A DNA stretch of 44,683 bases from Lachnospiraceae bacterium (lineage in GTDB: Bacteria > Bacillota > Clostridia > Lachnospirales > Lachnospiraceae): contig JAJBVI010000160.1 in the NCBI GenBank assembly GCA_020859905.1, positions 1 through 44,683 on the forward strand, read 5' to 3'. Of the stretch, positions 1 to 44,683 are shown in pieces (within the stretch, counting starts at the first letter, position 1; each line of letters starts with the position of its first letter). The notes beneath the pieces are model-generated. The model was not told the origin of the DNA. It did no database searches and worked only from the letters and a program-made list of their open reading frames with translations. The position numbers were made by a program, and so were the translations under genes.

Positions 1-246
1 TGTTGATTATATCTTATTAGCCACTCCTGTTACAACCTTAGTTTACCACATCAAAAAGACGGCACCGGCACGACGGGCGCTCACCCAACCCGGTCAAACG
101 GCACCGATACGGCAGATAAATACCCGATGCAGATCGACCGCACCGCGGCAGACAGCCACCCGATGCCGGCTGCCGGCACCGCCGCGGCAGACAACCTCAT
201 ATGCAGCAGCCCCGTTGGCGGACAGACAGAAAAAGGAGAAACCAAA

Positions 247-1461
247 ATGCGAGAATTTAAAAAGTCATGCAAACTGAACGATGTGTTATACGATGTACGC
301 GGACCGGTTGTGGACGAGGCAAACCGCATGATCGAATCGGGCATCCATATTTTAAAACTGAACATCGGGAACCCTGCCCCTTTCGCGTTCCGGGCTCCCG
401 AGGAGGTCGTCTATGATTTCCGCCGGCAGGTCGCCGACTGCGAGGGATACTCTGACTCCAAAGGGCTGTTTTCCACCCGCAAGGCCATTATGCAGTACGC
501 ACAGCTGAAAAACATTCCCGATGTCGGGATCAATGACATTTATACCGGCAACGGTGTCAGCGAGCTGATCACAATATGCATGCAGGCGCTCCTGGACGAC
601 GGGGATGAGATCCTGATCCCCTCGCCGGACTACCCGCTCTGGACAGCCAGCGCCACTCTGGCCGGCGGCAGAACCGTCCACTATATCTGCGATGAAAAAT
701 CGGACTGGAATCCGGATCTGGAAGACATGGAGAAAAAAATCACGGACCGCACAAAGGCCATCGTCATCATAAATCCGAACAACCCGACCGGCGCGTTGTA
801 CCCGAGAGATATTCTGGAGAAAATCGCGGATCTTGCCAGACGGCACCAGCTGATTATCTTCTCCGACGAAATCTATGACCGCCTGGTCATGGACGGCGAG
901 GAGCATGTCTCCATCGCGTCGCTTGCACCGGATCTGTTCTGCGTCACGTTCAGCGGTCTTTCAAAATCACATATGATCGCCGGTTTCCGCATCGGCTGGA
1001 TGATCTTAAGCGGCAGCAAAGCCATGGCCCGGGATTATATCGAAGGACTAAATATGCTCTCCAACATGCGTCTGTGTTCCAATGTCCCGGCGCAGTCCAT
1101 CGTGCAGACAGCCCTGGGAGAATACCAGAGCGTGAAGAACTATATCGTGCCCGGAGGCAGGGTATATGAACAGCGGAATTATGTATACCAGGCGCTGAAT
1201 GATATTCCGGGCATCAGTGCCGTCAAGCCAAAGGCCGGATTTTATATCTTCCCGAAGATCGATGTCAAAAAGATCCATATCACAGACGATGAACAATTTG
1301 CCCTGGATCTTCTGAAACAGAAGCATGTCCTGATCGTGCAGGGAAGCGGGTTCAACTGGAAACAGCCGGATCACTTCCGCGTTGTCTATCTGCCGCGCGT
1401 CGAGGTACTGGCCGAGGCCATGGACAAACTGGCGGACTTTCTGAAAACTTACCGGCAGTGA
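247..1461 (+). CDS. PLP-dependent aminotransferase, class I/II (AlaA-like)
   Basis: ORF 127..1461; likely start ATG 247 after AAAAGGAGAAACCAAA. Motifs NPNNPTGA and the lysine region SGLSKSHMIAGFRIGW. Confidence 0.9.
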   Translation: MREFKKSCKLNDVLYDVRGPVVDEANRMIESGIHILKLNIGNPAPFAFRAPEEVVYDFRRQVADCEGYSDSKGLFSTRKAIMQYAQLKNIPDVGINDIYTGNGVSELITICMQALLDDGDEILIPSPDYPLWTASATLAGGRTVHYICDEKSDWNPDLEDMEKKITDRTKAIVIINPNNPTGALYPRDILEKIADLARRHQLIIFSDEIYDRLVMDGEEHVSIASLAPDLFCVTFSGLSKSHMIAGFRIGWMILSGSKAMARDYIEGLNMLSNMRLCSNVPAQSIVQTALGEYQSVKNYIVPGGRVYEQRNYVYQALNDIPGISAVKPKAGFYIFPKIDVKKIHITDDEQFALDLLKQKHVLIVQGSGFNWKQPDHFRVVYLPRVEVLAEAMDKLADFLKTYRQ

Positions 1462-1667
1462 AATCCTGTCTCAGTGCTTTTTCTGCTCCGTGCACAGGTA
1501 AGGAACTGTCCCGTAAACAGCAGCCTCTCAGCGGTTTACACCGGTCTGGCTTTTTTAAGTTTGCGCCGTGGTAATTTTTTAAAGTTCTTGCAATCCAAAT
1601 GCATTTGTATTATTATGATACAAAGCATTTCCTGCTTTGCGAAGATTATTTAAAGGAGGGTTATATC

Positions 1668-1838
1668 ATGGCATATGTAATCGGTGACAGCTGCATTTCC
1701 TGCGGCGCCTGTGAGGGTACATGTCCGGCCGGGGCGATTGCGGAGGGCGACGCTCATTTCGAGATTAACGCAGATGAGTGTCTGAGCTGCGGCGCATGCG
1801 CGGACGGATGTCCGGTCGGCGCGATTGAGGCAGATTAA
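1668..1838 (+). CDS. 2[4Fe-4S] ferredoxin
   Basis: 56 aa with two CxxCxxCxxxCP motifs (CISCGACEGTCP, CLSCGACADGCP); RBS AAAGGAGG upstream of ATG 1668. Confidence 0.95.
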   Translation: MAYVIGDSCISCGACEGTCPAGAIAEGDAHFEINADECLSCGACADGCPVGAIEAD

Positions 1839-1875
1839 TCATACGATTTGCCCGGATACTACTTAACAGAAGGTG

Positions 1876-1908
1876 CTGCTATCTCCGTTCGGAGGTAGCA
1901 GTTCTTTT
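1876..1908 (+). terminator. Intrinsic terminator of the ferredoxin gene
   Basis: CTGCTATCTCC-GTTC-GGAGGTAGCAG stem followed by TTCTTTTT. Confidence 0.85.
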
Positions 1909-2067
1909 TCATCAGACATATTTCCCGGGCACAGGATACCGGAAACAGACATTTTGCGCGGGATACGGGATTTCATAAAAACGCGGCTGTATAGAGTACA
2001 CTGAAGAAATCTATGCGGAAACGGAACGCGATCACATAAAACGCGGCTGTTATATGGAGTACACACT

Positions 2068-3255
2068 ATGAATAAAAGAGAAATTTCCGAAATCAAAAAG
2101 ACCTTTACGAAGGAACGCTGCTGCATCACCCGGCTGGCCGGCTGCTATGTGGACGCGGATAAGAATAAAGTCGTACAGTTCCGGGAATCTTTCCTCTCCC
2201 TCCCGGATGAGGAGTTGTATAAGTATCTCGACATTTTTCGCAAGGCACTGTCCGGAACCATTGGGAAAAACCTCCTGAACATGGAATTCCCTCTGGAACA
2301 GGAAGCCGCCGGCGGCACACAGGCGCGCCTGCTGCTGCTGCGCGACAGCGAATTAACGGACGATACCGTTCTGGAAGGTTTTTACGACCGAATCATTGAA
2401 AGCTGGTATCATCCGGAGAATTACCTGATTCTGCTGATCCACGGTGCCTACGACATCCCGGCCAAAACCTCGGACGGCATGGATCTGGATGACGCATCCG
2501 AGTATGTGTACCGTTTTGTCCTCTGCTGCCTCTGCCCGGTCGCGCTCTCCAAAGCGGGACTCTGTTACAATGCCGAGACGAACAGCATCGAGGACCGCAT
2601 CCGGGACTGGCTGGTGGATATGCCGGATCAGGCATTTCTGTTCCCGGCCTTCAATGATCGGAATACGGACATCCACAGCTTGCTGTACTACTCCAAAAAC
2701 ACAAAGGAGTTCTGTCCCGAGATCACGGAACAGCTCCTGGGCTGCGTACAGCCGCTCCCCGCTCCGCAGCAAAAGGAATCATTTCAGGCGATCCTCGAGG
2801 AGACCCTGGGCGACGCGTGTGTCTATGACACCGTCCGGAATATTCATGAAACGCTGAACGAAATGATAACGGAAAATCAGGACAGCCCTGCGCCGCTGGA
2901 GCTGGACAAACACGAAGTGCGCAGACTGCTTGCTCAAAACGGGGCGCCGGAGGAGAATCTGGAGCGCTTCGAGCAGCAGTATGATGAAGAAATCGGTGCG
3001 AATATGACTGTGATGGCAGATAATATTTCCGATACCCGGAAGTTTGAAGTCCGGACCCCGGAAGTTACCGTAAAAATAAACCCTGAGTACGCAGGAAGCG
3101 TAGAGACAAGGATCATCGACGGAATTCCCAGCCTGGTCATACCGCTGACAGGTGAAGTCGAAGTCAACGGGATTCATGTACGCCGGTCTGCGGAGGATCA
3201 GGAACTGTTCAGCAGCGATCCACGGAGAAACAGGGATGCAGAAAGCATTTTATGA
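2068..3255 (+). CDS. DUF4317 family protein
   Basis: MNKREISEIKKTFTKERCCITRLAGCYVD...LSGTIGKNLLNMEFP matches the recalled DUF4317 N-terminus. Confidence 0.8.
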   Translation: MNKREISEIKKTFTKERCCITRLAGCYVDADKNKVVQFRESFLSLPDEELYKYLDIFRKALSGTIGKNLLNMEFPLEQEAAGGTQARLLLLRDSELTDDTVLEGFYDRIIESWYHPENYLILLIHGAYDIPAKTSDGMDLDDASEYVYRFVLCCLCPVALSKAGLCYNAETNSIEDRIRDWLVDMPDQAFLFPAFNDRNTDIHSLLYYSKNTKEFCPEITEQLLGCVQPLPAPQQKESFQAILEETLGDACVYDTVRNIHETLNEMITENQDSPAPLELDKHEVRRLLAQNGAPEENLERFEQQYDEEIGANMTVMADNISDTRKFEVRTPEVTVKINPEYAGSVETRIIDGIPSLVIPLTGEVEVNGIHVRRSAEDQELFSSDPRRNRDAESIL

Positions 3256-3730
3256 CAGGCTCTCCCGCCCGTTCGAGGAAAATGAGGAAAAAAAGAAACG
3301 GCTGATCGCGGCAAACAGTGTTGTCACAAAAGCCTTTTATATCGCCTATCCGGTTCTGCTGGTCATTCTGGCGCTCACACGGGATGATCGCTTTTTCCGC
3401 GTCCTGCTTGTACCGCTGATCTCATTTGTGATTGTCAGCGTGTTCCGCAGGGTCTGCGGCGCCAGGCGTCCCTATGAGATCTGGGATGCCCCGCCTCTGA
3501 TCCGGAAAGATACCCGGGGGAACTCCTTTCCCAGCCGCCATGTCTTTTCCGTCTTCATGATCGCCATGGCAGCGGCATATGTCTGCCTGCCGGCCGCCAT
3601 TGCCATGATAGCCGCAGGCGTATTTCTCGCCGCGGTGCGCGTCATCATCCGTGTGCATTTCGTGAGAGATGTCGTCGCCGGAACCCTGATCGGCATTGGG
3701 CTGGGGCTGCTGGGTTTTTTTGTTCTGTAA
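3236..3730 (+). CDS. PAP2-family phosphatase, membrane protein
   Basis: Likely start ATG 3236 overlapping the DUF4317 end. PAP2 motifs: CGARRPYE, FPSRHVFS, RVHFVRDVVAG. Confidence 0.8.
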   Translation: MQKAFYDRLSRPFEENEEKKKRLIAANSVVTKAFYIAYPVLLVILALTRDDRFFRVLLVPLISFVIVSVFRRVCGARRPYEIWDAPPLIRKDTRGNSFPSRHVFSVFMIAMAAAYVCLPAAIAMIAAGVFLAAVRVIIRVHFVRDVVAGTLIGIGLGLLGFFVL

Positions 3731-3739
3731 CCCGCCGAT

Positions 3740-4246
3740 TCAGTCAACATCATCATACTGCAGCATATAATCCGAACAGTCAACCCCATAGTATTCAATC
3801 TGATCCGGGTTCACATACTGCATGCCAAGCTTCCGCAGGGCGACAGACTCCACCTCTGAGAGATTCTCCGAAGCAGCCAGCCGCTTTTCCGCAAGGTCAT
3901 TACTCTCAGCCAGCGCGGATACCTGCGCCTCCAGGGATGCAATCCGGTCGGAACGACTGTACACCTGATTTTGCAGAGCCAGAAACGAACAGCAGACAAT
4001 TACGAAAAATCCGAGCGATACAGCCAGAAATATCAAAGAACGGGCATTAATCGCCTGCTCTCTCTGCCGATTCTCCCGCGCGCGGCGCTGTATCTCTCTC
4101 CTGCGTCTCTGCTCCGCCCGTGCCGCCTTTACATGTGCCGGCACCTTCACAGGTTCCAGTACCCAAGAGCCGTTCGCCGCCTTTACAAAACGGCAGTACC
4201 TTCCCTTTTCCGATTCCTGTGCCCCTTCAGGCAAGAATTGATTCAT
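3740..4246 (-). CDS. FtsL/DivIC-like single-pass membrane protein, putative septum protein
   Basis: Basic N-terminus, one TM (SLIFLAVSLGFFVIVCCSFLAL), short coiled coil, C-terminal VESVALRKLGMQYVNPDQIEY. Start choice among 4246/4279 uncertain. Confidence 0.6.
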   Translation of the reverse strand: MNQFLPEGAQESEKGRYCRFVKAANGSWVLEPVKVPAHVKAARAEQRRRREIQRRARENRQREQAINARSLIFLAVSLGFFVIVCCSFLALQNQVYSRSDRIASLEAQVSALAESNDLAEKRLAASENLSEVESVALRKLGMQYVNPDQIEYYGVDCSDYMLQYDDVD

Positions 4247-4601
4247 ACCACAATATCTCCGCTGTTTATCATTCTCCAACCACTATATCTTGTAGTATAA
4301 ACCATTCTGTCGGATATGTACAGCACTTTCGGCAAAGTTTTCTGACTGTGCGGCTGCAATCCAATGATTTGTCTGCGGCAATTTATTGCAATGCAGGCCT
4401 CTCATTTTCTGAAATTTTACATTTTTTTTAATATGGTGCATAGAAACTTAACAAAAAAACGATTGCATTCTCAGAAAAATGGTGGTAGGGTGTAAACCAA
4501 CCCTTAAACTGGCACATTAGTACAGCGCTCAGCCTGCTGCGCAAAGCGAATCACGCAGCGTATGTACGGAGTGTCCACGGCCGGAAAGGAGGAAATGCGT
4601 G

Positions 4602-6182
4602 ATGTTTGAGCAAATGAAGAAAATCAGAATGAACCCTGAGAGCCTGAAAGGTGCAGTGATCCCCACGATCGTGGTCACCTGCATTTTTTTCCTCAATTAT
4701 TTTTGTTTTGGGACCGACAATACGATCATCGGACCCTGCCTGACCCTGTCCTACCTGTATTTCCGCGGCATGAGCAATCCGTTCGGCAGTATGATCAAGA
4801 CCTTTCTGATCTATGTGTCGATCGCGATCCTGGCCTGGATCGCGGGGATCAGCCTGCCGCTTTGCATCATCGTCAACGCGATGGCCTTATTCTGGATCGT
4901 GTACGAGCTGAACGATGAGCAGCACCCCACGAACTACTACACGCCGGGGATGGCATTCATCCTGTTTCAGCTGTTTCCGGTCACCGGATCCGGCGTAGTC
5001 ACCCGGATTGAAGCGATCATCGCTTCCTTTGCCATCACTTTCTTTTTCCTGATCATCCTGCCTTCGAGAAAGAACAGGACGACGGTCCGGGATTACGTAA
5101 AAGAAGGGCTGGATCTGAGCGATGAGCTGATCCAGGCATACCAGATGGATGATGAAGACGGGATATTTCTGTATCAGGATCGGCTCCGGCGAAAGAACGA
5201 GCAGATCTCGGATGCCATCTACTTACATAACTACTCCTCCTTCCGGCATAACCGGAGAGTCAACTGGTACTGCCGCTTTGTCGCGCTGTTCCAGGTATTT
5301 ACGACATTGTGTGAGACGAAAGGCCAGGAAGACCGGACAAAGAACATGCAGAATCTCCTGAAGAATTTTAAGGAATTATTTGACGGTGAGGAACAGTACG
5401 GCAGCCGGACGAAGCTGTCATTCCGCACGGACAGACCGGATATCCGTTCCTTCCGCCTGCGTTTTGCTCTGCGGCAGGTCATTATCATGACGCCGTGTAT
5501 GATCTATGCGTACCTCTGCCTGCTGGGAAACGGTTACTGGCTCCCGGTGTCCGTGTTTTTCATGCTGGTTCCCCTCTATGAGAACATGGCAAACCGCGTG
5601 GGCGGACGGCTGAAGGGCACACTGGCCGGGGTTGTGCTGTGTCTCGTTCTGTATTCCGTCTTTCCGGGCATACAGGCGCATATTGTGCTTTTGATCATTT
5701 TTAATTTCCTGATCTACAGCGCGACGGGATATGCGACCTCCGTGGCCTATATCACCTGCGCCATACTGGCGCTCGGCATCACGCCGGACAACATCCTGTT
5801 CACTCTGGCGGAACGGCTGGTATACACCTTCGGCGGTGCCGCTCTGACTGTATTTGCCAGCAAATGTATTTTCCCGATCCGGATCAGGCCGGAGGCGGAT
5901 TTCCTGTATGAGAAGCTGATCGAACTCCAGACGCAGATGGAACAGCTGGCGACCAGGGAATTTGCAGACAAAGAAGAGGAACGTCACGAGAAGGATCAGC
6001 TGCTCATCCATTCCTACCTGCTGAGCCGGCGCCTGCGCCTTTATAATGAATCACTGCGCACGGAGGATCAGAACCGCGAGCTCATGGAACAGCTCAACGA
6101 GCATATGATGAACATGTCCTTCTATCTGATCCGGCATTTTACCGGGATCCGGGCAGACGTAGTCGAAAACGCGGAAGCATGA
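4602..6182 (+). CDS. FUSC / aromatic-acid-exporter-like membrane protein
   Basis: Two blocks of TM helices separated by a cytoplasmic domain; second block RQVIIMTPCMIYAYLCLLGNGYWLPVSVFFMLVPLYENMANRVGGRLKGT is typical FUSC. Confidence 0.75.
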   Translation: MFEQMKKIRMNPESLKGAVIPTIVVTCIFFLNYFCFGTDNTIIGPCLTLSYLYFRGMSNPFGSMIKTFLIYVSIAILAWIAGISLPLCIIVNAMALFWIVYELNDEQHPTNYYTPGMAFILFQLFPVTGSGVVTRIEAIIASFAITFFFLIILPSRKNRTTVRDYVKEGLDLSDELIQAYQMDDEDGIFLYQDRLRRKNEQISDAIYLHNYSSFRHNRRVNWYCRFVALFQVFTTLCETKGQEDRTKNMQNLLKNFKELFDGEEQYGSRTKLSFRTDRPDIRSFRLRFALRQVIIMTPCMIYAYLCLLGNGYWLPVSVFFMLVPLYENMANRVGGRLKGTLAGVVLCLVLYSVFPGIQAHIVLLIIFNFLIYSATGYATSVAYITCAILALGITPDNILFTLAERLVYTFGGAALTVFASKCIFPIRIRPEADFLYEKLIELQTQMEQLATREFADKEEERHEKDQLLIHSYLLSRRLRLYNESLRTEDQNRELMEQLNEHMMNMSFYLIRHFTGIRADVVENAEA

Positions 6183-6184
6183 CC

Positions 6185-6325
6185 CCGTCTTTCACTGCCA
6201 TACCGCAGATCCCCGCTGCTTTCGGCGGCTTCAGGTGGAACACGGCAGTAAATGGTTCCGTCTTTCGCTGTCATGTCGCAGATCCCCGCTGTTTTTCGGC
6301 GGCTTCCGGTGGAACACGGCAGTAA
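6185..6325. repeat. Tandem duplication of a ~68-bp hairpin-forming segment (period 73 bp)
   Basis: Copies CCGTCTTTCACTGCC...GGAACACGGCAGTAA and CCGTCTTTCGCTGTC...GGAACACGGCAGTAA; each contains CCGCTG-TTTC/TTTT-CGGCGG. Confidence 0.85.
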
Positions 6326-6356
6326 TAGTAATGCACCATCTTTGACTCAGATACGG

Positions 6357-6986
6357 TTATTCTATGCTGTATTCTGAGTCAGAGACAATAATCCCCTCCC
6401 GCATCACACACTCCGCAAATTTCCGGTGTCCTTCCTCTGAAAAGTGTACGCCGTCAAAGAGTACCGGGATATCCCATTTTCCCGCACAGGTAAACGCGAT
6501 TTCCAGATCAGCTGCAATCTTCCGGTAGAGATCGTCCAGCCGCACGGATTCCCTGCACATATCGTCTGACTCAACCCAGACGCCGGGCTTAAGATGAACC
6601 GGTGAGATCAGGCGGAGCCTGACAGTTCCGCCCGCGATCTCTTCGCATTCCGTCAGTTTTCTCAGAAAATGCTCCATCCGCTCCGCCGCCATCCCGGCCG
6701 TCGTTCCCGGCGTGCGGAGCACGTCATTCGTTCCAAGCATGATCCACAGCCAGACCGGTGCCTCCAGCCTGCTCCACTGCCGGAGGCTGCCGCACACCGC
6801 CTGTATCTCTCCGGAATAACGCGGAATGCACCGGCCATTCTGCCCGCAATTCTTTACGTTCCAGTCCGTCCGCGCATGCAGTATCTCCGGCCAGCGCGTC
6901 TCCTCCGGAAAACGGGCGCCCAGAAACGGTCTGGCATCATAGCCGTATGTATTTGAATCGCCATAGCAGATAATCGTTCCCGCCAT
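6357..6986 (-). CDS. SGNH/GDSL hydrolase
   Basis: GDSNTYGYD block I, MLGTNDV block III, DGVHFSEEGH block V; RBS GGAGG before ATG 6986. Confidence 0.85.
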   Translation of the reverse strand: MAGTIICYGDSNTYGYDARPFLGARFPEETRWPEILHARTDWNVKNCGQNGRCIPRYSGEIQAVCGSLRQWSRLEAPVWLWIMLGTNDVLRTPGTTAGMAAERMEHFLRKLTECEEIAGGTVRLRLISPVHLKPGVWVESDDMCRESVRLDDLYRKIAADLEIAFTCAGKWDIPVLFDGVHFSEEGHRKFAECVMREGIIVSDSEYSIE

Positions 6987-7144
6987 ACAGCATCCTCCTT
7001 CCATTATCTTCCGACGCCATGATTTCCCGGCATTTTCGGAAAAAGCATCTTAACATGCTCCGTCCCGGAACGGTTCACTATCCTCTCATATGGATGATCA
7101 TGCCCGTTTTCCATAACCCGGTCCATACCATCCTATGCGGCTCT

Positions 7145-7903
<759 letters not shown>

Positions 7904-8014
7904 TACTCTCCTCTAAAACTTGTCGTATATTTCTTAAGGAGCATCCCATTCTGTCCTGATTCGACTGATGCGGCGCAAGGGCGAACGGTGCAAAAGCTCT
8001 GGCTGCCTCACCAG

Positions 8015-8542
8015 TTACAGCTTCTCTGCGAACTCCACGACCTCCCGCAGCTGCGGGCAGTGTGCCATCGCGCCCTTCTCCTTCATCCCGGGGATCAGCA
8101 CCGTTCCCATATCCTTCCAGCTAAGGAAGCTCACACTGCGGCGGTACAGATAGAGTGCGCCGTCATAGCCCGGCGAACCGGAATCCATAAAAAGTGCAGC
8201 CGCCTTAATGCTCTGCCCTCTGCTGCCCGGCGCGTAAAAACGGTCGATCAGCGCCTTCAGCTGGGCCGATACCGTAAAATAGTAGAGCGGCGAAGCCAGA
8301 ACAATCATGTCCGACTGCTGCATTTTCTCATAAATACCCTGCATGTCGTCCTGCTGCACGCAGCGGCCGTCTGAGTGATTCCGGCAGGCGTTGCACGCCA
8401 GACAGGGCTGCGGGTGCGTCTCGCTCAGATAGACGATCTGACAGACATGCCCGTTCTTCTCAGCCGCCTGCGCAAATGCCTCCACCATAATGTCCGTGTT
8501 GCCGCCCTTTCTCGGACTGCCCGAAATCGCTAAAATCCTCAT
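8015..8542 (-). CDS. Flavodoxin/NADPH-dependent FMN reductase family protein
   Basis: MRILAISGSPRKGGNTDIM; CLACNACRNHSDGRC; ASPLYYFTVSAQLKALIDR. Confidence 0.9.
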   Translation of the reverse strand: MRILAISGSPRKGGNTDIMVEAFAQAAEKNGHVCQIVYLSETHPQPCLACNACRNHSDGRCVQQDDMQGIYEKMQQSDMIVLASPLYYFTVSAQLKALIDRFYAPGSRGQSIKAAALFMDSGSPGYDGALYLYRRSVSFLSWKDMGTVLIPGMKEKGAMAHCPQLREVVEFAEKL

Positions 8543-8646
8543 CTTATGCTCCTCCTGTTCTAATACTCCGGAACTGTATCCGGCTCTCTGTATCTCTTCT
8601 GCTGTTACATCCCGGGACTGTACCCGGCTCTGTGTCCCTTCTGCTG

Positions 8647-9114
8647 TTACATCCCTGGATTGTACCCGGCTCTGTGTTCCTTCTTCTGCTGCATCCCAGG
8701 ATTATATATGTCTCCGGCTCCCTCTGCCGTGATCATCCGGTCAGCATCTGTATCAGGCTCCCACGGCGGAAATATAAGCAGCCTGAGGCCTTCCGCCAGA
8801 GCGGTATCACCTCGCGGCAGCGCGTAATAGCTCCCCGCCCGGCCCGCGTATGCGCCGAACGCACGGAGCGAATCAGGCTTTTTCAGATGCCTGTTCCCGC
8901 ACAGCATGACATCGACCGGTGTCTGGAGCAGCTCGCTCAGCGCGTAAATATTGTCCATCGTCGGCATGCTCGAACCGTCCAGCCAGTGATAGACGCTCTG
9001 CACGCATGACAGCCCCAGATACTGCTGTACATCCTTCACCGAAACCCCTGCGGCATCCATCAGCCGCCGGATCCGCCGTCCGGTAGCCTGTTTATCAAGA
9101 ATCGGATACATCAT
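8647..9114 (-). CDS. XRE-family helix-turn-helix regulator
   Basis: ATGRRIRRLMDAAGVSVKDVQQYLGLSCVQSVYHWLDGSSMPTMDNIYALSELL; RBS GGAGG before ATG 9114. Confidence 0.8.
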   Translation of the reverse strand: MMYPILDKQATGRRIRRLMDAAGVSVKDVQQYLGLSCVQSVYHWLDGSSMPTMDNIYALSELLQTPVDVMLCGNRHLKKPDSLRAFGAYAGRAGSYYALPRGDTALAEGLRLLIFPPWEPDTDADRMITAEGAGDIYNPGMQQKKEHRAGYNPGM

Positions 9115-9188
9115 ACGCCCTCCTTCTCGCACTGACATTGTAACGTATTCTGCCCGGAATGTCATTGAACTTATCGTATAATGGCATA

Positions 9189-11522
9189 TCAGGCCGTCGT
9201 CCGCTCTATATCAAAGATATTCTCAATCTGCCTCAGTTTCTCCGTCAGGGAAGTCAGCTCATCCTTTCCTTTTGTATGGAAGGAAACCGTGATCGTCGCC
9301 ACGTTCTTCTTGCTGGTGCGTGAATTAATCGTGACAATATCAATTCCCCGCTCCGTGAATATCTTAGAGATGTCTACCAGCAGGCCGGTCCGGTTATTCG
9401 CAAAAACCTTGAGTTCGGCCAGATAATTGCCGTGGCCGGTCTCCTCGTCCGCGGCGCCGGACTGCCACTCCGCGTTGATCAGGCGTTCCCGGTCCATCGT
9501 CGGAAGCCGGATGATATTCAGGCAGTCCGTGCGGTGGATAGACACGCCTCTTCCCCTCGTCACGAACCCGACGATCTCATCTCCCGGCACCGGGTTGCAG
9601 CATTTTGAAAAATGCACGGCCACGTCCGCAATACCCTGCACAATAATGCCGCTCTTTTTCTTTGCGGCATTCTCAGCGGAAACCTTTTCGCGGCTGTCGC
9701 CCGCGCCCTCCAGAACCTGCGTATCCGTTATCTTTGCCCGGAGTTCCTTTTTCCGCTCCTCTACCATACGGTTGATAATCTGAGCTTCCCGGAGTCCGCC
9801 GTGGCCCACAGCGGCCAGCACGGATTCCCAGTCCCGGAAGCCGTATTTCTTCTGTACCTTTTCCCGGTAGAAAGGTTTGTTGATCTCGGGAAGGCTGATC
9901 CCCTTCGCCTTACAGTAATTCACCAGCATATCCCGGCCGCGCTGGATATTCTCCTCCTTAAACTCATGACGGAACCACTGGTTTATCTTGTTGCGCGCCT
10001 GCGAGCTTTTCACGATATTCAGCCAGTCCCGGCTGGGACCTTTGGAATTCGCCGATGTCACAACCTCGATCTGGTCGCCGTTGCAGATCCTGTAATCGAT
10101 GGGAACGAGCTTTCCGTTGACCTTCGCGCCGACCATTTTATTGCCCACCGCACTGTGGATGCTGTAGGCAAAATCAATCGTCGTCGCCCCCATAGGCAGT
10201 GATTTTACATCACCGTTGGGTGTGAAACAAAATACCGAATCAGAAAACAGGTCGAGATCTGTCTTCAGCAGGCTCATAAACTCCTTATTGTCCGAAGTGC
10301 CCTGCTGCCACTCCAGGATCTGGCGCAGCCAGCTCAGCTTCGCCTCCTCACCGACAATGGCGTTGCCGTTATTCGCCTCTTTATACTTCCAATGTGCGGC
10401 GATACCATACTCCGCCGTGCGATGCATCTCCTCCGTCCGGATCTGGATCTCGAACGGCTTGCCTCCCGGTCCGATCAATGTCGTGTGGAGCGACTGGTAC
10501 ATATTCAGCTTCGGCATGGCGATATAATCCTTGAATCGGCCGGGAATCGGCGTGTAGTTCTCGTGGATGACGCCGAGCGCCGCGTAACAGTCCTTTACAT
10601 CCTCCACAATAATGCGGATCGCGAACAGATCATAGATCTGATCCAGGGTCTTGTTCTGATTCACCATCTTCTTATATATACTGAAAAAATGCTTGGCGCG
10701 GCCCATGATACTGGCACGAATCCCCGCCTCCAGGATGATCTGGCTTACCTCCGATACCAGAGAATTGATGTACTCCTCGCGGACGGACTTCCGCTCCGCC
10801 ACCTGTTTTACCAGATCATAATAAGCCTCCGGTTCCAGATATTTGAGAGCCAGGTCATCCAGTTCAATCTTTATTTTGGAAATGCCGAGACGCTGCGCAA
10901 TGGGAGCATAGATATCCATCGTCTCCCTCGCCTTTTCCCGCTGCTTCTCCAGCTTCATAAACTGCAGCGTCCGCATATTGTGAAGACGATCCGCCAGCTT
11001 GATGATGATGACGCGGATATCCTGCGCCATAGCCAGAAACATCTTGCGCAGGTTCTCCGCCTGCACCTCGATCTTGTCCGTATCATACGACAGCTGTCCC
11101 AGCTTCGTGACGCCGTCCACCAGAAGCGCGACATCCGAGCCGAACTGCTCAGTGATCTCATCATCCGTCAGAACCGTGTCCTCCACCACATCGTGCAGCA
11201 GACCTGCCACGATCGTCTCCTTATCCATCTCCAGCTCCGCCAGGATGATCGCCACGTACAGCGGATGGATGATATAGGGTTCGCCGGATTTCCGCGCCTG
11301 TTCTGCGTGGGCATCCCGGGCGATCCGGTATGCCCGCTCCACCATCGTCGTATCCTCGGACGGATGATATTTATGAATGCTGTCAATCAACTGTCCATAC
11401 AGCTCCTGCGGTTCCACAAAATCACGGATCTGCACAATCGGTTCCGGATCGGGTATCGCAATATTTTCCTTCTGCAGTGCACACTCATCTTTTGCCGCGG
11501 CAATTACTTTTTCTGTATCCAT
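9189..11522 (-). CDS. RelA/SpoT-family (p)ppGpp synthetase/hydrolase
   Basis: HD motif LLHDVVEDT, synthetase domain, TGS domain, ACT domain; probable start ATG 11522 after GGTGAG. Confidence 0.95.
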   Translation of the reverse strand: MDTEKVIAAAKDECALQKENIAIPDPEPIVQIRDFVEPQELYGQLIDSIHKYHPSEDTTMVERAYRIARDAHAEQARKSGEPYIIHPLYVAIILAELEMDKETIVAGLLHDVVEDTVLTDDEITEQFGSDVALLVDGVTKLGQLSYDTDKIEVQAENLRKMFLAMAQDIRVIIIKLADRLHNMRTLQFMKLEKQREKARETMDIYAPIAQRLGISKIKIELDDLALKYLEPEAYYDLVKQVAERKSVREEYINSLVSEVSQIILEAGIRASIMGRAKHFFSIYKKMVNQNKTLDQIYDLFAIRIIVEDVKDCYAALGVIHENYTPIPGRFKDYIAMPKLNMYQSLHTTLIGPGGKPFEIQIRTEEMHRTAEYGIAAHWKYKEANNGNAIVGEEAKLSWLRQILEWQQGTSDNKEFMSLLKTDLDLFSDSVFCFTPNGDVKSLPMGATTIDFAYSIHSAVGNKMVGAKVNGKLVPIDYRICNGDQIEVVTSANSKGPSRDWLNIVKSSQARNKINQWFRHEFKEENIQRGRDMLVNYCKAKGISLPEINKPFYREKVQKKYGFRDWESVLAAVGHGGLREAQIINRMVEERKKELRAKITDTQVLEGAGDSREKVSAENAAKKKSGIIVQGIADVAVHFSKCCNPVPGDEIVGFVTRGRGVSIHRTDCLNIIRLPTMDRERLINAEWQSGAADEETGHGNYLAELKVFANNRTGLLVDISKIFTERGIDIVTINSRTSKKNVATITVSFHTKGKDELTSLTEKLRQIENIFDIERTTA

Positions 11523-11711
11523 AACATTCTCACCTGTATCTGCAGCAAACAATGTAACTGTTCAGTACCTTCACAGTTGCAAAATCATACTCTCTTTTCG
11601 CCTATATTCTTGAATTATAAATAAATTATGAAAAAAATGCAACAATTCCCCTTCTCTTTTTCGTTCTTATTGCAATACATCCCATTTTCGGGTAGAATAT
11701 AGGGAAAGCCG

Positions 11712-11792
11712 GCACACATCGCAGAGCACGGTACGATCACGATCTGCGGCAGCGTGTCAGGAGAAAACACTGCACGCATCGCAGAGCACAGT
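11712..11792. repeat. Direct repeat GCACRCATCGCAGAGCACRGT (period 60 bp) upstream of the PPIase gene
   Basis: Two 21-bp copies at 11712 and 11772 with two mismatches. Confidence 0.75.
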
Positions 11793-11893
11793 CTGCGAAC
11801 CGCAGCGGGCAGAATCAAACCCGCAGATGGAATATATCGTAGAATATTACGATATGCTGGCTGCGGGCATCAGAATACAGGAGGAGACATACT

Positions 11894-12415
11894 ATGACAC
11901 AGAATCCCATTGTAACGATTGAGATGGAAAACGGCGACATCATGAAAGCGGAACTCTATCCGGAGATCGCCCCGAACACGGTAAACAATTTTATCTCCCT
12001 TGTAAAAAAGGGCTTTTATGACGGAGTCATCTTCCACAGAGTCATCGCGGGTTTTATGATCCAGGGCGGCGACCCGGACGGACGGGGCACCGGCGGACCG
12101 GGCTACTGCATCAGGGGAGAGTTCTCGGGCAACGGCTTTAAGAACGACCTGAAACATACGCCGGGCGTTCTCTCCATGGCGCGCGCCATGCCGAAGGACT
12201 CCGCCGGAAGCCAGTTCTTCATCATGCATGAGACCTCGCCTCATCTGGACGGCGAGTATGCCGCATTCGGCAAAGTGATCGAAGGAATGGATGTTGTGAA
12301 CAAAATCGCCTCCGCCAGAACGGACTGGGGCGACAAACCGCTTGAAAAACAGATGATGCGGCAGGTGACTGTTGAAACATTCGGCGCGGACTATCCGGAA
12401 CCGGAGAAGTGCTGA
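11894..12415 (+). CDS. Cyclophilin-type peptidyl-prolyl cis-trans isomerase
   Basis: FHRVIAGFMIQGGDPDGRGTGGPGY, LSMARA, GSQFFIMH, FGKVIEGMDVV. Confidence 0.95.
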   Translation: MTQNPIVTIEMENGDIMKAELYPEIAPNTVNNFISLVKKGFYDGVIFHRVIAGFMIQGGDPDGRGTGGPGYCIRGEFSGNGFKNDLKHTPGVLSMARAMPKDSAGSQFFIMHETSPHLDGEYAAFGKVIEGMDVVNKIASARTDWGDKPLEKQMMRQVTVETFGADYPEPEKC

Positions 12416-12446
12416 GTTCCCGATAAACAGACAGGTCTCCATACAC

Positions 12447-13025
12447 TCATCTGCGTCTCCGCCTCGCCCTGCGTGCCCGGCGCCTGTATTCTTTCCCGCC
12501 GAACAGCCAGAAGATCACCAGACCGATCAGGAACCCGATGATCGCACCGCAGATCACGTCGCTCGGATAATGCACGCCCACATACAGGCGCGAGAGCGAG
12601 AGCAGACACGCCAGAACAAGGCACGGCCATCCCACCCACTTTCTGCAGCTTTTGCTGATCACGGTGGCGGCCGCAAATCCCGCGGAGGCATGTCCGGACG
12701 GGAAGGAATACCCATCCACTGCCCCCAGCAGACTGGTCAGCCCGCTGACGACCTCGTAAGGGCGAATCCGCGCTACATAGTTTTTCAGAAGGAGATTCGT
12801 TATACACAGGGAAACCGCAAGCGCCGCTATGGACAATACGCCTGCCCTGCGTGTCCTTCCCGGAATCAGGAGCAGGACAGAGATCACAATCCAGATAAGC
12901 CCGGCATTCCCCAGTTTTGTAAACCGAATCACCCAGGGCGTCAGCGCATCCGGCCGAAGATGATTCTGTATAAACAACAGAATCCATCCGTCTATGTTCT
13001 GTACCACATTCAGAATCGCTTCCAT
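12447..13025 (-). CDS. PAP2-family phosphatase, membrane protein
   Basis: KNYVARIRPYE, YSFPSGHASAGFAAA, SRLYVGVHYPSDVICG. Confidence 0.9.
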   Translation of the reverse strand: MEAILNVVQNIDGWILLFIQNHLRPDALTPWVIRFTKLGNAGLIWIVISVLLLIPGRTRRAGVLSIAALAVSLCITNLLLKNYVARIRPYEVVSGLTSLLGAVDGYSFPSGHASAGFAAATVISKSCRKWVGWPCLVLACLLSLSRLYVGVHYPSDVICGAIIGFLIGLVIFWLFGGKEYRRRARRARRRRR

Positions 13026-13050
13026 ATACAGGTCCTCCCGCCCGTCTCCG

Positions 13051-13081
13051 TCAGGAACTGTTCAGAAATAACAGTTCCTGA
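13051..13081. repeat. Short palindromic intergenic element TCAGGAACTGTT-cagaaat-AACAGTTCCTGA
   Basis: Perfect 12-bp stem, 7-nt loop; related sequences at 19558-19626 and 27027-27057. Confidence 0.85.
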
Positions 13082-13180
13082 CTCTCAGTTTCGCTCCTGC
13101 AAGCCGGAGCCATCAGAATCCGGCAACCCGCATGTCCCCGCAATGTCCTCCGGCATCCGCGGTATACCGCAGAAAAATCA

Positions 13181-15076
13181 TCAGAACTTAAAAACCGCTA
13201 TGCCGTAGGGATCCAGGGGAAACGCGAAGGAATACTTTCTCCCGTCACAGTCCTGCGCATCCGCCATATAAACCTCAGCCCGGCTCTCCCCGCTGCCGCC
13301 GAACCGCTCCTCCGAGCCGTCCAGCACGAGCGTGTATCTCTTTTTTTTCGGTACGCCGACCCGGTAATCCTCCCGCGCCACCGGGGAGAAATTAATCACA
13401 AACAGCAGGTTGTTCCTGCCCGTCTTCCCGTGACGCACGAAACTGAAAATATTGCGGAAACAATCGTCGGCATTGATCCACTCAAAGCCCTCCGGGTGAT
13501 CATCCAGCTGGTACATAGCCGGGTATTTCAGATACAGCCGGTTCAGCTCCTTCACGAAATCGCGAAGATGCACATGCTCCGGCACCTCCAGCAGATCCCA
13601 GTCCAGCTCGCGCTCCTCGCTCCACTCCCGCAGCTGTCCGAACTCGCCGCCCATAAACAGCAGCTTTTTGCCCGGATGTCCCATCATGTAGGCGTATCCG
13701 CACATGAGATTCCGGAACTTGTCAATGCCGAGTCCCGGCATCTTATTTAACATGGAACACTTCAGGTGAACAACCTCGTCATGGGAAAGCACCAGGATAT
13801 ACTTTTCACTGTAGTTGTAGCTCATGGCAAATGTCATCTTGTTGTGGTTGTCTTTCCGGAAATACGGATCCAGCTTCATGTAATCCAGAAAATCATGCAT
13901 CCAGCCCATATTCCATTTGTAAGAGAAATTCAGACCGTCGTCTACCACATTCCCCGTCACCCGGGGCCATGCGGTCGACTCCTCCGCGATCATCACCGCG
14001 CCGTTGTTTCTGCCGCAGATCAGCGTGTTCAGGTGTTTGAACAGCTCGATCGCCTCGAGATTTTCATTGCCGCCGTATTTATTAGCCACCCACTGGCCGT
14101 CCTTTTTCCCGTAATCCAGGTACAGCATAGAAGCCACCGCGTCTACGCGGAGCCCGTCCACATGGTACTGTTCCACCCACATCAGGGCGCTTCCGAGGAG
14201 GAAGTTTTTGACCTCCGTTTTGCCGTAATCGAAGATCTTCGTACCCCAGTCCGGGTGTTCGCCCTTTCTGGTGTCCGCGTATTCATACAGGCAGGTGCCG
14301 TCAAACTCTGCCAGTCCGTGGGCATCGCGCGGGAAATGCGCCGGCACCCAGTCGAGAATGACGCCGATTTTTTTCTTGTGAAGATAATTGACCATCCACG
14401 CGAAATCCTCCGGCGAGCCGTAACGGGAGGTCGGCGCATAATAACCGGTCACCTGATATCCCCAGGATCCGTCAAAGGGGTACTCGGACATGCCCATCAG
14501 TTCCACATGGGTGTATCCCATCTCATGGACATACGCGGCAAGCTCTACCGCCATCTCACGGTATGTATAGAAACCACTGTCCTTTTCATAACCGGCATGG
14601 CGCTTCCAGGAACCCGGATGAACTTCATAAATGTTCATCGGTTTTTCATAAATATTCCGGGTGTTGATCCGCTCTCTCATCCAGACATCGTCCGACCATC
14701 TGAGTTTGCTGATATCCGCCACGCGGGAGGCCGTACCCGGACGAAGCTCCGCGTAATTCGCGTACGGGTCTGCCTTGTACAGCTTCCGGCCATCCTTTGT
14801 CTCGATCAGATATTTATACAGATCTCCTTTTCGCGCCTCCGGAACAAACAATTCATATATGCCGTTTGGTTCGAGACGTTTCATCTCATTTTTTGTTTCA
14901 TCCCAGCCGCTGAAAGTTCCGATCACACGCACCGATTCCGCGTTCGGCGCCCACACGGCAAAGCTGACGCCGGAAACCCGTCCGCGTTTTTCCGGATGCG
15001 CCCCCAGTTTCCTGTAAATATCATAGTGAACCCCCGTCCCAAATAAATACATATCATACTCAGTAATATTCCCCAT
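13181..15076 (-). CDS. glgB: 1,4-alpha-glucan branching enzyme (CBM48 + GH13)
   Basis: YEVHPGSWKRH, DWVPAHFPRDAHGLAEFDGT, DGLRVDAVASMLYLDY, MIAEESTAWP, LSHDEVVH. Confidence 0.95.
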   Translation of the reverse strand: MGNITEYDMYLFGTGVHYDIYRKLGAHPEKRGRVSGVSFAVWAPNAESVRVIGTFSGWDETKNEMKRLEPNGIYELFVPEARKGDLYKYLIETKDGRKLYKADPYANYAELRPGTASRVADISKLRWSDDVWMRERINTRNIYEKPMNIYEVHPGSWKRHAGYEKDSGFYTYREMAVELAAYVHEMGYTHVELMGMSEYPFDGSWGYQVTGYYAPTSRYGSPEDFAWMVNYLHKKKIGVILDWVPAHFPRDAHGLAEFDGTCLYEYADTRKGEHPDWGTKIFDYGKTEVKNFLLGSALMWVEQYHVDGLRVDAVASMLYLDYGKKDGQWVANKYGGNENLEAIELFKHLNTLICGRNNGAVMIAEESTAWPRVTGNVVDDGLNFSYKWNMGWMHDFLDYMKLDPYFRKDNHNKMTFAMSYNYSEKYILVLSHDEVVHLKCSMLNKMPGLGIDKFRNLMCGYAYMMGHPGKKLLFMGGEFGQLREWSEERELDWDLLEVPEHVHLRDFVKELNRLYLKYPAMYQLDDHPEGFEWINADDCFRNIFSFVRHGKTGRNNLLFVINFSPVAREDYRVGVPKKKRYTLVLDGSEERFGGSGESRAEVYMADAQDCDGRKYSFAFPLDPYGIAVFKF

Positions 15077-15130
15077 TTCATATGCCTCCTGCTAATGTAG
15101 TCAGATCATGAATCTGCCGTGCTTAAAAAC

Positions 15131-17953
15131 TCACGCAAAATCATTCTCTCTCAGAATCAGATAATCATTCTCATCATATTTTTTGGTAAACAGCTTTCTG
15201 AGGCCGCGTCCCTCCGCGCTCACGATCGCCTGATCCACGATTTCCTTGACCTCGGCGATCGTTGTCGGATGATCCAGCTTCTGAATATTATTAATCCGGT
15301 TATACAGCGCCAGAACACCTATCTCCTCGATCACACACTCCATCTCCAGCGCATAGGCTTTGCCGAAGACAACCAGCTCATCGATGGTAAAGACAGGTAT
15401 CTTTACCTTTCCTGTAAATTTCTTCGCGAAAGAAAAATCCAGATCCATCGCGCGGCGTATGCCGGCGCTGTCATCCTCCAGAATAACAACCATGCCCTGC
15501 GTATTCCGCTCCATAATCTGTGACATTCGGGCCACCGTCGCCTTTGTCAGCTCGCCGGCTCTGTCAACGATCAGGTAACCGCCTGCCAGTTTCGGGACAA
15601 GCGCCGCAAAATCCTTTGTGTTCAGAGAAGCTGCGCTGATCTTGCCGATCTTTGCATCCTCATTCCCGGCAATCCTCTGGATTGCCTTGATCAGACTGGT
15701 GGCAAGAACGGTCTTCCCGCTGCCTTCCTCACCCTGAATGAGCAGATTGCCCCTCAGGGATGTGATGGCATTGCTCTTATATCGGACGGCATCCTCTAAA
15801 ATCTGCTCGATCTGCTCCTGCATGCCCGGAACCGGAAGGAAATAGGAAAACAGCTGTCGGTTCTCTTCTGTCATTACGCCTGCATCCGTTCCCTCCTCCG
15901 CACGCTCAGCGGCATCATCCGGAACCGGTTCATCAATCAGTTCCTCCGGCGTAATCAGATCGGGAAGCTCTTCCTGCTCCGAGGCAGGCATTTTCTCCGC
16001 CGATATACCGCCGCTGACCGGCACCTCCACAGAAGCATTCTCCATCATCATACGCGTAGCGGAAGCCAGAAGCTTTTCGAGTTCTTCATCCTCGGACGGG
16101 GATTCGAATTTCGGAGACTCCGCGACGGGAAGCACGGTTTTTTCGTAAGATGCCATATCCGGCATCTCCCGTGTCGCCGCGGCGGACACTTCTGCGTTCT
16201 CTTTTGCGGATACCTCCTCCAAAGCCGCCTCCTTCTGTCTTCCGACTGTCACTTTATCCGCATCCCCGGCAGTTACTCCTGCTTCGCTGCCGGCCGATAC
16301 ATCTTCTTCGCCCCGTGCGGTTGTTTCTTCTTCGCTTCCGGCGGTTTCTTTTTCGCCGCCTTCGGCGGTTAATCCTTCTTTGCTGACGGCGGGTACCCCG
16401 GCTTCGCTCCCAACGGCTGTCTCATCAGCATCGCCGATACTCAGCCCCGCCGCGTCCGCGTCGGGTATTCCCTCTGCGCTGCCGGCAGTTACTCCGGCTT
16501 CGCTGCCGGACGTTCCCTCCGCCTCTTTTTTATATGAAGTACTGTCTGATGCCCCGGCTGCGGACGGTTGTTTCGGAATCTGCCCCTCCTCGGACGCAAT
16601 CGCATCACCGGAACTCTTCTCCTCCCCCGGCGCAATCGCATCACCGGAACTCTTCTCCTCCCCGGCAGCAATCGCGCCACCGGCATTCTTCTCCTCTCCC
16701 GCCGCTGCCGGCACGTCCGGAATCAGCTCTGCGGCAACCGTCTCCGGCGCTTCCGGTATATCCTTGCCCGGCGTAGCGGAAAGAAGAGGGAACAGCGCCT
16801 GAAGCCGCGCCATGATATCATTTGCCTCTGCTAAAGCCTGCTCCTTTGCCATATCCAGTTTCTTCTGCTCTGCGGCCGCGATAGCCGCCTCCGCAGCGTG
16901 CTTCGTCTTCTCCCACTCGGTCAGCACTTCCTCTATGCTCATCTGTCCGGCAACCTGCTGCTCGTCGATCGTACTTTCCGGAATTTGCAGACGGATCTGT
17001 CCGTCCGCGTCCTCCTCCAGAAGTTCTTTAAAATCCGCTTTCAGATCCTCATCCACCTGTTCATTAATCTTATCCCGGTCGAAAACCGATCCGTCCTCTT
17101 TCCCGGACTCCGCATTCAGATACGGAATGTCCTGAACAATCTTTTTGATCGCGGCCATAGAATCCTTGACCGTCTCCTTCTCTGTGGCAGACATGATCTG
17201 CGCCATGCTCTTCGCAAGCTCCTCCTGCAGATTTTGTGTATTAAACTTGCTGGCTGTCACCTTAATCTCGGGAAGTCCGCTTTCTGCGGAGATATTTGCC
17301 TCGACCTTTTTCGGAACATTCACCTCGACCATCCCCCTGCGGGAACGCAGCTTCCGGTATTTCTCCTCCTGGGAAACTGTCAGAGGCTGAAAGCTGCGTT
17401 TTAAATCCAGCGCTTTCTCAACATAATCTCCCTCGCCAAACCACAGAACCAGCTCATCACAGGTCGCCACGCACTTCTCCCGCATGCCGGCCTGTCCGTA
17501 CAGTGCGGCAAGCTCATAGGCCCATATTTCAGTGTATTCTTTTTCTTTAAACTCCTCCAGGATGGCGATGCGGTCACTCAGGGGAGCATCCTTTAAACAG
17601 CTGATCTTGTAGGCGAATATATAGCGCTGATTGTCCTTGGGCGAAACCTCCAGGAACTCCTGATAATACTCCTCCGCTTCCGCCGTATTCTTTGACTTGA
17701 TCGCTATGTCAACCAGACGGCTGACAATATTCCTCCCGATGGAAGAATGGTCATAGGCCTGCAGCAAAACATCTTTGCAGGCATCATACTGTTCTGTTTT
17801 CTCATAGATCTGCGACACCATAATCAGTGTCCTGGAGCTGCGTACCTTCTTCCAGTTGATCGAGTTCGCGATCTCCGCCGCCGTCTCATAGTCCTCTGCC
17901 TCCACCAGATTTTTCAGCTGATCCAGCTTTAAATTGTATTCATATTTATCCAC
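15131..17953 (-). CDS. Large protein: N-terminal TPR-like region, long low-complexity linker, C-terminal P-loop (AAA-like) domain
   Basis: Walker A GEEGSGKTV, GYLIVDRAGEL Walker-B-like region; GTG start at 17953 after GAGGTGG. Linker contains 12-aa repeats GEEKSSGDAIAx. Confidence 0.7.
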   Translation of the reverse strand: MDKYEYNLKLDQLKNLVEAEDYETAAEIANSINWKKVRSSRTLIMVSQIYEKTEQYDACKDVLLQAYDHSSIGRNIVSRLVDIAIKSKNTAEAEEYYQEFLEVSPKDNQRYIFAYKISCLKDAPLSDRIAILEEFKEKEYTEIWAYELAALYGQAGMREKCVATCDELVLWFGEGDYVEKALDLKRSFQPLTVSQEEKYRKLRSRRGMVEVNVPKKVEANISAESGLPEIKVTASKFNTQNLQEELAKSMAQIMSATEKETVKDSMAAIKKIVQDIPYLNAESGKEDGSVFDRDKINEQVDEDLKADFKELLEEDADGQIRLQIPESTIDEQQVAGQMSIEEVLTEWEKTKHAAEAAIAAAEQKKLDMAKEQALAEANDIMARLQALFPLLSATPGKDIPEAPETVAAELIPDVPAAAGEEKNAGGAIAAGEEKSSGDAIAPGEEKSSGDAIASEEGQIPKQPSAAGASDSTSYKKEAEGTSGSEAGVTAGSAEGIPDADAAGLSIGDADETAVGSEAGVPAVSKEGLTAEGGEKETAGSEEETTARGEEDVSAGSEAGVTAGDADKVTVGRQKEAALEEVSAKENAEVSAAATREMPDMASYEKTVLPVAESPKFESPSEDEELEKLLASATRMMMENASVEVPVSGGISAEKMPASEQEELPDLITPEELIDEPVPDDAAERAEEGTDAGVMTEENRQLFSYFLPVPGMQEQIEQILEDAVRYKSNAITSLRGNLLIQGEEGSGKTVLATSLIKAIQRIAGNEDAKIGKISAASLNTKDFAALVPKLAGGYLIVDRAGELTKATVARMSQIMERNTQGMVVILEDDSAGIRRAMDLDFSFAKKFTGKVKIPVFTIDELVVFGKAYALEMECVIEEIGVLALYNRINNIQKLDHPTTIAEVKEIVDQAIVSAEGRGLRKLFTKKYDENDYLILRENDFA
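16590..16700. repeat. 36-bp in-frame tandem repeat (~3 copies) encoding GEEK(S/N)(S/A)G(D/G)AIA(A/P/S)
   Basis: CAATCGCATCACCGGAACTCTTCTCCTCC repeated. Confidence 0.85.
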
Positions 17954-17981
17954 GATTCCACCTCATGTGTATATTGTCTGT

Positions 17982-19528
17982 TCAGGAATCCTCCCCGTCC
18001 TTTTCTTTTGGTTTCCGGAAACAGCTCCGCGGCTGCCTCATCTTCGGGGATCTGCTCACGTGTTCTATGATCCGGTTCGCGGACACATCCACGCGTTCCA
18101 GCCTCACATAAGCCATGGTATCCCGCGGCAGATGCTTCCTCCCGAGAAAATACTCCGCCACGCGCTTGATGATATAATAAATCAGCGCAAAAACCGGTAC
18201 GCCGAATATCATGCCGGCCACGCTGAAGCTCCCGCCGAACAGCAGGATCGCAAACATCACCCAGAACGGACTGAGTCCCGTGGAGTTCCCAAGGATCTTC
18301 GGTCCGATGATATTCCCGTCCACCTGCTGTAAGACCACAATCAGGATCAGGAAATACAAGGCCTGGATCGGGTTCACCAGGAAGATCAGGATCACGCTGG
18401 GGATCGCACCGATGAACGGTCCGAACACCGGAATGATATTCGTCACACCGATGATCACACTGACCAGCACCGCATACGGCAGCTTCATAATATACATGGC
18501 CGTAAAACAGATGCACCCGATGATCAGGGAATCTATGATCTTTCCAATGAAAAATCCGCCGAAAACCTCGTTGGCTCTGTGAAGCACTTCCATCACGGCA
18601 TTGCCGGTCCGCGGTTTAAATATCGCATAGACCAGCTTCTTTGACTGACCGACAAAGCGTTCCTTCGTCATCAGGACATAGACCGCAACGATCAGCCCCA
18701 CAAAAATATTAAACACTAGCTTCACGGCGCTGTACACGCCCTCATAGAGCGCCGTCATAATCTCACCGCCGCGGTTCTGGATATTCGTCTGCAGCCATTC
18801 CTCGATCCACTCAAAGATCTGTTCCGCCAGATTCTCCATCTGGCCGGCCAGCCGCGTATTCCTCATCAGCCGGTTGATCCAGTCCGTCAGGGCTTCCAGC
18901 TTCTCGCTCATCGTGGAAATAAGCTCCTGGATACTGACAACCAGCTGAGGCACGATCATCATGAGAAGCACCACAACGACCGCCAGGAAAACCACCATGG
19001 TGCAGGCAACCGCCAGCCCCCGGACCGTCCTGTCCCGTTTCCGCGTCCGGATCCGCGTATGCGCCCAATCCTGTGCCTGCGTCCGGTCATGTATCGTCTG
19101 ATCCTGCGCCGGTTCCTGCATCTGCATCCGACCCTGCGTCTGTGCCGGTTCCCGCGTATGCGTCCGGCTCCGCTGTCGCACTCGGCTCTCACGGGCGGAC
19201 AGCCGCCTGCGTATGCCGCGCTCGAAAAACTTCATGACCGGATTCAGCAGATATGCCAGAATCAGTCCGATGATGATACCCTGCAGGCTGTTGAGGATAC
19301 TCCCCACGCCGTTGGAAAAGCCATCGAAGCGAAACAGGAAAAAGAAAAGCAGCAGTGAAACAAAAATTACCAGCACCGCCGTCAGCGCCACTGCCAGATA
19401 CGGCCGGATATTCAACGATCCCCGCCCACCTGTCTTTGCTTCACGCGAAGGGTCATCTGCTTCACGCGGCGACCCATCCGGTTCCCGCGATGATTCATCT
19501 TGCTGTCTGCTGTCCGGATCCGATATCA
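17982..19528 (-). CDS. AI-2E family transporter
   Basis: GKIIDSLIIGCICFTAMYIMKLPYAVLVSVIIGVTNIIPVFGPFIGAIPSVILIFLVNP; start 19528 after GGGAGG preferred over the upstream TTG extension. Confidence 0.85.
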
Positions 19529-19557
19529 TAAAAAAGCCAAACCTCCCGAGATCCCTT

Positions 19558-19626
19558 AGGAACTGTTCAGAAATAACTTTACACATTATCCTGCTCAATC
19601 TGCAAAGTTATTTTTGAACAGGTCCT
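19558..19626. repeat. Inverted repeat AGGAACTGTTCAGAAATAACTTT ... AAAGTTATTTTTGAACAGGTCCT
   Basis: 23-bp arms with 2 mismatches; shares AGGAACTGTTCAGAAATAAC with 13053-13072. Confidence 0.85.
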
Positions 19627-19774
19627 TACTGACATGATTGTCTCAATCTTCACATACAAAATCAGTATAACACACTTCTATCCGCTATGACAGACCTGTT
19701 TTTAAAAAATTCTATGAAAAATATAAAATAGAAATAATGTAACTATTTGAAGGTACTGAACTGTTACGAAATAA

Positions 19775-19810
19775 CGAACCCGGCGTGGCCGTAAAACCGC
19801 GCCGGGTTCG
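19775..19810 (-). terminator. Intrinsic-type hairpin downstream of the aconitase-family gene
   Basis: CGAACCCGGCG...CGCCGGGTTCG 11-bp stem; TTATTT follows on the minus strand. Confidence 0.7.
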
Positions 19811-19845
19811 CAATTACAGAAATGGAATTCATGTGCGCCGATGAC

Positions 19846-22128
19846 TTAGCGCCTGTTATAGTTGATCAGGCATCCCTTTAAGATGATCTCTCTCTCGTCA
19901 TCCGTCAGGTCTCCCATTCTCAGGGTGAACGGAACCAGCGCCCCGTCTTTTACAACATAAGCCGGGATCTCCGTCTGTTTCTCCCCAATCGCCTTTCTGA
20001 TCTCCGGGATAAAGAGGTAATCGCCGTTTGTAAAGGGCAGGTCTCCCTCCGGAATCAGGAACGGCAGCATGCCCCAGTTGATCAGGTTCGAGCGGTAGCG
20101 CTTCGTCGCGTACTCATTGGCGATGTTCGCCCAGCCGCCCAGCACCTTCTGGCAGGAAGCCGCCTGCTCACGGGCGGAACCATCGCCCGGCTTCACCGCG
20201 AAGATCGTGCTGCCGATGCCGAAGTTATCCCTCTTGATATGGGGGTATTTCGTCCGGATCGCCGCGATAACCGGCACGATCTCCGGCAGGTAATCGGACG
20301 GTTTCTCACCGGAAATCCTCGCTTTCTCCGCTCTCTGTACTTCCTTCGCGCGCCCCACATACGCCGGGTCCTTTCTGGACAGGGTAAACTCTGCCAGCCC
20401 CAGCGGGTTCGAGCGGTAGGACGATGTCTCGCCGGAGGGAATCAGCTCGTCCGTCGTGGTAACCGGATCGTGGATCTCGGAAACCACCTTCAGGACAAGG
20501 TTCTCCGTCAGTGCGCTCATCTCGGGCCAATCCTTGATATTCGGACCGAGGTGAATCTCCGTATCGGGATCCGCCGCGCCTTTACTATCAAAAATACGGT
20601 TCTCATATATCTTACTGTCGAAGAAATACTTCTGCCCCCGGTACTCCACATCCAGCTCCGTAGCGGCGGTCAGATAGCCCTTATTCGCAGCAGTCGCCGC
20701 GATGGAACGGGCATCCATCAGCGCCACCGACGCGATCTGTCCGCTCTGGAGCTTCGAGCCCTCGCGGTTCGGGAAGTTCCTCGTGGAATGGCGGATGGAA
20801 AAGCCGTTGTTCGACGGGGTATCGCCCGCGCCGAAGCAGGGACCGCAGAACGCGGTCTTCATGATGGCTCCGGTCTCCATGATCCGGGCGGCGGAACCGT
20901 TTTTCACAAGCTCCATCCAGATCGGCATGGATGCCGGGTATACGCTCAGTGTAAACTCATCCGGCCCGATGCTCTTGCCCTCCAGGATGTCCGCCGCCGC
21001 ACAGATGTTCTCAAATCCGCCGCCGGCACAGCCCGCGATGATGCCCTGATCAACGTACAGTTTTCCGTCGCGCACCTTATCCTTCAGCGAATACTCCACA
21101 GCCCCGTCGAGGCTGACAAGCGCACGCTTCTCCACATCGTCCAGGATGTCCGCCAGGTTCGCCTTCAGCTCCTCGATCGTGTATGTATTGCTCGGATGGA
21201 ACGGCATGGCGATCATCGGCCGGATCTCACTTAAGTTGATCTCGATACAGCCGTCATAGTACGCTGTCGGATCCGGATTAAGCTCTTTATAATCGCCGGC
21301 TCTGCCATGGATCTCATAGAACTCCCGGATCTTTTCATCGGTCATCCAGATGGAGGAGAGGCATGTCGTCTCCGTAGTCATGACATCCACGCCGATCCGG
21401 AAATCGGCGCTTAAGGACGCCACGCCCGGTCCGACAAACTCCATCACCTTATTGTTCACATAACCGTTTTTGAATACCGCGCCGATAATGGCAAGCGCCA
21501 CATCCTGGGGACCGACACCCTTCACAGGCTCGCCGGTCATATACACGGCGACCACGCCGGGCATCTTAATGTCATAAGTCTGGCACAGCAGCTGCTTCAC
21601 CAGCTCCGGTCCGCCCTCGCCCATCGCCATGGTGCCGAGCGCCCCGTAGCGGGTGTGGGAATCAGAACCGAGAATCATCTTCCCGCCGCCGGCCAGCATC
21701 TCACGCGCATACTGGTGGATGACCGCCTGATGAGGCGGTACATAGACGCCGCCGTATTTCTTCGCGCAGGTCAGCCCGAACATATGATCATCCTCGTTGA
21801 TAGTTCCGCCCACCGCACAGAGACTGTTGTGGCAGTTCGTCAGAACATAGGGAACCGGGAACTTTTCAAGTCCAGACGCCCGCGCCGTCTGGATGATGCC
21901 GACAAAGGTGATGTCGTGGGACGTCAGCTTGTCAAAGCGGATCTGCAGCTGCTCCATATTTCCGGAAGTATTGTGCGCCTCCAGAATGTGCCAGGCCATC
22001 GTCCCCTTCGCCGCAGCCGCCCGGTCAGCCGTCACACCCTTCGATGCCAGGCAGGCCAAAGCCTCCGGTGTATCCTCGACAATCTCCGTGCCGTTCAGCA
22101 GATATACGCCGTTTTCATATAGTTTCAT
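19846..22128 (-). CDS. Aconitase-family hydratase (YbhJ-like)
   Basis: Cys-containing aconitase motifs ([68 protein letters not shown]); start 22128 with RBS GAGGAGG. Confidence 0.8.
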
Positions 22129-22158
22129 GTCAATATCCTCCTCGTAATTATTATAAAG

Positions 22159-22220
22159 TGCCGCCCGCGGCACCTCGTGCGCGAAATAAACTGCCTGCAG
22201 CACTTCGTGCGCGGTATAAA
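22159..22220. repeat. ~30-bp direct repeat in the 5' UTR of the aconitase-family gene
   Basis: TGCCGCCCGCGGCACCTCGTGCGCGAAATAAA / CTGCCTGCAGCACTTCGTGCGCGGTATAAA. Confidence 0.75.
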
Positions 22221-22333
22221 TATAGAATAAACCGATGAAGGCTTCCATCTCCATCGGTTTCCGCTTTGTTCATTATAATAAGGAAAAGCGTAAAAATCAA
22301 GAGTGCCGGAAATAAAAGTTTTCAAAAACAGCT

Positions 22334-22399
22334 TGTGTGAGACAGTTTCACACAAAATTTAAAAACGGTATGGAAATTACCTCAGCGCACTGCTATAAT
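22334..22399 (+). promoter_or_regulatory. Palindromic operator-like site TGTGTGA-N7-TCACACA upstream of a TGGAAA-N17-TATAAT promoter
   Basis: Operator 22334-22354; -35 at 22371, -10 at 22394. Confidence 0.5.
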
Positions 22400-22423
22400 A
22401 TCTGAAAAGCGAGGTGAATCGGA

Positions 22424-23200
22424 ATGGATGTTTTCAATATAGAACTGGCAGGTGTGCCGATGGAAATAAGGAGCAGATACAGATACTGCCGCTGGTTTTG
22501 CCGCGGCTACCTTACGGACCGTGCGCCTGTATTCTCCGTCTATGCCGAGGATGACAGGCTGGCGGAGTTTCGGGAATATGCCCCCGATATGCGGGATGAG
22601 TTCCTGGAACGCGACGTTATCTATTCCGCCATTGCCTCTAAGCTTCCCCATTACAACAGGGTGACGCTTCACGGCGCATGTATTTCATATAAAGGAAAAG
22701 GTTATCTCTTCACAGCCGCCAGCGGCACGGGGAAAAGCACTCACATCGGGCTGTGGAGGCAGTATATCGGCACGGCTGTGGATATCGTCAACGGCGACAA
22801 GCCGATTTTCCATATAGAAAATGGCAGCATAACAGCCTGGGACACGCCATGGTGCGGCAAAGAGGGCTGGAACCGCAAACACAGCGCCAGGATGGCGGCG
22901 ATCTGCTTTATCCGCCGCACGGAGGACGGAAAGAACCGCATCCGCGGGGTGGAGCCTGATGAAGCTATTTCTCTCATGCTCCGGCAGATGTTTCATCCGT
23001 ATGAGCCGGAGGCCACAGGTCTTATGCTGGATCTGTTCGGCAGAATGATAGAGAGTCTGCCGCTGTATCTTCTGGAGTGCGACATTTCCGAGGACGCGGT
23101 CAGGTGCAGCTTTGAAGCGCTGACAGGCGAGAAATATACAAGCCCGGGGATTATGGCCACGCCTGAGGAAATAAATCAGTTTTGGCATATGCCGGGATAA
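22424..23200 (+). CDS. HPr kinase-like (HprK-related) ATP-dependent kinase of a PqqD-associated cassette
   Basis: Walker A TAASGTGKSTH; GDKPIF and DTPWCGKEGW motifs of HprK-related/PEPCK-like kinases; PqqD gene follows. Confidence 0.75.
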   Translation: MDVFNIELAGVPMEIRSRYRYCRWFCRGYLTDRAPVFSVYAEDDRLAEFREYAPDMRDEFLERDVIYSAIASKLPHYNRVTLHGACISYKGKGYLFTAASGTGKSTHIGLWRQYIGTAVDIVNGDKPIFHIENGSITAWDTPWCGKEGWNRKHSARMAAICFIRRTEDGKNRIRGVEPDEAISLMLRQMFHPYEPEATGLMLDLFGRMIESLPLYLLECDISEDAVRCSFEALTGEKYTSPGIMATPEEINQFWHMPG

Positions 23201-23214
23201 ACACAGACGATATC

Positions 23215-23237
23215 GTAAATGATACAAAATCATTTGC
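23215..23237. other. Intergenic hairpin upstream of pqqD-like gene
   Basis: GTAAATGAT-acaaa-ATCATTTGC, nested inside inverted repeat TTTTGGCATATGCC (23180-23193)/GGCATGTGCCAAAA (23244-23257). Confidence 0.6.
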
Positions 23238-23369
23238 AGCTTAGGCATGTGCCAAAATCAAGAAGGGACATTACTGTGAAAGAAAGCAGATCTTTCATAG
23301 ATGTTGGCGCGCCGCGACAGCAGCGCATGAATGTTATGCCACCGACCTGGCAGCGGAATGGAGATTATT

Positions 23370-23648
23370 ATGAAAATCAAGGAAGGATTCGTCATCCGCA
23401 GGGTGGCGGGCAAGTATGTGGTGGTCGCCACGGGACAGGCAAGCCGAGAGTTCCACGGTATGATCAAGCTCAACGAGACGGGAAAGACCATATGGGAAGG
23501 CATTGCCGACGGGATGACCGAAGAGCAAATTGTGAATACGCTCGCGGAAAAGAGCGGCGCAAAGACCGGGGAAGACCGTGCGTATATCGCCGACGATGTG
23601 AAGTCGATGATAAAGGAAATGGCTGACGCCGGATTCCTGACCGAGTAA
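23370..23648 (+). CDS. PqqD-family peptide-modification chaperone (RiPP recognition element)
   Basis: MKIKEGFVIRRVAGKYVVVATGQASREFHGMIKLNETGKTIWEGIADGMTEEQIVNTL, winged-helix PqqD pattern; GGAG RBS. Confidence 0.85.
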   Translation: MKIKEGFVIRRVAGKYVVVATGQASREFHGMIKLNETGKTIWEGIADGMTEEQIVNTLAEKSGAKTGEDRAYIADDVKSMIKEMADAGFLTE

Positions 23649-23694
23649 AAGCGGGAGCAGCGCATGGATGTTTACTAAGGAAGGATGATACAAC

Positions 23695-26019
23695 ATGGAA
23701 CATCCTGACACATGGCCAAGCCAACGCGCCGGACAGGACCAGCGCACCGGGCAAGACCAACGCACTGGACAAAGCCAATGCACAGGGCAAAGCCAATGCG
23801 CAAGGCAGGATCAGCGCACTGGACAGGATCAACGCACCGAACAAGACAAACGCACTGAACAAGACAAACCATCACAGACAACGAAGCTGGATGAGCTGGA
23901 AGCCGCCGGTTTTATCGTGATCCCCATTAAGGGTGTCAGTATGCGGCCGCTGCTCTATACCTGGTCCTCCCATGTGCTGATCCGGAAACTGGATGGCAGG
24001 CCGAAAAAGAATGACGTGGTGCTGTATGTCCGTCCTGACGGCGTACAGGTGCTCCACCGTGTCCTGAGCTTTGACGGAGACGTGTGCCTCATCCGGGGCG
24101 ATAATACTTTTGCTGTGGAACGCGTACCGCTGTCTGCCGTGAAAGGCGTGATGGAGAGCTGCTGGCGCGGAAAAGGCAGGCTGCGGGGAGAACGGGAAAT
24201 CAGGACGACAGATAAGCTGTACCGCCTGTATGTCCGGTTCTGGAACCTCATTTATCCTTTCCGTCTGTTGAAACATAAAATTACCGCAGGCGTTGTTTCT
24301 GCGGGCAGACGCATCCTCGGCGACACTTCCATCGGCTGGGTCATGAAAATGGTGAGGGGCAATCTCGCCGGAATACTGCTGCTGACTGTATGTACGGGTG
24401 TGACGGCTTTCCTTTCGGTTATCCTCGTGCTTGTTATGCGTAATGCCATAGATTACGCTGTCGCCCTCGACAGGGGAAAGTTTCTTCAATGGGCCGGTGT
24501 ATTCCTCGGCATTATCATCATCCAGCTTATCCTTTACGCAGTTGTCCGGCAGGTGGACGAGTGGACAAGGGCATCGCTTGAAAACAGGCTGAAACAGCAC
24601 ACCTACGACAATATCCTGCACAGCGCCTACAGCGGTCTGAAAGCCTATCACACGGGAGAGCTTCAGAACCGCATGACCAGCGATGTGAAGATTGTCGCCG
24701 ACTACGCGACGGAGATTATCCCCGGCGTTGTGTCCATGGCGGTGCAGCTTGTCTGCGCACTGGTGATTCTGATGTTCCTTGACTGGCGGTTCGGCAGCAT
24801 CTTTCTCGTCGGGGGAATCGTGATGCTGTGCGTGACCTTCCTCTTCCGCCGCAGGATGAAACGGCTGCATAAAGAGGTGCAGGAGACGGACGGCAAACTC
24901 CGCTCCTGGCTTCAGGAATCCGTGGAAAGCCTCCTGATTCTGAAAGGCTTTGAGGCGGAGGAAATGGCATCGATCCGAACGGATGAAAAAACCTCCGCGC
25001 ACAGAAGAGCCCGCATGAAGAGGAGGACATTCTCAAATATATGTAACCTCGGGTTCGGCGGCGTGATGCGGGGCAGCTATCTCTTTGGTTTAGTCTGGTG
25101 CGGATTCGGCATACTGAACGGCACACTGACCTATGGAACACTGACAGCTGTGCTGCAGCTCATCAACCAGATCCGAAGCCCCTTTGCCAACATCTCCGGC
25201 TTCGTGCCGCAGTATTACAGTATGCTTGCGTCGGCGGAGCGGCTGATTGAGTTGGAGAAGCTGCCAAAAGAAAGCGGCTCAAAGGAGCTGCCCGGCTTCA
25301 CAGGGCTTCACGCAAAAGATTTAACCTTTATCTACGACGACGGCGAGGAAGAAGTCATCAGCGGCGCATCGTTTGATATAGAGAAAGGCGAGATCGTCGC
25401 ACTGACCGGTATTTCCGGCATCGGCAAGAGCACGCTGCTGAAAATACTGCTCGGCATTTACGCGCCTGTGTCCGGCAGACTGTACGCGGACGGAGAGATA
25501 GATATATCCCCGGCAACGCGCCGATGGTTCTCTTACGTTCCCCAGGGCAATATGCTGATGTCCGGCAGTATTTACGAGGCTGTGGACTTTCTGCACTCCG
25601 CTCCGTATACAAAGAAGCAGAAGACAAGGGTGGAGCAGGCATGCAAAATCGCCTGCGCGGACGAATTTATCAGAGAACTGCCGAACGGATATGACACGGT
25701 CCTCGGCGAAAAGGGCGCCGGGCTGTCCGAGGGGCAGATGCAGCGTATCGCCATAGCGAGGGCTGTGTACCGAAACGCGCCCGTGCTGCTCCTGGACGAA
25801 GCGACCTCCGCGCTGGACGAGGACACCGAGCGCAGGCTGTTGAAAAACCTGAAAGACATGGGCGGCCAGACGGTACTCATCGTAACGCACCGGCCGGCAG
25901 CCATGGAGATATGCGGCAAACGGCTGGTGTTTGAACACTCAAATATTACGGTTGAGGGAGTTATCAAAGAAGAGAAAAAGCCGGCCAATGGACAGAATGG
26001 AGGTAATCAGGATGTATGA
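23695..26019 (+). CDS. Fusion protein: Q-rich repeat N-terminus, S24/S26 (SipW-like) peptidase domain, ABC exporter (TMD+NBD)
   Basis: Single 774-aa ORF. Peptidase: IKGVSMRPLLY, VLHRVLSF, IRGDN. ABC: GISGIGKST Walker A, GLSEGQMQRIAIARAV signature, VLLLDEATSALD Walker B. Confidence 0.85.
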   Translation: MEHPDTWPSQRAGQDQRTGQDQRTGQSQCTGQSQCARQDQRTGQDQRTEQDKRTEQDKPSQTTKLDELEAAGFIVIPIKGVSMRPLLYTWSSHVLIRKLDGRPKKNDVVLYVRPDGVQVLHRVLSFDGDVCLIRGDNTFAVERVPLSAVKGVMESCWRGKGRLRGEREIRTTDKLYRLYVRFWNLIYPFRLLKHKITAGVVSAGRRILGDTSIGWVMKMVRGNLAGILLLTVCTGVTAFLSVILVLVMRNAIDYAVALDRGKFLQWAGVFLGIIIIQLILYAVVRQVDEWTRASLENRLKQHTYDNILHSAYSGLKAYHTGELQNRMTSDVKIVADYATEIIPGVVSMAVQLVCALVILMFLDWRFGSIFLVGGIVMLCVTFLFRRRMKRLHKEVQETDGKLRSWLQESVESLLILKGFEAEEMASIRTDEKTSAHRRARMKRRTFSNICNLGFGGVMRGSYLFGLVWCGFGILNGTLTYGTLTAVLQLINQIRSPFANISGFVPQYYSMLASAERLIELEKLPKESGSKELPGFTGLHAKDLTFIYDDGEEEVISGASFDIEKGEIVALTGISGIGKSTLLKILLGIYAPVSGRLYADGEIDISPATRRWFSYVPQGNMLMSGSIYEAVDFLHSAPYTKKQKTRVEQACKIACADEFIRELPNGYDTVLGEKGAGLSEGQMQRIAIARAVYRNAPVLLLDEATSALDEDTERRLLKNLKDMGGQTVLIVTHRPAAMEICGKRLVFEHSNITVEGVIKEEKKPANGQNGGNQDV
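23716..23870 (+). repeat. 18-bp coding minisatellite (~8-9 degenerate copies, QDQRTG unit)
   Basis: QRAG QDQRTG QDQRTG QSQCTG QSQCAR QDQRTG QDQRTE QDKRTE QDKPSQ. Confidence 0.9.
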
Positions 26020-26977
26020 ACGGCGATCAAGGGTTATCGGTATAATATGCGTAGTCATCTGTGCTCTGCTGGCAGGAATCCTGGTATACATGGTATACAC
26101 GAACAACCGGAACAGGCAGGCTCAGTCCGAGGCGATGACGGCGCTGCAGGAGGAAGCAAGGCCGTATGAGGTGGAGCTGCAAAACCTTAAGAGCGAGCTG
26201 GCATCGCTGGAGGACAGTGTCAGCTATACCAGCGAGGAAGCGGAAATCATGGTTGGCTTTGTAGTTTCCGATGTGTCAGATCTTTCGTTTATAGAGGAAC
26301 AGGCGGCGGACTATGGCTTCTCCCCCGTCATCATCATCGACTGTACGATGGATATGGACGTAATAGAGGAGATTCTGGAGACGGCGGACGAATCGTGGGA
26401 AATCATGCTCTACGCCTCCGATTTCCCGGAGGAGGTGAATGACAGCATCCTGTCCGTTATCTCCTGTCTGGAATCCATGAACCGCGAACACTGCGGTGTG
26501 TTCTTCCTGCGGGGAGACTACAGCACCGATTCCAATATACAGCTTCTTGCCGACGACGGGTTTATCGGTTATACTGACTACAACAGCGAAACACCGAAAG
26601 CCGGACAGGCGGAGGACGGCTCCGTGTATTTTGACTATTCCTACGTGAATTCGACGGGAACAATGATGTCCAGCAGGGTGTCCGCACTCTACAGCAGCAA
26701 GTCTTCGATCCTTGTGGCTATCAGCATGGCGAGTATCAATTTCGGGACATTGACGGAAGCTGATGCCGTGAACATTCTGGACAGCTTACAGACCTACACG
26801 GAAAACGACGACTGTTCCTTTTCCACCGTTGCCGCTGTCGTGGAAGAATACTCTGCGGTGAATGAACTGGAAACGGAGCGGCAGGCTGACTATGAGAAAC
26901 AGACTGCCGAGATACAGGCGCGGATTGACGAGCTGGAAGAGATAATCGATGAGATTTATGCCGGAAAACAGAAATAA
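26012..26977 (+). CDS. Membrane-anchored coiled-coil protein of the PqqD/ABC cassette
   Basis: One N-terminal TM (VIGIICVVICALLAGILVYMVY), flanking coiled coils, middle alpha/beta domain; GGAGG RBS; start overlaps the ABC stop. Confidence 0.65.
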   Translation: MYERRSRVIGIICVVICALLAGILVYMVYTNNRNRQAQSEAMTALQEEARPYEVELQNLKSELASLEDSVSYTSEEAEIMVGFVVSDVSDLSFIEEQAADYGFSPVIIIDCTMDMDVIEEILETADESWEIMLYASDFPEEVNDSILSVISCLESMNREHCGVFFLRGDYSTDSNIQLLADDGFIGYTDYNSETPKAGQAEDGSVYFDYSYVNSTGTMMSSRVSALYSSKSSILVAISMASINFGTLTEADAVNILDSLQTYTENDDCSFSTVAAVVEEYSAVNELETERQADYEKQTAEIQARIDELEEIIDEIYAGKQK

Positions 26978-27026
26978 ACCGCCCCGGAAATCTCTTCCGA
27001 TTCCGGGGCTGACAAAAAACGGATAC

Positions 27027-27057
27027 TTAGGAACCGTTCAAAAACAACAGTTCCTTA
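27027..27057. repeat. Short palindromic intergenic element TTAGGAACCGTT-caaaaac-AACAGTTCCTTA
   Basis: Same family as 13051-13081. Confidence 0.8.
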
Positions 27058-28362
27058 TTCATCTCTTCCGAAGATGAGTGTCCGCAGGAGACCGCCGTTT
27101 CCATGCTTCTCCCGGGCGGAACCATCCATCCGCTCCGCCTCACGCGTCAGCTCATCCTCCAGCACCGCCTGATAGATCGCCGCCTCATCAGGGAACTCGG
27201 GATTCGGAGATTCTGCTTCGTCCGCCCCTGAGAAACCGCTGTCTGTCATACTGTCCTGCGGATGTTCCGCTCTGACCGCTTCTCCCCGGAGCTGTCCCGA
27301 TCCGGCATTTACAGCACCCGGCACTTCACTTTCGGCTCTATCAGCAGTATGTTTTGAGATTGCATTTTCTGCTTTTGTATTTTCACACCGTCCCCGGGGC
27401 TCTGCTTCGGCTGCTGACTCCCAGTAGCGCTCCGCCGCGCCTGCTGTATCCCGGTAACGCTCTGCCGCTTCCTCCATCTTCTCCAGATGCAGTACGCTGT
27501 TCATCGCAGGCTCGGTCTGCCCCGCATCGAACGCTCCCGTCTGCGGCTGTCCTGCTCCGTTCGCCTCCGCCTGCGGCTGCCCGGCATCGAACGATCCAGT
27601 CTGCAATTGTTCCGCTTTTTCCCGCTCTTCTTTCCATTTAAAATACGCCGCATTCTGATTCACCCGGATATCCGGCTTCTCCGTCTGCGCGAAGACACGC
27701 TCCTCCGTGCTCTCCTCCGCGCCGTTTTCCATGCTCTGTCCCGCTTTTTCAAAATACTCTTCATTCACCCGGACATCCGACAGAGTGTCTGGGTGAGGCG
27801 CCGCACCGGCATACCGGCGATCGGACGCGTGCGCCGTCTCCGGACTGCGGTTCTCCCTCTCCCTGTCCCTCTCGCGCTCGCGGTTGACCTCCCGCAAGAG
27901 CGTCAGATATTTCCTCGTATCCGCCAGATCCGCCAGCTGCGACTCCAGCTCCGTCTCATGCGTCTTTAACAGATCCTTCTCCTCCCTCAGTTCCCTGCGG
28001 AAACGGCGGAACAGATCGTCCATCGAATCATTCGTCTCATCCATCAGATTGCGGATCCTGCCGATGGCATCCGCCGTATAGATGACAGACGCGGCATAGA
28101 TATCATCCGCACTGGCATTCGCTTTCTCAATAATCTCATTGCCCGCCCTGCGGAAACTGCGCTCCGCGTTCTGGCGGCTCTGGCGGGTCTGCTCATACTG
28201 CTCCATCATGTCAAATATGCCGTTATTCAGCCGGTCCAGAAGCCGCAGGAACTCCTTGCGGTCTATGATGATCTTGTCCGGCTGTCCGTTATAAGCGGAA
28301 CTTTTTGAAAATAATACATGTATTTCTTTTAAAACTCTCTCAACTTTATCCTGCGGGCTCAC
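27055..28362 (-). CDS. Coiled-coil protein, DivIVA-like/ATPase-associated, with repetitive low-complexity middle
   Basis: GTG start after AAGGAGG; long heptad-rich helices; repeats FDAGQPQ/GAGQPQTGAFDAGQ. Confidence 0.55.
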   Translation of the reverse strand: MSPQDKVERVLKEIHVLFSKSSAYNGQPDKIIIDRKEFLRLLDRLNNGIFDMMEQYEQTRQSRQNAERSFRRAGNEIIEKANASADDIYAASVIYTADAIGRIRNLMDETNDSMDDLFRRFRRELREEKDLLKTHETELESQLADLADTRKYLTLLREVNRERERDRERENRSPETAHASDRRYAGAAPHPDTLSDVRVNEEYFEKAGQSMENGAEESTEERVFAQTEKPDIRVNQNAAYFKWKEEREKAEQLQTGSFDAGQPQAEANGAGQPQTGAFDAGQTEPAMNSVLHLEKMEEAAERYRDTAGAAERYWESAAEAEPRGRCENTKAENAISKHTADRAESEVPGAVNAGSGQLRGEAVRAEHPQDSMTDSGFSGADEAESPNPEFPDEAAIYQAVLEDELTREAERMDGSAREKHGNGGLLRTLIFGRDE

Positions 28363-28712
28363 GATATTCCTCCTTGTCGTAATCTATAATATTTGCCGGA
28401 GCGCACGAAAACCGGCAGAGATTTTCATTCGGTAATAGTAGTATAACACAGGCGCTGATTTATCCCAATAAATTTTTTATGAGTCTTTTGCGTTAGTTTT
28501 TCTGTACAAAAATACAAAAACTTCCTCTTGCGCCGGCGCACATCTTTCATTATAATGATGAGAACTGTATTGACACAGACAAACCGGAAGCAGTCACAGA
28601 CAACTTGTTCCCCGGACTGACGCCCGCCTGTGATATGAGGCGGTCTTTCCGGAGACGTACGGTCACTGACAGCCTGTTTTCCAGTACTGATACTCACCCG
28701 AGGAATACCGAC

Positions 28713-29981
28713 ATGAATATCGTCCAGGTCTATGGAAACATCATAAAAAAATATGCGCCGGACCACCCGCGCACCGCCCTGCGCATCATACAGCTCGGCT
28801 TTATGCTGGAGAAGTTCCGCTCGGGACATCTCGCGAACAAAGAGATTCCACCGGCCTGGCGCTACCTGAACCATTACGCGGTGAGCGAGGTGCAGCGTGC
28901 GCTCCGGCATCCGAAGCGCACCGTCTGGGCCAATCTCTTCGCGCCGGTGGAGATCCTGCAGTGTTTCGGCGTACACACACTTTCCATCGAATGCCTGTCG
29001 TCCTTCTTATCCGGGATGGGCACGGAGGACTATTTTTTAGACTTTGCGGAAAATGAGGGCATTGCGCCGACGCTCTGTTCCTACCACAAGAATTTTATCG
29101 GAGCCATCGACAGCGGCATCATCCCGCCCGCCGCGTTCGCCGTGACGACGTCCATTATCTGCGACGGCAACCTGTGTACGTTCCGGCACCTGGCGGAGAG
29201 GCACCGGGTGCCGGCGTTTCTGCTGGATATCCCGGAACAGTATTCCCCGGAAGCCGAGGACTATGTGGTCGAACAGCTCCGCGAACTGATCGCGCAGCTG
29301 GAGCATACGTTTCACAAAAAGCTCGATTATGACATGCTCTCCGAAATACTGCGGCGGGAAAACGAATCCAAGGCGAGCTACGACAGAACCCTGAAAATGA
29401 TGCGGACAAAGGCGTACCCTGCCACACTGACCCTGCATATGTACCTGCTGTTCGCCAACCACCTGAACATCGGCACACCGGAGATCCTGCGGTTTTACCG
29501 GCAGATGGAAGAGGAAGTGACCGCCGCGCCCGAATTCCACGGGACGAACATCTTCTGGGTCCACCTGCTGCCCTGGTATCAGCAGACCCTGAAATCCTGT
29601 TTTAACCTCAATCCGGATTACCAGATTCAGGGCATCGAGATGAGCCTGGACTACACGGATCCGCTGGACACCGGCCATCCGCTCGAAGCGCTGGCCAGAA
29701 AAATGATCTGCAATATTTATAATGGCTCTTATGAGCGGAAAGCAGACCTTGTGCAGTCTGTCGTGCAGGACATCCGGCCGGACGGCGTCATCAATTTCTG
29801 CCACTGGGGCTGCAAGCAGTCCGCCGGCGGCGCGATGATATTAAAGGAAAAAATGCAGGAGATCGGCATGCCCTTCCTCATCCTGGACGGGGACGGGATG
29901 GACCGCCGCAACAGCCACGACGGACAGATCAGGACGCGCGTCGAAGCATTTCTTGAGATGATCCGCCGCAAAGAAAATTAA
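28713..29981 (+). CDS. 2-hydroxyacyl-CoA dehydratase family subunit (HgdA/B-like)
   Basis: Dehydratase D-family pattern; C-terminal CHWGCKQSAGGAMILKEKMQEIGMPFLILDGDGMDRRNSHDGQIRTRVEAFLEMI. Confidence 0.85.
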   Translation: MNIVQVYGNIIKKYAPDHPRTALRIIQLGFMLEKFRSGHLANKEIPPAWRYLNHYAVSEVQRALRHPKRTVWANLFAPVEILQCFGVHTLSIECLSSFLSGMGTEDYFLDFAENEGIAPTLCSYHKNFIGAIDSGIIPPAAFAVTTSIICDGNLCTFRHLAERHRVPAFLLDIPEQYSPEAEDYVVEQLRELIAQLEHTFHKKLDYDMLSEILRRENESKASYDRTLKMMRTKAYPATLTLHMYLLFANHLNIGTPEILRFYRQMEEEVTAAPEFHGTNIFWVHLLPWYQQTLKSCFNLNPDYQIQGIEMSLDYTDPLDTGHPLEALARKMICNIYNGSYERKADLVQSVVQDIRPDGVINFCHWGCKQSAGGAMILKEKMQEIGMPFLILDGDGMDRRNSHDGQIRTRVEAFLEMIRRKEN

Positions 29982-30047
29982 AAGAATTTTAATTGTATTT
30001 TTCTTTCAAATCTCGTATGCTGTTTATTAAAAAGGAGGTGCTGTCAT

Positions 30048-30317
30048 ATGGCAAATGCTTGTAATGTTAATTTCAAACTGGACTCAGATGTAAAAAAAAG
30101 TATGGAGCAGGTTTGTTCTGAACTCGGTCTTTCCATGAGTGCGGCGTTTACGATTTTTGCAAAAAAAGTCGGTCGTGAAAAACGAATTCCCTTTGATGTA
30201 TCCATAGATCCGTTTTACAGCGAAGACAATCTTGCGCTGCCTGAGAAACGGATCCGAGATGTGCAAACAGGTAAAACCACCTTACATGAACACGACTTAA
30301 TCCGGGAGGATGAATGA
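30048..30317 (+). CDS. RelB/DinJ-family antitoxin
   Basis: NVNFKLDSDVKKSMEQVCSELGLSMSAAFTIFAKKVGREKRIPFDV; ATGA overlap with the downstream toxin ORF. Confidence 0.9.
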   Translation: MANACNVNFKLDSDVKKSMEQVCSELGLSMSAAFTIFAKKVGREKRIPFDVSIDPFYSEDNLALPEKRIRDVQTGKTTLHEHDLIREDE

Positions 30318-30576
30318 GAAAAACATGGCATGATGAAGCAGGGGAGGAATACCTTTACTGGCAGACTCAGGACAGGAAAACCCTGAGAAAAATCAACCAG
30401 CTTTTGCGCGATATAGACAGAAACGGATATCAATGTTCAGGGAAACCGGAAGCTCTGTCCGGTAATCTCACCGGTTTTTGGAGCGTTCGCATTGATAAAA
30501 AAACAGGATTGTATTTCGAGTTATCGATGAAACCATTGAAATTTATCAATGCGGTTCACATTACCAGGAAAAATAA
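30314..30576 (+). pseudogene. Txe/YoeB-family toxin, frameshifted at an A7 tract (30497-30503)
   Basis: N-terminus WHDEAGEEYLYWQTQDRKTLRKINQLLRDIDRNGYQCSGKPEALSGNLTGFWSVRIDKK; in the -1 frame it continues NRIVFRVIDETIEIYQCGSHYQEK-stop. Confidence 0.85.
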
Positions 30577-30592
30577 TATACGGAGAAAGTCT

Positions 30593-32620
30593 ATGATTAT
30601 GTACATGTGTAAATATGCACCGATCGAGATCATCGAAGCTTTCGGCAACACGGTGGTCCTGACGGAACCGCACGTCACAAATTTTACGCAGGCGGACACA
30701 CTGATGCATCCGAACATGTGCTCGTTTGTAAAAGCGGTGCTCGAGGATTTTGAAAACCGTAATTATGAAGGCATGCTTTTTACCGGCTGCTGCGACAGTT
30801 CGCGGCGGCTGTTTGACACGCTGAGGCGCCTCCATCCGGAGAAGTTTTTCTTCTGCTTCGACCTGCCGCGGAAGGTGAATGCAATCACTGTTTCTCTCTA
30901 TGTGAACCAGATCGAACAGCTGATCCGAGAGTATACCGCTTTTTCCGGGAAATCATTCGATCCGGACTGGCTTGCAAAAAAGTGCAGCCATGAGTTTGAC
31001 ATGCAGATCCGGAAAAAGGAACTCATCAAGGCCGGAAAGATCCCGAAGAAAGAGAGCGACTTAAGAATCTGCCTGGCGGGCGCCCGGCCCGGCTCCGAGA
31101 TCAAACAGCTGATCACGGATCACGGGGCAGAGATCGCTCTCGACCTGACCTGCACCGGCATCTGCCGGGAATACCGGGTGGATGAAACGAATGTGCTGCA
31201 CAGCTACGCCAACAGCCTGCTGAACCAGCTTCCGTGCATGCGGATGCATCAGACAGACAGCCGGAAACAGCGCGTCCTCGACATGGCCGGCGATCTGGAC
31301 GGCATCATCTACCACACCGTGAAGTTCTGCGATATTTACTCCTATGAGTATGCTGACATGAAAGCGCATGCGGGGCTTCCCATGGTAAAGCTGGAGACCG
31401 ATGCCACCAGTCAGTGCGCCGGGCAGATTTTAACCAGAGTCGAAGCCTTTCTGGAATCCTTGCGGACACGCAGGGGAACTCAGACAACCGGGCATACCCC
31501 AGACGGATACGGGAAACCCACCCGACAAAATCAAGACGCCCGGGACATGCCCGGAAACGCCCCCGGCAGCCGTAACGCCGATGACAGCACAGGCTCCGGC
31601 AAAACATCTGCCAATACAGCCTGTGGAACCTGCTCAGGAAATGTCACGGACACGTCCTGTGCGTTCTGCACGGAAAATGTCACGGACACGTCCTGTGCGT
31701 TCTGCCGCGGCGAAGACAGCTCCGATGTTCCCCGCCTGTCCGGGGAGGATGTAAAAGCGGATCTGGCCGAACACATGGGAAACGAATTTCCCCACAGTAA
31801 AAAAGGAGACCACCCTATGTATATTATGGGAATCGACAGCGGATCCACCTCCACAAATGCTGTCATCATCAACGAAAAACAGGAGATTCTTTCCTGGGCA
31901 GTCATCCGCACAGGAGCCAAGAGCGGAGAGAGTGCAGAACGGATTCTGCAGGAAATCCTGAACCGGACACAGCTGCAAAGAGAAGATCTGAACCTGATCG
32001 TGTCCACCGGATACGGCCGCGTCAGCATTCCGTTTGCAGACAAAAATGTGACGGAGATCAGCTGCCACGGCAAAGGCGCGCACTTTCTGAATCCCGCTGT
32101 CCGCACGATTCTGGATATCGGCGGTCAGGACAGCAAGGCCATCCGCTTAAACAAACATGGTGATGTGATTGATTTTGTCATGAACGACAAATGCGCCGCC
32201 GGGACCGGCCGTTTTCTGGAAATGATGGCGCGTACTCTGGAGATCAGCATCGATGAACTCGGTCCGCTCTCCCTGCAGTCAAAGGAAAATGTGGAGATCA
32301 GCAGCATGTGCTCGGTCTTTGCCGAGTCAGAGGTCATCTCCCTGATCGCGCAAAATAAAGAAACCGCGGACATCGCCCACGGCATTCACAAAGCCATCGC
32401 AGGAAAAGCGATTTCTCTGTTAAAGAGAGTCGGCCTCGAAAAAGAATTTATGATGACCGGCGGCGTGGCAAAAAACCCCGGCGTTGTAAAAGTGCTGGAG
32501 GAACAGCTCGACGCCCCCCTCTATATCTATGAACAGCCTGAGATTGTCGGCGCCCTCGGCGCTGCCCTGTTCGGGCTGGAAAGCCTGAAGCCAGGAGAAA
32601 AATCATTCGGCGCGCTATAG
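30593..32620 (+). CDS. 2-hydroxyacyl-CoA dehydratase subunit fused in frame to acyl-CoA dehydratase activase (BadF/HgdC ATPase)
   Basis: HgdB-like part to about 31470; activase part MYIMGIDSGSTSTNAVII...DIGGQDSKAI...CAAGTGRFLE from 31817, which has its own RBS (AAAAAAGGAG). No stop between them. Confidence 0.8.
   Translation: MIMYMCKYAPIEIIEAFGNTVVLTEPHVTNFTQADTLMHPNMCSFVKAVLEDFENRNYEGMLFTGCCDSSRRLFDTLRRLHPEKFFFCFDLPRKVNAITVSLYVNQIEQLIREYTAFSGKSFDPDWLAKKCSHEFDMQIRKKELIKAGKIPKKESDLRICLAGARPGSEIKQLITDHGAEIALDLTCTGICREYRVDETNVLHSYANSLLNQLPCMRMHQTDSRKQRVLDMAGDLDGIIYHTVKFCDIYSYEYADMKAHAGLPMVKLETDATSQCAGQILTRVEAFLESLRTRRGTQTTGHTPDGYGKPTRQNQDARDMPGNAPGSRNADDSTGSGKTSANTACGTCSGNVTDTSCAFCTENVTDTSCAFCRGEDSSDVPRLSGEDVKADLAEHMGNEFPHSKKGDHPMYIMGIDSGSTSTNAVIINEKQEILSWAVIRTGAKSGESAERILQEILNRTQLQREDLNLIVSTGYGRVSIPFADKNVTEISCHGKGAHFLNPAVRTILDIGGQDSKAIRLNKHGDVIDFVMNDKCAAGTGRFLEMMARTLEISIDELGPLSLQSKENVEISSMCSVFAESEVISLIAQNKETADIAHGIHKAIAGKAISLLKRVGLEKEFMMTGGVAKNPGVVKVLEEQLDAPLYIYEQPEIVGALGAALFGLESLKPGEKSFGAL
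31636..31710 (+). repeat. 36-bp near-perfect in-frame tandem repeat NVTDTSCAFC(T/R)(E/G)
   Basis: AATGTCACGGACACGTCCTGTGCGTTCTGC repeated exactly twice. Confidence 0.9.
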
Positions 32621-32656
32621 CCAGTTATAGTCTTCACATAGGATTATGGCAGCTCC

Positions 32657-33091
32657 CTACAGAGTACTGGCCAGTTTCCGGATCGAGTTGCCGAGCGTCT
32701 CCATGCAGATCTCATACTGGAGCAGTTCACCGCCGTAAGGATCGATGATCTCCAGTTCATCTCCGGTCAGTTCCGTCAGCACATAGACGTTTTTGGCGCC
32801 TTCCAGCTCCATCACCTTTTCCTTCATATCCTGATGGAAGGTAATCACCAGCGTGTCATCGGAAAAATCCTCCTGTGACAGCTGGCTCGCCCTGTAGTCC
32901 TGCAGGAAAATCCCATTCACGGCCAGCACCTCCTCAGCTTTCGGATTCATCGGCTCCGAAAACAGCACGACCAGTCCTCTCGCACAAACCTCCACAGGAC
33001 AGCGATCAAACGCTCTCTGCAGAAGTGCCATCGCCATCGGTTCCCTGCAAGTCCCGCGTCTTCCCACAAAAATCACTTTCTTATATATCAT
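32657..33091 (-). CDS. Low-molecular-weight protein-tyrosine/arginine phosphatase-like protein lacking the catalytic Cys (YwlE-like)
   Basis: FVGRRGTCREPMAMALL aligns to FVCxGNTCRSPMAxAL; retains IIDPYGG. Next to ywlC-like gene. Confidence 0.7.
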   Translation of the reverse strand: MIYKKVIFVGRRGTCREPMAMALLQRAFDRCPVEVCARGLVVLFSEPMNPKAEEVLAVNGIFLQDYRASQLSQEDFSDDTLVITFHQDMKEKVMELEGAKNVYVLTELTGDELEIIDPYGGELLQYEICMETLGNSIRKLASTL

Positions 33092-33181
33092 ATACTTCTC
33101 CTGACTACTCTATGTTTATGCCGATATCTCTTTTCCCAACACACCGATGTCCGGCTGCTTTGCAATATCTTTTTCTCTCCG

Positions 33182-34573
33182 CTACACATGCAGGACATGA
33201 TGTCCCGCCGCTTTCATCAGGCGGTTCATGACCGCAGTTCCGATCCGCAGCGATGAAAAACTCTCTGAATAAATGCGATCCGCACCAAGCGCATCCATCT
33301 CCCGCAGAACCGCAAACAGATGACGCGCAATGCTGTCCTCATCCGCACGGCTTCCAATGGAACGGACAAACTCCGCTTGATACCTGCGCTCTGTCTCCTC
33401 CGTGCAGATCACGCCTGTTTTGATTCCCCGCCGGCGATTTTCCGCCGCCATGGTGTTGATTCGCCGAATCACGGCTTCGCCTGCCCCGCTGACAATGAGC
33501 ATCTCCGCTTTCGGCGCGTAATGCCGGTACTTCATCCCCGGCGCTTTCGGGTATGCGGCTGCTCCTGCCGGATCAAAACCGACTATTTCTCTTAATTCGG
33601 GGTCAGCCGCCCCTGCCGGGCCGTTATCGGCTGCTCCTGCCGTACCTTTGTCTGTATCGCCGGTCAGTCCGGGGCTGTTGCCGACGGCTCCTGTCAGTTC
33701 TCTATCTGTATCCCCGGCCAGACCCGGATCGTCGCCGACAGCTCCGATCACCTCCGCCAGCATCTCCCGCGTGATATAACCGGGACGCAGAACCAGCGGA
33801 GTCTCATCCGCGACCCATGCGCCGTCCGCCGTCTGCGTGATGCAGCTCAGATCTATAATTGTGGATTCTATGCCGATGCCGACAGTTCCGCCGTCCAGAA
33901 TCAGCGGGATCTTACCGGCCAGATCCTCCGCCACATGCTCCGCCAGCGTGGGACTCGGCCGACCGGAAGTGTTTGCGCTCGGCGCCGCGATATAGCCGCC
34001 GCTCTCCCGGATCAGAGCCAGCGCGGCCGGGTGATCCGGCATCCGGACTGCCACGGTGTCCAGTCCTCCCGTCGTCTCGTACGGTACAATCTCGCTTTTA
34101 CGAAAAATCATGGTCAGCGGCCCCGGCCAGAACGCATCCGCCAGCAGACGCGTCTGCGGAGGTATCTCCCGCGCGATCCGGTAAAGGGCGTCAAAATCCG
34201 CTATGTGGATAATCAGGGGATTATCCGACGGGCGTCCCTTCGCCGCGTATATTTTTCTGGCCGCCTCCGAACGCAGCGCATCCGCCCCCAATCCGTACAC
34301 GGTCTCCGTGGGAAAAGCGACCAGTCCTCCCGCTTTCAGGACATCGGCCGCGGCACGAATATGATCGAAATCGGGATCCCGCGGGTCTATTTTCCGAATT
34401 TCCGTGATTACGTGACCGGGTTTATCATACTCCGCTATTTGCGGGTTATTCTCCTGATTGTTTTTCTCTCTGTCCACGGGACAGCATATATCAGATTCCG
34501 CTATTTGCGGGTTATTCTCCTGAATATTTTTCTCTCTTCCGGCAATCATAGGGATGATTATAACACAGATCAT
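33182..34573 (-). CDS. ywlC: L-threonylcarbamoyladenylate synthase (Sua5/YwlC type)
   Basis: GGLVAFPTETVYGLGADA, KGRPSDNPLIIHI, PSANTSGRPSPT, C-terminal Sua5 domain PKAPGMKYRHYAPKAEM. Exact start uncertain. Confidence 0.9.
   Translation of the reverse strand: MICVIIIPMIAGREKNIQENNPQIAESDICCPVDREKNNQENNPQIAEYDKPGHVITEIRKIDPRDPDFDHIRAAADVLKAGGLVAFPTETVYGLGADALRSEAARKIYAAKGRPSDNPLIIHIADFDALYRIAREIPPQTRLLADAFWPGPLTMIFRKSEIVPYETTGGLDTVAVRMPDHPAALALIRESGGYIAAPSANTSGRPSPTLAEHVAEDLAGKIPLILDGGTVGIGIESTIIDLSCITQTADGAWVADETPLVLRPGYITREMLAEVIGAVGDDPGLAGDTDRELTGAVGNSPGLTGDTDKGTAGAADNGPAGAADPELREIVGFDPAGAAAYPKAPGMKYRHYAPKAEMLIVSGAGEAVIRRINTMAAENRRRGIKTGVICTEETERRYQAEFVRSIGSRADEDSIARHLFAVLREMDALGADRIYSESFSSLRIGTAVMNRLMKAAGHHVLHV
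34432..34523. repeat. 26-bp perfect direct repeat (period 66 bp) in the Sua5 N-terminal region
   Basis: CCGCTATTTGCGGGTTATTCTCCTGA at 34432 and 34498. Confidence 0.9.
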
Positions 34574-34630
34574 CTGTATTGAACAGGACTTTCTGCACTT
34601 TTACTGAACAGGTCTTTCCTTACTTTTTAC

Positions 34631-34659
34631 TTGTCAAAGGAAATGAGTTAAAGTATACT
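34631..34659 (+). promoter_or_regulatory. Sigma-A-type promoter TTGTCA-N17-TATACT upstream of galM
   Basis: Consensus-like boxes with 17-bp spacer. Confidence 0.65.
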
Positions 34660-34691
34660 GGTGAGGAAAATTGACTGGGAGGATATGCAAC

Positions 34692-35729
34692 ATGAGCATT
34701 ACGAAACATCCCTTCGGAACCACTTCCGACGGAAAAGCTGCATATTTATATTGTATGAAAAATTCGGAGGGCGCGTATGCCGTTGTCACTAGCTATGGCT
34801 GCAGGGTTGTCGACATCTGCGTGCCGGACCGGGAAGGAGAACTCCGGGATGTGTGTCTCGGATATGACACGTTAGCAGAGTATGAAAATGATACCGCTGC
34901 CTTCGGCGCCGTGGTAGGACGGCACGCAAACCGCATCGGGAAGGGCTTATTTACACTGGATCGCGTCACATACCGGCTCGCCGTCAACAACGGCCCGAAC
35001 CATCTGCACGGCGGCCTGCGCGGTTTTCACCATTATAACTGGGATTCCCAGATCTCCGGCAATACCGTCCGTTTCACCCGGACATCCCCGGACGGAGAGG
35101 AGGGTTACCCCGGAAACCTTACCATGACGGTCGTCTACAGCTGGAGCGAAGACAATGAGCTGTGCATTTCCTATCAGGCGAAGACCGACAGATCCACTGT
35201 CTTTAACACGACAAACCATACGTATTTTAACTTAAACGGGGAGGACGCCGACACGGTGCTGGATCACACACTGCTGATCAAAGCGGCGCAGTTTACGGAG
35301 ACCGACGAGTACAGCCTCCCCACAGGCAGGATTCTCGACGTGGCCGGGACGCCGATGGATTTTACGAAGGCCAAGCCCATCGGGCAGGATATCCGCGCCG
35401 ACTACTACCAGCTGAAATATTCCAAAACCTACGACCACAACTTTGTGCTGTGCGGCAGGGGGCTGACGGAAGCCGCCGTGCTTTCCTCGGCGGAGTCCGG
35501 CATCCGCATGACGTGCTTTACAGACCAGCCGGGCCTGCAGCTCTATGTGCCGGCAGGTTCCCCGGCGGAACATGGGAAGAACGGGAGACGCTATCCCGCC
35601 TGCGGCAGTGTCTGCCTCGAGACGCAGCATTTCCCGAACGCCACCAGCCACCCGGCATTCCCGTCCGTGACCCTGACACCGGACGAACCGTTCGAATCGA
35701 AAACGATTTACCATTTTTCCGTTTTCTGA
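34692..35729 (+). CDS. galM: Aldose 1-epimerase
   Basis: VVGRHANRIGKG, NNGPNHLHGGLRGFH, FNTTNHTYFNLNG; RBS GGGAGG. Confidence 0.9.
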   Translation: MSITKHPFGTTSDGKAAYLYCMKNSEGAYAVVTSYGCRVVDICVPDREGELRDVCLGYDTLAEYENDTAAFGAVVGRHANRIGKGLFTLDRVTYRLAVNNGPNHLHGGLRGFHHYNWDSQISGNTVRFTRTSPDGEEGYPGNLTMTVVYSWSEDNELCISYQAKTDRSTVFNTTNHTYFNLNGEDADTVLDHTLLIKAAQFTETDEYSLPTGRILDVAGTPMDFTKAKPIGQDIRADYYQLKYSKTYDHNFVLCGRGLTEAAVLSSAESGIRMTCFTDQPGLQLYVPAGSPAEHGKNGRRYPACGSVCLETQHFPNATSHPAFPSVTLTPDEPFESKTIYHFSVF

Positions 35730-35851
35730 ACCGAATCACAGACACCCGCCACAGGCAGACAGACCATGCGGACTGATCTGTAACGATCTCTGCTATGGCT
35801 ATAGTGCCGAATGATTTTTCATGTGCAAGGCGGAGGAAGGAGGAATATTTT

Positions 35852-37807
35852 ATGCCGCAGGGAGAATACGCCGCCGCCCTCAAGGCAGGAAAAAAAGAGA
35901 TACAGGCACGGGCAGCGGCCGGACTGCCGACCGGGCTGCCCGCGCTGGATGACATTCTGGAGCATGTCGAGATCCGCGGGGAGGTACCGCTCGGTCTGAT
36001 CGACATCCCCGCGGAGCTAATCGTCGGGACGAAGACCGTCAGCCGCACCACATCCTTTGCCCCCAACTTCATGCCGATCCTCGAGGAAGGTTCGGAATTT
36101 TCCATGAAATGGAACAGTCTGTGCCGCGCACATCTGCAGGAGGGCATCCGTGAACCGATCAAAGTATATGAATATTTAAACAGATACTATGTCCTGGAGG
36201 GGAATAAGCGCGTCAGCGTCCTGAAATATTTCGATGCCACCAGCATCCCCGGCTATGCGACGCGCATCATCCCCGCCTGGAAAGATACGCGTGAGATCAG
36301 GATTTACTATGAGTTTCTGGATTTTTACAACGAGACCAGCATCAACTACCTGGAATTTACCCGGGAGGGAAGCTACCGGAGACTCAGCCACCTGACCGGC
36401 CACAGGGTGAATGACCGCTGGAGTCCGGACGACCGCATGGATTTCCGCTCCTGCTACAACCGGTTTTCGGATGCCTTTGAGGAACGGGGCGGGCAAAAAC
36501 TGTCCTGTACGACCGGCGACGCGTTTCTGACCTATCTCAGCCTGTTCGGCTATGAGGAAGTCAAAAAAGAAACGGCCGCCGATTTTAAAACAAATCTCAA
36601 AAAGCTCTGGGATGAGATCGAACTGAATTTCCGCGACGCCGGACCGGAGGAGAAGATCGACATGAAGCTGGATCCGACGCCGGATACCAGAAAAGGCCTG
36701 ATCTCACAGATTCTGACCGTCTCCTCGTCTTCCGCCCGCGCGGTTACCAAAATCGCCTTTATCCACACCAGGACGACGGACACCTCCAGCTGGACCTACT
36801 CCCACGAGCTTGGGCGCATGTACGTGAATGATATTTTTCACGGGGAAGTAGAGACCGCCGCCTATGAAAACAATTTCACCGACGCGGACGCACAGAGTGC
36901 CATTGAGCAGGCAATCAGTGACGGCAACACGATCATTTTCACAACGACTCCTGTTTTCCTCGCCGCCAGCATCAAGGCCGCGATCAACCACCCGGAGATC
37001 AGAATTTTAAACTGCTCCCTGAACACCTCGCACAAGTACATACGGACTTACTATGCCAGAATATTTGAGGCGAAGCTGCTGAACGGAGTTCTCGCGGGCA
37101 TCATGACGGACACCAATACGATCGGTTACATCGCCGACTACCCTATCACCGCCATGCCCGCCACCATCAACGCATTCGCCATCGGAGTGAAAATGGTGAA
37201 TCCTCAGGCGCGGATTTTTCTGGAGTGGTCCACCGCGAAGGAAAATAAGGGAGTGGATCTCACGGAAAAATTATACAGCAAAGGCGCCACTTACATTTCT
37301 CATCTGGATATGATTGTCCCCCGGCATGCCACGCGGCGCTATGGGTTGTACCGCGTCAACGGGGAGACGCCGGTGAACCTCGCTTTCCCGGTTCTTGACT
37401 GGGGGAAATACTACGAGCGCATCATCCGGAACATCCGGCACGGCACCTGGAATGCCGAGAGCAAAACCGACGCAAAAAAAGCGGTGAGCTATTTCTGGGG
37501 CATGTCCTCGGGAGTGGTGGACGTCGTCTGGTCTTCCGCCATCCCCGCGGAGACGAGAAATCTTCTGGAGACCCTGAAGCATTCCATTACGCGCTACGAT
37601 TTTAACCCGTTCGCCGGTGTGCTGAACTCACAGGCCGGCACGGTTCAGTCCGATCCCGCGCACAGGATGTCCACAAATGAGATTATAGCCATAGACTGGC
37701 TGGCGGACAACATAACGGGCTGCATTCCCGCCATCAGGGACCTGGTTCCTGAAGCACAGGCCGTCGTGCGCCAGGAGGGCATCCGCAGGGAGGATGGCTC
37801 CGAATGA
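35852..37807 (+). CDS. ParB-like N-terminal domain fused to BMP/PnrA-like ligand-binding domain, no signal peptide
   Basis: N-terminus: IREPIKVYEYLNRYYVLEGNKRVSVLKYF. C-terminus: KIAFIHTRTTDTSSWTYSHELGR...GVLAGIMTDTNTIGYIADYP. GGAGG RBS before ATG 35852. Confidence 0.75.
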   Translation: MPQGEYAAALKAGKKEIQARAAAGLPTGLPALDDILEHVEIRGEVPLGLIDIPAELIVGTKTVSRTTSFAPNFMPILEEGSEFSMKWNSLCRAHLQEGIREPIKVYEYLNRYYVLEGNKRVSVLKYFDATSIPGYATRIIPAWKDTREIRIYYEFLDFYNETSINYLEFTREGSYRRLSHLTGHRVNDRWSPDDRMDFRSCYNRFSDAFEERGGQKLSCTTGDAFLTYLSLFGYEEVKKETAADFKTNLKKLWDEIELNFRDAGPEEKIDMKLDPTPDTRKGLISQILTVSSSSARAVTKIAFIHTRTTDTSSWTYSHELGRMYVNDIFHGEVETAAYENNFTDADAQSAIEQAISDGNTIIFTTTPVFLAASIKAAINHPEIRILNCSLNTSHKYIRTYYARIFEAKLLNGVLAGIMTDTNTIGYIADYPITAMPATINAFAIGVKMVNPQARIFLEWSTAKENKGVDLTEKLYSKGATYISHLDMIVPRHATRRYGLYRVNGETPVNLAFPVLDWGKYYERIIRNIRHGTWNAESKTDAKKAVSYFWGMSSGVVDVVWSSAIPAETRNLLETLKHSITRYDFNPFAGVLNSQAGTVQSDPAHRMSTNEIIAIDWLADNITGCIPAIRDLVPEAQAVVRQEGIRREDGSE

Positions 37808-37876
37808 AAACTATACCGCACAGGCCGACCGGAGACAGACAGGCCGGCATCCGCAGGGAGGATGGCTCCGAATGAA
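37778..37876 (+). repeat. 31-bp perfect direct repeat (period 68 bp) spanning stop codon/RBS/start codon junction
   Basis: GGCATCCGCAGGGAGGATGGCTCCGAATGAA at 37778-37808 and 37846-37876. Confidence 0.95.
37804..37875 (+). CDS. 23-aa mini-ORF created by the junction duplication (MKTIPHRPTGDRQAGIRREDGSE)
   Basis: ATGA overlaps at both ends and its own GGGAGGA RBS. Confidence 0.4.
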   Translation: MKTIPHRPTGDRQAGIRREDGSE

Positions 37877-38480
37877 GATTATGGCGATCGCGGACGCTGC
37901 GTCGCCGGCGCTCTGGGAACACTACAATGACAACAAACTGTACGACACCGATCTGATCGTTTCCTGCGGGGATCTCGATCCCCGCTATCTGTCGTTTCTC
38001 GTCACATGCGTGAATGTGCCTCTTTTGTATGTACACGGAAACCACGACGAATGCTATGACGACATTCCGCCGGACGGATGCATCTGCATCGACGACCGCG
38101 TCTATGTCCATAACGGCATCCGTTTTCTCGGTCTGGGCGGCTGTTTCCCCTACAACAAAGGAAAATATATGTACACGGAAGCACAGATGAAGCGGCGGAT
38201 CCGCAGGGTCTCCCGCCAGATCCGGAAATACGGAGGTCTGGATGTGCTCGTCACACATGCGCCCGTGCGCGGCATCGGGGACGGGGAGGATCTGCCCCAC
38301 CGCGGCTACCAGGCATTCATCCCGCTTCTGGAAAAATGCCGTCCGCCGTATATGCTGCACGGACATGTCCACATGCAGTATGACTATACCCTGAAACGAG
38401 AAAACGAGTATCAGGATACTAAAATTATCAACGCGTACGAGAAATATTTCCTGGAGATACAGGATGGCGGGGCTGTTTAG
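37872..38480 (+). CDS. Metallophosphoesterase
   Basis: IVSCGDLDPRYLSFL, YVHGNHDECYD, VLVTHAPVRGIGDGEDLPHRG, LHGHVHMQY. Confidence 0.9.
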   Translation: MKIMAIADAASPALWEHYNDNKLYDTDLIVSCGDLDPRYLSFLVTCVNVPLLYVHGNHDECYDDIPPDGCICIDDRVYVHNGIRFLGLGGCFPYNKGKYMYTEAQMKRRIRRVSRQIRKYGGLDVLVTHAPVRGIGDGEDLPHRGYQAFIPLLEKCRPPYMLHGHVHMQYDYTLKRENEYQDTKIINAYEKYFLEIQDGGAV

Positions 38481-38554
38481 GCACTTATAAACATTTTATG
38501 CACAAAATGGCTAAATTTTCATTCCGGTTCACTTACATCACCTCAGAAAAAGCC

Positions 38555-39106
38555 TTAGCGAAGCCCCAGGTAATCGGATATCCCTCCGCAGATGGCCTCC
38601 ACGAGCCGCACCTGGTAATCCTCCGCGCCAAGTAGCGCCTCCTCTGTCGGATTCGAGAGAAAACCGCACTCCACGATCACGGTAGGCACTGATGTCTTTT
38701 TCAGAATGTAGTAGCTCTCATTTGCCTTCGCCGCGCGTGTGTTCGAAGGATCCAGATTCTCGATCAGGCTCCGCTGCAGAGCCTCCGCCAGCGCTTCTCC
38801 CTGCGCGGAATCCCCGTAATAAAACACCTGCGCCCCGCTGACCGCGCTGTCCGTATAGCTGTTCTGGTGGATGCTGACCGCCAGTGCCGGCGCGGTCTCT
38901 TCAATGAGTGCCACACGGTTTTTCAGGTCGGAAACCTTGACACTCTCCGCGTCCTCGTCCGCCAGACTTTCGTCCTCCTCCCGGGTCATCACGACCTCAT
39001 ATCCCAGCTCCTCCAGGGCATCACGCAGTTTTATGGCAATGTCCAGATTGATATCCTTCTCCTTCGTGCCGGACACGCCGACTTTACCGGGGTCATCGCC
39101 GCCGTG
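38555..39106 (-). pseudogene. cwlD: N-acetylmuramoyl-L-alanine amidase CwlD-like, 3' portion only; 5' end replaced by element DNA
   Basis: Homology begins at HGGDDPGKVGVSGTKEKDINLDIA; the preceding beta strand and (D/P)G of IVIDxGHGG are missing. Contains IHQNSYTDSAVSGAQVFYY and VIVECGFLSNPTEEALL. Confidence 0.8.
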
Positions 39107-39191
39107 GGGCGGTAGTAAATTGCGGTAATTTGTACCGATGTGGTACGTTTGATTTTTCTTAATGTGCTTCGTAGAAAATTGAAATCTGCTG

Positions 39192-39300
39192 TTGACAAAT
39201 TTCAAAAGAAATGGTATGTTTCTTATCAAAGAGAAGCGGTTTTTTGCCACTCGTCTACAATGCTTTGTAGTCCTTGAGTGGGTTGCTCGCTTCTTTTTTT
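39192..39300 (+). ncRNA. Candidate small structured RNA with promoter and intrinsic terminator
   Basis: TTGACA-N17-(TGG)TATGTT promoter at 39192-39220; nested stems AGAAGCG/CGCTTCT, CCACTC/GAGTGG, CTACAA/TTGTAG; T7 run at 39294-39300. Confidence 0.55.
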
Positions 39301-39779
39301 ATGTCCAGGAGATCGTATAAATACATCTTTCCAAACACTGTGCAGTTAATAAGCAACCGCGCCGAGTAGATATGATAAATATCCGTCTTAATCTCATTGT
39401 CATAGGTCGGCATTGCAAAACGTGTCTTATAGTAATACCAGCCATTGCCTGCCATAAAAGAATGCTTGTCCTTCTGATTCGCATGAAATTCCTTTTCCGT
39501 TGCGATTTCCAGCATTTCAGGAATTGCTTGAGCAGCATTCGCCTTCACTTTGGCATTTGACCCTTTAAGATGTCTTATGTATTTTGAACCGCTGAACTCA
39601 TCAGGAAATTCATTCCCAATATAAATGATATCCTGTGTTTCCGCGATTGTAACAATTTCACCAACATATTTCTTTAAATAACTCTCAACCGCATCCCAGT
39701 CAATACTATGCTTGTTTTTAAAAATAACCTCAGGCAAAACAACGATCTTATGACCATTTTCATCCATTACAATCTTCAT
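39255..39779 (-). CDS. Mobile-element-associated hypothetical protein (resembles C-terminal domains of phage MuF-type polyvalent proteins)
   Basis: 174 aa, NGWYYYKTRFAMPTYDNEIKTDIYHIYSARLLINCTVFGKMYLYDLLDIKKEASNPL; downstream of the recombinase in the same operon. Confidence 0.5.
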   Translation of the reverse strand: MKIVMDENGHKIVVLPEVIFKNKHSIDWDAVESYLKKYVGEIVTIAETQDIIYIGNEFPDEFSGSKYIRHLKGSNAKVKANAAQAIPEMLEIATEKEFHANQKDKHSFMAGNGWYYYKTRFAMPTYDNEIKTDIYHIYSARLLINCTVFGKMYLYDLLDIKKEASNPLKDYKAL

Positions 39780-39813
39780 ATTCTTTTATTCACCTTCTTT
39801 TTCGTCCATGACT

Positions 39814-41412
39814 TTAATTTTCATAGGTATCCGGAAATAAATGTGCCAGCTCGTCTGAAAAGTTGTAAGTGATTTTGATTCTGTGATCCTCGTAAACCCG
39901 AATCTCATGGATCATCTCCACTACCATATCCCGATCCAGCTTTTCTACATTCCGGAATGTGAGCAGCCGTTTTACCCACGGGCTTTCCAGAACATCTCCG
40001 GCAGTCCTCTTTTCTGACTGGCGCTCCAGATCTTCCATCTGCTTTGTAAGCATTTCTTCTTTTTTTACATAATCCTGTCTGTAAGCGACAAACTCGTCTT
40101 TGGAAATCAGACCCTCCCGGTAATCCTCATAAACTGCTTTTTTGAGGTTTCTCAACTTCTCCAGTTCCGCGGACAAACGGTTTCTTTCATTTCCGTTTTG
40201 ACGTTTTGCGAAAGCCTCCTGCGCCTGATTCTGCTCAAGCAATTCCTGTAGATTCTCCGCACTCTCTATGATTGCGTTCAGGTCGTTTCGTATCACATTC
40301 TCAAGAACCGAATATGGAATTGCATGTGCGCTGCAATACTGTCTGCCGGAGCGGACATAAGTTCCGCAATAGTAGTTGATATTCCCGGCGCCATGTCCGG
40401 ACGATCCGATTTTCTTCACCAGCGCCCTGCCGCAGTCCCCGCATTTCAGGAATCCGGCAAACACAGACATATTAGAGTTCAGGTCAAGCTCGCGCGTCCG
40501 GCGTCCCAATAATTCCTGTGTCTTCTGCCATGTTTCCGGATCAATGATGGCCTCGTATGTATGCTCCACAATAATCCAGTCCTCTTTGTCCACACTCTTC
40601 TGCCTGCCCTTCATCCGCTGGGTTTTCCTGCCCTGCACCATATTTCCGGCATACATCTCATTTTTCAGAATGCGGTTCACCGTGGAATACGTCCAGTAAG
40701 AAGTGCTTTCCAGCTTCCGGCTGTTCCGATAATTTTCGCCATTCATCCGCTTATATTCGGACGGACACACAATCCCATCTTCATTCAACGCTTTCGCAAT
40801 GCTGTTTTTCCCATATCCGCTGACATACATTTTGAAAATCCGGCGCACCACATTCGCGGCGTAATCGTCAATCACCAGCTTATTTTTGTCAATGGGAGAT
40901 TTCCGATAACCATAGGATGCAAACGCCCCGATAAACTCCCCTGCCTTCTGCTTGGTTTTCATGGAGGCATGGACTTTCTTTGAGATGTCCCTGGCGTACT
41001 GCTCGTTGAAAATATTTTTGATCGGCAGCAGGATATCATAAGCCTGTTTCATGCTGTCAATATTATCTGTGATAGCGATAAACCGCACATCGTTATCCGG
41101 AAAATAACGCTCCAGATACCTGCCTGTCTCAATATAATCCCTCCCGAAGCGGGATAGGTCCTTGACAATGACACAATTTACTTTTCCATCCTCGATATCA
41201 TCCATCATTCTCAGAAAAGAAGGTCTTTGAAAGCTAAGACCCGTAAATCCATCGTCCACATAAGTATCATAGACAACAAATTCGGTCCGTCCTTTCAGAT
41301 AATCCGCGATCAGTTTCCTCTGGTTTCCGATGCTGTCACTTTCTGCCTTATCACCATCCTCTCTGGATAACCTGATATATTCAGCTACGTTGAAAAGAGT
41401 TTGTTTCTTCAT
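39814..41412 (-). CDS. Large serine recombinase (resolvase domain + recombinase domain + zinc ribbon + coiled coil)
   Basis: AEYIRLSREDGDKAESDSIGNQ, VKDLSRFGRDYIETGRYLE, FLKCGDCGRALVKK; ATG 41412 with AGGTGAG. Confidence 0.95.
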   Translation of the reverse strand: MKKQTLFNVAEYIRLSREDGDKAESDSIGNQRKLIADYLKGRTEFVVYDTYVDDGFTGLSFQRPSFLRMMDDIEDGKVNCVIVKDLSRFGRDYIETGRYLERYFPDNDVRFIAITDNIDSMKQAYDILLPIKNIFNEQYARDISKKVHASMKTKQKAGEFIGAFASYGYRKSPIDKNKLVIDDYAANVVRRIFKMYVSGYGKNSIAKALNEDGIVCPSEYKRMNGENYRNSRKLESTSYWTYSTVNRILKNEMYAGNMVQGRKTQRMKGRQKSVDKEDWIIVEHTYEAIIDPETWQKTQELLGRRTRELDLNSNMSVFAGFLKCGDCGRALVKKIGSSGHGAGNINYYCGTYVRSGRQYCSAHAIPYSVLENVIRNDLNAIIESAENLQELLEQNQAQEAFAKRQNGNERNRLSAELEKLRNLKKAVYEDYREGLISKDEFVAYRQDYVKKEEMLTKQMEDLERQSEKRTAGDVLESPWVKRLLTFRNVEKLDRDMVVEMIHEIRVYEDHRIKITYNFSDELAHLFPDTYEN

Positions 41413-41417
41413 GTTGC

Positions 41418-41609
41418 TCACCTGCGGGCCGCTGTCCCTGTGGCTATTGTACCGCAGGAAGCGACATTTTCCAATTCATTTTTACAAGTTTCATCCGGTT
41501 TTTGCAGATGCGTCCGGATCAGACGGCGGAGCATTTCCTCCGACGTGCAGCGGGAGAGAAATTCTCTTTCGATCACATATGATATTTTTTCGGATTTCTT
41601 TTCTCTCAC
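41418..41609 (-). CDS. Small protein encoded directly upstream of the recombinase
   Basis: GTG start with CAGGAG RBS (AGGAGACATAAGGTG); stop overlaps the recombinase initiation region. MREKKSEKISYVIEREFLSRCTSEEMLRRLIRTHL. Confidence 0.55.
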   Translation of the reverse strand: MREKKSEKISYVIEREFLSRCTSEEMLRRLIRTHLQKPDETCKNELENVASCGTIATGTAARR

Positions 41610-41744
41610 CTTATGTCTCCTGTTTCGCTATCTGTAAAACATATGGGACAGGGCTTATCCTATATACGTTCTATTTGTTTGAAAATTCGTTTATAGATTA
41701 AAAATTTTGGTGTTGAGAATTAAGAAAAATCAATGGAATCAGCA

Positions 41745-41789
41745 ATCTTTTTAATCTGCATGTTTTTGAAGAAGATGCAGATTAAGATT
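41745..41789. promoter_or_regulatory. Inverted repeat (operator-like) upstream of fic
   Basis: TTAATCTGCAT (41751-41761) / ATGCAGATTAA (41775-41785), extended by AATCTT/AAGATT; overlaps the -35 of the fic promoter. Confidence 0.65.
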
Positions 41790-41816
41790 GACTTTGAGTT
41801 TGATCGATGATATTAT
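41788..41816 (+). promoter_or_regulatory. Promoter TTGACT-N17-TATTAT for fic
   Basis: Consensus-like boxes with 17-bp spacer; RBS AAAGGAG further downstream. Confidence 0.6.
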
Positions 41817-41842
41817 AGGGCATTGAAGGAAAGGAGATTGCC

Positions 41843-42919
41843 ATGTTAAAAATGATTACTGAGAGAACAGCTGATTACAATGCGAACACTTTTATTAATG
41901 AACTTTTTGAGGCATCGAAATCGTTAGGCATACTTGAGGAAAAAATTTCCGGATATCATTTTAACAGTATTTTAATTCCGATGTTTCAGAATAAAGAGGC
42001 AATTTCTTCCATGCAGATTGAAGGAACTCAAACTACAATTTCTGATGTATTCGAAGACAGGATTAACACCACAAAAGACACCAATGATAAAGTTATGCTT
42101 GAATACCGAAATCATACTCAGGCGCTTCTTTATGGCAAAGATTATTTGAGGGGAAATGGCTTTACTGATGATTTTTTGAAAAAATTGCATCACATCATGA
42201 TGAAGGGAATTCTTCCGCCGCAAAAGAAGAAAAGCATAGGCCGCTACAAAAATAAAGATAACTTTATTGTTAACAGTGTTGGAACCGTAGTATTTACACC
42301 TCCTTCTTACACAGAAACAAGCAAATATATGCGCGAACTGACCGCATTTATGAATTGCAGTACAGATGGAATAAATCCGCTTATAAAAGCTGCCATAATA
42401 CATTCACAGTTCGAGTCAATCCATCCTTTCGAAGATGGAAACGGACGCGTAGGACGTCTTTTGGTCAGTCTGTATTTATATAAAGCGAAAGTGATTAATT
42501 TCCCATTCTTTTATATTAGTGAAGCTATTAGTCAGGATAAAGCTGTCTATTACAACAAGCTGACGGATTCCCGCATGAATAGTTATGATGATTGGATTAA
42601 ATTCTTCCTTCAAAAATGTATTGTTCAGGCAAACAACCATATTGGCTATATTGATTCTTTAAACAAGTTATATGAGAGAACCAAGTCTGTGGTAAAAGAA
42701 TCCATAAACAGTCCTAAATTTGATCAGATTATTGAATGTATTTTTACGCAGCCGATTATCACGGTGGCATATCTTGCAGACCAACTTTCCGTAAGTTCGG
42801 GTCAGGCAAAAAGATACATTGACAAGCTGGAGGATAAGCAAATTCTACTTGGTGATGATCGTAAGCGCGGACGTAAATATATTTTTGTAGAACTTTTGGA
42901 TTTGGCAAGACGAATCTGA
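41843..42919 (+). CDS. Fic-family protein with N-terminal inhibitory motif and C-terminal winged helix
   Basis: Fic core HPFEDGNGRVGR; inhibitory motif SSMQIEGT (SxxxEG); C-terminal ITVAYLADQLSVSSGQAKRYIDKLEDKQILL. Confidence 0.9.
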   Translation: MLKMITERTADYNANTFINELFEASKSLGILEEKISGYHFNSILIPMFQNKEAISSMQIEGTQTTISDVFEDRINTTKDTNDKVMLEYRNHTQALLYGKDYLRGNGFTDDFLKKLHHIMMKGILPPQKKKSIGRYKNKDNFIVNSVGTVVFTPPSYTETSKYMRELTAFMNCSTDGINPLIKAAIIHSQFESIHPFEDGNGRVGRLLVSLYLYKAKVINFPFFYISEAISQDKAVYYNKLTDSRMNSYDDWIKFFLQKCIVQANNHIGYIDSLNKLYERTKSVVKESINSPKFDQIIECIFTQPIITVAYLADQLSVSSGQAKRYIDKLEDKQILLGDDRKRGRKYIFVELLDLARRI

Positions 42920-42920
42920 T

Positions 42921-43044
42921 AAGGAGGTGGCTCTATTGATTGTAAAAAATAAAACGCATTGAAAACTGCAGCAACAGGTTTCAATACGTTTCATCTGTGG
43001 ATGTGCTATGCACAACCGCTTACTGGTGTCAGTATAGCACATCC
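42921..43044 (-). ncRNA. Candidate cis-antisense/structured RNA locus (type I toxin-antitoxin-like, possibly degenerate)
   Basis: Two strong hairpins: 42999-43009/43034-43044 (11-bp perfect) and 42953-42968/42975-42990 (16 bp, 2 mismatches), the latter followed by TTATTTTTT on the minus strand; the minus RNA could cover SD AAGGAGGTGG at 42921. Confidence 0.4.
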
Positions 43045-43120
43045 TTTCTTAAGTGACAATTGGCAATTTATACAAAATGCACAAATCTCGCCCTGTTTAC
43101 AGGGAGAAAGGATGATATTT

Positions 43121-43744
43121 ATGACATCAAAAGAAATGCGGGAAAACCCGCTGTTTATGAGGAATAATTTTAAAACATCAGGGAGATGGGAACTTCCGTT
43201 AATAAAAAGACAGAAGTTGAACTCAGAAGATATTGCGCTCATCCCATACTCAGATACTCGGGCACATGATTCGGCAAGCAATACGCAAAGGGGAGTTCAT
43301 TTCTTTGTTGACGATTATCGCTTTACCGGAATTTATAATAATCCGGAGAAAAGCCCTGGGCGTTTGATGCAATATGCGTTTCTGCTGTCACCTGATTATT
43401 CCACTTATGCGGATATGAACGACTGGAGACAATTAGAGAGTGTAGCACATAGCCGATGGGTTGGAGCTTTTTGGCAAAGTAAAGAGGCTATCGTGTATCC
43501 GACTATCAGCTGGAGCACTCCATCAAGTTATGACTTTTGTTTTGAAGGAATTGAAAGGGGATCAATTGTAGCTGTAGGTATGATTGGATGCAAACAAAAC
43601 AAGATTAGTTTCATGCGTGGTTACAATGTTATGCTTGATAAAATTGATCCTGAGAAGGTTATTGTTTTTGGACGACCATATCCGGAGATGAAAGGCAGCC
43701 TTATTACGGTAGACTATTCAGATTCCAGAAGGGAGGCTGTATGA
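43121..43744 (+). CDS. DUF4417-family protein
   Basis: MRNNFKTSGRWELPLIK...VHFFVDDYRFTGIYNNPEKSPGRLMQYAFLLSPDYSTYADM...RWVGAFWQSK. Confidence 0.75.
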   Translation: MTSKEMRENPLFMRNNFKTSGRWELPLIKRQKLNSEDIALIPYSDTRAHDSASNTQRGVHFFVDDYRFTGIYNNPEKSPGRLMQYAFLLSPDYSTYADMNDWRQLESVAHSRWVGAFWQSKEAIVYPTISWSTPSSYDFCFEGIERGSIVAVGMIGCKQNKISFMRGYNVMLDKIDPEKVIVFGRPYPEMKGSLITVDYSDSRREAV

Positions 43745-43745
43745 T

Positions 43746-44144
43746 ATGGGAGGCAGAGGAACATTTGCTGCGGGGAATCCGGTGCCTTATACATACAAAA
43801 AAGTGGGTGATGTAGAAGGTGTTAAGGTATTGGAAGGAATCAATGGAAAACATGGACTTCCAGAGTCCTCGCATTCAAGTGAAGCATATATTAAGCTCAA
43901 ACCAGACGGAACATTTCATGAAATGCGGTTTTATGATAAAGATCATGTTCTGTATATGGAGATTGCGTACCATCCGGAGTATTCACTGACTGGTGATCGT
44001 CACACTCCTGTTTTGCACTATCATTTGTATGATAGCAGCTTCAGCAAAAATAAAACAGGTGCTTTTTCCAGAAGTAAAGCGGCACGGCTGACAGAGGAAA
44101 TGAAATTAAAGTATAAAAAGTATTTCAAGGGGGTGAGCGTATGA
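43746..44144 (+). CDS. Mobile-element/phage-associated protein starting MGGRG
   Basis: MGGRGTFAAGNP...GKHGLPESSHSSEAYIKLKPDGTFHEMRFYDKDHVLYMEIAYHPE..HTPVLHYHLYD; follows the DUF4417 stop directly. Confidence 0.55.
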   Translation: MGGRGTFAAGNPVPYTYKKVGDVEGVKVLEGINGKHGLPESSHSSEAYIKLKPDGTFHEMRFYDKDHVLYMEIAYHPEYSLTGDRHTPVLHYHLYDSSFSKNKTGAFSRSKAARLTEEMKLKYKKYFKGVSV

Positions 44145-44422
44145 TTAATGGATCTCCAAACGAATTTGTGGATAGGATTTATTCCTGCCAGGACACAGTA
44201 TTCATTTATAAGGGTATTAAATACTGGTTTCAAGGGTATATGCCATCTGATCATTCTGTACACATGGAAATATTTCAATATCATCCCTCTGACGAAAAAT
44301 GGTTATGGAAATATGACGGGAAAAGCATTGAGGAGTGTCAGTATGCTTTCTTATCTGCTCAGATTTTTGACGGTAAAACTTTTTGGGATGCTGAGCAGGA
44401 AATCGTATGGGTGGATAGTTGA
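44141..44422 (+). CDS. Hypothetical protein, partner of the MGGRG protein
   Basis: 93 aa; ATGA overlap with the preceding gene; MINGSPNEFVDRIYSCQDTVFIYKGIKYWFQGYMPSD. Confidence 0.6.
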   Translation: MINGSPNEFVDRIYSCQDTVFIYKGIKYWFQGYMPSDHSVHMEIFQYHPSDEKWLWKYDGKSIEECQYAFLSAQIFDGKTFWDAEQEIVWVDS

Positions 44423-44494
44423 TCGCTTCTCTACGTGTATATGAGTCGATTCTCTATTTGTGAGAACCGGATTGTATTATCAGACGAGGTGACC

Positions 44495-44608
44495 ATGAAA
44501 ATAAAGTCCTTTGTTCTTGAGGAATGCAGAAAATTCCAGTATAATGTACAAAGAATTTCAGCTTTGTATCAGATTCCGGTATCGGAATTTGTTTATGTAA
44601 ATCAATGA
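44495..44608 (+). CDS. Small ORF, 37 aa (MKIKSFVLEECRKFQYNVQRISALYQIPVSEFVYVNQ), not in the supplied ORF track
   Basis: Good RBS GAGGTGACC-ATG; co-directional with upstream element genes. Confidence 0.45.
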   Translation: MKIKSFVLEECRKFQYNVQRISALYQIPVSEFVYVNQ

Positions 44609-44683
44609 GGGAGACCTTTATATGCCCACACTAGCGGTAGTTTACAAGTTACGTTCGAGCAGAGTCCACGACTGCTGATTTTA

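Follow-up and report, generated by a model that had tools for sequence, protein, structure and literature searches.

The amidase gene cwlD is split at the codons of its catalytic GHGG motif in the window, the whole stretch of 44,683 nucleotides of Lachnospiraceae DNA analyzed here. We consider it probable that a site-specific element with a serine recombinase has inserted into the gene, that the DNA of the GHGG motif serves as the attachment site, and that the element is excised in the mother cell in the style of skin. This developmental reading is the best-supported explanation, and it is stronger for the family of elements to which this one belongs than for the window locus alone.

The split is evident in the window itself. 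On the minus strand, cwlD begins abruptly at the catalytic His codon (window position 39106); the homologous part opens with CAC at 39104 to 39106 and runs to the stop codon at 38555 (tblastn alignment, 39106 to 38567). In hmmscan searches, the open frame at 38555 to 39250 (minus strand) matched TIGR02883 (spore_cwlD) over profile positions 7 to 189, the end of the model, with 205.5 bits, and Amidase_3 from profile position 5. TIGR02883 matches to intact CwlD proteins of the genus begin at position 2 or 3 and score 209 to 225 bits, so that ∼48 N-terminal residues are absent from the window protein, and its score below the curated cutoff (221.55) is expected of a part that lacks the first 6 model positions. 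The residues preceding HGG, TNYRNLLPP, are the product of element DNA, where GC content falls from 0.53 to 0.57 down to 0.39. A first-pass annotation of this DNA had recognized CwlD homology only from HGG onward, regarded TNYRNLLPP as foreign, and placed an AT-rich element with a large serine recombinase at the junction; all of this was borne out, and the interval it gave (38555 to 39112) is correct. A tail of the same type precedes HGG in two relatives (G001 and G016), and CwlD is cut at the identical residue in 5 of 20 genomes of the genus (G000, the source of the window, and G001, G003, G008, and G016), which indicates that the split is not due to chance.

The junction carries the core CACGGCGG (39099 to 39106, minus strand), which G016 and G002 share at their 5′ junctions, and CA at 39105 to 39106 is the likely crossover dinucleotide. 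Junction comparison places an attachment-site arm, CCGCAATTTACTACCGCC, at 39108 to 39125 (minus strand). It is one half of an inverted repeat, and its partner, which belongs to the right end missing from the window, is GGCGGAAGTCAGTTGCGG in G016. Since the window is an entire contig (G000:C223) of a draft genome (225 contigs, 2.25 Mb, 92.5% complete), the right junction lies outside it and the contig stops inside the element. Searches of the G000 draft with the cwlD N terminus, the G016 right-end sequence (3 mismatches), and the upstream neighbor gene did not recover the right end; neither the 5′ half of cwlD nor the gene normally upstream of it was found in the assembly. A second intact cwlD, which the first-pass annotation held would refute a developmental rearrangement, is likewise missing from the G000 assembly, where the sole other Amidase_3 gene is a 973-amino-acid frame, and the proposal is not refuted on this point.

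Beyond the junction, the element carries a 174-amino-acid open reading frame (ORF) without a family match (39255 to 39779, minus strand), common to elements of the G000/G016 type, and a large serine recombinase of 535 amino acids (39814 to 41421, minus strand) with Resolvase, Recombinase, and Zn_ribbon_recom domains. Directly upstream of the recombinase lies a 63-amino-acid ORF (YVIEREFL..EEMLRRLIRTH; 41418 to 41609, minus strand), a candidate recombination directionality factor, itself preceded by a promoter-like motif, GTATATAGGATAAGC-N7-CATATGTT (41638 to 41667, minus strand). Cargo on the plus strand comprises genes for a Fic/DOC family protein (41843 to 42919) and a DUF4417 protein (43127 to 43744), both assigned by domain search, and two small ORFs of 132 and 93 amino acids without family matches (43746 to 44422). 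No phage structural genes were found in the small complete elements of G003, G008, and G067; the window element is incomplete and ends at 44683. A plasmid search returned only short matches to the recombinase. The window recombinase is 97% identical to that of G016 (dS of 0.2), while cwlD of the same pair has a dS of 1.3. This element type thus spreads horizontally and forms part of a recently mobile subgroup, and the window copy looks recently acquired. Its cwlD may therefore have been broken only recently, and what we infer for the window copy rests on its relatives.

Those relatives supply the missing half. Two genomes of the same genus (G003 and G008) and one of another genus (G067) carry both cwlD halves on a single contig, oriented alike. 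The isolate genome of Lachnospiraceae bacterium 10-1 (L108, KE159810.1) also has both cwlD halves, separated by 6.06 kb, and further cultured carriers of the family are Blautia sp. An249 and Mediterraneibacter agrestimuris DSM 111629 (CwlC-like gene). The halves are ∼3.8 kb apart in G003 and G008, where a small ORF, the recombinase, amtB, and glnK (the last two named from sequence) follow one another in the direction of cwlD; the G067 element is only 1.9 kb and holds the recombinase alone. Both junctions of these three elements share the core CAYGG, and joining there would give the in-frame sequence DPGHGGNDPGK in G003 and G008 and DAGHGGKDPGK in G067, in agreement with the pattern DxGHGGxDPGK. 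No intact CwlD was found elsewhere in G000, G001, G003, G008, G016, G067, or G210. The expectation that the 5′ part of cwlD would lie at the other element end, oriented alike and with a shared core, thus holds in the relatives that cover the locus, but the window's own right junction is absent from the draft. The developmental rearrangement first proposed from the window is supported in part, by the 5′ part in relatives and the lack of a second cwlD. The mechanism of the window's own element is assumed to be that of its kin.

Some of these loci have features of their own. The ammonium-transporter-like amtB and the PII gene glnK (L047, 6481 to 9858, in G003; L049, 10047 to 13422, in G008) are unusual cargo for an element. 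In G016, one element copy (L053 in G016:C54, 3938 to 7953) links the 5′ part of cwlD to the 3′ part of a CwlC-like gene, and a second copy, 93% identical to the first (L048 in G016:C190, 4200 to 7318), runs into the 3′ part of cwlD; these odd pairings point to recombination of two elements that occupy two target genes, or else to a chimeric assembly. In G210, the 3′ part of a split cwlD lies beside a recombinase remnant at a contig end (L055, 6451 to 7414), possibly a decayed element.

The arrangement recurs well beyond cwlD. An alignment of five such recombinases, searched against named genomes, yielded 80 loci, ∼75 of which adjoin a truncated cell wall gene (73 by tblastn and 2 more by motif). 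Three genes are targeted: cwlD, pdaB, and a gene for an amidase with Amidase_3 and SPOR domains, each cut at a conserved catalytic motif. We call the last of these CwlC-like from its domain order, which resembles that of Bacillus subtilis CwlC. The cut falls in the GHGG codons of the amidases and in the FDAAW codons of pdaB, and the two motifs have similar DNA sequences (GAYGCNGGNCAYGG and GAYGCNGCNTGG). The split deacetylase matches TIGR02764 (PdaB) best of all families, with 203 bits from position 16, which is under the cutoff of 237.4, the match being to a fragment. Both halves lie in one orientation at 30 distinct loci, where the elements span 1.6 to 8.2 kb. The attachment arms constitute an inverted repeat with the general form CCGCAAGTTACCGCC...GGCGGTAACTTGCGG. 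At all junction pairs compared, precise excision would, judged on sequence, keep the reading frame. By contrast, only one of seven more distant recombinases (L164 to L170 of the family-wide search), used as a control, adjoins such a gene.

Closely similar recombinases occupy different targets in the recombinase tree (cwlD at L070 and pdaB at L072; cwlD in the window and a CwlC-like gene at L064), which indicates that one recombinase type serves all three genes. The tree contains some misframed rows with very long branches and was used only qualitatively, for close relatives with different targets. A close relative of the window recombinase also lies by a split pdaB in G006 (L236, G006:C27, 1 to 8000), a genome in which cwlD is intact. 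Neighboring ORFs there resemble part of a relaxase and a cysteine-rich mobile-element protein, and some elements of the family may therefore be mobilizable. At L090 (6049 to 8898), the pdaB halves flanking the recombinase point in opposite directions, and the gene could not be rebuilt there by simple excision.

Plain inactivation would mean that an integrase recognizing the conserved GHGG/DAAWG codons broke cwlD and that normal cortex formation in the host is lost or being lost. This reading was at first judged as possible as a developmental rearrangement. It is consistent with the recent mobility of the window's element group, the unrelated cargo of the window element, and the decayed recombinase remnant beside the split cwlD of G210. 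Genes that have long been split are nevertheless under strong purifying selection in lineages where the insertion seems to have been inherited vertically. At L133 and L135 (CwlC-like), the split gene has a dS of 1.36 and a dN/dS of 0.04 and the recombinase a dS of 1.22; the dN/dS of the split gene is 0.03 at L085 and L099 (cwlD) and 0.17 to 0.18 for cwlD of G003 and G008, which share the same cargo. Target and recombinase have diverged together in these pairs, and the insertions were therefore probably inherited. Such values (0.03 to 0.18), with frames intact on both sides of the element, argue against simple inactivation, since a dead gene would drift toward 1, and so does the restoration of the frame that precise excision would bring about every time. 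The equal standing first given to inactivation is thus not upheld, and we regard it as unlikely. The main alternative explanation of the low ratios is independent insertion of similar elements, which is least likely in G003/G008, given the same cargo, and in L133/L135, given the similar dS values. In the His codon, the third base is unconstrained on the 5′ side, which is discarded (CAG in L112, L133, and L135), and the 3′ side reads CAY; such a pattern would be expected of a crossover at CA that rebuilds the codon from the 3′ copy.

Several observations connect the split genes with sporulation. Two of the three targets, CwlD and PdaB, are named sporulation families, and cwlD of Clostridium difficile is under σE control (PMC3789822). 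Among 397 genomes of the window's family, which are related to one another and for which the P value of the co-occurrence is therefore nominal, 195 have both a CwlC-like gene and cwlD, 57 have cwlD only, 9 have the CwlC-like gene only, and 136 have neither. Both spoIVA and spoIIIAA are kept in G000 and its kin, with the exception of spoIVA, which is missing in the G002 draft.

Upstream of the recombinase by ∼200 to 310 bp is a 28-nucleotide motif, GYATATTGGAYAAGC-N7-MRTATG, present with ≤3 mismatches at 58 of 87 loci (near-copies included) and on the reverse strand at none. In a spacing sweep of 74 nonredundant loci, there was a sharp peak, with 25 at one spacing. The downstream half resembles the −10 element of mother-cell promoters, and GGAYAAGC may resemble the SpoIIID box (WWRRACARNY). 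The spacing exceeds that at spoIIIAA in these genomes by ∼2 bp, and 12 of 15 genome-wide matches lie at the recombinase; sporulation control is thus plausible rather than established. When the motif was compared in a sweep with the promoters of spoIVA and spoIIIAA in these genomes, to look for σE promoter identity, the spacing differed. A small ORF of the same kind as that in the window lies upstream of the recombinase at 70 of the 87 loci (none on the reverse strand) and is a candidate directionality factor. For skin of C. difficile, a small directionality factor produced under σE and SpoIIID is required (PMC5025042), and gin of Bacillus cereus needs the small factor GirX (PMC5595907).

We propose the following sequence of events. 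The promoter upstream of the small ORF would be turned on in the mother cell during sporulation, the small ORF would act as the directionality factor, and the recombinase would join the two cwlD halves and free the element as a circle. CwlD would then be produced from the repaired gene, and the germ line would keep the element because the mother cell dies. Excision might instead be random or otherwise cued outside the mother cell, giving a reversible mixture of cwlD-plus and cwlD-minus cells, as for yin of Clostridium botulinum, which was excised at all time points (PMC10747680). The departure of the promoter-like motif from host σE spacing would fit such switching, but a vegetative switch would have to target two named sporulation families, plus a gene co-occurring with cwlD, by coincidence, and we give this possibility slightly less weight than inactivation.

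That the element supplies a new N terminus, making the fused 231-amino-acid ORF from 39250 itself functional, is very improbable. The window frame is open from 39250 across the junction, but the product would lack the normal signal or transmembrane segment and the first strand, and in many kin a stop codon in frame immediately precedes HGG (e.g., L068, L082, L095, and L096), on which ground this reading was rejected. Although the window comes from a 225-contig draft metagenome and G016 has two 93%-identical copies with odd pairings, a chimeric junction can be practically dismissed, as numerous assemblies obtained independently contain the same junction, isolate genomes like that of Lachnospiraceae bacterium 10-1 (L108) among them.

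Excision of a large serine recombinase element to rebuild a split sporulation gene has a precedent in skin, in sigK of B. subtilis and C. difficile (PMC5025042). The elements described here, for which excision is proposed, differ in their targets and are far smaller than the 48-kb skin of B. subtilis. The gin element in gerE of B. cereus is also a nonprophage gene-intervening element with a recombinase and the small factor GirX (PMC5595907), but it is 28.6 kb and has three recombinases, compared with one recombinase, other targets, and sizes down to 1.6 kb here. SPβ in spsM, vfbin in spoVFB, and yin in yabG likewise interrupt a sporulation gene at the attachment site of an integrase (PMC4191935 and PMC10747680); these are single cases with single target genes, prophage or prophage-like, and none lies in cwlD, pdaB, or a CwlC-like gene. 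Among sequences with solved structures, phmmer placed the recombinase nearest TnpX and the SPβ integrase (YokA/SprA), large serine recombinases too, whereas the present family is a separate set adjoining three cell wall genes. We found no report of these three genes as targets of intervening elements in the open-access papers searched. The family is apparently unreported, and its target set, recurrence over many genera, catalytic-codon attachment site, and very small elements appear to be new.

On balance, we favor the view that a dedicated family of recombinases has found a safe harbor in mother-cell wall genes (cwlD, pdaB, and the CwlC-like gene), at their catalytic-motif codons, making several cell wall steps of Lachnospiraceae dependent on DNA rearrangement, with elements that shrink to ∼1.65 kb and little beyond the recombinase and one lineage that carries amtB-glnK. 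The sporulation-gated rearrangements known so far amount to a few isolated examples, most of them from Bacillus and pathogenic clostridia. The present elements, found in dozens of gut bacteria, would form a family that recurs and spreads horizontally among commensal spore formers of the gut and strikes three cell wall genes at their catalytic codons, and their small size would permit direct reconstitution in vitro. Split cwlD, pdaB, and CwlC-like genes in gut genomes would then not simply be pseudogenes, a warning to annotators that bears on predicting which gut bacteria sporulate. Elsewhere in the window, self-comparison detected imperfect short tandem duplications (43 to 68 bp, 85 to 91% identical) at 37772 to 37882, 34410 to 34537, and 6185 to 6325.
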